Origin: a virus
DNA: 38,463 nt
IMG/VR virus record: IMGVR_UViG_3300035703_000203
Location: 1-38,463 of that record
Reading direction: 5' to 3' (one strand)
How positions within the stretch are numbered: the first letter of the stretch is position 1; every line of letters begins with the position of its first letter. Below, one piece after another: positions 1 through 38,463 of the stretch. The translations under genes were made by a program, and so were the position numbers. The notes below the pieces were generated by a model. The model made no database searches. It worked only from the letters and a program-made list of their open reading frames with translations, and was not told the DNA's origin.

Positions 1-126
1 CGACGCCTGCCTTGATCTTGACGCTGAACGCCTCGCTCTGGCGGCTATAGAGGCCCTTGCAGGACACATGCGGGAGCAAGGCTTCGTACACCCGTCCAAC
101 TGGCTGAGGAGCTTCCTGTGACCCGC
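1..126. repeat. Left copy of 126-bp direct terminal repeat
   Basis: These bases are identical to 38318-38443. The copies diverge at once afterwards: AGAAAGAGCA here, CTTCCCCGCC at the right end. The repeat covers the end of one gene and a GTGA overlap into the next. It may be a true terminal redundancy or an assembly overlap at a circular junction. A length of 126 is what a 127-mer graph would leave. Confidence 0.95.
2..121 (+). CDS. C-terminal fragment of small hypothetical protein (full copy at right end)
   Basis: The reading frame is open from the left edge and ends at TGA 119-121. It gives the same C-terminus, ending in NWLRSFL, as the complete 71-residue protein at 38223-38438. It is therefore the same gene cut by the window edge, not a second gene. 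Its stop overlaps the GTG start of the next gene (GTGA), which suggests coupling. No function is recognised. Confidence 0.7.
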   Translation, partial: DACLDLDAERLALAAIEALAGHMREQGFVHPSNWLRSFL

Positions 127-744
127 AGAAAGAGCAGAGTAGCTGACGCGCGCCGCTTGAAGCAGCTTCGAGAGTCCATTCTTGAAAGGGAGCAGGCTGA
201 GGCGGTCGATGTGGATCGCGGCATTCGCGAGACGATGCGGCTAGAGCAGGCGCGCGGCCATGAATTTGACGAGCCTGTCGCCAAGCGAGGAGACACGGGC
301 CGCAAGCCCTATCGCCGCAAGTCTGGTCTCGACTGGCTTCTCTTTAAGGGGCGGATTTCAGCGATTCAGATGGAGTCCGCGCTCCGCTATGGAGACGACT
401 GGCGATCCGCCAACGACATCACCGTGCGGTCCTGCCTGAACGATGTGCGCGGCGGCGGCGACGAAACGACCCCGCAACACATTCGGATGTTCGCGGGCAA
501 CAGGCTGGCGCGGGCCAGGATCGACGGCCTTTCCGAACACAAGACGCTGATCACTCTGTGCGACCGAGTTTGCGGGCTAGGGGAGCGCGTTCGAGACATC
601 GCGAACGGAGACGATGAAGTAACGGCAAGGTATGAAGCCGCACTTTGCATCGCACTAGACCTTTTGGCCGCGCATTATGGTATGGTGACTACATGCGAAA
701 CACGCGATTCCTCTACGTTATTGGCGACGGCGGGCCAGCCGTAA
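118..744 (+). CDS. DUF6456-like phage protein
   Basis: 208 residues starting at GTG 118, which overlaps the preceding TGA. The N-terminus is very basic (MTRRKSR...). The middle segment LDWLLFKGRIS and the C-terminal helical segment (LCDRVCGLGERVRD, then ALDLLAAHYG) resemble the alphaproteobacterial DUF6456 domain, which often accompanies helix-turn-helix proteins. Function is unknown; a DNA-associated regulatory role is only a guess. Its 3' end overlaps the next gene by about 50 bases. It is the last but one gene of the rightward early operon before the packaging region. An alternative 5' end of the same gene may start in the diverging right-end sequence (38435). Confidence 0.7.
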   Translation: MTRRKSRVADARRLKQLRESILEREQAEAVDVDRGIRETMRLEQARGHEFDEPVAKRGDTGRKPYRRKSGLDWLLFKGRISAIQMESALRYGDDWRSANDITVRSCLNDVRGGGDETTPQHIRMFAGNRLARARIDGLSEHKTLITLCDRVCGLGERVRDIANGDDEVTARYEAALCIALDLLAAHYGMVTTCETRDSSTLLATAGQP

Positions 745-1340
745 AGATTGGGGTTGCTGATCGTTTGGCGGTTAGGCTGTCAACCCTTCAGGTTGGCAAC
801 CCCAACGAGCTTGCAATCCTGTACGACAGGCGCGTGCTGTATAGGCTTGCGGCGTCCACAGAGTTAAAGGTTCACCAAAAGCTGAAAACAGCTCACCGTC
901 GCGGAGAGTGGTTTGAGGTGAGCGTCGAGACCGCTAAGGCGACCATCGACGAGGTTTATCAGCATCTCCTGGATACGATGCAGGCGCCCATCGAGCCTGA
1001 AGGGCTTTTGGACCTGTCGCGCAACTCTGACTACGACATCGACGCAGCGGCGCCTGAAGCGATCGCGTGGTTCCGCACCTTGATGAATGAGCCGACCGGC
1101 AAGGAGTTTGCAGCCAAGGTAATGCAAGGCATCCAGCGCACGGACGGCAAGGCCGCTGCTATGGCGTTTCAGTGGGAGATCGTCTCGCAAATGCCGGTCT
1201 CGCGCGTGCTGCATCTTCGCCCCGGCGACCTTCGCCAAGCCCATGCCGCTCTGGCCAAGGCCATCAACACGCTGTGCGATGTTTACCGGGCGCGGCGCGA
1301 GCAATCGCTGCTTGACAAAATCCGGGGAATTGCTGCATAG
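693..1340 (+). CDS. GIY-YIG-superfamily T5orf172/MUG113-like protein
   Basis: 215 residues from ATG 693; an upstream ATG at 645 is less likely because it lies deeper in the previous gene. The N-terminal ~80 residues read FLYVIGDGGPAVKIG, followed by R-x-x-x-L-Q-x-G-NP and, about 35 residues later, a GEWFEV motif. This is the T5orf172/MUG113 arrangement within the GIY-YIG nuclease superfamily. The C-terminal ~130 residues are mostly helical and unrecognised. By family knowledge it could be a small nuclease or DNA-binding protein. The first Y and the G are visible (YVIG...VKIG). Catalytic competence cannot be judged. It is the last gene before the packaging module. Confidence 0.75.
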   Translation: MRNTRFLYVIGDGGPAVKIGVADRLAVRLSTLQVGNPNELAILYDRRVLYRLAASTELKVHQKLKTAHRRGEWFEVSVETAKATIDEVYQHLLDTMQAPIEPEGLLDLSRNSDYDIDAAAPEAIAWFRTLMNEPTGKEFAAKVMQGIQRTDGKAAAMAFQWEIVSQMPVSRVLHLRPGDLRQAHAALAKAINTLCDVYRARREQSLLDKIRGIAA

Positions 1341-1686
1341 AAATACCAACCTCCGGTCTTGCGCCTGTAGCGCAGCCCCTGAACCAATTCCCGTCTGCGC
1401 CTATCGCTTGGATGCGTTCTAGACCCCGCGCTAAGATGATGCGTTTCTGCTGGCGACAATGCCAGCGGCGGCCCGGCGACCAATAAGCGCCGGGATCACC
1501 CGACCAGCGCCAACGCGCACCCCCATCGCCCGACCCAGTACCGATCATCAACACCACGCACCTGCACCCTGGCGGTCAGCGGCGGGCGACACCCCATCAT
1601 CCCACCTGTGTTCTGCGCTGCGGCAACGGCCAGCTTGGGAAGGCACGACCCCGCCTAAGGGCGCCACACCAACACATGAGGCCGTG
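1341..1686. other. Non-coding gap before terminase with two hairpins
   Basis: No convincing gene on either strand over 346 bases. Two adjacent inverted repeats stand out. CTGGC (1450-1454) pairs with GCCAG (1461-1465) over a 6-nt loop. CCCGGCG (1472-1478) pairs with CGCCGGG (1488-1494) over a 9-nt loop. No T-run follows, so these are not classical intrinsic terminators. The position just upstream of the small terminase gene suits a late promoter or a packaging (pac/cos) site. That reading is inference. Confidence 0.5.
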
Positions 1687-2148
1687 ATGCCAGCAGGCAG
1701 GCCGACCAAGTACGATCCGGCGTTCGCCACCCAAGCTGAAAAGCTGGCCAAGCTCGGCGCAACCGATATGGAACTGGCCGACTTCTTCGAGGTCGATACC
1801 AGGACCATCTATCGCTGGAAGCACGACCACCCTGCATTTTGTCAGGCCCTAAAAGGCGGGAAGGACGAAGCTGACGAGCGGGTCGAGCGCAGCCTGTACC
1901 AAAAGGCCATCGGCTACGAACAGGACGAGGTCAAAATCTTCATGCCTGCCGGAGCGGAGAAACCGGTTTACGCCCCTTTCCGCGCCAAGGTCGCGCCGGA
2001 CACAACAGCGGCGATCTTTTGGCTGAAGAACCGACGCTCGCAGGAATGGCGGGACAAAGTTCAACAGGAACACACCGGAGCCGATGGCGCGGCGCTTCCC
2101 GCCGTGACGATCTTCCAGCTTCCCGACAATGGCCGAGGAACAAGCTAG
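1687..2148 (+). CDS. terS: Terminase small subunit
   Basis: 153 residues. ATG 1687 is preferred over the in-frame ATG at 1459 because the protein then begins MPAGRPTKYDP, the usual opening of this family, and a TGAGG ribosome site lies about 6 bases upstream. Residues ~15-60 form a homeodomain-like helix-turn-helix (LGATDMELADFF...TIYRWK) expected to recognise the packaging site. A central YQKAIGYEQDE segment and a C-terminal FWLKNRR segment are typical of small terminases, which form a ring that recruits the large subunit. The 3' end overlaps the large subunit gene by 20 bases. Confidence 0.85.
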   Translation: MPAGRPTKYDPAFATQAEKLAKLGATDMELADFFEVDTRTIYRWKHDHPAFCQALKGGKDEADERVERSLYQKAIGYEQDEVKIFMPAGAEKPVYAPFRAKVAPDTTAAIFWLKNRRSQEWRDKVQQEHTGADGAALPAVTIFQLPDNGRGTS

Positions 2149-3538
2149 GGTCATCCGCCCGCAGGAAGGGCCTCAGACAACCTTCCTCGCCAGTTCGGCG
2201 GACATAGCGATCTACGGCGGCGCGGCTGGCGGCGGGAAAACCTGGGCCTTGCTCATGGAGCCTGTTCGCCACATCGGCGTAAGCGGGTTCGGCGCGGTGT
2301 TCTTCCGCAGGACCACGACGCAGGTTCGCAATGAGGGCGGCTTGTGGGATGAGAGCGCCAATGTTTACCCGCTGCTTGGCGCGTCGCCTCGTGAGCATTT
2401 GTTGGACTGGAAATTCCCGTCCGGCGCGTCGGTTACCTTCGCCCATCTGGAGCATGACAAGACGGTCCTGAATTGGCAGGGCTCGCAAATCCCGCTGATC
2501 TGCTTCGATGAGCTGACCCACTTCAGCCCGTCGCAGTTCTGGTACATGGTCAGCCGGAACCGCTCGATGTGCGGCGTCCGGCCCTACATTCGGGCGACCT
2601 GCAACCCCGACGCGGATAGCTGGGTCGCCGGGTTCATCGCGTGGTGGATTGACCAGAACACGGGAACGGCCATTCCAGAGCGCGCGGGCGTGCTGCGTTG
2701 GTTTGTTCGCATTAACGACGAGCTGATCTGGGCCGACGATCCAAGCGAGCTTGCGGAGTATCGAGACCCGACCGGCAACAGCATCCCGCCCAAGTCGGTG
2801 ACGTTCATTCCGGCCAAGCTATCCGACAACGCGGCTCTAATGGCTGCCGACCCCGGATACCTGGCCAACCTGATGTCTCTCCCCACTGTAGAGCGGGAGC
2901 GGCTGCTGGGTGGCAACTGGAAGGTCAAGAACACTCAGGCGTTGGTGTTCTCCAACTGGTCGGTGCGCGAGTTTGAGACCCCGGAGGACTCGGTTCTGAG
3001 GTTCGGCGCCGACTGGGGCTTTGCCAACGACCCGACCGCGCTTGTTCGAGGATTTATCACGGGCCGGACGCTGTTTATCGACTACGAGGCGTCGGGCGTC
3101 GGTATCGAGGTTGATGAGACACCGGCTCTGTTCGACACGGTGCCGGGCTCGCGTAAGTGGACCATCCGCGCTGACAGCAGCAGGCCCGAAACGGTCAGCT
3201 ACATGCAGCGCCAAGGGTTCAAGATCGTTCCGGCGGTCAAAGGACCGGGTTCGGTTGAGGACGGGCTGGCCTTTCTCAAGTCATACGAGATCGTCGTCCA
3301 CCCGCGCTGCAAGCGAGCCGCGCAAGAGCTGGGCTCCTACTCCTACAAGATTGACCCCCAGACCGGCGAAATCCTGCCGATCCTTGAAGACAAAGACAAT
3401 CACGTCATCGACGCCCTGCGCTACGCCTGCGAGGGCCTTCGCCGGGCTCCCAAGCTCACCCCCGCCACACCCAGCCGCAACCCGCCCGATCTCTGGGGGC
3501 GGCCTAAACAGGAGACGAGCAGTTGGAAGGTGGCCTGA
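2129..3538 (+). CDS. terL: Terminase large subunit (ATPase-nuclease)
   Basis: 469 residues, normal length. This motor cuts the concatemer and pumps DNA into the prohead through the portal. Walker A is GGAAGGGKT (residues 30-38). Walker B is PLICFDE (122-128), with the catalytic Glu at 128. The C-terminal RNase H-like nuclease has the expected acidic residues in FGADWGF (Asp295), RADSSRPE (Asp349) and DNHVIDALRYA (Asp428). It starts 20 bases inside terS and its end overlaps the TTG start of the portal gene, so the packaging genes are translationally linked. Confidence 0.97.
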   Translation: MAEEQARVIRPQEGPQTTFLASSADIAIYGGAAGGGKTWALLMEPVRHIGVSGFGAVFFRRTTTQVRNEGGLWDESANVYPLLGASPREHLLDWKFPSGASVTFAHLEHDKTVLNWQGSQIPLICFDELTHFSPSQFWYMVSRNRSMCGVRPYIRATCNPDADSWVAGFIAWWIDQNTGTAIPERAGVLRWFVRINDELIWADDPSELAEYRDPTGNSIPPKSVTFIPAKLSDNAALMAADPGYLANLMSLPTVERERLLGGNWKVKNTQALVFSNWSVREFETPEDSVLRFGADWGFANDPTALVRGFITGRTLFIDYEASGVGIEVDETPALFDTVPGSRKWTIRADSSRPETVSYMQRQGFKIVPAVKGPGSVEDGLAFLKSYEIVVHPRCKRAAQELGSYSYKIDPQTGEILPILEDKDNHVIDALRYACEGLRRAPKLTPATPSRNPPDLWGRPKQETSSWKVA

Positions 3539-5346
3539 ACAATTACGAAGGGGAGGGGTACAAGCCGAACCTTCCGTCCCTTCGGAAGATGTTCGAGGAG
3601 GCTTCCGACCTCACCAGGACCGCGCGTCTGGAAAGCCGCAAGGACGGCGACTACTACCACGGCTACCAGTGGACCAAGGAGGAGCGCGACGCCCTCCAGC
3701 GCCGCAAGCAGCCTGACAGCGTGTTCAACCGCATCCGCCCGGCGGTCAACGGAACGCTTGGCGTGCTTCAGCAGGGCGCGACCGATCCGAGGGCCTATCC
3801 CCGCAATCCGGGCGACGAAGACGCCGCCGACGTGGCCAGCAAGGTGCTTCGCTACGTCGCCGACGACAACCAGTTCGACAACCTCAAGATCAGGGTGGCG
3901 CGTGACTACCTGATCGGCGGGACCGGCGCGGCCATCGTTGAAGTTGACGGCGACATGAAGGTGAAAATCACCGACATCAACGCCGAGGAGTTCTTCGCCG
4001 ATCCCCGCTCGCGCCGTGAGGACTTTGCCGACGCGCGGTATCTGGGGATTGCCAAGTGGCAATACGCCGATGACGTGGCGGCGACCTACCCGGAAGCCAA
4101 GAAGGGCATTGAAGACGCTCTTGAGGGGGCTATCGGGTACGTTGACGACACGTTCCAGGATCGCCCGACCGACGCCAGCAACACGGTTGCATGGACCGAC
4201 CGCAAGAAGCGCCGGGTTATGGTGGTGGAAATCTACCATCGCGAGGGCGACCGCTGGTATCGGTGCGTGTTCCATTCGGGCGGCGTGCTGGAGGCTGGAG
4301 AAAGCGCCTACCTGAACGAGAAGGGCGTTCCGTCCTGCCCTATCGAGGCGCAATCGTGCTTCGTGGACCGGGAGAACAATCGTTACGGCATCGTGCGCGA
4401 CATGCGCGGGCCGCAAGACGAGATCAACAAGCGCCGCTCCAAGCTGCTGCATCTGTTGAACGCCTCGCAGATTCAGGCGGTGGACCCGTCTGCCGTCGAG
4501 GTGGACAGCAACACCGCGAGGGCGGAGGCGGCCAATCCTGACGGCGTGATCCCGTTCGGCTGGCAGAAGGTGCCGACGTCGGACGTTGCGGCGGGTCAGG
4601 CTCAGCTTCTCGCCGAGGCCAAGGCGGAAATCGAGAGGATGGGGCCGAACCCCGCCATTCTCGGGCGCCAAGGTGAAAGCAGTTCAGGCCGTGCGCAGCT
4701 TGTGCGTCAACAGGCCGGATTGACTGAACAGGCCGTGATCTACGCCGGGGTCGAGGCTTGGGAGCTTCGCATCTACCGGCAAATCTGGGCGCGGGTTCGC
4801 CAGTTCTGGACCGCCCCGATGTTCATTCGCGTGACTGACGACGAGGGCGCGCCGGAGTTCATCGGCGTGAATCAGCCGCAGCAGGAAGTCGATGAGATGG
4901 GTTTCCCCGTCATGTCGATGCAGAACCAGCTTGGCCAGATGGACGTGGACATCATGCTGGATAGCGTGCCGGATACGGCCAACGTCCAGCAAGAGCAGTT
5001 CGAGACGCTGGTGGAACTGGCCCGCATGTATGGCCCGCAGGAAGTGCCGTTCGAGGACTTGCTGTTGCTTTCAGCCATGCCGGGCAAGCGCGACGTCATG
5101 GAAAAGCGCAAGGCTCGCACTGAGCAGGCCGGGCAGGCTCAACAGCAGATGCAGCAGCGTCAGGCGGAGATCGCCGAGGCCGGGGCCATCGCGCAAATCG
5201 AGAACGTACAGGCCGACACGGCGCTCAAGAGCGCCACGGCTGAAACCAAGGTGTTCGACAGCCATGTGAAGGCTACCCAAGCCGTCATGTCTTCGATGCA
5301 GCCCGTCGCCGGGGCACTACCGGGCGTTCCGCAGGGCCTAGCGTAA
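3523..5346 (+). CDS. P22-like portal protein
   Basis: 607 residues. The start is TTG at 3523, supported by AGGAGA about 7 bases upstream. The N-terminal half (YYHGYQWTKEERDALQRRKQ, FNRIRPAVNGTLGVLQ) and the middle (GIVRDMRGPQDEINKRRSK) match P22-type portals, which form the dodecameric vertex ring for packaging and neck attachment. The C-terminal ~100 residues are rich in Gln, Ala and Glu and probably form the helical barrel/crown (QAQQQMQQRQAEIAEA). It lies between terminase and scaffold, as in P22-like phages. Confidence 0.93.
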   Translation: MEGGLNNYEGEGYKPNLPSLRKMFEEASDLTRTARLESRKDGDYYHGYQWTKEERDALQRRKQPDSVFNRIRPAVNGTLGVLQQGATDPRAYPRNPGDEDAADVASKVLRYVADDNQFDNLKIRVARDYLIGGTGAAIVEVDGDMKVKITDINAEEFFADPRSRREDFADARYLGIAKWQYADDVAATYPEAKKGIEDALEGAIGYVDDTFQDRPTDASNTVAWTDRKKRRVMVVEIYHREGDRWYRCVFHSGGVLEAGESAYLNEKGVPSCPIEAQSCFVDRENNRYGIVRDMRGPQDEINKRRSKLLHLLNASQIQAVDPSAVEVDSNTARAEAANPDGVIPFGWQKVPTSDVAAGQAQLLAEAKAEIERMGPNPAILGRQGESSSGRAQLVRQQAGLTEQAVIYAGVEAWELRIYRQIWARVRQFWTAPMFIRVTDDEGAPEFIGVNQPQQEVDEMGFPVMSMQNQLGQMDVDIMLDSVPDTANVQQEQFETLVELARMYGPQEVPFEDLLLLSAMPGKRDVMEKRKARTEQAGQAQQQMQQRQAEIAEAGAIAQIENVQADTALKSATAETKVFDSHVKATQAVMSSMQPVAGALPGVPQGLA

Positions 5347-5410
5347 AGGCCAGCCGCCGCCGGGCAACGGGCGATATCGGGACGCCACCGACAAGGGCGC
5401 TAGGGTAATC

Positions 5411-6124
5411 ATGGACAATCTGGACTTTCTGGACTCGGCTCCTGCCGAGGAAATCGTCACGCCTGCCGAGCCGGTCGAAACCCCGCCCGAACAGCAGGAA
5501 GCCGCTCCCGACCCGGTTGAACAGCCGGAAGCCGGGCCGATCCGTGACGAGCAGGGCCGCTTCGCCCCCAAGCAGACGCAGGTTCCGCTTTCGGCTCTTG
5601 AGCAGGAGCGGGCGCGGCGTCATGCGGCGGAGGAGCAGCTTCGCCAGTACAGCGCGCAGCGTGAAGTCCCTGACGTCTTCACTGACCCGGAAGCCTTCGC
5701 CGCATTCCAGCAAGAGCAGGCCGCGAATATCGCGCTGACTGTCAAGCTGGACATCAGCGAGGACATGGCCCGCTCCAAGCACGGCGAAGACGTCGTGGAC
5801 CAGGCGCGGGATTGGGCTCTGGCCAAGTACGCCACGAACCCGGCCTTCCGGCAGGAAGTCTTGAGCCATCGAAACCCCTACGAGTACGTCGTCAGCGCCT
5901 TCAAGCGCGAGCAACTGTTCGCCGAAGTGACGCCTGAAGACCTCGAACAATTCCGAGCGTGGAAGGCCAGGGCCAACCCGCTGAACCAGCAACCGGCGCA
6001 AGCCACCCCCCAACCCGTCGCCCCGCCGCGCTCCATCGCATCGGTCCCCAACGCCGGAGGCACAAAGCCCGGCGCTGAACCGACCTACGACGGCGCGGCG
6101 TTCGACGCTGTTTTCAGGAACTAA
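5411..6124 (+). CDS. Putative scaffolding protein
   Basis: 237 residues. The first ~45 residues are acidic and proline-rich, followed by IRDEQGRFAPK and a predicted helical coiled segment (LEQERARRHAAEEQLRQ). The middle has FTDPEAFAAFQQEQ, and the tail is disordered and rich in Pro, Gln and Ala. This composition, and the position between portal and coat protein, fit a capsid scaffold that is expelled or degraded during maturation. The assignment rests on context and composition rather than a diagnostic motif. The stop lies 3 bases before the coat protein ATG. Confidence 0.75.
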   Translation: MDNLDFLDSAPAEEIVTPAEPVETPPEQQEAAPDPVEQPEAGPIRDEQGRFAPKQTQVPLSALEQERARRHAAEEQLRQYSAQREVPDVFTDPEAFAAFQQEQAANIALTVKLDISEDMARSKHGEDVVDQARDWALAKYATNPAFRQEVLSHRNPYEYVVSAFKREQLFAEVTPEDLEQFRAWKARANPLNQQPAQATPQPVAPPRSIASVPNAGGTKPGAEPTYDGAAFDAVFRN

Positions 6125-6127
6125 CCA

Positions 6128-7228
6128 ATGTCTGAAGTGACGCTCGCCAGCGCCTCGGAAAAGGCCGTCTGGCTCAAGAACTACTTCGCCGAGTACGTCC
6201 GTGAATCCGGCTTCAAGCCGTACATGGGCCGCTCCTCGTCCTCGATCATCATCGCCAAGTACGAGCTGCAAAGCGAGTCCGGCAAGACGATCAACATCCC
6301 GCTCATCCTGCGCCTGACCGGCAACGGCGTGACCGGCTCGGCTGTCCTCGATGGGGCCGAAGAAGACCTGGGCAACTACAACTGCGCCCTGTCGGTTGAC
6401 TGGCGCCGCAACGCCGTCCGCGTCCCGAAAAGCACGTCCTACAAGACCGAGATCGACCTGTTCGGCGCGGCCAAGGACATGCTGAAGCAGTGGGAAGCGG
6501 AGAAGCTGCGCGACGACATCATCAAGGCCATGCTGTCGGTCGTCACCACCGGCGACACCACGGTCAACCTTGGTGACAGCACGGTCGCCAACCGCAACGC
6601 CTACAACGCTGCCAACGCTGACCGTCTGCTGTTCGGGAAGCTGAAGTCCAACTACTCGGCGACCTGGGCCACCGCTGTCGGCAACCTCGACACCACCGAC
6701 GACAAGTGCAACGTCGCGGCCATGTCGCTGATGAAGCGCATTGCCAAGTCGGCGGACCCGCACATCCGTCCGTTCCGCTCCGAAGATGGCCGCGAATACT
6801 TCGTGGCCTTCCACGGCGGTCGCACCTTCCGCGACCTGAAGGCGGACAGCACCATGACGCAGGCCAACCGTGAGGCCCGCGCCCGTGACGTCGGCGCCAA
6901 CCCGATCTTCCAGGATGGCGACCTGATCTACGACGGCATCATTCACCGGGAAATCCCGGAGATCGATGACATCGCGTCTTCGGGCACCTACGACATGGAC
7001 GGCATCGGCGCTGGTCCGTCCGACGTGCGCCCGGTGTTCCTGTGCGGTCAACAGGCCGTCGGCATCGCGTGGGGGCAGGAGCCGATGATGAAGACGGACC
7101 TGACGAAGGACTACTCCTTCCGCCCGGGCGTCGCCATCGAGGAACTGCTGACCGTCAAGAAGCTGGCCTACAATGGCAAGCAACACGGCATGGTCACGGG
7201 CTTCTTCTGCGCTGCCGCCGACAGCTAA
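6128..7228 (+). CDS. Major capsid protein, N4-gp56 family
   Basis: 366 residues. Segments such as VWLKNYFAEYVRESGFKPYMG, IPLILRLTGNGVTGSAVLDG and AEEDLGNYNCALSVDWRRNAV match the N4-gp56 (DUF4043) coat family, which has an HK97-like fold and forms the icosahedral shell. AGGAA lies about 7 bases before the ATG. The codon use is strongly biased to GC-ending codons, as expected for a highly expressed gene. A strong intrinsic terminator follows, so this gene can be expressed above its downstream neighbours. Confidence 0.93.
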   Translation: MSEVTLASASEKAVWLKNYFAEYVRESGFKPYMGRSSSSIIIAKYELQSESGKTINIPLILRLTGNGVTGSAVLDGAEEDLGNYNCALSVDWRRNAVRVPKSTSYKTEIDLFGAAKDMLKQWEAEKLRDDIIKAMLSVVTTGDTTVNLGDSTVANRNAYNAANADRLLFGKLKSNYSATWATAVGNLDTTDDKCNVAAMSLMKRIAKSADPHIRPFRSEDGREYFVAFHGGRTFRDLKADSTMTQANREARARDVGANPIFQDGDLIYDGIIHREIPEIDDIASSGTYDMDGIGAGPSDVRPVFLCGQQAVGIAWGQEPMMKTDLTKDYSFRPGVAIEELLTVKKLAYNGKQHGMVTGFFCAAADS

Positions 7229-7238
7229 CCCCAGCATT

Positions 7239-7270
7239 GGGGCTGGCTGACGCTGGCCCCTTTCTTTTCT
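7239..7270 (+). terminator. Intrinsic terminator after coat protein gene
   Basis: A nine-pair stem (7239-7247 with 7252-7260, two G-U pairs) with a TGAC tetraloop is followed by TTTCTTTTCT. It lies 10 bases after the coat protein stop and before the next gene. It would partly separate coat protein messages from the neck and tail genes. Confidence 0.8.
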
Positions 7271-7284
7271 GAAAGGGCCTTTCA

Positions 7285-7740
7285 ATGGCTACTCTGACTT
7301 CCACGCGCGCGGCTGCGGGTTTCCCGGCCACGCTCTTTGCCGGGGCTGGCGTTCTCAACGTCGCTTACGGTTCCTATGATCTGTCGGCTGAACCGGCGGC
7401 GGCTTCGGACCTCGCGATCTGCAAGGTTCCGGCTGGCGCTGTCATCCTGGGCGGCTGGATTCGCACCGAAGACCTCGACAGCGACGCTTCCGAGACCATC
7501 GACATCGACGTCGGCACGGTCGCGGACCCGGATGCGTTCGGCAACTTCGGCGTTCAGACCGGCGACGCGGTGACGGGCTACCTTCCCGAAGGTGGCGTGC
7601 TTCTCCCGCTTCACGGCACGCTCAAGGACGGCCCGGTGACGACTACGGCGGACACCGACATCATCGTCACCTTCGTTGATGATCCGGCCACCTTCGCCGC
7701 CGGAACCGTTACCGTCGTCGTCTTCTACACGGCGGCCTAG
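7285..7740 (+). CDS. Putative capsid decoration / structural protein
   Basis: 151 residues, almost free of Lys and Arg after the first 15. It is rich in beta-type alternation of Val, Ile, Thr and Asp (ETIDIDVGTVADPDAFGNFG and TGYLPEGGVLLPLHG). Such small beta-rich proteins directly after the coat gene often decorate or cement the shell. The role is inferred from position and composition. A ribosome site AAAGGG lies within the small palindrome GAAAG-GGC-CTTTC just before the start, which could tune its translation. Confidence 0.6.
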   Translation: MATLTSTRAAAGFPATLFAGAGVLNVAYGSYDLSAEPAAASDLAICKVPAGAVILGGWIRTEDLDSDASETIDIDVGTVADPDAFGNFGVQTGDAVTGYLPEGGVLLPLHGTLKDGPVTTTADTDIIVTFVDDPATFAAGTVTVVVFYTAA

Positions 7741-7743
7741 GTC

Positions 7744-8010
7744 ATGAGGGTCCGGTTCATCGGCTCTGGGGAGCCCGACGAGAACGAAGTCTGTGAAGTC
7801 TTCGGGATGACCTTTCCCCTTGGGGAGTGGGTCGAGGTTGATAACGCCAAGCTCGCGGCCAACCCCGCGTTTGAGGTGGATATCGACGGGGACGATGAGC
7901 CGGACCTGAATGCTGACGAACTGAAGGCCGAGCTGGACCGGCGCGGGGTGAAGTATCACCACAAGGCCGGTCCCGCGAAGCTGAAGGCGCTCCTCGATGG
8001 CGACCTGTAG
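7744..8010 (+). CDS. Small structural-region protein with HeH/LEM-like tail
   Basis: 88 residues. An N-terminal beta-like segment ends in an acidic linker (DIDGDDEPDLNAD). Residues ~58-86 (ELKAELDRRGVKYHHK, then KLKALL) fit the two-helix HeH/LEM (SAP-like) fold seen in small phage head-tail region proteins. The function is not established; it could contact DNA or the head-tail joint. The 3' end overlaps the adaptor gene by 14 bases. Confidence 0.65.
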   Translation: MRVRFIGSGEPDENEVCEVFGMTFPLGEWVEVDNAKLAANPAFEVDIDGDDEPDLNADELKAELDRRGVKYHHKAGPAKLKALLDGDL

Positions 8011-8581
8011 GGACATCATCAAGGCCGCGTTCAAGCGCGCCAGGATTTCCGGCGATCTTGACGAGGTTCGCCCGCGCGAGATGGATCGCGGGCTTCAGGT
8101 TCTCCGGGACGTCTACATGGGCCTGATCGGCTCCGGCGCGTTTGGCCGCTTCAATGATGTGATCGTGACGGCGGACTATGACGCCAAGGAGCAGGATCGC
8201 ATCCTGGTCAACACCGAAGACGCGGTTTCGATTACCTATCCGCAGACGGTCGAGGATGACAGCGCCGAGGGCGGTCAAAGGCCGCCTCTGGACGGTGCGG
8301 TCATCATGACCACGGACGTCTATGCGACCGATATTGTCGCGCACGTCTATGACGCGGCCTATGCGGCGTGGACGCCTGTTGAGGGCCTTGCCCTTGACGA
8401 CTTCGCCCCGCTGTCCCGGCGCTACCGGGCGGGTCTGGAAGCCCGTCTGGCGGTGCGTCTGGCAGACGAACACGGCGTAGCCATCACTCCGGAACTTCGC
8501 AGGCAGGAAGCCCAAGGCATCCTTGCCCTTGTCAGCCGCTACGACGCGCCCCGGCGCGATATGGAAGCCACCTTCTACTAG
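7997..8581 (+). CDS. P22 gp4-like head-to-tail adaptor
   Basis: 194 residues. The N-terminal helices (CRDIIKAAFKRARI, EMDRGLQVLRDVYMGL) and the C-terminal LEARLAVRLADEHG plus ALVSRYDAPRRDME resemble P22 tail accessory factor gp4 relatives. These bind under the portal and extend the DNA channel. It starts inside the previous gene and is followed 9 bases later by a second adaptor-like gene. Confidence 0.75.
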   Translation: MATCRDIIKAAFKRARISGDLDEVRPREMDRGLQVLRDVYMGLIGSGAFGRFNDVIVTADYDAKEQDRILVNTEDAVSITYPQTVEDDSAEGGQRPPLDGAVIMTTDVYATDIVAHVYDAAYAAWTPVEGLALDDFAPLSRRYRAGLEARLAVRLADEHGVAITPELRRQEAQGILALVSRYDAPRRDMEATFY

Positions 8582-8590
8582 GAGACCGCT

Positions 8591-9238
8591 ATGCTGGTCC
8601 GTGAGATCATCAAGCAGGCCATGCGGTCTGCGGGAGTGCTGGACGCTGGCCACGAGCCGACGCCCCTTCAGGCGCAAGCCGCGCTGGACGCCCTGAACGG
8701 CCTTCAACGGTCGATGATGGGGGTCGAGATCGGCCCGCGTCTGGACGCCGTGAGTGCTACGGCGTCGGTAACGGGCGTCTACGGTGGGGCCTATCAAATG
8801 AAGCTGGCGGCGACCGCCACGCTGACCTTCCCGGCGGACCCGCAACCCGGCTGGCGCATCGGCTATGCCGACATGGCGTCCAACTTCGCGACGTACAACC
8901 TGACTGTGGCCCCGAACAACCGCCTGATTTCCACGGCGGTCGGAACCTATCAGGCGGCCAACGTCACGGTGTCGGCGAACGGCGCAACGGCGGCCTATTT
9001 CTTCCGCGAGGATGCGGGCTGGACGCTGGAGCAGGACTGGGCGCTGACCGATACGCCCTACTTCCACGTCAGCTTCCACACCGCTCTTGCCGACATGCTG
9101 GCGTTGGTCCTGTTCCCGCAATACGAGACTGCGGCGCCGGGGCATTTGGTGGCCAACGCCCAGCGGGGCCGTGACGTGTTCATGGAACGCTACAACCCGC
9201 GCGCGGCTGCGGCCAAGGCTCGGGGTAATCGGGCCTAG
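8591..9238 (+). CDS. Second gp4-like neck/tail accessory protein
   Basis: 215 residues. AGGAGA lies 5 bases before the ATG. The opening LVREIIKQAMRSAGV and ALDALNGLQRSMMG parallel the N-terminal helices of the preceding adaptor. A beta-rich insertion follows (residues ~55-140, GWRIGYADMASNF), then a helical C-terminus (FHTALADMLALVLFPQY). Having two gp4-type proteins in tandem suggests two stacked neck rings, or a divergent duplication. The call is from sequence style and order. Its TAG overlaps the next GTG start. Confidence 0.65.
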   Translation: MLVREIIKQAMRSAGVLDAGHEPTPLQAQAALDALNGLQRSMMGVEIGPRLDAVSATASVTGVYGGAYQMKLAATATLTFPADPQPGWRIGYADMASNFATYNLTVAPNNRLISTAVGTYQAANVTVSANGATAAYFFREDAGWTLEQDWALTDTPYFHVSFHTALADMLALVLFPQYETAAPGHLVANAQRGRDVFMERYNPRAAAAKARGNRA

Positions 9239-10575
9239 TGCCTCTCGTTCCGCTCGCGACCCAGACTTATGGTCGCGCGGGTCTTCCCAAGGCCCGACTG
9301 GTCAACATGTTTGTGGAGCGCTCGCCGGAAGGCCCGACGCCCTACGCGCTGCGGTCAAGGCCGGGGCTGGTGGCGGGCTCTACGGTGGGTCTTGGGCCTA
9401 TCCGGGCCATCGCCACCCATCTGGGCTATCGCTACGTCCTGTCGGGAACGCGGGTCTACCGCGACGGCGTGAACATCGGGATTATCCAGGGGCTCAACCG
9501 GGTTCGCTTTGCGCAGTCCGATGAGCAGCTTGTGATGGTCGCCGAGGGCGCGGCGTGGCTGGTCGGGGCGTCGGTTACGCAGATCGCCATGCCTGACGAT
9601 GACGTCGTGTCGGATGTGGCGTTCTCCAACGGTCGCTTCATCTATGCGGTAGGGACCGGGGGGCGGTATCGCTACTCTGAGGTGGCGGACGCCGAGGATA
9701 TCGGCGATCTGAACTTCGCCACGGCGGAAAGCGATCCTGACGACCTTGTGTCGATTGAGGCGCTGGGATCGGACGTCCTGTTCTTCGGCGAGAAGTCAAC
9801 GGAATGGTGGGGGCCGACGTCTTCAACCGCTGCCCCGTTCCAACGCTATGACGGACGGCGCTATGACGTGGGTTCGGCGGCGCAAAACAGTGCGGCCCGC
9901 ATCGACAACGGGATTTTCTTCGTCGGCACGTCACAGGCGACCGACCGCACAGACCTGAAGGTCTATCGCACCGGGGCTGTTGCGGAGGTGGTGTCTTCCC
10001 CGGCTATCGACGCCTTGCTGTCGCGGTGTGCGGATATCAGCCTTGCGACGGCGATTGAGGTTCCGACCGAGGGGAGGAGCTTCTACGTCCTCAACATTCC
10101 GGGCGTGACGACGGTAGCCTTCGACGTTCGGGAAAAGACGTGGGCTGAGTGGTCCTCCTACGGCGAAGACACGTTCCGCATTCAGTGCGCTGACGCCGGG
10201 CTCTATGGCGACGCCAACTCTGGCCAGCTCTGGACGTTCGACGCCGAGGCCAACACGGACGGGACTGACGCTCTGGTGCGTGAGTGTTCAGTGTTCCTGC
10301 CGACCTCGACCCCGCTGCGGTGCAAGCGGATCGAGCTTTACACTTCGCGCGGCGAAGGCGGGCTTGGAACCGCGCCTGTGGTCGAAATGCGCTACACCGA
10401 CACCGACGATGCGGGCTGGTCAACCTGGACCGCTACGGCGCTCGGCGAGCATGGCAATCACCCCCGCGCCCGCTGGTTCCAACTGGGCCAGATGCGACCT
10501 CCGGGGCGGGTGGTGGAGTTCCGGTGTTCGGATGATGTGCTGTTCGTCCCCTATGGCGCGATGGTGAACGAATGA
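9238..10575 (+). CDS. P22 gp10-like packaged DNA stabilisation protein
   Basis: 445 residues, GTG start overlapping the previous TAG. The opening VPLATQTYGRAGLPKARLVNMFVE and the later FFGEKSTEWWG, GTSQATDRTDLKVYR and REKTWAEWSSYGED segments are typical of the gp10 (Phage_stabilise) beta-propeller-like tail-hub family. In P22, gp10 closes the channel below gp4 and keeps packaged DNA inside; it also bears the tail spikes. Its TGA overlaps the next ATG. Confidence 0.85.
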   Translation: MPLVPLATQTYGRAGLPKARLVNMFVERSPEGPTPYALRSRPGLVAGSTVGLGPIRAIATHLGYRYVLSGTRVYRDGVNIGIIQGLNRVRFAQSDEQLVMVAEGAAWLVGASVTQIAMPDDDVVSDVAFSNGRFIYAVGTGGRYRYSEVADAEDIGDLNFATAESDPDDLVSIEALGSDVLFFGEKSTEWWGPTSSTAAPFQRYDGRRYDVGSAAQNSAARIDNGIFFVGTSQATDRTDLKVYRTGAVAEVVSSPAIDALLSRCADISLATAIEVPTEGRSFYVLNIPGVTTVAFDVREKTWAEWSSYGEDTFRIQCADAGLYGDANSGQLWTFDAEANTDGTDALVRECSVFLPTSTPLRCKRIELYTSRGEGGLGTAPVVEMRYTDTDDAGWSTWTATALGEHGNHPRARWFQLGQMRPPGRVVEFRCSDDVLFVPYGAMVNE

Positions 10576-10712
10576 CGCCGAAGCTGCCGCCTTGGGGTGA
10601 GCCGATGTTCGATGCATCGGGCCAGATGACGACGGCTTGGCGGGCGTTCTTCGAGCAGCTTGTCGCCCAACAGCGGGACCACGAGGAGCGCATCGAGGCT
10701 CTGGAGCCGTGA
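10572..10712 (+). CDS. Small hypothetical protein, 46 aa
   Basis: 46 residues beginning MTPKLPPWGEPMFDASG and ending in a short charged helix (QRDHEERIEALEP). The start (ATGA) overlaps the gp10-like stop, and its TGA overlaps the following GTG start. Coupling on both sides and conserved-looking content support a real gene. The Pro/Trp-rich start followed by TAWRAFFEQL resembles small linker proteins in podovirus tail regions. No defined function. Confidence 0.7.
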   Translation: MTPKLPPWGEPMFDASGQMTTAWRAFFEQLVAQQRDHEERIEALEP

Positions 10713-11152
10713 TCCGCGAGGAGCGCGACCCTGACTTCTGGCGTGGCGTGGCGGACCATCCCCAAGTCTCGCACATCAAGTTCGGCCTGCCGTTCGATAT
10801 CGGCCAACTGGTCGAGCATGACAGCGTAACGCCGCTGGCCAGCGAGAACGGCGGGTTTCTGTTCTGCCGTCTGGACGGGCTGGGGCGGGTCTTTGAGCTT
10901 CACACCCTGTTCAAGCCGGAAGGCTGGGGGCGGGAGGTGTCGGGAGCGGCCAAGGAAGCGTTCGCGGCGATGTTCGCCAAGGGCGCGCGGGTCATCACGA
11001 CATACGAGGTTGAGGGCTGGACGGCTCCGCCTCTGTCGTTTGGCTGGCGAGCGGTGGGCGGGTTTGACGCCTCCGACTTTGGCCAGGTTCGGACGTGGGT
11101 TTTGACGCTGGACGCTTGGGAAACCTCGCCAGCGCGAAGGAGAATGCACTGA
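10709..11152 (+). CDS. GNAT-like phage protein (DUF2824-type, tentative)
   Basis: 147 residues from GTG 10709, chosen because it overlaps the previous stop (GTGA). The upstream ATG at 10637 would overlap the whole small gene before it. The pattern of a central LFELHTLFKPEGWGREV-like strand and loop, then a helix (AAKEAFAAMFAKGA), a strand (VITTYEV) and SFGWRAVGGFDA resembles an acetyltransferase (GNAT) fold. This fold is found in P22-like head-region proteins of unknown role. Catalysis is not assured. Confidence 0.55.
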   Translation: MIREERDPDFWRGVADHPQVSHIKFGLPFDIGQLVEHDSVTPLASENGGFLFCRLDGLGRVFELHTLFKPEGWGREVSGAAKEAFAAMFAKGARVITTYEVEGWTAPPLSFGWRAVGGFDASDFGQVRTWVLTLDAWETSPARRRMH

Positions 11153-11799
11153 TGCCGGTCGCAGCAGCTATCATCCCGGCGGTTATCGGGGCCGGGGTTT
11201 CGGTCTACGGCGCCAGTCAGCAGGCCAACGCGGCCAAGGACGCGGCGCGGGCCAACCAGAAGGCCACCAATGCCTCTCTGGCGCTTCAGGAGCGCATGTT
11301 CAACCAGACGCGGGCCGATCAGGAGCCGTGGCGTCAGGCGGGCGTGGGTGCGCTTGGTCGGCTGCAAAACCCGCTGGCCAGTTTCGAGGCGTCGCCGGAC
11401 TACAACTTCCGCATGTCGGAAGGCATGAAAAGCGTCAACCAGAACCGGGCGACGGCGGGTCTTCTGAAGTCCGGCTCGGCGCTGCGGGGTATTAGCGACT
11501 ACGCCCAGAACACGGCGGCGAACGAGTTCGGCGACTGGTGGAACCGGCAATCGGGCCTTGCCGGGATCGGGCAGGCGGCCAACAGCGCCAATCAACAGGC
11601 CGGATCGCAGTACGCCAACGCCTCGCAAAACGCGCTGATGCAGAATGCCGGTGTTCAGGGCTCCTCCTACATGCGGCAGGCTGATGCGTGGTCTCAGGGT
11701 GTCGGCGGTGTCGGCGGCGCTCTGGCGTGGGGCCTGAACAACTATCCGTTCGGCGGGAGCCGGGGCGGAACGGCGGCCCCGCACATGGGGGGCTACTGA
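11152..11799 (+). CDS. DNA transfer / internal virion protein (gp7-like)
   Basis: 215 residues. ATG 11152 has GAAGGAGA about 8 bases upstream and overlaps the previous TGA. Residues ~2-20 are hydrophobic (AAAIIPAVIGAGVSVYG), followed by a long Ala/Gln/Asn helix (ASQQANAAKDAARANQKA). The middle motif ASPDYNFRMSEGMKSV...GLLKSGSALRGISDYAQ and NEFGDWWNRQSGLAGIG is typical of podovirus DNA-transfer proteins. These leave the head during infection and help form the path across the envelope. It is the first of four ejection-type genes. Confidence 0.75.
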   Translation: MPVAAAIIPAVIGAGVSVYGASQQANAAKDAARANQKATNASLALQERMFNQTRADQEPWRQAGVGALGRLQNPLASFEASPDYNFRMSEGMKSVNQNRATAGLLKSGSALRGISDYAQNTAANEFGDWWNRQSGLAGIGQAANSANQQAGSQYANASQNALMQNAGVQGSSYMRQADAWSQGVGGVGGALAWGLNNYPFGGSRGGTAAPHMGGY

Positions 11800-12524
11800 T
11801 GAACGCGCTGGCGGCTTTTTCCGACACCTACAACGTCCTTGAAGGCATGGCCCAGGACCGGGCCAAGCGTCAGGCGGGCAACGCGCTCGCTCAGGGCGAC
11901 TATCAGGGCGCTTCCGGGACTTTGCTGGGCCGTGGGATGCTTGACGAGGGAATGGGCGTCCAGCGCTATCAGCAGGGGCAGCAAGACCGTCAAGCCGAAC
12001 AGCAGCGCCAGCTTTCCGAACAGGAGAAGGCGGCGGCTGGCGAGCGGGTGCAATTCCTGATGCGCGCGACCAAGACTTTGCGCGGCGTTCCGGCGGACCA
12101 GCGGGCCACGGTGCTGCAATCGCAGATCATCCCGGCGATGGCGAACCTTCCGGGCTTTGATCCGGAGATTCTGCGCCAACTGGGCAGTGCCGACTTGTCG
12201 GACGAAACCCTTGATGTGTTCGGGCAGTCGCTCGGGGTCGAGGCGGACAAGTACCAACTGTTCAACACCGCTGGCGGGATTGTCGGCGTTCAGGGCGGGC
12301 AGGCCCGGATGATCTACGAAGCGCCTGATGAGCCCGATCAAGCGCCCAACGGCTACCGCTGGCGGCCTGACGGCGCGTTGGAGGCCATCCCCGGCGGACC
12401 GGCTGATCCTCGTGTCGCTGGCGCCCGCGCGGCGGCTACGCGGGCCCCTGCGCGGCCTAGGGCGGGTGGTGGGTCGAGCCCCGCCGCCAAGCTTCCCTCC
12501 GGCTTCATCCTGGATGGCAACTGA
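11799..12524 (+). CDS. Putative ejection / internal virion protein
   Basis: 241 residues; ATG overlaps the previous TGA. The N-terminal half is a charged Gln-rich helix (RYQQGQQDRQAEQQRQLSEQ). The middle has helical segments, then a YQLFNTAGGIVGVQGG beta segment, and the C-terminus is Ala/Pro/Arg-rich and disordered. This helical, low-complexity makeup, and the place between a gp7-like and a larger membrane-inserting protein, suggest a co-ejected internal protein. No diagnostic family motif. Confidence 0.6.
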   Translation: MNALAAFSDTYNVLEGMAQDRAKRQAGNALAQGDYQGASGTLLGRGMLDEGMGVQRYQQGQQDRQAEQQRQLSEQEKAAAGERVQFLMRATKTLRGVPADQRATVLQSQIIPAMANLPGFDPEILRQLGSADLSDETLDVFGQSLGVEADKYQLFNTAGGIVGVQGGQARMIYEAPDEPDQAPNGYRWRPDGALEAIPGGPADPRVAGARAAATRAPARPRAGGGSSPAAKLPSGFILDGN

Positions 12525-13168
12525 TGCAATACCGAGAAGGGCAAACGGCTACGAACCCCAAGACCGGCCAGAAGATCGTCTTTCAGGGTGGGTTTTGGGT
12601 GGAGGCAAGGCCGCCCACGCCGACCGGCGCGGCGGCGGGTGATGCCAACATTAGAGGTCGGGTCGCGCTTGGCCTTCCCCCTAGCATTGAAGCGGAGCGC
12701 TCTCTGTCTGGAGCAGAGCGCGGCGGCAATCCGCTTATGAAGGATTGGGGCGCCGCCGCTCTGTCAGCAATCGGCTGGGAAGGCCCCGCGCGTGTTGTTG
12801 GTGGCGATGATTACCAAGCCTACCGGCAGGCGTCGAAGACCTTTGAGTCTTCGCTTATGCCTATTTTTTCGGGCTCCGCCGTGACGCCATCGGAAGCCGA
12901 ACGCTTCATTTCGGCTAATCTGCCGCAGGCGACCGATACGCCAGCCACGCTGGCGACAAAAAGCCGCAATCGGCGCATGATCCTGAACGCCGCCGCAGAG
13001 ATTGCCGGCAAGCCGCTGCCCTTTCCAGACGTGCCGTCCTGGAACGGGCCGCAGCGCATGAAGCCAAGTGCGCGTCGTATGGGCGAGGATCGCAAGCGCG
13101 ACATTGAGCGCCGGGCCTCACCGGGCAGCGCCCCGCCCAAAGGCTATCGCATCCTGTCGGTGGAATAG
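12524..13168 (+). CDS. Putative internal virion / structural protein
   Basis: 214 residues. The opening YREGQTATNPKTGQKIVFQGGFWV is a beta-hairpin-type module common at the N-termini of podovirus ejection proteins. The middle contains DYQAYRQASKTFESSLMPIFSGSAVTP, often seen beside DNA-ejection genes. The C-terminus is basic. GC is locally lower and codons more relaxed around 12640-13000 than in neighbours, which may reflect separate ancestry. The stop is immediately followed by the next ATG at 13169. Function inferred from position only. Confidence 0.6.
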   Translation: MQYREGQTATNPKTGQKIVFQGGFWVEARPPTPTGAAAGDANIRGRVALGLPPSIEAERSLSGAERGGNPLMKDWGAAALSAIGWEGPARVVGGDDYQAYRQASKTFESSLMPIFSGSAVTPSEAERFISANLPQATDTPATLATKSRNRRMILNAAAEIAGKPLPFPDVPSWNGPQRMKPSARRMGEDRKRDIERRASPGSAPPKGYRILSVE

Positions 13169-14911
13169 ATGCCAGTTTACACGATCCAGACGCCGGACGG
13201 GCGCAAGGTCCGCATCGAAGCGCCGGATGAGGCTACGGCCATTCGGGGCGCTGCGGAGGCGACTGCCAAGCCCAAGGGCAAGGGCAGCTATGCGGCGCCC
13301 TTCGATTTGTCCGCTGGACAATCGCGCCGTGGCATCCCTCAGGGATCGTACTATCGCGACCCGGAAGGCAACATCCGCCGCAATGAGAACTTCGACGCCG
13401 GAAACCCCATCGTCACGGCGCCCCGCAAGGCGGCCAAGCGTGGCAAGGGCGTTCCGGTTCTGAATGAACTGGCGGGAGTTGCTGCGAACCTCAATCGCGG
13501 GCTTCTAATCGGCGACGAGTTTACAGGCGCGCTGGGAACCGTGGCGGACACGCTGACCGGCAAGGTCAGGCCGCGTTCCATGCCGGGCGACAATGCGCTC
13601 ATGTCCTACGCGCGCGGTGTGGGTGACGCCTTTGATCGCAACATGGCCACGACGCGCCGGGTCGAAGATGACGCCCGCGAGCGGCGGCCTTTGGTGTCGG
13701 GGGCAGCGCAGGGCGCAGGTACGGCGGCTACCGTGCTTGTGCCGGGCGGCGCTCTGCCCGCCGCCACCACGCGACTGGGGGCCGCCGCACAGGGCGCTCT
13801 TCTCGGCGCAACGCAGGGAGCGGTGTACGGCGCGCTTGATCGCGGATCGCTGGGGGAGCGTGGCCGCGCGGCGGTCAGCGGAGGGGCTCTTGGCGCTGTC
13901 ACCGGCGGGGCCTTGGGCGGGGCCTTCGGCGGCAAGCGCGCCCCCAAGCCCACCAAGCCCAAGGCCAGCCCTATCCCAACGTCGGACGATCTTCGCATTC
14001 AAAAGGAAGCGGCCTACAAAGCTGCTGACGATGCGGGCGTAACCTATGCGCCAGAAGCCTTTGACGATCTCGCCGACAGGATCGCGCAGAGCGTTGGACA
14101 GGCGCGCATTAACCCGGCGCGGCATCCGAAAGCGGCCTCCATGCTGGAGGACATTCAGGGCCTTCGCGGCGAACCAATGACGCTGACGCAGCTTGACCAG
14201 CTTCGCCAGGTTGTCCGCCGCGACGTAGCCAGCGCCCCGGATGAGGCCGAGAGGTTCTTCGGCCAAAAAATTATCAATGAGATCGATGACTTTATTGCAT
14301 CGTCGCCCAAGGTGAACGCCGGGTCGGCGGACGATGCGGCGTCGCTTATCGGTAATGCGCGCGATCTCAACACCCGCTTCCGCAAAGTTCAGGAGGTTGA
14401 GGAGGCGGTCGGGCGCGCTGAGCGGCGCGCCGGATCAACGTACTCCGGCGGCAACGAAGACAACGCCATTCGGCAAAACATCCGCCGAGTGCGAGAGGCG
14501 GGCCGCAACTTCTCTCCGGAGGAGATTGCCGCGATGGATGATATTATCATGGGCACCAAGGGGCAAAACGCCTTGCGTGCGGTCGGCAAGCTTTCGCCCG
14601 CATCCGGTGGCCTGATGGCGCTCGGCAACCTTGGCATGGCGGCGACTACTGGCCCCCTTGGGGCGGTTCCCGGTGTGGCTGGCATGGCGTCAAAATACGC
14701 CGCTGACCGCATCACTCGTCAGAAGGTAGACGATCTTTTGCGGCTGTTGGCGCAGGGCGGGGCACCTGCCCAATCAGCGAGGACGCAACTCGCCGGTCTA
14801 GCCGCTGCCGATCCAGCGGTCGCGGCCTTGCTTCAGCGCGCGGCTCGCGCTTCTGGAGCGTCCGCCGCGCAAGCGTCCAACCCTCTCGCGCAAGCTCCCG
14901 GACAAAGATAA
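13169..14911 (+). CDS. Large internal virion / DNA ejection protein
   Basis: 580 residues. The first ~30 (PVYTIQTPDGRKVRIEAPDE, then a short helix) form a module shared by many phage ejection proteins. Residues ~170-255 are extremely Gly/Ala-rich with repeated amphipathic stretches (GALLGATQGAVYGAL, GALGAVTGGALGGAFGG). This suits membrane insertion. The C-terminal half is helical, with another Gly/Ala stretch near 470-510. This resembles P22 gp16-type proteins that enter the host envelope during DNA delivery. There is no visible lysozyme motif. Confidence 0.7.
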   Translation: MPVYTIQTPDGRKVRIEAPDEATAIRGAAEATAKPKGKGSYAAPFDLSAGQSRRGIPQGSYYRDPEGNIRRNENFDAGNPIVTAPRKAAKRGKGVPVLNELAGVAANLNRGLLIGDEFTGALGTVADTLTGKVRPRSMPGDNALMSYARGVGDAFDRNMATTRRVEDDARERRPLVSGAAQGAGTAATVLVPGGALPAATTRLGAAAQGALLGATQGAVYGALDRGSLGERGRAAVSGGALGAVTGGALGGAFGGKRAPKPTKPKASPIPTSDDLRIQKEAAYKAADDAGVTYAPEAFDDLADRIAQSVGQARINPARHPKAASMLEDIQGLRGEPMTLTQLDQLRQVVRRDVASAPDEAERFFGQKIINEIDDFIASSPKVNAGSADDAASLIGNARDLNTRFRKVQEVEEAVGRAERRAGSTYSGGNEDNAIRQNIRRVREAGRNFSPEEIAAMDDIIMGTKGQNALRAVGKLSPASGGLMALGNLGMAATTGPLGAVPGVAGMASKYAADRITRQKVDDLLRLLAQGGAPAQSARTQLAGLAAADPAVAALLQRAARASGASAAQASNPLAQAPGQR

Positions 14912-15066
14912 GCGCCAACGCGGCGCCCCAGACCATAAAGAACGCCCCCGGCAGAACCTTGCTGTTCCGGTACATGTAGCTGCCGAGTTCCCAGCGAACC
15001 GGTTTCAAAGGCAATTCCTCTTCATTCCCCACCCTTACCACGGCGCCAGACGCCGGGGGAGACCCC

Positions 15067-15990
15067 ATGCAAGCACACTATCTCGGCTACCGGGTAACGA
15101 CCTCGGCTGCCCCTCTTAACGGCGGCAAGGCGTACTTCTATCTCTCCGGCACGACAACGCCTGAAGACGTGTTCGAGGATGACGGGCTGACCACGCCGCT
15201 GGCTAACCCGGTTGTAGCCAACAGCGCCGGGTTTTTTCCTGAACTGGTCTACCTGGACCCGACCAAAGCCTATCGCTGCGTCATCAAGACGTCGGCGGAC
15301 GTGACGATCTCCGACGCTGACCCGATCAACGACATTGAGGGCTCCTCGGGTGTCGGGACGGCGGACATTGAAGACGAGGCGGTGACGGCGGCCAAGCTGG
15401 GTCCGACCGCGATTGAGGACAAGCTGGGCTTTACCCCGCAAGAAGACTTCACGGCGCTGACGTCGCACACCACGAACGTCATTCTGGATCGCGTCGGCGA
15501 GGTGTTCGCCTACATCGGATCGACGGCGCCTTCCGGGGCCTTGCGGCTCAACGGCGGAACCATCGGCTCTGCGGCGTCTGGCGGCACAGCTCTGGCCAGC
15601 GCGGACGCGGCGGAACTGTTCGCCCTGCTCTGGGCGCTCAACGCTACTGACTACCCCATCACTGACAGCGCGGGCGGGGCCTCGACCCGTGGCGCGAACG
15701 CGGCGGCGGACTTCGCGGCCAACAAGCGCCTGCCTTTGCCGGAAGTGCGCGGCGAGTTCGTGCGCGGCTGGGACAACAGCCGGGGCATCGATAGCGGGCG
15801 GGCGCTCGGCTCCTACCAGGCCGACGACCTGAAGGCCCACACCCACACCCTGCCTGCCGTGATTGTCAACGACGGCGCGGGCGGAACCAACACCACGGGC
15901 GTGACCGGCTCCAGTCAGGTGACCGGCTCGACTGGCGGGACTGAAACCCGCCCCCGCAACATCGCCCTCAACTACTGCATCCGGTATTGA
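15067..15990 (+). CDS. Tail fibre with tail-collar domain
   Basis: 307 residues; GGGGAGA lies about 5 bases before the ATG. Residues 1-100 (YRVTTSAAPLNGGKAYFYLSG, LANPVVANSAGFFP) form a common podovirus fibre attachment module. The C-terminal ~150 residues are a classic phage tail-collar domain: GEVFAYIGSTAPSGALRLNG, then LPLPEVRGEFVRGWDNSRG and HTHT, ending ETRPRNIALNYCIRY. It likely trimerises and binds host surface or anchors the spike encoded next. A terminator-like hairpin lies within it at 15205-15237. Confidence 0.85.
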   Translation: MQAHYLGYRVTTSAAPLNGGKAYFYLSGTTTPEDVFEDDGLTTPLANPVVANSAGFFPELVYLDPTKAYRCVIKTSADVTISDADPINDIEGSSGVGTADIEDEAVTAAKLGPTAIEDKLGFTPQEDFTALTSHTTNVILDRVGEVFAYIGSTAPSGALRLNGGTIGSAASGGTALASADAAELFALLWALNATDYPITDSAGGASTRGANAAADFAANKRLPLPEVRGEFVRGWDNSRGIDSGRALGSYQADDLKAHTHTLPAVIVNDGAGGTNTTGVTGSSQVTGSTGGTETRPRNIALNYCIRY

Positions 15991-15994
15991 TCCC

Positions 15995-18670
15995 ATGACC
16001 ATTACGATTGTCGTTCCCGAGCGTGAGGGCGGGTCTTCTACTGAGATCGCCAGTGCGGTTGAGGCGGCTGAGGCCGCGCAAGCTGCTGCTGAAGTCGCCC
16101 AGGCGGCGGCGGAAGCCGCGCAGGCAGCCACGGAAGCGGCGGACTTTACGGTCGGGACGGTTGCGACGTCGAATCCCGGCACGGACGCCGTCGTTGATAT
16201 CTCCGGCTCTGCGCCGGATTTCGTCATCGACTTCACTATTCCGCGCGGGGCTGGCGTTCCCTCGGGCGGAACCGCTGGCCAATATCACCGCAAGTCATCG
16301 GGAACGGACTATGCGACGGCATGGTCCAGCATCACGATCACTGACGTAACCAGCCTGTCGTCCAGCCTTTCGACGCTGACCTCTGCTGACACCAGCATCA
16401 ACACTCGTGTGTCGACCGAGACCGTCACGCGCACGTCTGCGGATACTTCGCTCACGACGCGGCTTTCGACGGAGGAGGGTTCCCGCGCGAGCGCCGACAC
16501 CAGCCTCACGACTCGCCTTTCCACGGAAGAAGTCGCCCGCGCAAGCGTCGATGTCTCTCTGGCGCAGGTCGCTTCGCCACTGCGAAACGTGGCGGTTAAT
16601 CCCGCTTTGGACAGCCGGGGCGAGGCGACGAGTTGGGCGCTTTCGGCGGGCACGACGCCCAGCTATCAAGCGCCTGCCAATTCCGACCTGACCGACCTTG
16701 GCATCGTCCGCATGGTCGATCTCAGCACCGGCGCCCCCTATACCTTCGTCTACAAGAACGAGACGCTGACGGCGGCGGACGCTCTGAAATATGTCTATGT
16801 GAGCGTGCTGATCTATTCGGCGGACGGCACGTCGTGGCCGAGCGGCATTGACGCCATTCCCTACACGACGACGGCCCAAAGCCTGACCGGCGGGACGAGC
16901 GATTATGTCCAGGTCACGACCAACATTCGCCGATACTGGCGGGCCGGACAACTTCCCAGCGGCACACTGACCCGGATGGCCGTGGGGCGCGCAAACGTCG
17001 CCTACACCGCACAGATGGGCGGGTTCACTTTCGTTCTTTCGGACTCGGCGATTGTTGATGCGGCTGTGCAACAGGCGGATTTCTACCGCGAGGTCAACAC
17101 CGACTATAACCAGCGCGAAGATCACTACACGCTGGAAGACCTTGAGGAGACGGTCTCCGCGCAAGCGGCCACTATCGCAGGGATGCGTCTGGCCATCTCC
17201 GGCAAGTTTCAACGCTCGCTTGCCATCATCGGCGATAGCCGTGGTCAAGACGGCGTGCAGTGGTGGAAAAACGGCAGTTCGACCAACTGGAATGGGCTAC
17301 CCATTGGCTCGGCTTTTGTCGGGCCGCTGGCGACGGAGGCGGGGAACGGCACGCTCGAATACCGAGCCTCGGACGGATACATGCGATGGGCGGCCAGCAG
17401 CGACACGGCGGGAAGCTGGACCCCGATTGTCGCGGGCTGGAACCATCTCGAAAGCGGATCGGCTGACAAGTGGATCAAGCTGCCGGTCAAGAACCTGACT
17501 GGGATGCCGGGAACGGACCAGAGCGTGACCGTCCTGCAATCGGGAACGGTGCAGTATGCGTGGCGGTCTTATGGCTATTGGGTTCGCGCGCTGCATCAGA
17601 TGCGCTGGCTGAACGAAGAGCCCGCGATGTGCGCCATCGGCGGCGCGACATCCTCAGAGGTGATCGAGCAGCTTCCCTATATTGCGACGCAGGCGACCGG
17701 CCCAGGGTGGGATATCATCCTGCTCGGCACGAACGATATCAGCGGCTCCATCGCGTCAGCGACAATCATCGCCAACCTCACGACGATCTATGACACGCGG
17801 GCCGGGCTGGGTCGAAAGCTGGTCATCGTCGGCGAACATGCGCGCTGGGGCACGGCGTCTGGCACTCCGATGTCGGCGGGGCAGATCACGATCTTTGACG
17901 CCGTCAGGGCGGCGCAGCAGGCTTACGCCGTCGCGGGCGGGCACATCTTCATCGACGCCTATGCCCTGACCTATGACAGCGGATACAGCGACCGCCGCCC
18001 CGCCTCGGGAATGCTGCGCGATCACGTGCACCTCACCGAATACGGGGCGCAGTTGATCGGCGAGGCCATTTGCGAGGCGCTGCAATACGAGGTGGGTCTG
18101 GGCGATGTGGTTTCGGCGGGAGACGCCGACAACGCGTTGGGCAGCTTTCCGGCGGGCTCGGCTGGATCGCTCGGCACGGGCGCATCCGGTGCAGCGCCCA
18201 CGAACTTCTCGTTGTCAAGAGCCTCCGGCTCTACAGCCACGGTTGTTGCATCAGTCGAGGCTCGCGATGACGGCGTCTCGGGCAATATTTTCAGGATGCA
18301 ATGCGCGGCGGGGGCCTCGGCGGGGATTATTCAGCTAGAGGGCACGTCTGCGTCTTCAACTCTCGCCGCCCTCGGCTTGGCCGTTGGAGACGAAATCTAC
18401 GTCGAGGTGTTCCTTGATATCCGGGACGCAACGCTGTTGCAGGATGTGGAGGTGTTTGTCTCCTTCACGGGCGCGACCGGCACCCCCACCCTGAGAACGA
18501 ATATCGCGCGCACTGGCGCGGCGCTTGCTGATGAAGTTGCCGTGCATCGCAGCCCGACCGTGGCCATTCCGGCGTCAACAACGCATGTCCGGCCCTACAT
18601 TTGGGTGCGCCTGCCTGCCGGATCGAATGCGGACATCCGCTGCATCCTGAAGATCGTCAAGGTGTCGTGA
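15995..18670 (+). CDS. Tail spike with SGNH/GDSL hydrolase domain
   Basis: 891 residues. An Ala-rich coiled coil (residues ~15-50) is followed by PDFVIDFTIPRG and three ~18-residue repeats built on SADTSLTTRLSTEE (~128-186), likely a trimeric stalk. Residues ~408-690 carry SGNH hydrolase signatures: GDS (nucleophile Ser415), a block II Gly in AIGGATSS, GTND (578-581), and Asp676/His679 in DHVHLTEYG. Such domains de-acetylate or cleave esters on surface polysaccharides. The last ~180 residues look like a beta-sandwich carbohydrate-binding module. It likely sets host range. Confidence 0.88.
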   Translation: MTITIVVPEREGGSSTEIASAVEAAEAAQAAAEVAQAAAEAAQAATEAADFTVGTVATSNPGTDAVVDISGSAPDFVIDFTIPRGAGVPSGGTAGQYHRKSSGTDYATAWSSITITDVTSLSSSLSTLTSADTSINTRVSTETVTRTSADTSLTTRLSTEEGSRASADTSLTTRLSTEEVARASVDVSLAQVASPLRNVAVNPALDSRGEATSWALSAGTTPSYQAPANSDLTDLGIVRMVDLSTGAPYTFVYKNETLTAADALKYVYVSVLIYSADGTSWPSGIDAIPYTTTAQSLTGGTSDYVQVTTNIRRYWRAGQLPSGTLTRMAVGRANVAYTAQMGGFTFVLSDSAIVDAAVQQADFYREVNTDYNQREDHYTLEDLEETVSAQAATIAGMRLAISGKFQRSLAIIGDSRGQDGVQWWKNGSSTNWNGLPIGSAFVGPLATEAGNGTLEYRASDGYMRWAASSDTAGSWTPIVAGWNHLESGSADKWIKLPVKNLTGMPGTDQSVTVLQSGTVQYAWRSYGYWVRALHQMRWLNEEPAMCAIGGATSSEVIEQLPYIATQATGPGWDIILLGTNDISGSIASATIIANLTTIYDTRAGLGRKLVIVGEHARWGTASGTPMSAGQITIFDAVRAAQQAYAVAGGHIFIDAYALTYDSGYSDRRPASGMLRDHVHLTEYGAQLIGEAICEALQYEVGLGDVVSAGDADNALGSFPAGSAGSLGTGASGAAPTNFSLSRASGSTATVVASVEARDDGVSGNIFRMQCAAGASAGIIQLEGTSASSTLAALGLAVGDEIYVEVFLDIRDATLLQDVEVFVSFTGATGTPTLRTNIARTGAALADEVAVHRSPTVAIPASTTHVRPYIWVRLPAGSNADIRCILKIVKVS

Positions 18671-18945
18671 TGCGCCGAGACCTTCGGCCCGCCCTGCTTA
18701 CCCTGCGGGGAGGCGTGGATGGCGACGCGTGGGATTATCTGACCGCCGCCTTGGCCTGCTCATCGCGTTCGGCGTGAGCGCGGCGTTCTGGGCTGCGGTG
18801 CTGTTGCTGACCCTGTAGCCACGTCGGCGCCCCGGAAGCTGTCACTCCCGAGGCGCCCCGACCCTGACTGAGTGAGCAGCCAAAGCCGGGCCACGCGCGA
18901 CGGTTTGAGGCTGTGCGAGAAACCTTAATAGCGAGTGATGCGCTG
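18670..18945. other. Gap between spike and lysis genes with possible short peptides
   Basis: This stretch of about 275 bases lacks a clear gene of normal size. It contains a 35-codon frame (18670-18777) whose start overlaps the spike stop, a hydrophobic 29-codon frame (18729-18818), and an imperfect hairpin near 18822-18863 (GTCGG...CCGAC) without a T-run. No firm call is possible for the rest. Confidence 0.4.
18729..18818 (+). CDS. Possible small transmembrane peptide (start uncertain or frameshifted)
   Basis: The frame encodes DRRLGLLIAFGVSAAFWAA followed by a Leu-rich end, one clear membrane segment. Its only in-frame starts are GTG codons. A strong ribosome site, GGGGAGG at 18707-18713, sits 5 bases before an ATG (18719) in a different frame that stops after seven codons. 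One fewer base near 18731-18735 would fuse that start to the membrane segment, giving a 32-residue peptide. It may be a frameshifted lysis gene, a sequencing error, or a GTG-started peptide. Confidence 0.3.
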   Translation: MGLSDRRLGLLIAFGVSAAFWAAVLLLTL

Positions 18946-19215
18946 ATGACTTCCAACGCTGAGATCAAGCGCCATGTGGACTGGTCCATAATCGGGGTGA
19001 TCGGGACCATCGCGGGGCTGTTGGTCCAGACCGCCGGGATTGTGTGGTGGGCTAGCGACATTAACCGCAAGGTCGCCAACATCGAAACCCAGATGCAGGC
19101 GGTGAACACATCGGCGACCACTCTGGCCAAGCTGGATGAGCGGACAGCGGCGATGCAGGTTGACCTTGCCCGGCTTTATGCGCGCTCTGATGAGCAACGG
19201 GACCGCGACCGTTGA
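18946..19215 (+). CDS. Small membrane protein of lysis cassette
   Basis: 89 residues from ATG 18946; an in-frame GTG at 18913 would add 11. One hydrophobic segment (residues ~14-36, IIGVIGTIAGLLVQTAGIVWW) is followed by a charged coiled coil (ANIETQMQAVNTSATTLAKL) on the other side of the membrane. This type precedes holins in many phages and could be a holin partner or antiholin. The TGA overlaps the TTG start of the holin gene. Confidence 0.7.
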   Translation: MTSNAEIKRHVDWSIIGVIGTIAGLLVQTAGIVWWASDINRKVANIETQMQAVNTSATTLAKLDERTAAMQVDLARLYARSDEQRDRDR

Positions 19216-19562
19216 CCGGCTTTGACCGCGTGAAGGCGTGGGCGTCAGCCGGGCGTGACGTGTTCGCCCTGCTGTTCACGCCGGTCCTGTCGGTGATCCT
19301 GGTGTGGTTGATCTGCATCCTCGCCTATGGGGCATGGGAAGCCGATACGCAGGCCCAACGGATCAACTACCTTGGGGCCTTGTCCATCGCTCTTGCGGTG
19401 CTGATCGGGCTCGGTGGCCAGTGGTTCCAACGCAACCGGCTGAACGCGCTGAAGGCCCAAGGCCCCGGCGGCGTCAGTGGCGAAATCAGCATGTCGGACG
19501 ATGACGACCCGCCTGCGGTGACGGTCGAGACGGTGACGACTGTGACGGAGACCAAGCCATGA
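19212..19562 (+). CDS. Holin
   Basis: 116 residues from TTG 19212, which overlaps the preceding TGA. Two hydrophobic segments (about 17-41, FALLFTPVLSVILVWLICIL; and 54-71, LGALSIALAVLIGLGGQW) are followed by a polar, acidic and Thr/Val-rich C-terminus. Two membrane spans beside an endolysin and spanins fit a holin that triggers lysis by permeabilising the inner membrane. TTG may keep its synthesis low. Its stop overlaps the next ATG. Confidence 0.8.
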   Translation: MTGFDRVKAWASAGRDVFALLFTPVLSVILVWLICILAYGAWEADTQAQRINYLGALSIALAVLIGLGGQWFQRNRLNALKAQGPGGVSGEISMSDDDDPPAVTVETVTTVTETKP

Positions 19563-19666
19563 TCGCAGCGGCCTTCATCGGTGGCGGGGTGGCGCTCTGC
19601 GTCGGGGTCGTCGCCCTGATGGTGGTGGTCGCTCGCCGGGCTATCGCGCGCCAGCTTTGGCGTTGA
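19559..19666 (+). CDS. 35-aa single-span membrane peptide
   Basis: The ATG overlaps the holin stop (ATGA). The product has one uninterrupted hydrophobic span (residues ~3-24, AAAFIGGGVALCVGVVALMV) and a short basic tail (ARRAIARQLWR), predicting an N-out, C-in inner-membrane peptide. Coupled to the holin, it may tune lysis timing. It is too short for most gene callers. No family recognised. Confidence 0.7.
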   Translation: MIAAAFIGGGVALCVGVVALMVVVARRAIARQLWR

Positions 19667-19790
19667 GGTAGTCGCTGCGGCAGGGGCTCCACTTCACCCT
19701 GCATGGCACCCCGATATCTGGAGGCTACGGCCTGGAGATTCACCGTGTCACGCAGCCCGAACAACCTACCACATCACGAGGAAATGCAAC

Positions 19791-20177
19791 ATGCCGTTCG
19801 CACTCGGCGCCCGTTCGCTTGCCCGCCTTGAGGGCGTCCACCCCGATCTGGTCAAGGTGGTCCAGCTTGCCATTCGCAAGTCAGACCTTGACTTCACTGT
19901 TCTGGAGGGGAAGCGCACCATCGACCGGCAACGCCAACTGTTCGGGCAGGGGGCGACCAAGACCATGAACAGTCGCCACCTGACCGGCCATGCGGTTGAT
20001 CTGGCCCCGGTCATCAACGGCGATGTCTCGTGGGACTGGCCGCTTTATCACCGGCTCGCCAAGCATGTGAAGGCGGCGGCGGCGGAACTTGGCGTCCCCA
20101 TTACCTGGGGCGGTGATTGGCGGACGTTCAAGGACGGGCCGCATTGGGAACTTCCGTGGGCGCAGTATCCGAAATGA
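19791..20177 (+). CDS. Endolysin, M15 peptidase family
   Basis: 128 residues. The zinc-peptidase signature is complete: SRHLTGHAVD (His63 and Asp70) and DGPHWELP (His118). It fits the VanY/D-alanyl-D-alanine or L-alanyl-D-glutamate carboxypeptidase type endolysins that cut peptidoglycan cross-bridge peptides. No signal peptide, so it relies on the holin. GAGGAAA lies about 7 bases upstream of the ATG. The stop overlaps the i-spanin start. Confidence 0.92.
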   Translation: MPFALGARSLARLEGVHPDLVKVVQLAIRKSDLDFTVLEGKRTIDRQRQLFGQGATKTMNSRHLTGHAVDLAPVINGDVSWDWPLYHRLAKHVKAAAAELGVPITWGGDWRTFKDGPHWELPWAQYPK

Positions 20178-20536
20178 CCCAAGCCCGCGCCCTCATCGGA
20201 TCGTTGATCGCCCTGATCGTCGTCTTGGCGCTGGCCATCGGCTGGTTCCAATGGCGGGCGACCAAGGATGCGAGGGCCCGCGCCGTCGTCGCCGAACAGG
20301 GCCAGACGCTCGCCGAAGAGACCACCGGCATCGTAGAGCGCACCCTGAGAACCGAAGTCACGATCCACACGAAAGCCGAAAGGCAGGCTGATGTTGTCCA
20401 AGCCGCACCGGGGGCGGACGCTCCCCTTGACCCCGCTTTCAGTGATACTCTGCGCGGGTCTATTGGCATCATGCGCGGGGAGCCCCAAGCCGCTGACGAT
20501 CAACGTCCCGCCGGTCCTGCGGGAACCATGCCCTAG
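20174..20536 (+). CDS. i-spanin (Rz-like inner membrane subunit)
   Basis: 120 residues from ATG 20174, overlapping the endolysin stop. One N-terminal membrane span (~7-25, LIGSLIALIVVLALAIGWF) is followed by a charged periplasmic helix (ATKDARARAVVAEQGQTLAE), the Rz-type layout. The last ~48 codons overlap the o-spanin gene in another frame. With its partner it would fuse inner and outer membranes at the last step of lysis in a Gram-negative host. Confidence 0.85.
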   Translation: MTQARALIGSLIALIVVLALAIGWFQWRATKDARARAVVAEQGQTLAEETTGIVERTLRTEVTIHTKAERQADVVQAAPGADAPLDPAFSDTLRGSIGIMRGEPQAADDQRPAGPAGTMP

Positions 20537-20702
20537 GGCCGACGTGGGGCCGCTGGGGACGGTCGGCGACCTTGGGGCGCTGGTCCTGCGCCAAGAGGCC
20601 GCGCTGACCGTCTGTGACGCCCGCAGGGAGGCTGTCGTGGCTATCGTGGACGCTCACGGCCAGACGGTCGATCCTAAGCCGTGGTGGAAGCTCTGGCCCT
20701 GA
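20391..20702 (+). CDS. o-spanin (Rz1-like outer membrane lipoprotein)
   Basis: 103 residues in a frame different from the i-spanin, whose last 146 bases it shares. A signal sequence (PLSVILCAGL) ends in lipobox LASC with lipidated Cys28. The mature part opens with Pro-rich segments (INVPPVLREPCP), typical of Rz1. It is longer than lambda Rz1 and extends well beyond the i-spanin end. AGGCAGG lies before the ATG. It is the last rightward gene before the convergent early operon. Confidence 0.88.
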   Translation: MLSKPHRGRTLPLTPLSVILCAGLLASCAGSPKPLTINVPPVLREPCPRADVGPLGTVGDLGALVLRQEAALTVCDARREAVVAIVDAHGQTVDPKPWWKLWP

Positions 20703-20711
20703 TCTCAGGGC

Positions 20712-21239
20712 TTAAGGCCCAGGCTGAGGCTTGTGGGGGTTAGCTAGGCGCTCGGCTATGCTCAACAGGCGGGGATCGGCGCGCGTGAGAACCGCCAGCA
20801 ACGCCCGCTTCTCGGCAAGGTAGGTCTCGGCGAACTTCGGATCGCGCTGGACGATTGACGAGGTGTTGCTGATCAGGTCGGCGCACTTGATGGTCTGGAC
20901 CCAGCCGGGCGACGCGGCGAGACGCTCGCGAGAAGCGGCCTTTCGGACGGCGCGGTTGCCCGCTTCCAAGTCGGAAAGAAGCACAACGCCGACAGTGACC
21001 CGCTCGCCAAAGCGGCTGGTCAAAGCGCCTCGCGATACGCCCTGATCTTCCATGCAGTCGTGTAGCCACGCCACGGCGATCATCGTGTCCAGCATGTCGT
21101 CAGGCGCGACCGTGGCCGCGATCCCCGCCACTTCGGCGAGGTGGTCGGCATAGGGCGCGTCGGTGTACTTGCGCCGCTGGTCGGCGTGGACCTCGCGGGC
21201 GAAGATCATCGCTCTGAAAGCGAGGTCGGTCATCTGCAT
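20712..21239 (-). CDS. MESH1/SpoT-like HD-domain (p)ppGpp hydrolase-like protein
   Basis: 175 residues. ATG 21239 follows GGAG by 4 bases, and a second ATG 6 bases later is possible; the GTG at 21278 is less likely. The N-terminal pattern FAREVHADQRRKYTDAPYADH, then AWLHDCMED and later KCADLISNTSSI, is the metal-binding HD arrangement of small alarmone hydrolases: His18, His33, His60-Asp61, Glu64-Asp65, and a late Asp. Such enzymes remove the 3' pyrophosphate from (p)ppGpp. In a phage this could quench a starvation alarmone. Last gene of the leftward operon. Confidence 0.82.
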   Translation of the reverse strand: MQMTDLAFRAMIFAREVHADQRRKYTDAPYADHLAEVAGIAATVAPDDMLDTMIAVAWLHDCMEDQGVSRGALTSRFGERVTVGVVLLSDLEAGNRAVRKAASRERLAASPGWVQTIKCADLISNTSSIVQRDPKFAETYLAEKRALLAVLTRADPRLLSIAERLANPHKPQPGP

Positions 21240-21259
21240 CACTCTCCGTATAGTGGCTA

Positions 21260-21279
21260 GTTCGGGACGGCTCGTCACA
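21260..21279. repeat. 20-bp dispersed repeat, copy 1
   Basis: GTTCGGGACGGCTCGTCACA, lying between the HD-protein gene start and the membrane protein gene. On the minus strand it would encode CDEPSRT, like the start of the 30147-30356 protein. It is likely a remnant of a duplicated gene 5' end. Confidence 0.7.
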
Positions 21280-21345
21280 CAAGACCTTCACGGGCCGGGC
21301 CTGAACCCCTCCGTCCCGATAACTCGTGAAGACTGGCCCCTGCGC

Positions 21346-21540
21346 TTAGGCGTGGGGGCCTTCGTCGTTTCGCCGTCTGGCCTCTTCGTATCCACGCAGC
21401 CGTTCGTCCAGCGGCACCTCGTGGCGCTGATGGCGCTCCATCATCATGAAGACCACCGCGAGCCCCGCGATCAGGCCAAAGAGTACAATGACAAAAGCGG
21501 CTACCCAGAGGTCGTAGCTTTGGGCTCCGTCCATCATCAT
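21346..21540 (-). CDS. Small single-span membrane protein
   Basis: Up to 64 residues. Three consecutive ATGs follow AGGAG; the third (21534, MDGAQSYD...) has the best spacing of 6 bases. One strong membrane span (~10-32, DLWVAAFVIVLFGLIAGLAV) is followed by MMMERHQRHEV and a charged tail (RLRGYEEARRRNDEG). The basic cytoplasmic tail suggests an inner membrane anchor. No family recognised. It lies between a DUF551 gene and the HD-protein gene. Confidence 0.7.
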   Translation of the reverse strand: MMMDGAQSYDLWVAAFVIVLFGLIAGLAVVFMMMERHQRHEVPLDERLRGYEEARRRNDEGPHA

Positions 21541-21543
21541 CTC

Positions 21544-21786
21544 CTACTGTCCCTCGGTGGTTGGGGGTGGGGGAAGGGGCATCCAGTGGGTGACGTGGCA
21601 TAGGCCGTCTGTCGGATTGCATGGCTCCTGTTTTTCGGGAATCGTCGCAGGCCAGCAGAAGTTGTCGGTCTTCATGATGCGCTTGACCGCCACCGGCTCA
21701 TCAGACGTGTTTCTGGCGAGCGGACGATACACAAGGGCCAGCCGCCCATCGCGGGGCGCTGTCTCTATCGGTTGCCAGTCAGTCAT
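21544..21786 (-). CDS. DUF551-like phage protein
   Basis: 80 residues from ATG 21786, where GGAAAG lies about 3 bases upstream; the longer open frame to 21945 lacks a start site of that quality. The opening MTDWQPIETAPRDG and the ending THWMPLPPPP are the DUF551 signature, a family common in phage early regions with no established function. Confidence 0.82.
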   Translation of the reverse strand: MTDWQPIETAPRDGRLALVYRPLARNTSDEPVAVKRIMKTDNFCWPATIPEKQEPCNPTDGLCHVTHWMPLPPPPTTEGQ

Positions 21787-21824
21787 CTTCTTTCCTTTGT
21801 GTTCCGCCCGGAGTTGCCCAGCGT

Positions 21825-21841
21825 GGCGACTTATGGTCGCC
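21825..21841. repeat. Palindrome GGCGAC-TTATG-GTCGCC
   Basis: A perfect 6-bp inverted repeat with a 5-base centre, just beyond the stop of the 21843-22079 gene. It is the reverse-oriented relative of the palindrome at 22105-22121. Both share a CCATAAGTCG core. Confidence 0.75.
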
Positions 21842-21842
21842 A

Positions 21843-22079
21843 TCACCGAGGTCGCCACGCGATCAATTCCAAGCCCGCGCCGAAGTTGGATAGCCCGGCG
21901 GCATTCCACACCCAGCCGGAACCGTCCTGTCCGTCCGGCCCCCAAAGTTCTTCAGGCACCGGCCCCCACCACTCGGCTGTAGCGCATGAACCATCGGAGA
22001 GCAGGCCATCGACCTCGACGTCCTCCCCCGGCGCATCGTCCAGTGACCGCCAGCCTTCGGGAATACCCTGCTCTTCCAC
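21843..22079 (-). CDS. Hypothetical acidic protein
   Basis: 78 residues from GTG 22079, with GAGGA about 8 bases upstream. It is acidic and tryptophan-rich (EEQGIPEGWRSLDDAPGEDV, AEWWGPVPEELWGPDG) and ends in LIAWRPR. Like the DUF551 protein next to it, it looks like one of the small W-P-rich phage proteins (W-x-S/P-hydrophobic-x-x-A-P theme). The two may be distant relatives. No function known. Confidence 0.65.
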   Translation of the reverse strand: MEEQGIPEGWRSLDDAPGEDVEVDGLLSDGSCATAEWWGPVPEELWGPDGQDGSGWVWNAAGLSNFGAGLELIAWRPR

Positions 22080-22084
22080 GGTGA

Positions 22085-22213
22085 CTATCCTCTGTATTCA
22101 GTGTGCCGACCATAAGTCGGCAAGACGGGTTGACTCCGGGATGACCTATCTCCCTCCATCCTCTCTATCAGTTCACTGTATCTCGTGGGGTGGGTCAGGG
22201 CGGTCTCGCTCAT
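22085..22213 (-). CDS. Small hypothetical protein, 42 aa
   Basis: 42 residues from ATG 22213, with a strong AAGGGAGAG site directly upstream. The segment RYSELIERMEG resembles the short helix found in many small phage early proteins (LI-x-R-hydrophobic-E-G). Its last third is encoded by a DNA palindrome (22105-22121). Short size and clear start site support it; the function is unknown. Confidence 0.6.
   Translation of the reverse strand: MSETALTHPTRYSELIERMEGDRSSRSQPVLPTYGRHTEYRG
22105..22121. repeat. Palindrome GCCGAC-CATAA-GTCGGC
   Basis: A perfect 6-bp inverted repeat with a 5-base centre near the 3' end of a small gene. Second copy of the motif at 21825-21841, about 280 bases away in the opposite orientation. 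Confidence 0.75.
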
Positions 22214-22238
22214 CTCTCTCTCCCTTGGTGAAGTGGTC

Positions 22239-22844
22239 TCAGGCGGTCATTGCCGCGAGAAGCGGAAGGGTGGCGTCCGGATCGCTCCATTGGTCGGCCA
22301 TCGCGGCGGCAATTCCAGGGTAGGTCTTGCTGCGGGCCTTCCAGCGATCCGGCCCCGGCGGCATCCGGTGAACCTTGGCCTCGCGCCCGGTGACGATGTT
22401 CGTCGGGCGAAGCGCGGGCAGTCCTCGCGTCCAGAAGCACGTCCGCTTCACCTCGCCGTGGCCGAATTGCCAAGGCTGGATCGTGAAATCCGGGCCGCGT
22501 CCGACGATCTCTCGGGCGTGTCTATGCATCACCGGGTTCTCGACGGCGACCCGCTCGATGGGCGCGTTCAGGAAGGCGAGGAACAGTTCGCAGCCCTCGC
22601 GCAACTCCTGCCAGAGATCGCGCTCGGCCAGCCACCTGACCCCGCTGTTGCAAAGCCGGGTGCAGGGAGGGTGAGCAATCAGCAAATCCCACCCCTCGCC
22701 AAGCCGTGCGGTCGCGTCGCCCGTGTAGTGAAACGGCGAGCCGTCGTCAGCGGGCAACAGGTCAGCGGACCATGCGTCATGGCCCCGCGCCCGGAATGCC
22801 CGGCGGACCTCGCCGCTACTCTCGCAGGCGATCAGGACGCGCAT
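22239..22844 (-). CDS. C5-methyltransferase-like protein A
   Basis: 201 residues. It has a SAM-binding-like start (RVLIACESSGEVRRAFRARG, motif I), HPPCT (Pro-Cys at 60-61, motif IV with the putative catalytic Cys) and VENP (101-104, motif VI Glu-Asn). These are the key signatures of DNA cytosine-5 methyltransferases, but the protein is about half the usual size and has no obvious target-recognition domain. It ends in a TYPGIAAAMADQW segment shared with its paralog at 24405. It may methylate phage DNA for self-protection, or act on another pyrimidine. Its ATG overlaps the upstream stop. Confidence 0.75.
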   Translation of the reverse strand: MRVLIACESSGEVRRAFRARGHDAWSADLLPADDGSPFHYTGDATARLGEGWDLLIAHPPCTRLCNSGVRWLAERDLWQELREGCELFLAFLNAPIERVAVENPVMHRHAREIVGRGPDFTIQPWQFGHGEVKRTCFWTRGLPALRPTNIVTGREAKVHRMPPGPDRWKARSKTYPGIAAAMADQWSDPDATLPLLAAMTA

Positions 22845-23107
22845 CAGGCGGCCAGATGCGGCATGGGCGGGAGGATGGCGTTCACATCGCAGCCCTTTGC
22901 CCGATAGCTGGCAATCCAGCCGTTGAACTCGCGGAAGTCGCGGGCGTAGAGGACCGCGTTGACCGGCCCGCTGACTTTAAGGGCCAAGCCCTCGTCAATC
23001 GCCAAGCGCCGACGCTCCATCTCGTCATAAGCCGCTTCGTCGCACTCCTCGTAGGCGAGGCGCTGGAGTTCGTCGTGGTCGAGGGCGGCGAGTTCGGCGG
23101 CGGTCAT
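22844..23107 (-). CDS. Hypothetical protein upstream of methyltransferase A
   Basis: 87 residues; the TGA overlaps the ATG of the methyltransferase-like gene. The N-terminal half is an acidic helix (ELAALDHDELQRLAYEECDE). The C-terminal half contains AVLYARDFREFNGWIASYRA. It is the first leftward gene after the RHH regulator, with which it shares a short divergent intergenic region. No family recognised. Confidence 0.65.
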   Translation of the reverse strand: MTAAELAALDHDELQRLAYEECDEAAYDEMERRRLAIDEGLALKVSGPVNAVLYARDFREFNGWIASYRAKGCDVNAILPPMPHLAA

Positions 23108-23133
23108 TGGTCTTGCTCCCTGCTGTTGAATTA

Positions 23134-23142
23134 TGTATTACA
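23134..23142. promoter_or_regulatory. Possible operator TGTATTACA between divergent genes
   Basis: A near-perfect palindrome (TGTA-T-TACA) in the short space between the leftward 23107 gene and the rightward RHH gene (if it starts at 23148). RHH proteins usually repress their own promoter through such short palindromes. Inference only. Confidence 0.3.
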
Positions 23143-23147
23143 GCGGT

Positions 23148-23336
23148 ATGGATAAGCCGTCAAGCGATGTAACACAAAAATCACGGGGCCGCCCCTCAGA
23201 GGGCCAAGGCTCCATTGTGAACGTCCGCCTCGCGCCCGATCTCCGCGCCCGCGTCGATACCTGGGCCGCCGAAAACGACCCGCCCATCACCCGCTCCGAA
23301 GCCATCCGCCGTCTTGTCGAGAAGGGGCTGGGGTAG
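23148..23336 (+). CDS. Ribbon-helix-helix (CopG-like) regulator
   Basis: 62 residues from ATG 23148; ATG 23133 would add five residues and neither has a strong ribosome site. After a basic, flexible start (SRGRPSEGQ), SIVNVRLAPDLRARVDTWA gives the DNA-contacting strand and first helix, and ITRSEAIRRLVEKGL the second helix, a complete RHH fold. It is the only rightward gene within the leftward operon region. It is convergent with the integrase gene, stopping 2 bases from it. A local repressor of the 23107 operon or of itself is likely. Confidence 0.8.
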   Translation: MDKPSSDVTQKSRGRPSEGQGSIVNVRLAPDLRARVDTWAAENDPPITRSEAIRRLVEKGLG

Positions 23337-23340
23337 GGGG

Positions 23341-24408
23341 CTAATCCTTCTTCCTTCGCCTTGCGACGCGATCAACGACGGCCTGCTTTCCTTCGGTGGA
23401 CAGGTGGGCATAGCGACGGGTTGTCGCGGTGTCCCGGTGGCCTAGAACCTCGCCAATCTCCCCGAGCGTGGCGCCGTCCGCCAGCGCGTCTGATGCGAAC
23501 GAATGGCGAAGGTCATGCAGGCGGAAGTCCTTGAGCTTCGCCCGCTCCCTGACCAAATCCCAAACCAGAGACGGGTAGCTGTTGAGCCCGACCAGCCATC
23601 CCCCGCGCGGGGATATGGACTCGACCACCTCGCGGGCCTCCTGCGGAAAGACGATGATCTTGGGGCCTTCCTTGGCGGCGGTCTTGTGCTGGGTCAGGTA
23701 CAGGTGGCCGTCGCGGTACTGGCTGCGCTTGGCCCGTGCGATCTCAGAGAACCGCGCGCCGGTCAGGTAGAGGACGCGCAGCAGGGCCACGGCGTGGGGG
23801 TATTGAACTTCCGTCTCATCGAAGGCTTCCTCCAGCCGCTCGCGCTCGTCTGCCGTGAGGTAGCGTTTGCGCTGGGTCTCGGGGTATTTCTTGACTGCTT
23901 CGAACGGGTACTCCCCGAACTTCCAGATGGCAGAGACGAGAGCCTGGAGCCGGTTGAACGCGATAGGCCGGTCAGCCATCTTCCGCTTCAACGCCAGAAC
24001 GTCGGCCTTGCTGATCTCGGCGACGCGCCTTGTTCCCCACTCCGGCTTGATGGTGTTCTCGACGTGGCCCTTGTCGTGCCGAGCGGAGCGCTTGGCGGCG
24101 TGGTCCTTGATGTACCTGTCGCACAGGCTGGAAACCGTCTCAGAGGCCCGCAAGGCCGATCTTTCGCCCGATGGGTCCTTGCCCCGCGCAATCTCGCCGA
24201 TCCACTCCCGCGCGATCTCACGGGCCTGCGGGAGCGTCATGGCGGGGAAGTCGCCGATCTTCGGGCGGCGACGTTGGCCCGTCCCCCTTACCCGGTAGTA
24301 GAAGTAGAACGCCCGGCGACCGTCACGCACCCGGAACTCAAGGCCGGTGACTTCATCGTCCTTGAGGAGCGAGCCTTCGGGGGCGGTCTTGAGTTGGGTT
24401 AGGTTCAC
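23341..24408 (-). CDS. int: Tyrosine-recombinase integrase
   Basis: 355 residues from GTG 24408. Catalytic residues are in place: Arg219 (TGARFSEI), Lys242 (QHKTA), His298 and Arg301 (LHDLRHSFAS), His324 (LGHRD) and nucleophile Tyr333 (RRYAHL). The N-terminus (LLKDDEVTGLEFRVRDGRRAF) matches the arm-binding DUF4102-like start of P4/phage-type integrases, and a SAM-like core-binding domain follows at ~90-170. It catalyses insertion into and excision from the host chromosome. Its GTG overlaps the stop of methyltransferase-like gene B. Confidence 0.96.
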   Translation of the reverse strand: MNLTQLKTAPEGSLLKDDEVTGLEFRVRDGRRAFYFYYRVRGTGQRRRPKIGDFPAMTLPQAREIAREWIGEIARGKDPSGERSALRASETVSSLCDRYIKDHAAKRSARHDKGHVENTIKPEWGTRRVAEISKADVLALKRKMADRPIAFNRLQALVSAIWKFGEYPFEAVKKYPETQRKRYLTADERERLEEAFDETEVQYPHAVALLRVLYLTGARFSEIARAKRSQYRDGHLYLTQHKTAAKEGPKIIVFPQEAREVVESISPRGGWLVGLNSYPSLVWDLVRERAKLKDFRLHDLRHSFASDALADGATLGEIGEVLGHRDTATTRRYAHLSTEGKQAVVDRVARRRKKD

Positions 24409-25067
24409 GCTGCTTCCATGAGGGAGAGCAGCGGCGGCGTCCCATCATAAGGACGGCTCAATGCCCCCCACTGGTCCGCCATCGCCTCCGCGATCTCGGG
24501 GAAGAACCGGGCGCGCTCCTTAGCCGAACGTCCGTTGTGAAAGTACGCGTTGTACGGCTTGCCGGCCCGTGGCCCGCTCTTTCGGATGTAGGTTGCTTTC
24601 GGTGGCGCCGGAACGCGCAGGGTCGGCGCAAGCGTGGGCAACCCCTTAAGCCACAGGCATATCCGCTTGCGCTGCGGGTTTCCGAAATCGAACGGGTTGA
24701 TCTCCTGATCCTGGTGGCGAAACGCCTGCGACGGATATCCGCGCGGGTTTTCCAGAGCCACCATCGGGATCGGAGCGTTGTATAGCGCCATGAAGAGGGC
24801 AAAGGCGTCCTCTCGCTGCGCTGCGCGCCCCGGATCGTTCCAGTAGGCGGCGCCTGCATAGGTCAAATACGTGCAGGGCGGATGGCCGACCATCAAATCC
24901 CACCCGCCGCGATAAGCGACCTCCAGAGCGTCGCCCTGAATGTGCCGGCTCGGGTCTCCATCCGTCGGCAGGATGTCGCATGACCAAGCGTCATGACCCT
25001 TGGCCAAGAAGGCATCCCTCACTGTTGCACTGTATTCGCAGGCGATGAGAACGCGCTTGCGGGTCAT
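24405..25067 (-). CDS. C5-methyltransferase-like protein B
   Basis: 220 residues, paralog of the protein at 22239-22844. It has RVLIACEYSATVRDAFLAKG (motif I), GHPPCTYLTYAG (Pro-Cys at 64-65) and ALENPRGY (105-111, Glu-Asn). The C-terminal FFPEIAEAMADQW matches the paralog. A Gly/Arg/Lys-rich loop (TYIRKSGPRAGKPYNAYF) may contact DNA. It likewise lacks a full target-recognition domain. It sits immediately upstream of int in the same operon, so it would be expressed with integration functions. The substrate is unproven. Confidence 0.75.
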   Translation of the reverse strand: MTRKRVLIACEYSATVRDAFLAKGHDAWSCDILPTDGDPSRHIQGDALEVAYRGGWDLMVGHPPCTYLTYAGAAYWNDPGRAAQREDAFALFMALYNAPIPMVALENPRGYPSQAFRHQDQEINPFDFGNPQRKRICLWLKGLPTLAPTLRVPAPPKATYIRKSGPRAGKPYNAYFHNGRSAKERARFFPEIAEAMADQWGALSRPYDGTPPLLSLMEAA

Positions 25068-25297
25068 CGGCCGGGCTCTTCATGCGGTAGCATTTGGCGC
25101 CCGGTTGACCCGTCTCTCACATCGACCAAAAGGCACGATGAGATGTCGATGCTACGATTGCCCGTGACGACGATGTGGAACCTATCAGGCTTCATTTGAG
25201 AACCCCAACCCTTACTCGACTTTGGAAAGTGATTCGTGTTCACAAACCGGAACTCGACGATCTCTCCAGTCTCCACGTAAACAATTCGCTTAGGCAT
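25064..25297 (-). CDS. Hypothetical protein in integrase operon
   Basis: 77 residues from ATG 25297 (an in-frame GTG at 25321 is possible). Beta-type pattern: PKRIVYVETGEIVEFRFVN, then DRFHIVVTGNRSIDISSCLLV. The codon bias is weaker and the AT content higher than in neighbours. It is the first gene after the candidate promoter at 25479-25506. Its stop overlaps the next ATG. No recognised family. Confidence 0.6.
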   Translation of the reverse strand: MPKRIVYVETGEIVEFRFVNTNHFPKSSKGWGSQMKPDRFHIVVTGNRSIDISSCLLVDVRDGSTGRQMLPHEEPGR

Positions 25298-25311
25298 TTT
25301 CCGACGCGCTC

Positions 25312-25330
25312 CGGGTGTCACCGGGGCGCC
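25312..25330. repeat. Direct repeat CGGGTGTCAC-type, copy 1
   Basis: CGGGTGTCACCGGGGCGCC, matching 16 of 19 bases with 25513-25531. The pair brackets the int-operon promoter and may be regulator or arm-type integrase sites. Confidence 0.5.
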
Positions 25331-25478
25331 AGCATAGCCCCAGACCTACCGATATGCGGCGAGAAGAACGAACCCGGAAACGCCTTATGTCGCAACGCTT
25401 GCCGACCTGAACAAACCAAGGCCGAAAAGTCGCGGGCGTGACACGTGGTCACCGTTCTCAATCGCCGTATTCCGTTAT

Positions 25479-25506
25479 AGTGTAAGCCTTAGCGGGGAAC
25501 TGTCAA
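25479..25506 (-). promoter_or_regulatory. Candidate promoter of integrase operon
   Basis: On the minus strand, TTGACA (25501-25506) is followed after 16 bases by TACACT, a good sigma-70-type match. Transcription would run left into 25297, methyltransferase B and int. A GTCAC/GTGAC inverted repeat lies just upstream (25518-25531), and a GTGAC-N5-GTCAC palindrome lies just downstream (25438-25452). Confidence 0.5.
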
Positions 25507-25512
25507 ATGGTT

Positions 25513-25531
25513 CGGGTGTCACTGGGGTGAC
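25513..25531. repeat. Direct repeat CGGGTGTCAC-type, copy 2
   Basis: CGGGTGTCACTGGGGTGAC. It also contains the inverted repeat GTCAC-TGGG-GTGAC. See copy 1 at 25312. Confidence 0.5.
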
Positions 25532-25543
25532 GCAGGCCGGTTA

Positions 25544-25759
25544 TCAGGCCCCGATTGCCCCGGTGTTTTCGTGCATCGACGCGGCCTCCCAAGCCTCCAC
25601 GTCAGCGGTCGCATATCGGACGCGCGCCTGCTGAGAAGCGCCGAACTTGATGAAGCGTGGCCCCTTGCCGAGACACCGCCACATAGCCAGCGTCGCAACC
25701 GAACAACCCAGGCGCTCGCCCAGCTCTGCCGGTGTCATGTGCTTCAAGGCCCTGCTCAT
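25544..25759 (-). CDS. Excisionase-like HTH protein
   Basis: 71 residues from ATG 25759, with AAGGGG about 5 bases upstream; the longer frame to 25825 lacks this. MTPAELGERLGCSVATLAMWR is a MerR/AlpA-type winged helix-turn-helix (HTH_17). It is followed by KGPRFIKFG and VRYATADVEAWEA, the wing and the usual ending. Such proteins act as recombination directionality factors or AlpA-type activators of int. It sits directly upstream of the int-operon control region. Confidence 0.8.
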   Translation of the reverse strand: MSRALKHMTPAELGERLGCSVATLAMWRCLGKGPRFIKFGASQQARVRYATADVEAWEAASMHENTGAIGA

Positions 25760-25761
25760 CA

Positions 25762-26088
25762 CTACCCCTTGTCCTGGAGGGCTTGGCGGGCGGCGTCGCG
25801 TTCGCGGATAAGCTCCACGATCCATTCGTCACGCTGGCGCATGATTGGCTTCCAGTATTCTGCCACTCGATGCGCTTCCTCATCGCGTTCGGTCCGAAGT
25901 CGCCAGGTCTCGCTCTCTAGTTCCTCTATGCGTGAGGCTGCGGAACGAAGGTCGGCGGCGAACGCTAGGCGAGCGTCGATGATGTCCTGCCCCCACGGCG
26001 GCGGAAAGCCCGGCCCGCGCTCTTTCGGTGCGCCCAGTTCCTCCTTGACGGCCATTTCACGCAGTCTCTCAACCAGCGTCTTGGTCAT
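25762..26088 (-). CDS. Coiled-coil hypothetical protein
   Basis: 108 residues from ATG 26088, which overlaps the upstream stop and has AGGAAA about 7 bases before it. It has an N-terminal TKTLVERLREMAVKEEL segment, a Pro/Gly loop (GPGFPPPWGQD), and a long charged helix (SRIEELESETWRLRTERDEE onward) to the end, likely dimeric. Similar Ead/Ea22-region proteins are common in temperate phages. Function unknown. The upstream frame extension is disfavoured. Confidence 0.65.
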   Translation of the reverse strand: MTKTLVERLREMAVKEELGAPKERGPGFPPPWGQDIIDARLAFAADLRSAASRIEELESETWRLRTERDEEAHRVAEYWKPIMRQRDEWIVELIRERDAARQALQDKG

Positions 26089-26258
26089 TGGTCGGTTTCC
26101 TTGTTTGTCGGGGAGTCCGGCGCATGAACCGGGCACCCGCCCGTGATCCAGAACGGCCCGGCGCCTCGCCCGTGTCCGTTGTCGAGAACAGGGCAAGTGC
26201 AGCCGAGATCGAGCGCGGCGTCAGAGCCGGGGTTGGGCCGGGATGCCATCTGATCCAT
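26085..26258 (-). CDS. Small Cys-rich protein, 57 aa
   Basis: 57 residues. GGGGAGGG lies directly before ATG 26258. The core NPGSDAALDLGCTCPVLDNG is followed by GAGPFWITGGCPVH. Three Cys and two His suggest a metal-bound knuckle. This small protein type recurs in alphaproteobacterial phages and prophages, from memory. Both ends are coupled: it starts one base after the preceding TAG and ends in an ATGA overlap. Confidence 0.75.
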   Translation of the reverse strand: MDQMASRPNPGSDAALDLGCTCPVLDNGHGRGAGPFWITGGCPVHAPDSPTNKETDQ

Positions 26259-26639
26259 CTATCCCTCCCCAGAGGCTGAAAGCATGGCGCGGACGTAGTT
26301 CACGGCGGCGGCGATGAGGCGGGCGTTGGACATCGCCTCGTCGTCGCTTCGGTCCTTGTGAAAGAGGTGCTTGCCATCGGCGGCATACAGGTGAAGCCAT
26401 GGGGCATGATCCGGCTGCGTGCTTCCCCACTCGCCCTGTGTCGCCTTGGCTGAAAGCTCTGCCAGTTCAGCAGGAACCACTGAGGGGCGGGTGTTCCAGG
26501 CGGTGAGGGCTTGGCGAAGATGCGTTCGCCACCAGTACGCGCCGATCACCGCCGGAACGGTGTCGCCAAACCAGTGGCCGTCCAAGGGCTTCTCGCCAAG
26601 CAGAAACCCGACGACGTCTTCCAGCTTCTCTGTGCTCAT
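26259..26639 (-). CDS. Ead/Ea22-like early protein
   Basis: 126 residues. The N-terminal part (EKLEDVVGFLLGEKPLDGHW, then WWRTHLRQALTAWNTRP) is followed at ~58-75 by LAELSAKATQGEWG and, at the end, EAMSNARLIAAAVNYVRAML. The last two motifs are the ATPGEW...ANAxxIAAA theme of Ead/Ea22-like early proteins. The protein may be a fusion of two small early modules. Function unknown. The ATG overlaps the upstream stop. Confidence 0.65.
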   Translation of the reverse strand: MSTEKLEDVVGFLLGEKPLDGHWFGDTVPAVIGAYWWRTHLRQALTAWNTRPSVVPAELAELSAKATQGEWGSTQPDHAPWLHLYAADGKHLFHKDRSDDEAMSNARLIAAAVNYVRAMLSASGEG

Positions 26640-26911
26640 GGGGTGGGGTCCTTTTGAGGTGAGGAGGCGTCGATGCGGTCGCTGACTGAGACCGTAACCT
26701 TGACCGGAACGACCGTGTGCCGGGACAGGTCCATCTTCGGATTCTGTCGTTGGATGTGATTGATGTGGGCCTGCGCGTCAGGGCGGTGGTGGAAGGTTTC
26801 GAAGGTCCACAGGTCGCCGTGATGGTTCAGGATGCCGAACAGTTCGTCATACCGGTAAGGCTTGGCGCGACGCTTCGTGGGCGCACGCAAAGACGGCGCG
26901 TCATTACTCAT
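26636..26911 (-). CDS. Hypothetical basic protein
   Basis: 91 residues from ATG 26911 (a GTG lies one codon upstream). Basic start (APTKRRAKPYRYDELFG), then a compact middle (NHHGDLWTFETFHHRPDAQA) resembling a small alpha/beta domain, and a Val-rich strand near the end (VVPVKVTVSVSDRI). It overlaps the upstream gene by 8 bases. No family recognised. Confidence 0.6.
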   Translation of the reverse strand: MSNDAPSLRAPTKRRAKPYRYDELFGILNHHGDLWTFETFHHRPDAQAHINHIQRQNPKMDLSRHTVVPVKVTVSVSDRIDASSPQKDPTP

Positions 26912-27251
26912 CACCGCCTCCCGTATGAGAGAGAAGTTCGTTCTCGTGATCGTTGAGGGCCTGGATGATGTCGAAAAAGTCGACAGTGCCGTCAGGGTCG
27001 GCGTCTGGCATGAGGCCGCGCTCGGTCAGCCAATCGACCAGCAACGGTTCGATAGTCGGATGTTCGACCACCTCCACCTTCTCGGAGAGGGCGTTCAGGA
27101 TGGTGCGGATGTCGTCGAAGGAGATCGCGTCGCCGCCCTCGCCAAACTCTATCCTGTCGGCGTTGTAGCGCTCGGCCATTGCCAGCCCCGCCAGCAGCCT
27201 CTCTCTTGCTGCATCTACTTCGGTCATGTGGGTTCCTTGATCCTGGCTCAT
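26904..27251 (-). CDS. Hypothetical acidic protein
   Basis: 115 residues from ATG 27251; MTEVDAARERLLAGL at 27227 is an alternative start. It is acidic and helical (GDAISFDDIRTILNALSEKV; DFFDIIQALNDHENELLS). Its ATG overlaps the stop of a 19-codon frame (27248-27307). Function unknown. Confidence 0.65.
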   Translation of the reverse strand: MSQDQGTHMTEVDAARERLLAGLAMAERYNADRIEFGEGGDAISFDDIRTILNALSEKVEVVEHPTIEPLLVDWLTERGLMPDADPDGTVDFFDIIQALNDHENELLSHTGGGDE

Positions 27252-27307
27252 CCGAACAACTCCCCCTGCTGGCCTCTATCGGCCTCTGTGGCGCGGTGGA
27301 TGGTCAT
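27248..27307 (-). CDS. Candidate 19-aa peptide between DpdA-like gene and neighbour
   Basis: A 19-codon frame whose ATG overlaps the stop of the TGT-like gene and whose TGA overlaps the ATG of the next, so every base of the interval is translated in a coupled chain. It ends QQGELFG, which fits a sliding-clamp-binding peptide (Q-x-x-L-F). It could equally be a translational relay without a functional product. Confidence 0.4.
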   Translation of the reverse strand: MTIHRATEADRGQQGELFG

Positions 27308-28002
27308 GCGGCGGCCTCCTCGTAGAGATCGACCTGGACCGGGCGGCCAACCCAGCGCGGCGGGCATTGCGCGGCGTCCCAGCGGTCGGCCATCGCGCGG
27401 GCGGTGTTCTGCGGGCGGTTGTGGTTCCGGGCCACGTCGGTGCTGTCCACGCTCGCGAACGGCCACTCGCGCCCGGCAAGCTGCATCCCCCGCAGCATGT
27501 GGACGGTCGGCGTCCAGCGGTGACGCTTGACCAGCTCGTTCCAGACCTGATCCATCCGGGCCACCCACGCGGGCGCGAGGATGGTCGCGTATTCAGCAGT
27601 CGAGCCGATGCAGATGCGGGGCCACTCGTCGGCAAGGCGAAGCGCCCGCTCGACAGGTTCGTCCATGTGCCAGACCGGGGCGCCCTTGTGCCCGTGCGGC
27701 CAGTCCCGGATGAGGGCGTCCTGTTCCTGAGACCCCGCGTCGATCACGTCAGGGATGACGGCCCAGGTTGTCGGGTATTCAAGCCACTGTTCGGCCCATG
27801 CGTAGTAGGCTGGCCAGTCGGTCGGCTTGCCCACCTTCCAAGCGCTGAAGGCCCCGTTGTCCAGCATCACAGACTGCCCGATTTCGTGCATCTGGCGGAC
27901 CTGTTCGGGATGGGCATGGCTGACGCAGAAGCATCGCCCGGCGAGGCTGTAGAGCGCCGTCAGCGGCGTGATTGGCCCGCCGTGGTAGTGGATCATCCGC
28001 AT
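27304..28002 (-). CDS. TGT/DpdA-like transglycosylase-fold protein
   Basis: 232 residues. The pattern resembles tRNA-guanine transglycosylase relatives, including phage DpdA proteins that insert 7-deazaguanines into DNA. It has MLDNGAFSAWK (Asp48 to Phe52, matching the DSGGF active-site loop), AVIPDVID (84-88), HMDEP, ICIGSTAEY (strand and loop), and SVDSTDVARNHNRPQN (Asp186/Asp189 as nucleophile candidates). The usual zinc-binding cysteines are absent. At 232 residues it is much shorter than bacterial TGT. It directly follows the QueD-like gene, which supports a deazaguanine theme. The reaction is inferred. Confidence 0.65.
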   Translation of the reverse strand: MRMIHYHGGPITPLTALYSLAGRCFCVSHAHPEQVRQMHEIGQSVMLDNGAFSAWKVGKPTDWPAYYAWAEQWLEYPTTWAVIPDVIDAGSQEQDALIRDWPHGHKGAPVWHMDEPVERALRLADEWPRICIGSTAEYATILAPAWVARMDQVWNELVKRHRWTPTVHMLRGMQLAGREWPFASVDSTDVARNHNRPQNTARAMADRWDAAQCPPRWVGRPVQVDLYEEAAA

Positions 28003-28322
28003 CGCCCCACCTTCGCGTAAAGCCGTTCAACGGGCCGGCTGATCTGGACGCCTTCGCAGCCCATGACGTGCATGATCGCGGCGGCCAGAGCCTCGGAGCG
28101 GGACAGGTCGTCGGGAAGCGTGGTGTGGTCCCATGCGGTCAGCACGACGCGGAGCTTTTCTTGCAGCACCACGGCATCCCGCCCGTCCGCTTCGAACCAG
28201 CAGACAACCTCGTAGCTGTGGCCGTGCAGTTCCCGGCGCACTGGATCGCGGTGCGAGGCGCTGAAATACCAGCCGACGCCGATCATCGCCCTCTCTGCCG
28301 GGGTGTAGCGGGGGCTCGTCAT
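27993..28322 (-). CDS. QueD-like (6-carboxytetrahydropterin synthase family) protein
   Basis: 109 residues. WYFSASHR (His24) and ELHGHSYEVV (His33, His35) supply the three zinc-binding histidines of the QueD/PTPS family, and WDHTTLP (65-70) matches the catalytic Asp-His. Two expected catalytic residues are missing. The Cys usually 3 residues before LHGH is Arg here, with a shortened loop. The Glu of the C-terminal KET motif is replaced (ISRP). The fold seems kept but the chemistry may differ from queuosine-precursor synthesis. It overlaps both neighbours and pairs with the TGT-like gene. Confidence 0.75.
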   Translation of the reverse strand: MTSPRYTPAERAMIGVGWYFSASHRDPVRRELHGHSYEVVCWFEADGRDAVVLQEKLRVVLTAWDHTTLPDDLSRSEALAAAIMHVMGCEGVQISRPVERLYAKVGRCG

Positions 28323-28507
28323 GCGAACAGGTCCATTTGTGCTGGCGACGGAGCCGGGCGAACGTCAGCAAACAAGGCGCGACCTTCAGGGCTGTCCAAG
28401 TCGAAAGCGGCGTGGTCGTAGCAGACGAAATCCGTTGACCAGTGCCGGTGGCCCTCAGCCTTCGCCCGCTGGCAGGCGCGTTCGCAGCCTTCGCATTCTC
28501 GGCTCAC
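28319..28507 (-). CDS. Small Cys-rich protein with clamp-binding C-terminus
   Basis: 62 residues. CEGCERACQRA plus a later VCYDH give four Cys and nearby His, likely a zinc knuckle. The C-terminus reads AQMDLFA, a close match to the bacterial beta-clamp-binding pentapeptide (QLxLF type), at a flexible Pro-rich tail. This suggests it docks on the replicative sliding clamp. Overlaps the QueD-like gene start by ATGA. Confidence 0.7.
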   Translation of the reverse strand: MSRECEGCERACQRAKAEGHRHWSTDFVCYDHAAFDLDSPEGRALFADVRPAPSPAQMDLFA

Positions 28508-29013
28508 GCTGCTGCCTCCGTTTGCTTGGCGAGGGTGGCGGGCTCAACGCCAAGCATGTCAGCCAGGATCGTCAGAACGGCGTCCTTGCTCGCCTGAAAG
28601 TCGGCCCGACCCATCGCGCGCTCCGACTGGCTCTTGGCGGTCAAAACGACGACGGTTGATCCAGCGGTGCTGACCAACGCGTATTCGTCCATTGGCTTGA
28701 CGAAGGCGGCGATCCGCAGGGCCTCGGCGCGCGACGACGCCACTATGGTCCGCTCGTCCCGATACCCGGCGCGGATGAGGGCGTACTTCCGAAGGTGGTC
28801 GGGGGTCGGGAAGCTGTCGGCCATGTCCTCGGGGAGCGACTTCCACGCCTCATTCACGGCGGCGAAGAAGTGCCGGTGACTGGCGGGGGAACGATCCTCA
28901 TGCGGAACCAGCGAGTATTCCTCGCCGATCACATACTGGCGGTCGGCGAGCCGGGGGCGAAGCGGGACCATCTCCGTCCCGGTCCAGCGGAAAGGTTGCG
29001 GGGTGACGATCAT
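28504..29013 (-). CDS. Conserved phage protein in recombination cluster (DUF1367-like, tentative)
   Basis: 169 residues. The segment EDRSPASHRHFFAAVNEAWK followed by FPTPDHLRKYALIRAGY resembles the HRRFFALLN...FRKxxLIxAGY theme of DUF1367-type proteins. The second half is alpha/beta (SRAEALRIAAFVKPMDEYAL, VVVLTAKSQSERAM). Its position next to Gp157-like and annealing-type genes suggests work with recombination or replication intermediates. Both ends overlap neighbours. Confidence 0.65.
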   Translation of the reverse strand: MIVTPQPFRWTGTEMVPLRPRLADRQYVIGEEYSLVPHEDRSPASHRHFFAAVNEAWKSLPEDMADSFPTPDHLRKYALIRAGYRDERTIVASSRAEALRIAAFVKPMDEYALVSTAGSTVVVLTAKSQSERAMGRADFQASKDAVLTILADMLGVEPATLAKQTEAAA

Positions 29014-29525
29014 TTCACGCGCACCGCAAGCGAAGTCCCGCCGTTGGAAAGCGTCAGGCCGGGCACTTCCTCGCCTGCCAGCATCGCCTCCTTGATTGCG
29101 GCCTTGTCGGCTTCACAGGTCCAGCGGCGGAACTTCTCGGGGAGGGTTTCCGGGTCAAGGTCCGCCGGGTAGATGACGGACGGCGAGCCCTGCCGCATGG
29201 AAAGCGTCGCCTCGGGCCTCTCAATGCGCGTCAGGCCGGTTTCGTCCATGAACCGGGCCAAGGCCCCACGGGCGGACTTGACGGCCTCCTCGTAGCGTTT
29301 CTTGCGGGTTCCGTAGCTGCTGACCAGATCGCCAAGGATCGCCGCGTGCGACTGCTTTTCAGCCATCCACCGGAGAAGGCGGGAGACGGCTTCCATCGCG
29401 TCGGTCTCGCCTTCGATGGCGTCGGCGATCAGGTCTTCATCATCGGCGAACCCGCGCTCGCGAAGGGCGTCAGCAAGAGACTTGGCGGTGATGGTGTGGC
29501 GGTCCAGGTACGGGGCTGCGGTCAT
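29010..29525 (-). CDS. Siphovirus Gp157-like protein
   Basis: 171 residues. ATG 29525 has GGAGGG 6 bases upstream and overlaps the preceding stop. The layout is typical of Gp157 (PF05565): an N-terminal helix region, a coiled coil (YGTRKKRYEEAVKSARGALA), then TLSMRQGSPSVIYPADLDPE, LPEKFRR, and DKAAIKEAMLAGEEVPGLTL. Members lie in recombination or phage-resistance-related early clusters, often beside single-strand annealing proteins. Confidence 0.85.
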   Translation of the reverse strand: MTAAPYLDRHTITAKSLADALRERGFADDEDLIADAIEGETDAMEAVSRLLRWMAEKQSHAAILGDLVSSYGTRKKRYEEAVKSARGALARFMDETGLTRIERPEATLSMRQGSPSVIYPADLDPETLPEKFRRWTCEADKAAIKEAMLAGEEVPGLTLSNGGTSLAVRVK

Positions 29526-30157
29526 GCGGCGCCCTCCAGTTCCCGCTTGGCCGCCCACATCTTCGCTTCCGACTGCATGATGGTGACGACGCGGGCATAA
29601 TCCACGTCAGACATAACCGCCTTCCAGTTGGCGCGGTTGTCTTCCCACGTCGCCTTGAAGTCCTCGGCGCTGGTCGCGGCCTTCAGGCCTTTGATGGCGA
29701 AGTCGGCGGCGCTGGGGCCGGTGTCCTTCGGCTCGGCAAACTCGGCCTTCAGTTCGGCGACGTACTTGTTGTCATCGAACAGGCCCAGGAACACATCGGC
29801 GTTGAACCCGAGTTGCGACAGGAGCTTAGTGAGCGCGTCCGTGGTCGCCTTCTTCAGCGCGTCGCTGTCGATGCGGCCCTTCTGGTTTTTCCACTCCGCG
29901 CCGCCGAACATGGGGCCGAACTTGTGCGTCCGGTCGCCATGCCAGAGCGTGACGGGAACGAACACCATCAGGTCATGAAAGATCGGCTCCCCGGCGTCAT
30001 AGCCCCAGCCTTCGCCGATGGGGCCGAAGGTCTCGGTTGCCCGCTTGATCTGGTAGGCGGCGCTGATGGCGGTAAAGCTGTGGCCAAGGTTCACCTTCTT
30101 CGTGTGAGCCGGGTCGGTCTTCTCGACCTGCGACCAGATGCGGAGGTTATCGGTCAT
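29522..30157 (-). CDS. Putative single-strand annealing / recombination protein
   Basis: 211 residues from ATG 30157. The N-terminal ~140 residues (NLRIWSQVEKTDPAHTKKV, ISAAYQIKRATETFGPIGEG, SDALKKATTDALTKLLSQLG, FDDN) form a block found across phages next to Gp157-like genes. The arrangement, a strand-turn core with a helical KKATTDAL-type segment, recalls Rad52-like annealing proteins. The annealing role is an inference. The C-terminal 60 residues are helical and acidic, and may bind SSB or partners. Confidence 0.6.
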   Translation of the reverse strand: MTDNLRIWSQVEKTDPAHTKKVNLGHSFTAISAAYQIKRATETFGPIGEGWGYDAGEPIFHDLMVFVPVTLWHGDRTHKFGPMFGGAEWKNQKGRIDSDALKKATTDALTKLLSQLGFNADVFLGLFDDNKYVAELKAEFAEPKDTGPSAADFAIKGLKAATSAEDFKATWEDNRANWKAVMSDVDYARVVTIMQSEAKMWAAKRELEGAA

Positions 30158-30356
30158 GTTCGGTCTCCTGAATGGCGCGCTCCAGAACGTCGGCGCGCTC
30201 GCGGAAGTGTCTGGCGTCTCGGGGATCGGGGGCCTTGGCGAGGCGGCGGGCGAAGGCGAGGCTTTCCCGCAAATGGCCCAAGTCCCACGCTTGCGGGATG
30301 CGGCCATCGATCAGCGTCCGGTGAGTGGTTCGGGACGGCGCGTCACAACTATTCAT
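30147..30356 (-). CDS. Small hypothetical protein
   Basis: 69 residues from ATG 30356, with GGAGGGAG upstream. It opens MNSCDAPSRTTH and continues ALAFARRLAK-type helices (LRESLAFARRLAKAPDPRDA, then FRERADVLERAI). The DNA encoding CDAPSRTTH is repeated almost exactly at 21260-21279 near the HD-protein gene. No function known. It overlaps the annealing-type gene by 11 bases. Confidence 0.65.
   Translation of the reverse strand: MNSCDAPSRTTHRTLIDGRIPQAWDLGHLRESLAFARRLAKAPDPRDARHFRERADVLERAIQETEHDR
30328..30347. repeat. 20-bp dispersed repeat, copy 2
   Basis: GTTCGGGACGGCGCGTCACA, differing from 21260-21279 at a single base. Here it is the 5' coding part of the 30147-30356 gene. Confidence 0.7.
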
Positions 30357-30447
30357 CACTCCCTCCAGGAAGCGTCTCTCCCCACGCCCTGAACAGAAAC
30401 AGGGCAGCTATAGTCAGGGCGGTAAGGGCGGCTTCGGTGAGGGTCAT
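30349..30447 (-). CDS. 32-aa membrane peptide
   Basis: The ATG overlaps the stop of the 30444-30647 gene. The product opens MTLTEAALTALTIAALFLF, a single hydrophobic helix, and has a short acidic end. Its stop lies within the start region of the next gene, whose ribosome site it spans. Coupling on both sides supports translation. Function unknown. Confidence 0.6.
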   Translation of the reverse strand: MTLTEAALTALTIAALFLFRAWGETLPGGSDE

Positions 30448-30647
30448 GCCGTCACCTCCGGCGCCCAGACCTTGCGCCGCTTGCCGTCAGCCCCGACACG
30501 TTCAACGATGACTTCCGCCGGGTACTTCGGATGTTGAAGACGCCGCCAGTGGTAGGCCGCCAGCTCTCGCGCTCGGGACAGAGCATCAACGGTGTCGATC
30601 ACCACGCGAGTGCGGGGGATCACGACCTGGTATCGGGGCTCGCTCAT
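30444..30647 (-). CDS. Small hypothetical protein
   Basis: 67 residues. Beta-rich start (EPRYQVVIPRTRVVIDTVD), then helix (ALSRARELAAYHWRRLQHP) and a second strand (AEVIVERVG). A compact alpha/beta mini-domain with a basic end (GKRRKVW). ATGA overlap with the upstream gene. No family recognised. Confidence 0.65.
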   Translation of the reverse strand: MSEPRYQVVIPRTRVVIDTVDALSRARELAAYHWRRLQHPKYPAEVIVERVGADGKRRKVWAPEVTA

Positions 30648-30835
30648 ACCGGCGCTCCATTCAGGAATTGACAGTCAGGGCACGGCGACCCGTCGTGGTC
30701 CTCGGCGGCCATGACTTCGTACGGTCGGCCCGTGGGGATGGGCTCCGAACAATCCGGGCAAGTCGCCGGGACAGTGCAGGCGTCAGGGCCTCCGATCTGG
30801 TCGGGGTCGGCGCTTAGGTTCCGGTCGGGGGTCAT
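30644..30835 (-). CDS. Small zinc-ribbon protein
   Basis: 63 residues from ATG 30835. Two CPDC knuckles about 30 residues apart (CPDCSEPIPTGRPYE ... SPCPDCQFLNG) form a probable zinc ribbon, preceded by an acidic Asp-rich start. Such small ribbons are common in phage early operons and may bind nucleic acid or host proteins. TGATG overlap with the upstream gene. Confidence 0.72.
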   Translation of the reverse strand: MTPDRNLSADPDQIGGPDACTVPATCPDCSEPIPTGRPYEVMAAEDHDGSPCPDCQFLNGAPV

Positions 30836-31158
30836 CACGCGGCTCCCTGACACTGACGCCAGCGACGGGCGGCGTTGATTGCGGTGTTGATCTCGACCAG
30901 CAGGCCCAAGGCCCCCGACACTCCGCCGCCCGAAAGGCGATCAAACGTCAGCTCGTCGATGATGATCTGGCGGACGGCGCGGGCTTCATCCAGGCTGAGG
31001 TAATTCATACCGCGCCAGATGACGTCGCCGCCCGAATGCCAGAACGAAAGAGGTCGGGAGGGGGCATTATTCGGGGGGCTCACCCCCTCCCTGCACGCGC
31101 TGCCCTTCTGAGGCTCACGCGGGGTCTTGTGCGGATCGGACCAGTCGAGGTCGCTCAT
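30835..31158 (-). CDS. Hypothetical protein
   Basis: 107 residues from ATG 31158, which overlaps the stop of the small membrane peptide upstream; the longer open frame to 31278 is less likely. It has a Pro-rich polar start (SDLDWSDPHKTPREPQKG), then a structured C-terminal half (MNYLSLDEARAVRQIIIDEL, LGLLVEINTAINAARRW). Local GC and codon use around 31040-31110 are less biased. Function unknown. Confidence 0.6.
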   Translation of the reverse strand: MSDLDWSDPHKTPREPQKGSACREGVSPPNNAPSRPLSFWHSGGDVIWRGMNYLSLDEARAVRQIIIDELTFDRLSGGGVSGALGLLVEINTAINAARRWRQCQGAA

Positions 31159-31241
31159 GACGTGATGATCCATGCGAGCGTCGCCCATACGATCAGGACG
31201 ACGGTGAGGTAATGGGATGCGGCGAGGCTGGGGCGGGTCAT
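31155..31241 (-). CDS. 28-aa membrane peptide
   Basis: ATGA overlaps join it to the genes on both sides. The product has a short polar start ([11 protein letters not shown]) and one membrane span (LTVVLIVWATLAWII). This is the second such coupled mini membrane gene in the operon, besides 30349-30447. Function unknown. Confidence 0.6.
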   Translation of the reverse strand: MTRPSLAASHYLTVVLIVWATLAWIITS

Positions 31242-31519
31242 CGACCGCTCGCCATTTCCCAGCGGTATTCCGCTGCACTCTCGGCGTGGTCGGTGTCGGC
31301 TTCGGCGAGGGCGTCCTCGGCTTCCGACAGGAAGTGTTCGAGGATCAGCGCGGAAAGCTCAGGCGTGACCGGAACCATGCGGCTGGTCTTGTGGCGCTGG
31401 CCGACCGGTGCGTGCCGGTCATAGAGGCAAAGGCCGATCTCGGTGATCTCGGCTTCCGCGTCGCGGTCAAGCGCTTGAACAAGCACTTTGACCTCAAGGC
31501 TGATGGTCGCGGTCTGCAT
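31238..31519 (-). CDS. Hypothetical protein sharing a leader with its neighbour
   Basis: 93 residues from ATG 31519, which overlaps the upstream TGA; the Arg-rich longer frame is just the antisense-frame reading of a repeat. Its first 16 coding bases are identical to those of the 32223 gene. The middle is beta-like ([20 protein letters not shown]) and the C-terminus helical and acidic ([19 protein letters not shown]). No family recognised. Confidence 0.65.
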
Positions 31520-32223
31520 CACGACACCCGCGCGAGACATTCGACCATGCCGTTCGCCAGTCGCGCCATAGCCTCTTGGCGGCGCGTTTTCTTGGCGTCG
31601 GCGTTGGCGTAGGCGTCGGCGTAGGCGTAGGCGTCGGCGTCGGCGTAGGCGTCGGCGTAGGCGTTGGCGTAGGCGTCGGCGTTGGCGTAGGCGTCGGCGT
31701 CGGCGTTGGCGTAGGCGTCGGCGTCGGCGTATTGCTCCCGGTACATCGGCTGGAGCGCCTCGCGCCATTCGGCTCTCGGCGCTCTGTCGCCGGTCAAAGC
31801 GCGCTCATGCAGCCCCTTAACCTTCAGAACGGCGTCGGTGGACAGCTTGCGAAGCTCGCGCCACTCAACGCCGAGTGGGCAGACCACATTAGCCTGCCAG
31901 TCATGGATGACGCTGAACGGAACCTTGCCGTCGAGGCGGGCGAGTTCAGCGTAGAACCGCTCGCCCCATGCGACGGCGGCGTCAAAATCCATGCCGTCGA
32001 AGAAGGTCGGCACCATTTGCGCCAGCCAACGCGGCATGACGGTTGCGGGGCACATCGCGTGGCCTTCAACATCGGGACCGAGAACGCCCAGCGCGCAGGC
32101 CAGTTGGCGTCCATCGTCGGCGGTCTTGTGCCAAGCGTTCTGAGTGAGGAGCCCGGCCTCGCGTGCGGCATGGAAGCGCTCGAACGCTTCAGCGGCGGTT
32201 TGGGCGGTGGTCGCGGTCTGCAT
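31519..32223 (-). CDS. Phage protein with (YA/DA/NA) dipeptide repeat
   Basis: 234 residues. Residues ~1-160 are a globular region ([40 protein letters not shown]). A 46-residue run of Tyr-Ala, Asp-Ala and Asn-Ala dipeptides follows, encoded by 23 hexanucleotide units, then a basic tail ([12 protein letters not shown]). Such YADA-type repeats occur in other phage early proteins of unknown function. Unit number is likely to vary by slippage in steps that keep the frame. It is the first gene of the leftward operon. Confidence 0.75.
31594..31731. repeat. 23-unit hexanucleotide tandem repeat
   Basis: An uninterrupted run of GGCGTN (plus strand; N is C, A or T), 23 units over 138 bases, lying in frame within a gene on the minus strand. 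It encodes 23 dipeptides X-Ala with X Tyr, Asp or Asn. Confidence 0.95.
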
Positions 32224-32233
32224 GGGTGTCTCC

Positions 32234-32280
32234 CGTTCGATAGGGAGACGTTACCACGGGTTACGCGGGATGCAAGGGGA
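32234..32280 (-). promoter_or_regulatory. Leftward early promoter (PL-like) with operator
   Basis: Minus strand: TTGCAT, 16 bases, TAACGT, leading into the 32223 gene. Operator copy 1 (32250-32266) covers the spacer and -10 region. The same relation is seen at the rightward promoter. Confidence 0.55.
32250..32266. promoter_or_regulatory. Operator-like motif, copy 1
   Basis: GTTACCACGGGTTACGC, fitting the consensus RTTAC-N5-GTTACGC shared with 32282-32298 and, reversed, 32738-32754. It overlaps the leftward promoter. Confidence 0.65.
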
Positions 32281-32281
32281 A

Positions 32282-32298
32282 ATTACGGAGAGTTACGC
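32282..32298. promoter_or_regulatory. Operator-like motif, copy 2
   Basis: ATTACGGAGAGTTACGC. It lies 32 bases from copy 1 (about three helical turns), upstream of the leftward -35 and overlapping the last bases of the repressor gene. Confidence 0.65.
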
Positions 32299-32679
32299 AA
32301 AGCCGATCTTTAGCATCCGCTCGACCAGATCGATAATCTCGGCCTGTCTCTCTTCCGGCTGCTCCCGAATGGTGTTGACCAGATGCAGCTCCACAGCGGT
32401 TAGCGGCACGTCAAACGGCGTTCCGTGACCGGCTAAAAGCCATTGCCAGCTAACCCCGAACTTTTTGCCGAACTGCTGTGCAGCCGTGTGCGTAAGCTTT
32501 ATGTGCTTGGACGTGCCGGGCGCCCGCTCATAGGCGCGGTACGTGTGCTGGTTAAGGCCCAGGCTTTCAGCAGCGGCCCCTGCGTTGGGCGTGATGCCCT
32601 TTGACAGTTGCCACCGACACCGCGCCCACGTCAGGCGCTCGTGCCCGCCGTCCAACGATTCCCAATCCGCTAATTCCAT
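32293..32679 (-). CDS. CI-like repressor (XRE-type HTH)
   Basis: 128 residues from ATG 32679. No ribosome site is visible, so it may be read from a leaderless message, as lambda cI is from PRM. Residues ~15-75 form an HTH domain (RLTWARCRWQLSKGITPNAG, then LGLNQHTYRAYERAPG and FGVSWQWLLAGHGTPF). The C-terminus is a short helical dimerisation-type segment (QPEERQAEIIDLVERMLK). It lacks the S24 protease domain, so induction would not use RecA-stimulated self-cleavage. It is divergent from the cro-like gene and flanked by operator-like repeats. Confidence 0.85.
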   Translation of the reverse strand: MELADWESLDGGHERLTWARCRWQLSKGITPNAGAAAESLGLNQHTYRAYERAPGTSKHIKLTHTAAQQFGKKFGVSWQWLLAGHGTPFDVPLTAVELHLVNTIREQPEERQAEIIDLVERMLKIGFA

Positions 32680-32696
32680 AGCCGGGAAGGTTAACG

Positions 32697-32763
32697 GAAA
32701 CCGTGTGACGGGGGGTAATATCGGGCTTGATGCGAGCGCGTAACTCATGGTAATCCGTAGCCA
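32697..32763. promoter_or_regulatory. cI-cro divergent control region with PR- and PRM-like promoters
   Basis: Rightward: TTGATG (32727-32732), then about 17 bases, then GTAATC. Leftward toward the repressor: TTACGC, 17 bases, TATTAC. Operator copy 3 (32738-32754, minus orientation: ATTACCATGAGTTACGC) overlaps both the rightward -10/spacer and the leftward -35, so one bound protein could repress PR and control PRM. Confidence 0.55.
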
Positions 32764-32957
32764 TGACGCACTCTGACATCATCGAGCGCAAGGGCACCGC
32801 CGCTTTCGCGGATGCCCTTCGCATTTCGCCTGCGCACGTCCGTGTCTGGAAGTCGCGCCGCATCCCGCGAGCCGCTTACGCGGACATCATCACGGTCTTT
32901 CCCGATATCTCGCTGGACGACCTGAAAGCCGGTGAGCCCAAAGGCGAGGCCGCCTAG
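32763..32957 (+). CDS. Cro-like regulator
   Basis: 64 residues. THSDIIERKGTAAFADALRI, SPAHVRVWKSRRIPRAAYADI is a small HTH of the YdaS/Cro type, in which SPAHVRVWKSR would be the recognition helix. It sits directly opposite the repressor gene, the standard place of a lytic-growth antirepressor. Its stop abuts the next ATG. An intrinsic terminator lies about 160 bases downstream, comparable to lambda tR1 after cro. Confidence 0.82.
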   Translation: MTHSDIIERKGTAAFADALRISPAHVRVWKSRRIPRAAYADIITVFPDISLDDLKAGEPKGEAA

Positions 32958-33296
32958 ATGCCCGGTGCTGAACATACGCAGCGGGCCTCCAAACCCGCGC
33001 CAACGCGCTACGGGACAGAGGCTAACCTGCTTCGCCCCGATCCCCATAATCAAGACACCCCGGAGGCGACCACCGCTCGCCCGTCCGGTGAACTCCTCGC
33101 GGAGACCTTGCCTGAACTGCCCTCTGCCTCGTCTCGCCAGTCGGGGCAGAGGGCGTTTTTTCGGGCTGAACGTCTTCGCAAGGCCAAACGCTTGATGCGC
33201 TTCCGTCTGAGCCTTGAGGCCGTGGCGAACATCGCCGGTCTGTCCAAGGCAGAGCTTGACCTCGAACTGTGGAACTCACTGGGGAACGCCCGATGA
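32958..33296 (+). CDS. Hypothetical protein with intragenic terminator
   Basis: 112 residues as a single frame. The first ~70 are polar and look disordered (HTQRASKPAPTRYGTEA). The last ~35 (MRFRLSLEAVANIAGLSKAE...) resemble a small HTH, possibly CII-like in position. A strong terminator at 33119-33161 lies inside the frame and encodes part of it. Either the gene is read through only when RNA polymerase is antiterminated, or the true coding unit is shorter (for example from ATG 33194). Confidence 0.5.
   Translation: MPGAEHTQRASKPAPTRYGTEANLLRPDPHNQDTPEATTARPSGELLAETLPELPSASSRQSGQRAFFRAERLRKAKRLMRFRLSLEAVANIAGLSKAELDLELWNSLGNAR
33119..33161 (+). terminator. Strong intrinsic terminator downstream of cro
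   Basis: Perfect 10-bp stem: GCCCTCTGCC (33119-33128) with GGCAGAGGGC (33145-33154), a 16-base loop, then G and six T (33156-33161). It lies within an open frame in the rightward early operon. Confidence 0.88.
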
Positions 33297-33466
33297 TCGC
33301 CGCCCTTCGCCGCCTTCTCACCCCCAAGCAAGCCGCCCGTGAGGCCTTCCTTGACGCTCAGGTCGCCTACCTCGCCGCCATCGGTCGCAGGGACACCAGG
33401 GGCCAGAGAGAGGCCGGGAGGGCTCTGGTCGAAGCTGGCAAGCGCAAGCTGATGGTGGGCGCATGA
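33293..33466 (+). CDS. Small basic hypothetical protein
   Basis: 57 residues from ATG 33293, overlapping the previous stop by ATGA. Mostly one or two charged helices (KQAAREAFLDAQVAYLAAIG, then RGQREAGRALVEAGKRK). Its stop overlaps the next ATG. Function unknown. Confidence 0.65.
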   Translation: MIAALRRLLTPKQAAREAFLDAQVAYLAAIGRRDTRGQREAGRALVEAGKRKLMVGA

Positions 33467-33822
33467 CCCCCCGTACCGTTCCCGAGTGGTCCAGCGACAA
33501 CCCCGACGCCGCCATTCCCAAGGCGGTCAAGGCTCGTGTCTGGCTGAAGTACGAAGGCCGTTGCGCTCTGTCTGGCCGCAAGCTGGGGCCGGGCGATGCC
33601 GTGGATTTCGACCACATCACCCCGCTGTCCATGGGCGGCAAGCACGCTGAGAGCAACCTTCAACTGGTCTGTCGTGAGGCTCACCGGGAGAAGACCGCCA
33701 AGGAAGCCGGGCCGCGTTCGAAGGCCGCCCGGATGCACGCCAAGCACTTTGGCTACTGGCCTCCTTCGCCCCGCAAGCTCCAAGGCCGCAAATTCGCCAA
33801 GCGCGGGGAGGTGAGGGGATGA
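33463..33822 (+). CDS. HNH endonuclease A
   Basis: 119 residues. Core: GRCALSGRKLGPGDAVDFDH (with the DH of motif 1), then ITPLSMGGKHAESNLQLV, REAHREKT, the HNH arrangement. The usual paired CxxC is only partly present (Cys in ALSG context), so metal binding may be reduced. In phages such HNH proteins act in packaging, recombination or as homing nucleases. Here it is embedded in the replication arm with overlaps on both sides. Confidence 0.82.
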   Translation: MTPRTVPEWSSDNPDAAIPKAVKARVWLKYEGRCALSGRKLGPGDAVDFDHITPLSMGGKHAESNLQLVCREAHREKTAKEAGPRSKAARMHAKHFGYWPPSPRKLQGRKFAKRGEVRG

Positions 33823-34178
33823 GCCTCACCATGCGCGAAATCCTCCGCAAGCCGCAGAACACCGAATACCTGGTGAAGCACTACCCGACCGCCACGCCTG
33901 AGCAGATCGCGGACATGACGCGCCGTTGGAAGGTGTCCAAGGACGCCATCCGCCAGTACGCGGCGGCAATCGGGATCAAGCGCAATCGCGAGGCAGCACG
34001 GCAGGCTTACGCGGAGGGCGCCCGCGCCGCTGCGGAGAACGCTATTCCTTGGACGCCTCCCGAGCCTGATCGCGATGACGAGTATGTCGCCGCTCTGAGA
34101 GAACAAGGCGGGTTCCCGGTGCTTGTCTGGATCAACAGCGAACCCCGTCTCGTCTACCGTTCGGAGTGGGCGGCGTGA
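33819..34178 (+). CDS. HTH-containing hypothetical protein
   Basis: 119 residues. TPEQIADMTRRWKVSKDAIRQ plus AAAIGIKRNRE forms a probable helix-turn-helix (~25-62). The rest is an Ala-rich helix and a C-terminal FPVLVWINSEPRLVYRSEW strand pair. A DNA-binding regulator or replication accessory is plausible. Its start overlaps the HNH gene end and its stop overlaps a GTG. Confidence 0.65.
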   Translation: MSLTMREILRKPQNTEYLVKHYPTATPEQIADMTRRWKVSKDAIRQYAAAIGIKRNREAARQAYAEGARAAAENAIPWTPPEPDRDDEYVAALREQGGFPVLVWINSEPRLVYRSEWAA

Positions 34179-34396
34179 TCCACAGAAACATACACGGAAC
34201 TCCCCAGCCAAGTCATTGCGGCGACAGTGTTTCCGCTTCATCGGCGACAGGCATCGGCGAAACTGTCCACATGACCGCTTCGCCCAACTCCGCTCCCTCG
34301 ACTGCCTCCAGACCCGCCGATGCGTGGGTTCCGATTGGCGACGCCGCCAACGCTGTTCTCGCCAAGCTGAAGGTGGCCCATGATCCACGCCCTTGA
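34175..34396 (+). CDS. Small hypothetical protein before helicase
   Basis: 73 residues from GTG 34175 (GTGA overlap, GGAG about 9 bases upstream); ATG 34271 is an alternative. It is polar and Ser/Thr/Pro-rich, and ends with a short helix (DAWVPIGDAANAVLAKLKVA). It overlaps the helicase gene by 17 bases. The IGDAANAVLAKL tail resembles short helicase-loader or primase-binding segments only in a general way. No assignment. Confidence 0.5.
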   Translation: MIHRNIHGTPQPSHCGDSVSASSATGIGETVHMTASPNSAPSTASRPADAWVPIGDAANAVLAKLKVAHDPRP

Positions 34397-35795
34397 CGCC
34401 GAACTTTCCCTGATCGGGGCCGCCCTCACCGATGCCGAGGCGTGTGTCGAGGAGATCGAGCGGGTTCGCCCCGAACACTTCTTCGAGCCGGTCCACCAGA
34501 GGATTTGGGACGCCTGCCGCCGCCTGTCGCTCAACGGACGGGCCGACTTCGTGTCGGTCGCCGAGCATCTGGCGCAGGACAAGGGCTTTACCGAATGGGG
34601 CGGCCTGCCGATGCTGGCGGACCTGTACGAGCGCGGGACCGTCTGGACGGCGCAGGCTCACGCGGAAATCATCCTCGACCGCGCCGCCCGCCGGGCAATC
34701 TCCTACCTCACCGACGACGTGTCCAAGGCCGCGTTCAATACGGGCGAGGGGACCGCAGAAGAAATCCTGGCTGGCCTTGAGCGCGGGGCCGCAGAAATCG
34801 CCCGTGACGGCGTTTCCAAGGAGGCATGGAAGCCGCTTGCCTTCGTGGCGACGGAAGCCGTCAGGCTCGCTCGTGAGCGCCGGGGAATGCCCGGCCTGTC
34901 CATCGGGCTGTCCGAGGTGGATCGGATCACTGGCGGGCTTCGTAAGGGCCAGCTTACGCTTCTCGCTGGTCGCCCCGGCATGGGGAAGTCCACCGCCGCC
35001 CTTCAGATCGCCAAGGCGGTTGCGGAGCAGGGGAAGGGCGTCGCGTTCTTCTCCCTCGAAATGACCGAACCCGAGCTTGGCCTTCGCATGGCCTGCGACA
35101 TGGCGTTCGATCCCATGCGCCCGATGTATTCCGGTCAGGACGATAACCCGTCTTACTACAAGGCCGAATGGGGCTCGCTGGACGATGGCCAGTGGGGACG
35201 GCTCGAAAGCGCACAGAAGGCCATGAGCAGCCTTCCCGTGCTGTTCGATACCCGCCCCGCCCTCACGTCGGCGCAGATCATGTCCGCCGCCCGGCGCATC
35301 GTCCGCAACTGGCGCAAGTCCGGCATTGAGCCCGGCTGCATCATCGTGGATCACCTGGGCCTTATCCGCCCGGATCGGCAGACCGGGAACAAGGTCTCCG
35401 AGGTGGCCGAGGTGTCTGGCGCCCTGCGTGAAATGGCCAAGGCGCTGGAGGTTCCCCTTGTGGCCCTCTGCCAGCTTTCCCGTGACGTTGAGAAGCGCGA
35501 GGGCAAGGACCGCAGGCCGGGCCTGAGTGACCTTCGCTGGGCCGGTGAACTGGAGCAGGACGCGCATGTTGTCATGTTCCTGTATCGCCCGGAATACTAC
35601 CTCAAGGCCCCGGAGCCGACCGGCGACGAGATCAACGACGACAACGCCTATGGGGCGTACATCCGCAAGCTTGACCAGGTTCGGAACAAGCTGTTCTGGA
35701 TTGTGGCCAAGAACCGCCAAGGGCCGACCGCTGAGGCCGAGACGTTTTGCCGGATCGATTGCAGCGCCATCCGTGACATTCGGAGGGCCGCATGA
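34380..35795 (+). CDS. dnaB: DnaB-like replicative helicase
   Basis: 471 residues, normal for the family. The N-terminal domain (LDAELSLIGAALTDAEACVE, VRPEHFFEPVHQRIWDA) binds primase or loader. The RecA-like domain has Walker A GRPGMGKST (197-205), FFSLEMTEPEL, Walker B in GCIIVDHLGLI, ALCQLSRDVEKR and a C-terminal arginine-finger region (IVAKNRQGP). It unwinds the fork for phage replication. It lies between small early genes and the initiator-like gene and shares overlaps with both neighbours. Confidence 0.95.
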   Translation: MIHALDAELSLIGAALTDAEACVEEIERVRPEHFFEPVHQRIWDACRRLSLNGRADFVSVAEHLAQDKGFTEWGGLPMLADLYERGTVWTAQAHAEIILDRAARRAISYLTDDVSKAAFNTGEGTAEEILAGLERGAAEIARDGVSKEAWKPLAFVATEAVRLARERRGMPGLSIGLSEVDRITGGLRKGQLTLLAGRPGMGKSTAALQIAKAVAEQGKGVAFFSLEMTEPELGLRMACDMAFDPMRPMYSGQDDNPSYYKAEWGSLDDGQWGRLESAQKAMSSLPVLFDTRPALTSAQIMSAARRIVRNWRKSGIEPGCIIVDHLGLIRPDRQTGNKVSEVAEVSGALREMAKALEVPLVALCQLSRDVEKREGKDRRPGLSDLRWAGELEQDAHVVMFLYRPEYYLKAPEPTGDEINDDNAYGAYIRKLDQVRNKLFWIVAKNRQGPTAEAETFCRIDCSAIRDIRRAA

Positions 35796-36598
35796 GCCGT
35801 AAGCCGCTTAGCAAGTCTGTCCGCTTCGAAGTGTTTAAGCGAGACAGCTTTACCTGCCAGTACTGCGGGGCAAAGGCTCCTGACGTTGTCTTGCACGTCG
35901 ATCACATCCACCCCGTGGCAGAGGGTGGAACCAACGAGATCATGAACCTTGTCGCGGCGTGCGCGAGTTGCAACGGCGGCAAGGGCGCAAAGCTTTTGGA
36001 CGATAGCTCGGCTGTTGAGCGTCAGCGGCGTCAGATCGAAGAGCTTCAAGAGCGTCGCGAACAACTCGAAATGATGTTGCGTTGGCGCGACGCTGAGCAG
36101 GGTCAGATCGAGGACGCCGTCAGCAGCATCAACACAAGGCTGTCTGAGCGAGCCCCTGCGGGGAACGGCTTTTCCTGGGTATTGGGCGAAAATTCTCGTC
36201 TGACGATGCGCCGTTTGCTCAAACGCTACAGCCTCGCGGAAGTCCTTGCCGGGCTAGACGAGGCCGTTGACCGTCACGCAGAGTTTTCCGGCGACGGTGT
36301 GAGCGAGGCGTCTGTTCAAGAAATCATAAGAAAAATCCCGGTCTACACGGCGTACGCTAAGCGATCTGCGGAAAACCCGGACATTGCTCGCCTAGCCTAC
36401 ATTCAGGGCATCCTCCGCAATCGCACCGGCGAACGGTACGCGAAGCTTTTAAACGAGCTTGAGGTCATTCGCCGATGGGGCGTCCCGCTGGACGTGATGG
36501 AGCAGGCCGCCAAGCAGGCAGAAGACTTTTCAGACTACTGGGACGAAATGGCCGATTTCGCGCGCTCAATGAAGGGGGCCGAGAATGGCCAGAATTAG
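35792..36598 (+). CDS. HNH nuclease with C-terminal helical domain
   Basis: 268 residues. N-terminal HNH: KRDSFTCQYCGAKAPDVVLH, VDHIHPVAEGG, NLVAACASCNGGKG, with two CxxC pairs and the DHIHP centre complete. A coiled coil follows (VERQRRQIEELQERREQLEM), then an all-helical domain. Local GC is lower and codons less biased than in the helicase gene, so it may have been acquired separately. The role may be recombination or replication-associated cutting. It overlaps the initiator-like gene by 14 bases. Confidence 0.85.
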   Translation: MSRKPLSKSVRFEVFKRDSFTCQYCGAKAPDVVLHVDHIHPVAEGGTNEIMNLVAACASCNGGKGAKLLDDSSAVERQRRQIEELQERREQLEMMLRWRDAEQGQIEDAVSSINTRLSERAPAGNGFSWVLGENSRLTMRRLLKRYSLAEVLAGLDEAVDRHAEFSGDGVSEASVQEIIRKIPVYTAYAKRSAENPDIARLAYIQGILRNRTGERYAKLLNELEVIRRWGVPLDVMEQAAKQAEDFSDYWDEMADFARSMKGAENGQN

Positions 36599-37490
36599 GT
36601 CTGTTCACCCCGGCCTCTTCACGGACGAAGCTTGGGTCTCATGCAGTCCGCTCGCCCGCATCCTGTTTATCGGCCTCTGGACGGACGCCGACGACCAAGG
36701 GGTTTTCGAGTGGAAGCCGCTTCAGATCAAGATGCGACTGCTGCCTGGAGACACCGGCGATGCAGCGGCGCTCCTTGCCGAACTTCAGGCCGTCGATCTT
36801 ATCCAGCCGTTTGAGCATGGCGGAAAGACGTTCGGGGCGATCCGCAACTTCCGCAAGTTTCAGCGCCCGAAAAAGCCGAACGCTGTCCACCCCTTGCCGG
36901 AACGAATGCGCATTTACGTGGCGCTGGAGGCGGAACAGGAAGCCGAGAGCGACGCTCAACCCGCCACCGGTTCCCCACCAGTTCCCCACGAGTTCCCCAC
37001 CAGTGGGGAAAAGTCCCCGCAGATGGAGGATGGAGGAGGGAAGGGTAAGAATAGATCGGATGCTAACGCATCCTCTGTCGCCGGGAGCGACGTTGAGGCG
37101 GCGTTCGCGGGGTGGAACGCCCTTGCGGGCCGACTTGGGTTGCGGGTGGCCAAGGATCTGACCCCCGAACGTCGGCGGCACATCCGGGCTCGCCTAGCCT
37201 CTAGCGGCCTTGAGGGCTGGCGGGAGGCGCTGACCGGCGTTGAGCGCAGCAGCCATTGCCGGGGCGAGAACGACCGAGGCTGGCGGGCTGATCTGGATTT
37301 CGTCTGCCAACCCAAGTCGTTTCAGCGGCTCCGCGAAGGCTTCTACGGCGGCGACGCGGCGGCCGAGACCGCGCCCGATTGGGAAAACTACCTCGCCACC
37401 TGGAGGGCCACGGGCCGCTGGCCCAAGTCGCTAGGCCCGCCGCCTGACCACCCCGAAACCCAAGTCCCCCAACCCCTGAGAGCAGCCTGA
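36585..37490 (+). CDS. Replication initiator-like protein (phage O/replisome organiser type)
   Basis: 301 residues. The opening MARIRSVHPGLFTDEAWVSC, SPLARILFIGLWTDADDQGV is the winged-helix start of many phage replication initiators. A disordered linker (~130-165) is encoded by iterons. The C-terminal part (~175-301) holds a DnaB-loader-like helical stretch (AFAGWNALAGRLGLRVAKDL). By analogy with lambda O, it would bind the iterons in its own gene and recruit the helicase encoded just upstream. A specific family hit needs confirmation. Confidence 0.72.
   Translation: MARIRSVHPGLFTDEAWVSCSPLARILFIGLWTDADDQGVFEWKPLQIKMRLLPGDTGDAAALLAELQAVDLIQPFEHGGKTFGAIRNFRKFQRPKKPNAVHPLPERMRIYVALEAEQEAESDAQPATGSPPVPHEFPTSGEKSPQMEDGGGKGKNRSDANASSVAGSDVEAAFAGWNALAGRLGLRVAKDLTPERRRHIRARLASSGLEGWREALTGVERSSHCRGENDRGWRADLDFVCQPKSFQRLREGFYGGDAAAETAPDWENYLATWRATGRWPKSLGPPPDHPETQVPQPLRAA
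36970..37010. repeat. Iterons, candidate replication origin
   Basis: Three head-to-tail 11-bp repeats: GTTCCCCACCA (36970-36980), GTTCCCCACGA (36981-36991) and GTTCCCCACCA (36992-37002). An inverted GTGGGGAA follows (37003-37010). They lie in the linker of the initiator-like gene, as the lambda ori lies in O. Confidence 0.75.
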
Positions 37491-37491
37491 C

Positions 37492-37791
37492 ATGAGCAAG
37501 ATGACCCCCTACCGCCGAGCCGTCGCCGTAACGGGCACCTACACCGACCGGCAGGGCAACGAGAAGAAGCGCTACGTCAACGTCGGGACGCTGTTTCAGT
37601 ACGACGACGGCGGCCTGACGCTGAAGCTGGAAAGCCTGCCCGTCAGCGGCTGGAACGGGTTTCTGAACTTCTACGAGATCGAGGACCGCAAGCCCCAGGA
37701 CGACGTGAACCCGCGCCGGGATGAAGGCCGCACCTACGCCAGTCGGGACACGGGGCCGACGTCCGATCTCGACGACTCAATCCCGTTTTGA
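37492..37791 (+). CDS. SSB-like protein with acidic C-terminal tip
   Basis: 99 residues. A compact beta-rich region (YRRAVAVTGTYTDRQGNEKK, YVNVGTLFQYDDGGLTLKLE, WNGFLNFYEIED) of OB-fold size is followed by a disordered linker and DLDDSIPF at the end. That tip matches the DDDIPF tail by which bacterial SSB recruits partner proteins. It is shorter than SSB (~170) and lacks clear SSB core identity. It likely coats single-stranded phage DNA or mimics the SSB tail. Confidence 0.75.
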   Translation: MSKMTPYRRAVAVTGTYTDRQGNEKKRYVNVGTLFQYDDGGLTLKLESLPVSGWNGFLNFYEIEDRKPQDDVNPRRDEGRTYASRDTGPTSDLDDSIPF

Positions 37792-37800
37792 GGCGACGCG

Positions 37801-38226
37801 ATGAAAGAGTGCAAGAACTGCGCCCGCGCGCTAGCGGCCTCGGACTTTTACAGCCACCCGGCCACGGCTGACCGACTGTTGGCGGTCTGCAAGCAGTGCC
37901 ACAGGGCGGACATGCGCGCCCGGCGTCGGCTCAATGGAGAATCCATAAGGGCCTATGACCGCTCGCGCGGAAGCCGCCGCACCGTCGCCGAAACGCGCGC
38001 TTGGAGGGCGGCGAACCCCGAAAAGTACCGCGCCCAAACAGCGGTAGGCAACGCCATCCGAGACGGCAAGCTGTCGAAGGAACCCTGTCTGTTCTGCGGG
38101 GAGGAGAGGGTCCACGCTCACCACGCGGACTATAGCGAGCCGCTGAAGGTCACATGGCTTTGCCCCAAGTGTCACCAGCGGTTGCACGCCAACTTCCCGG
38201 ATCATGTTCAGCAGGCCTCCGCATGA
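37801..38226 (+). CDS. HNH/zinc-finger endonuclease-like protein
   Basis: 141 residues; GAGG lies about 7 bases before the ATG. An N-terminal zinc knuckle (CKNCARALAASDFYSHPATA ... CKQCHRADM) is followed by a basic linker and a C-terminal CLFCGEERVHAHHADYSEPL, WLCPKCHQRLHA. The CxxC/HHADY/CxxCHxxxH set is the phage Zn-bound HNH (VSR-like fold) type. Its stop overlaps the next ATG. It is the third HNH gene in this arm. Confidence 0.85.
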   Translation: MKECKNCARALAASDFYSHPATADRLLAVCKQCHRADMRARRRLNGESIRAYDRSRGSRRTVAETRAWRAANPEKYRAQTAVGNAIRDGKLSKEPCLFCGEERVHAHHADYSEPLKVTWLCPKCHQRLHANFPDHVQQASA

Positions 38227-38438
38227 CCCCTCCCACCCCAGCCCTAGTCCTCCGCATCTCTGAAGCCCTAGACACAGAGATCATCAACCAGCGCAGAGGG
38301 GTAACGTCCCGCCCCTTCGACGCCTGCCTTGATCTTGACGCTGAACGCCTCGCTCTGGCGGCTATAGAGGCCCTTGCAGGACACATGCGGGAGCAAGGCT
38401 TCGTACACCCGTCCAACTGGCTGAGGAGCTTCCTGTGA
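38223..38438 (+). CDS. Small hypothetical protein, complete copy
   Basis: 71 residues from ATG 38223, overlapping the HNH stop (ATGA); the longer frame to 38154 is not needed. It is helical: PALVLRISEALDTEIINQRR, then AERLALAAIEALAGHMREQG, ending NWLRSFL. Its 3' part lies in the terminal repeat, and the C-terminal fragment at 2-121 is the same gene. Its TGA overlaps a GTG start. Function unknown. Confidence 0.72.
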   Translation: MTPPTPALVLRISEALDTEIINQRRGVTSRPFDACLDLDAERLALAAIEALAGHMREQGFVHPSNWLRSFL

Positions 38439-38443
38439 CCCGC
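38318..38443. repeat. Right copy of 126-bp direct terminal repeat
   Basis: Identical to 1-126. It is followed by 20 bases that do not match 127-146. See the left copy. Confidence 0.95.
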
Positions 38444-38463
38444 CTTCCCCGCCGCAAGAAGAC
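38435..38463 (+). CDS. 5' start of a gene cut by the window edge
   Basis: GTG 38435 overlaps the previous TGA exactly as GTG 118 does in the left copy. The visible residues are MTRLPRRKK, differing from the left-copy start MTRRKSR after the third residue. It is either an alternative version of the DUF6456-like gene or a different gene at the same junction. Confidence 0.4.

Follow-up and report, generated by a model that had tools for sequence, protein, structure and literature searches.

Two overlapping genes of a virus, one encoding a QueD-like protein with an altered active site and the other a short transglycosylase of the DpdA/TGT type, very probably form a cassette for 7-deazaguanine modification of DNA, whichever reaction the QueD-like protein carries out. 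More specifically, the pair may be a reduced phage cassette that relies on an intermediate of the host Q pathway and in which the QueD-like protein would decarboxylate CDG (7-carboxy-7-deazaguanine, the product of QueE). We give this reading a probability of roughly 45%. The window, that is, the whole stretch of DNA that was analyzed, corresponds to a virus record with a length of 38463 bases. The genes and sites discussed below are the following:

27993..28322, minus strand: gene for the QueD-like (PTPS/T-fold) protein, 109 aa (open reading frame, Pfam and TIGR matches, alignment, AlphaFold model)
27304..28002, minus strand: gene for the short DpdA/TGT-like transglycosylase, 232 aa (open reading frame, phrog_887, alignment, AlphaFold model)
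27993..28002, minus strand: 10 nt shared by the QueD-like gene (end) and the DpdA gene (start) (open reading frame coordinates)
28251..28253, minus strand: codon of H24, the first of three invariant zinc-ligand His
28224-28226 and 28218-28220, minus strand: codons of the other two zinc-ligand His, H33 and H35
28035..28037, minus strand: codon (CGG) of R96, which aligns with the pterin-anchoring Glu of canonical QueD
28319-28507, minus strand: small open reading frame upstream of the pair
28504-29013, minus strand: phrog_15346 gene upstream of the pair
29010-29558, minus strand: Gam/Gp157-like gene upstream of the pair
29522-30307, minus strand: phrog_7838 exonuclease-family gene upstream of the pair

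The gene pair in the window

The genes directly upstream of the pair (28319..30307) lie on the same strand and have mostly early recombination functions, and the first junctions are 4-nt overlaps. Overlaps of 4 to 10 nt between QueD-like and DpdA genes were found again in relatives, which suggests translational coupling of the two genes. The dN/dS ratios, calculated from the dN and dS values, lie at about 0.14-0.29 in the QueD-like gene and at about 0.03-0.16 in the DpdA gene; thus, both genes are constrained and under purifying selection, not decayed. As the initial annotation had stated, QueC, QueE, and FolE have no match anywhere in the window, and PADLOC yielded no defence family match for either protein of the pair. 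Elsewhere in the window, a small DNA methyltransferase-like protein (24405-25067; phrog_757, E 2e-52) adjoins an integrase and has a weak DruM match in PADLOC, and the hexamer GGCGTC is present in about 23 copies at 31594-31730, where the minus strand encodes an Ala/Asp/Tyr/Asn repeat within the open reading frame 31519-32223.

The pair had initially been described as QueD-like plus TGT/DpdA-like. Both open reading frames are present, and structure searches, set beforehand as a test of this assignment, support both folds. The QueD-like protein matches Pfam PTPS (PF01242) with an E value of 3.8e-4 and 20.8 bits, just short of the cut-off of 22.4 bits, and TIGR03367 with an E value of 4.5e-4 and 20.6 bits, compared with a cut-off of 89.25. 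Pfam PTPS is matched at E<=0.01 by 34 of the 36 members of the QueD-like alignment, and a comparison of the family profile with canonical QueD gave an alignment of 99% probability (E 3e-18). A PDB search with the sequence alone gave no match and one with the family profile only weak PTPS matches. The AlphaFold model (pLDDT 92) retrieved QueD/PTPS structures from the PDB (best E 7e-6, TM 0.76), with QueF-like and other T-fold enzymes as weaker neighbours.

The TGT-like protein matches phrog_887, annotated as 'queuine tRNA-ribosyltransferase', with an E value of 2e-49. The top PDB match of its AlphaFold model (pLDDT 93.6) is archaeosine TGT (E 0.0097, probability 0.99), and in the viral structure library the model retrieved phage queuine-TRT/DpdA proteins, with a named match in Mufasa8 (E 9e-10) and further matches to a protein of Vibrio phage nt-1 (E 0.01) and to the phiST protein M4SLA5 (E 0.11). 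No match to Pfam PF23859 DpdA or PF01702 TGT was obtained at E<=1, a TGT match was absent from sequence-only PDB searches with the protein and with the family profile, and comparisons of this profile with four cellular TGTs and with other DpdA/TGT proteins were not significant. We therefore regard the family as a TGT relative on the basis of fold and PHROG annotation, profile homology being not significant. Residues conserved in the short DpdA family are D48 (LDNGAF), D85 (IPD), H112, R171, and D186 (SVDST); judging from the order of the motifs, D48 and D186 (73/74 aligned members each) may correspond to the catalytic Asp pair of TGT. The protein is indeed short and lacks the zinc cysteines, as had been noted: the CxCxxC motif of TGT is present in none of the 74 aligned members. 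Members are about 224-253 aa long (74 members, sampled ranks), so that the small size is a property of the whole family and not the result of truncation. One phage carries two copies of the short DpdA gene (L078, 3547-4236 and 4977-5675).

Cellular TGT-fold enzymes act on tRNA, and several of the matches in the viral library are named 'queuine tRNA-ribosyltransferase', so the pair might modify tRNA or another RNA instead of phage DNA. We consider this very improbable, because the QueD-like family is also found beside Pfam PF23859 DpdA, the CxCxxC zinc motif is absent, and the DpdA of phage 9g has been demonstrated to work on DNA and did not rescue an E. coli tgt mutant (Hutinet et al. 2019, PMC6884629). 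We infer insertion into DNA from the relationship to DpdA and from this precedent, and the substrate and the reaction proposed below are likewise predictions.

Association with DpdA and exchange with YhhQ

Further loci were collected from viral contigs, with the QueD-like protein and its alignment as queries. The two genes adjoin each other in dozens of related viruses, and nearly all QueD-like genes of phages have a DpdA/TGT-like gene at a distance of about 1 kb or less; the co-occurrence that had been named as a check on the initial annotation was thus found in relatives. The neighbour belongs to the short DpdA family in all loci except six. Four of these have a different TGT/DpdA-like neighbour, namely, a Pfam PF23859 DpdA in L053 (E 2e-45), phrog_15826 proteins, putatively TGT-like as read by motif, in L048 and L056, and a further TGT/DpdA-like protein in L049. 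Of the other two, L042 is truncated by the contig end, and no DpdA/TGT-like gene was seen on the 4.7-kb contig of L051. Caulobacter phage DMCA is the one named phage with the pair of QueD-like and short DpdA genes. A scan of genomes yielded two loci only, one at the end of a Sphingomonas MAG contig and the other a chromosomal paralog in Micavibrio.

The short DpdA proteins were clustered at 90% identity, resulting in 62 clusters. As an accessory gene, 22 clusters have YhhQ, 20 have the QueD-like gene (one being the canonical QueD of L063), and none has both; the remaining 20 clusters have neither, 15 of them with flanks of at least 1.5 kb and five with short flanks. Searches of whole records gave a similar picture, with the reservation that many contigs are fragments and absence is not proof: the 48 QueD-like records contain no QueC and no YhhQ, 28 phage records contain no FolE, and 47 records with a short DpdA but no QueD-like gene contain YhhQ in 21 cases and PTPS in none. 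Named phages with the YhhQ version are Pam5 and RHph_N3_2. QueE was found in two of the 48 QueD-like records, in the order short DpdA - QueE - QueD-like (L055) and TGT-like - QueE - QueD-like (L056). The Fisher value for the mutual exclusion of the QueD-like gene and YhhQ, 1.5e-5, overstates independence, because the DpdA tree contains only four changes between the two labels and the exclusion is partly clade-based; in addition, the DpdA set was partly gathered via QueD-like searches. The four changes indicate that the supply modules were swapped repeatedly, though rarely. YhhQ is a transporter that imports preQ0 (PMC5372724), and the QueD-like gene found in its stead therefore probably has a part in the supply of the base, too.

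Genes for nucleoside 2-deoxyribosyltransferase-like proteins (PF05014) were observed at L051:521-916, L019:6621-7055, and L139:4372-4758, beside QueD-like or DpdA genes and within the Q cluster of Aminobacter phage Erebus; they could represent a further route of base exchange.

The altered active site and the candidate reaction

In the QueD-like alignment, the zinc-ligand residues H24, H33, and H35 are conserved in 36 of 36 members, D65 in 33, H66 in 34, and E77 in 35, with D65 or H66 missing in three members. The protein of the window keeps D65-H66, lacks a Cys in the loop that precedes LHGH, and carries R96 in place of the late Glu; the retained Asp-His and the missing Cys and Glu had initially been read from its sequence. 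At the position of the canonical anchoring Glu, Arg is present in 35 of the 36 rows and thereby in all 35 non-canonical members. Glu occurs only in L063, a canonical QueD that keeps both Cys and Glu and adjoins the same short DpdA family. The loop Cys is absent in 34 of the 36 rows, the exceptions being L063 and L051, in the latter of which it was judged by eye to be at a non-equivalent position. Thus, the family shares the T-fold, the three zinc His, and the Asp-His with QueD (4ntk, 2oba), but it differs by the missing nucleophilic Cys, by Arg at the anchor, and by a shorter loop separating the zinc His. A pterin substrate is unlikely, given that the Glu that anchors the pterin is replaced without exception in the non-canonical members. 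The initial annotation had suggested a reduced or different modification system using host preQ0 or a pterin; comparison supports the reduced 7-deazaguanine system well, whereas the pterin is unlikely.

We infer that the base is borrowed from the host as preQ0 or CDG. In the proposed mechanism, the 232-aa protein would be a minimal DpdA with a TIM barrel, acting as a transglycosylase to take guanine out of the phage DNA and put a 7-deazaguanine base in. The 109-aa QueD paralog, which has lost residues of the 6-carboxytetrahydropterin synthase and kept the zinc site, would act on a 7-deazaguanine intermediate of host origin and prepare the base for DpdA. Since the host would supply the intermediate, the phage would need two genes only. 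The most likely step would be the decarboxylation of CDG to 7-deazaguanine, a DpdL-like role. Cui et al., in NAR in 2023, are said to have predicted DpdL to be a CDG decarboxylase that feeds DpdA and thus leads to 7-deazaguanine in DNA; the likeness lies in the proposed action on CDG, and DpdL may or may not have the Glu-to-Arg swap. Given that the zinc site is retained and the residues of pterin chemistry are lost, CDG decarboxylation is the simplest fit and agrees with this proposed role of DpdL. CDG as the substrate is also suggested by the two phages in which QueE adjoins the QueD-like gene and QueC was not found. The Caulobacter control genome, of the species infected by DMCA, has matches to PTPS, QueC, FolE, a QueE-type model, and TGT, and none to YhhQ; with these Q-pathway matches, including the QueE-type one, CDG should be available in that host species.

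Alternatively, the QueD-like protein could still be a 6-carboxytetrahydropterin synthase with a rearranged site, which pushes the host flux to preQ0 for insertion by DpdA. The canonical QueD beside the same DpdA in L063, the retention of the zinc His and Asp-His in nearly all members, and the QueE genes between the TGT/DpdA-like and QueD-like genes in L055 and L056 would all fit this function. It is nevertheless improbable, because the non-canonical members have neither the nucleophilic Cys nor the Glu, and three have also lost D65 or H66; moreover, among Micavibrio relatives, a QueE match adjoins the PTPS match in the nine genomes where the latter is strong, whereas no QueE match was obtained in the two where it is weaker. 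A QueD paralog, which in G092 was seen to have the Arg, is present in the Micavibrio MAGs G092 and G093, and QueE was not detected in either (MAGs may be incomplete), so that at least this distant homologue may not use CDG. In one Micavibrio chromosomal locus (L137:8007-8345), the paralog, which has the Arg-Pro motif, is flanked by adk and a gene for a ribosomal protein; another chromosomal paralog is at G093:C26.

The Arg is not obviously suited to hold the aminopyrimidinone edge of CDG, which counts against the decarboxylase reading, and, given the charge swap at the anchor, another reaction is conceivable. Acting on a related purine or on a 7-deazaguanine base of the host, the protein could, for instance, hydrolyse or deaminate its substrate with the help of zinc, the substrate being held in another orientation via Arg96; the result could be a base undescribed in DNA. 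An invariant zinc site combined with a recognition residue that flips its charge in all non-canonical members, the QueF-like and other T-fold enzymes among the weaker fold neighbours, and the presence of the Micavibrio homologue in a genome in which QueE was not detected all agree with such a reaction; however, its product is hypothetical and QueE in two loci favours CDG, and we regard it as rather unlikely. Likewise less likely than not is the proposal that a QueD paralog with an inverted anchor charge makes an undescribed DNA base from a host Q intermediate, two phage genes sufficing, and that the short DpdA takes interchangeable supply modules (QueD-like, YhhQ, or QueE plus QueD-like).

A non-enzymatic role, as a zinc-stabilised partner or base carrier that hands the base to DpdA, would be in line with the tight coupling of the overlapping genes and the loss of two catalytic-site features. 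However, the zinc ligands, Asp-His, and E77 are conserved beyond the apparent need of a scaffold, the family also adjoins other DpdA types, and a DpdA subunit would not explain its replacement by YhhQ in relatives, all of which makes this role quite improbable.

Relation to known systems

The kind of cassette is itself known; the new parts are the Glu-to-Arg swap and the exchange between QueD-like and YhhQ. In the literature searched, the coverage of which is incomplete, no report was found of the pairing of QueD-like with the short DpdA or of this exchange. The 2019 survey described dpdA phages without biosynthesis genes, the modification status of which was unknown, and found YhhQ to be uncorrelated with any phage group (PMC6884629). 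The dpdA-only group and the DpdA/DpdA2 systems of that survey are similar to the pair in that they have a phage DpdA of the TGT fold, YhhQ in some cases, and a base that perhaps comes from the host; in contrast, YhhQ and the QueD paralog take turns here as the only accessory gene of a single family of short DpdA proteins.

The Q cluster of Cellulophaga phage phiST (NC_020842) contains FolE, QueD, QueE, and a TGT/DpdA-like gene, no QueC, and a small zinc-His-like protein with a GFH...HRH pattern, encoded two genes before the TGT/DpdA-like gene. It differs in that the full CDG pathway is in the phage and that the small protein, by eye, keeps Glu at the anchor position. A comparison of the QueD-like family profile with this single protein was not significant, and a scan of viral contigs for its relatives found none. 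The protein (CGPG_00067, L138:7425-7772) has relatives in other phages with Q genes and is a possible DpdL. Decarboxylation of a CDG-derived 7-deazapurine has also been proposed in another natural pathway, tubercidin synthesis, for the UbiD decarboxylase TubF, which belongs to another protein family and is proposed to act once CDG has been joined to phosphoribose (PMC6112128).

The proposed arrangement would give many of the dpdA phages without biosynthesis genes a definite rule, namely, that a short DpdA is combined with a single supply gene, with testable predictions on which base each phage uses. The QueD-like protein would be a candidate CDG decarboxylase or a candidate for some other new enzyme of base tailoring, and an example of an enzyme of the pterin pathway that was apparently re-tooled via a charge swap at a recognition residue.

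Follow-up and report, generated by a model that had tools for sequence, protein, structure and literature searches.

Direct-repeat-like operators at a putative lambda/P22-style lysogeny switch are probably hybrid palindromes

In the lambda, P22 and 434 phages, a repressor gene, cI or c2, and a divergent cro gene have operators between them, a second cluster of operators lies at PL, and proteins with a helix-turn-helix (HTH) fold recognise sites of 15-17 bp whose half-sites are one helical turn apart. The second residue of the recognition helix, which is Ser45 in lambda and Gln29 in 434, reads a base pair about 5 from the dyad. In the 933W repressor, Lys42, the residue that follows Ser41 at the first position of the recognition helix, has been modelled at position 3 of a 15-bp operator, where T-A was preferred over the consensus A-T, and the authors remarked that contacts to the two half-sites may be unequal (PMC3317979). 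The operators of P2 C are 8-bp direct repeats with centres 22 bp apart (PMC4752584). Binders of the RDF/Apl type are monomeric and spread over five to seven direct repeats (PMC7498355).

The window analysed here, i.e. the whole stretch of DNA, is a virus record of 38,463 bp with a phage-like gene set that includes a terminase, a major head protein, a tyrosine integrase and a DnaB-type helicase. The promoters of the locus are predicted, PR from an alignment with about 30 homologous promoters, and PL from the sequence and an alignment of homologous promoters. The features discussed are the following:

32293-32679, minus strand: repressor gene, 128 aa, lambda/434/P22 c2-type HTH without an S24 domain
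32763-32957, plus strand: Cro-like gene, 64 aa, P22-Cro-like
31519-32223, minus strand: first ORF in the leftward operon that predicted PL would drive, matching no known family
32727-32756, plus strand: predicted PR, -35 TTGATG (32727-32732), 18-bp spacer, -10 TAATCC (32751-32756)
32248-32275, minus strand: predicted PL, -35 TTGCAT (32275-32270), 16-bp spacer, -10 TAACGT (32253-32248)
32250-32264, minus strand: putative operator OL1, GTAAC-CCGTG-GTAAC, copy 1 of the initial annotation, overlapping the PL -10
32282-32296, minus strand: putative operator OL2, GTAAC-TCTCC-GTAAT, copy 2, upstream of the PL -35
32740-32754, plus strand: putative operator OR1, GTAAC-TCATG-GTAAT, copy 3, overlapping the PR -10
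32705-32719, plus strand: putative operator OR2, GTGAC-GGGGG-GTAAT, a degenerate fourth site with 2 mismatches

The Cro-like gene lies to the right of the repressor gene, and its product has a profile match to P22 Cro (1RZS, E 0.004) and the PHROG category transcription regulation. The leftward operon starts at 32223, to the left of the repressor gene; its first ORF carries tandem gcgtcggcgtaggcgt-like units at 31600-31735, which encode a run of repeats of the Ala-Asp-Ala-Tyr-Ala-Asn type. The Pfam search gave no match for the repressor or the Cro-like protein, tblastn with the repressor found no relative among annotated phage records, and a first scan of genome contigs with a single-protein query returned nothing. 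In the AlphaFold (AF2) model of the repressor (pLDDT 91), the recognition helix comprises residues 44-51, QHTYRAYE, with His45 as its second residue, and the HTH domain matches the folds of P22 c2 (Z 9.0), 434 Cro (8.6), 434 repressor (8.0) and lambda (7.5).

The three copies of RTTAC-N5-GTTACGC reported to flank the repressor gene were confirmed. The exact 17-mer occurs at 32250-32266 (plus strand), 32282-32298 (plus strand) and 32738-32754 (minus strand), and the search for further exact copies within the 38,463-bp record found none. Under a Markov-1 model the 17-mer was absent from 300 simulated windows, and the shorter RTTAC-N5-GTTAC is expected 0.017 times per window. The spacing of 10 bp between halves and of 32 bp between copies 1 and 2 (copy 2 upstream) had also been given correctly, and copies 1 and 3 do have equivalent positions in PL and PR, with the -10 inside the downstream half of each. 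OL2 also reaches into the final codons of the repressor gene. The degenerate site OR2 is an addition to the copies of the initial annotation. When a scoring matrix built solely from the operator sites of other phages was applied, OL1, OR1, OL2 and OR2 were the top-ranked distinct sites of the window. The score of OR2 (12.5) is inside the range of shuffled maxima, and the site was accepted for its position and not for its score: it precedes OR1 by 35 bp, an arrangement shared by L005, L009 and L027. OR2 would make the OL/OR pair around the repressor gene symmetric, with two sites per side. Elsewhere in the window, the degenerate pattern GTnAC-N5-GTnAY matched at 16284, 24980 and 25438, and the matrix gave one weak match, at 38171; all of these were at chance level and were discarded. 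A literature search for GTTAC operators found none.

No third operator was found beside the start of the window's repressor gene, unlike in L009 and L027. In five relatives (L009, L017, L019, L021 and L027) a third operator-like site lies just upstream of the repressor ATG, abutting it or nearly so, as in GTAAC-CTCTA-GTTAC-ATG of L009, and this location suggests that the repressor may regulate its own synthesis.

GTTAC differs from its reverse complement GTAAC at the centre base only, and is thus self-complementary at four of five positions, so that a direct repeat of this half-site departs from an inverted repeat by a single mismatch in each half. The sites in the window can equally be read as palindromes GTnAC-N5-GTnAC in which one base pair of each half breaks the symmetry. 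Agreement between halves was counted on 19 direct-type sites from six phages. Read as direct repeats, positions 1-5 agree in 19, 19, 18, 19 and 14 sites; read as inverted repeats, they agree in 14, 19, 0, 19 and 19. The choice between direct and inverted is therefore decided by one base pair per half. Within a half, the dyad holds at four of the five positions (GT-AC) and never at the centre base; since the latter is asymmetric in 19/19 sites, this asymmetry is not noise. The downstream half varies at its outermost base only (C or T), mirroring the outermost G/A variation of palindromic relatives, and the inner C and G are invariant. The term non-palindromic thus applies to the centre base pair of each half, and does not describe the other positions, which are largely those of an inverted repeat.

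Homologues of the repressor were collected from viral contigs and from genomes of the family, order and class around G001, an uncultured Caulobacteraceae genome, and the site lists of these relatives were partly curated by eye. Half-sites are 10 bp apart in all the related loci read, and the same geometry in more than 20 relatives backs the proposal that the sites are operators located in both early promoters. Seventeen related loci have true palindromes with the same spacing and promoter position, and six loci, including the window, have the direct form:

GTTAC-N5-GTAAC: L004, L076, L078, L096, L098
RTTAC-N5-GTAAY: L012, L015, L016, L026, L074, L075, L077
GCTAC-N5-GTAGC: L017, L018, L019
GATAC-N5-GTATC: L014
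mixed palindromic forms: L021
direct form: the window, L005, L009, L010, L027 and the distant L043

The difference in operator form appears to go along with a change in the recognition helix. Only three columns of the HTH alignment split the direct and palindromic classes; two of them are in the loop between helix 1 and helix 2, and the third is His45. The residues His-Thr-Tyr (HTY), starting at helix position 2, are found in 6/6 direct-form loci vs 0/17 palindromic loci, and the centre base of the upstream half is A in 21 cases and G in one in the HTY loci, compared with T in 44 and C in two in the other 17. The base pair about five from the dyad would be the place where the operator classes differ. 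His alone as the determinant was ruled out by L078, a repressor with EHGY, that is, His followed by Gly at the same place, and yet with palindromic sites; His-Thr-Tyr fits. A Fisher test of HTY against direct form gave 1e-5, a value that the kinship of the HTY loci makes unfair as a probability. These loci group together in the repressor tree, whose root is uncertain, with one change of label (support 57/49), and the association with the direct form may thus go back to a single event. The Cro recognition helix also shifts with operator class, with Gly at the matching position in the GTTAC palindrome phages L004, L012, L016, L096 and L098, and Ala, Ser or Ile in the HTY phages (the window, L005, L009, L010 and L027).

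A scan of 2.9 million viral contigs for paired direct sites, in which the protein was ignored, returned the known HTY phages and the distant L043, which is also HTY and whose repressor has a long C-terminal part of the CI/LexA type, matching CI repressors. When the pattern was changed to inverted pairs, the scan yielded L096 and L098 as the contigs that carry a family repressor, and both of these repressors have Gly. The direct-array pattern also matches contigs in which simple 10-bp GTTACG tandem iterons occur away from any family repressor, and taken by itself it is therefore no evidence for this switch. Such true head-to-tail iterons were observed in the viral contigs L028, L030, L034, L035, L037-L040, L045, L046, L048, L052, L055, L059, L066 and L071, many of which share the flank ttctttatcatgtGTTACGATTTGTTACG. 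A search with an alignment restricted to HTY sequences gave one new locus, L108, which is only about 30% identical over the HTH domain. Its four operators are perfectly symmetric and of a swapped kind, GTAAC-N5-GTTAC, as would be expected if a two-fold dimer recognised GTAAC in both halves. The same swapped two-fold form recurs in L009 and L027, in the third sites next to the start of the repressor gene. L108 and L043 represent more independent cases of the HTY association.

In nearly all of the aligned promoters, whose spacers are mostly 16-18 bp, the -10 begins at base 2 of the downstream half, and its TA (T-12 A-11) corresponds to bases 2-3 of GTAxx. A change of this half to GTTAC would cause the loss of the TA. 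In the PL of L108, read by eye, the half is turned, and a candidate -10 (TATTGT, 17 bp from TAGACA) is located inside the spacer. The cro ATG is 6 nt after the predicted -10 in the window and 6-9 nt after it in nearly all relatives; this short distance (32751-32763 in the window) suggests a leaderless cro mRNA, which is probably a character of the whole family. In 23/28 promoters (after correction of L009 PR by eye) the downstream half of operator 2 is immediately followed by a run of T. This run is found in PL and PR and in both operator classes, upstream of the -35 and at a near-constant distance from it, and is perhaps UP-element-like. A repressor-maintenance promoter over OR2 (TTACGC-17-TATTAC) was considered and dropped, as it has no counterpart in L005.

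From these comparisons of sequences, the likely explanation is that the four sites are operators of a lambda/P22-style switch for a two-fold dimer, and that they are hybrid palindromes fixed by the His helix and the -10. OL1/OL2 and OR1/OR2 would be the operators of the lysogeny switch, at which the 128-aa repressor, as a two-fold symmetric dimer in competition with the Cro-like protein, would cover the -10 elements of PL and PR. The sites would be 15-bp pseudo-palindromes, in which the upstream half, GTAAC, is the form paired with His at recognition-helix position 2, and the downstream half retains the old form, GTAAY, because the TA of the -10 element falls on its bases 2-3. One half in the His form and the other held by the promoter would give a hybrid palindrome with the appearance of a head-to-tail repeat. 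The sequences themselves show the sites, their location within the promoters, the palindromes of the relatives and the link with His-Thr-Tyr. Binding by the repressor is suggested by the position of the sites and their co-variation with its helix; we further infer the symmetry of the dimer, the contact between His and the base pair, and a constraint from the promoter that would cause the asymmetry. The family is a clear natural example of a residue in the recognition helix and a base pair in the operator that change together, and the asymmetric product probably reflects the overlap with promoter elements. The overlap may account for the halves of OL1 and OR1, but not for those of OL2 and OR2, which are also unturned although they are just upstream of the -35 and off the -10. 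Moreover, an asymmetry of the centre base in all 19 sites is stricter than drift would give, which counts against the hybrid palindrome. The strict centre-base asymmetry is only partly explained.

It could also be proposed that the asymmetry is functional rather than forced by the -10, the unequal subunit contacts of a two-fold dimer being oriented by it with respect to RNA polymerase, or different affinities for repressor and Cro being set by it. This we regard as unlikely. Its maintenance in OL2/OR2, the near-constant distance of the downstream half upstream of the -35, the frequent T-run, the shift in the Cro helix between operator classes and the unequal half-site contacts in 933W (PMC3317979) are all consistent with it; however, the palindromic relatives run the same promoters with symmetric sites. 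Still less probable is the head-to-tail binding that the initial annotation deduced from the direct repeats and set against lambda, with two repressor subunits on one DNA face, each reading GTAAY in the same way. The orientation of the centre base is kept as direct in every one of the 19 sites, including OL2 and OR2, and phage precedents exist in P2 C (PMC4752584) and in RDFs that bind head to tail, for example 186 Apl (PMC7498355). But relatives of the same fold, among them L004 and L012 with repressors more than 50% identical, have true palindromes with the same spacing and promoter position, the sites of L108 and the third sites of L009 and L027 are two-fold, the half-site is almost self-complementary, the confinement of variation to the outermost downstream base suits the inverted register, and the sites occur in pairs only, with longer arrays absent. 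The deduction is therefore unsupported, and head-to-tail binding is not needed to explain the sites. We give as little credence to a lambda-fold homodimer that came to read a 10-bp direct repeat, or to make obligate asymmetric contacts, through a change of one recognition-helix residue while its close relatives stayed palindromic. That the sites belong to another protein, for instance an excisionase-like factor of the Apl/Cox type, is very improbable: Apl-type factors do bind between early promoters, at direct repeats with a one-turn spacing (PMC7498355), but here the sites lie on both sides of the repressor gene, at PL and at PR, across relatives and co-vary with the repressor helix, each has two halves and not five to seven repeats, and no exact copy lies elsewhere in the record.

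The repressor family constitutes a natural experiment in protein-DNA specificity, given that, among repressors with common operator spacing and promoter geometry, one helix residue tracks a single base pair of the operator. Within the group of the window, the new form is confined to the half-site free of the -10. The hybrid palindrome provides a concrete and readily testable view of the way in which a promoter that overlaps its operators could keep them asymmetric for a symmetric repressor. Caution is also called for, since near-self-complementary half-sites like GTTAC are poor evidence for head-to-tail binding.

Compared with the CI(C2)-Cro regions of lambda, P22 and 434, which the locus resembles in gene arrangement, fold and site geometry, the window has two operators per side where they have three, a short repressor (128 aa) without the S24 self-cleavage/oligomerisation domain, a half-site centre base that breaks the dyad, and a cro predicted to be leaderless. 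Since the S24 domain is absent, the switch is only said to work like a lambda/P22 immunity region. As with the RDF/Apl binders, direct repeats spaced by one helical turn lie between its early promoters, but its sites are paired halves only, not arrays of five or more repeats at 10-11 bp spacing. With P2 C it has in common direct repeats at a lysogeny switch promoter; its halves, in contrast, are 5 bp long and 10 bp apart, with palindromic relatives, and the P2 geometry is not found. By analogy, its operator layout is like that of 933W, whose consensus is two-fold: both would have a 15-bp site with a conserved A-C at positions 4-5, and a position 3 that acts as the variable specificity base near recognition-helix residue 2.
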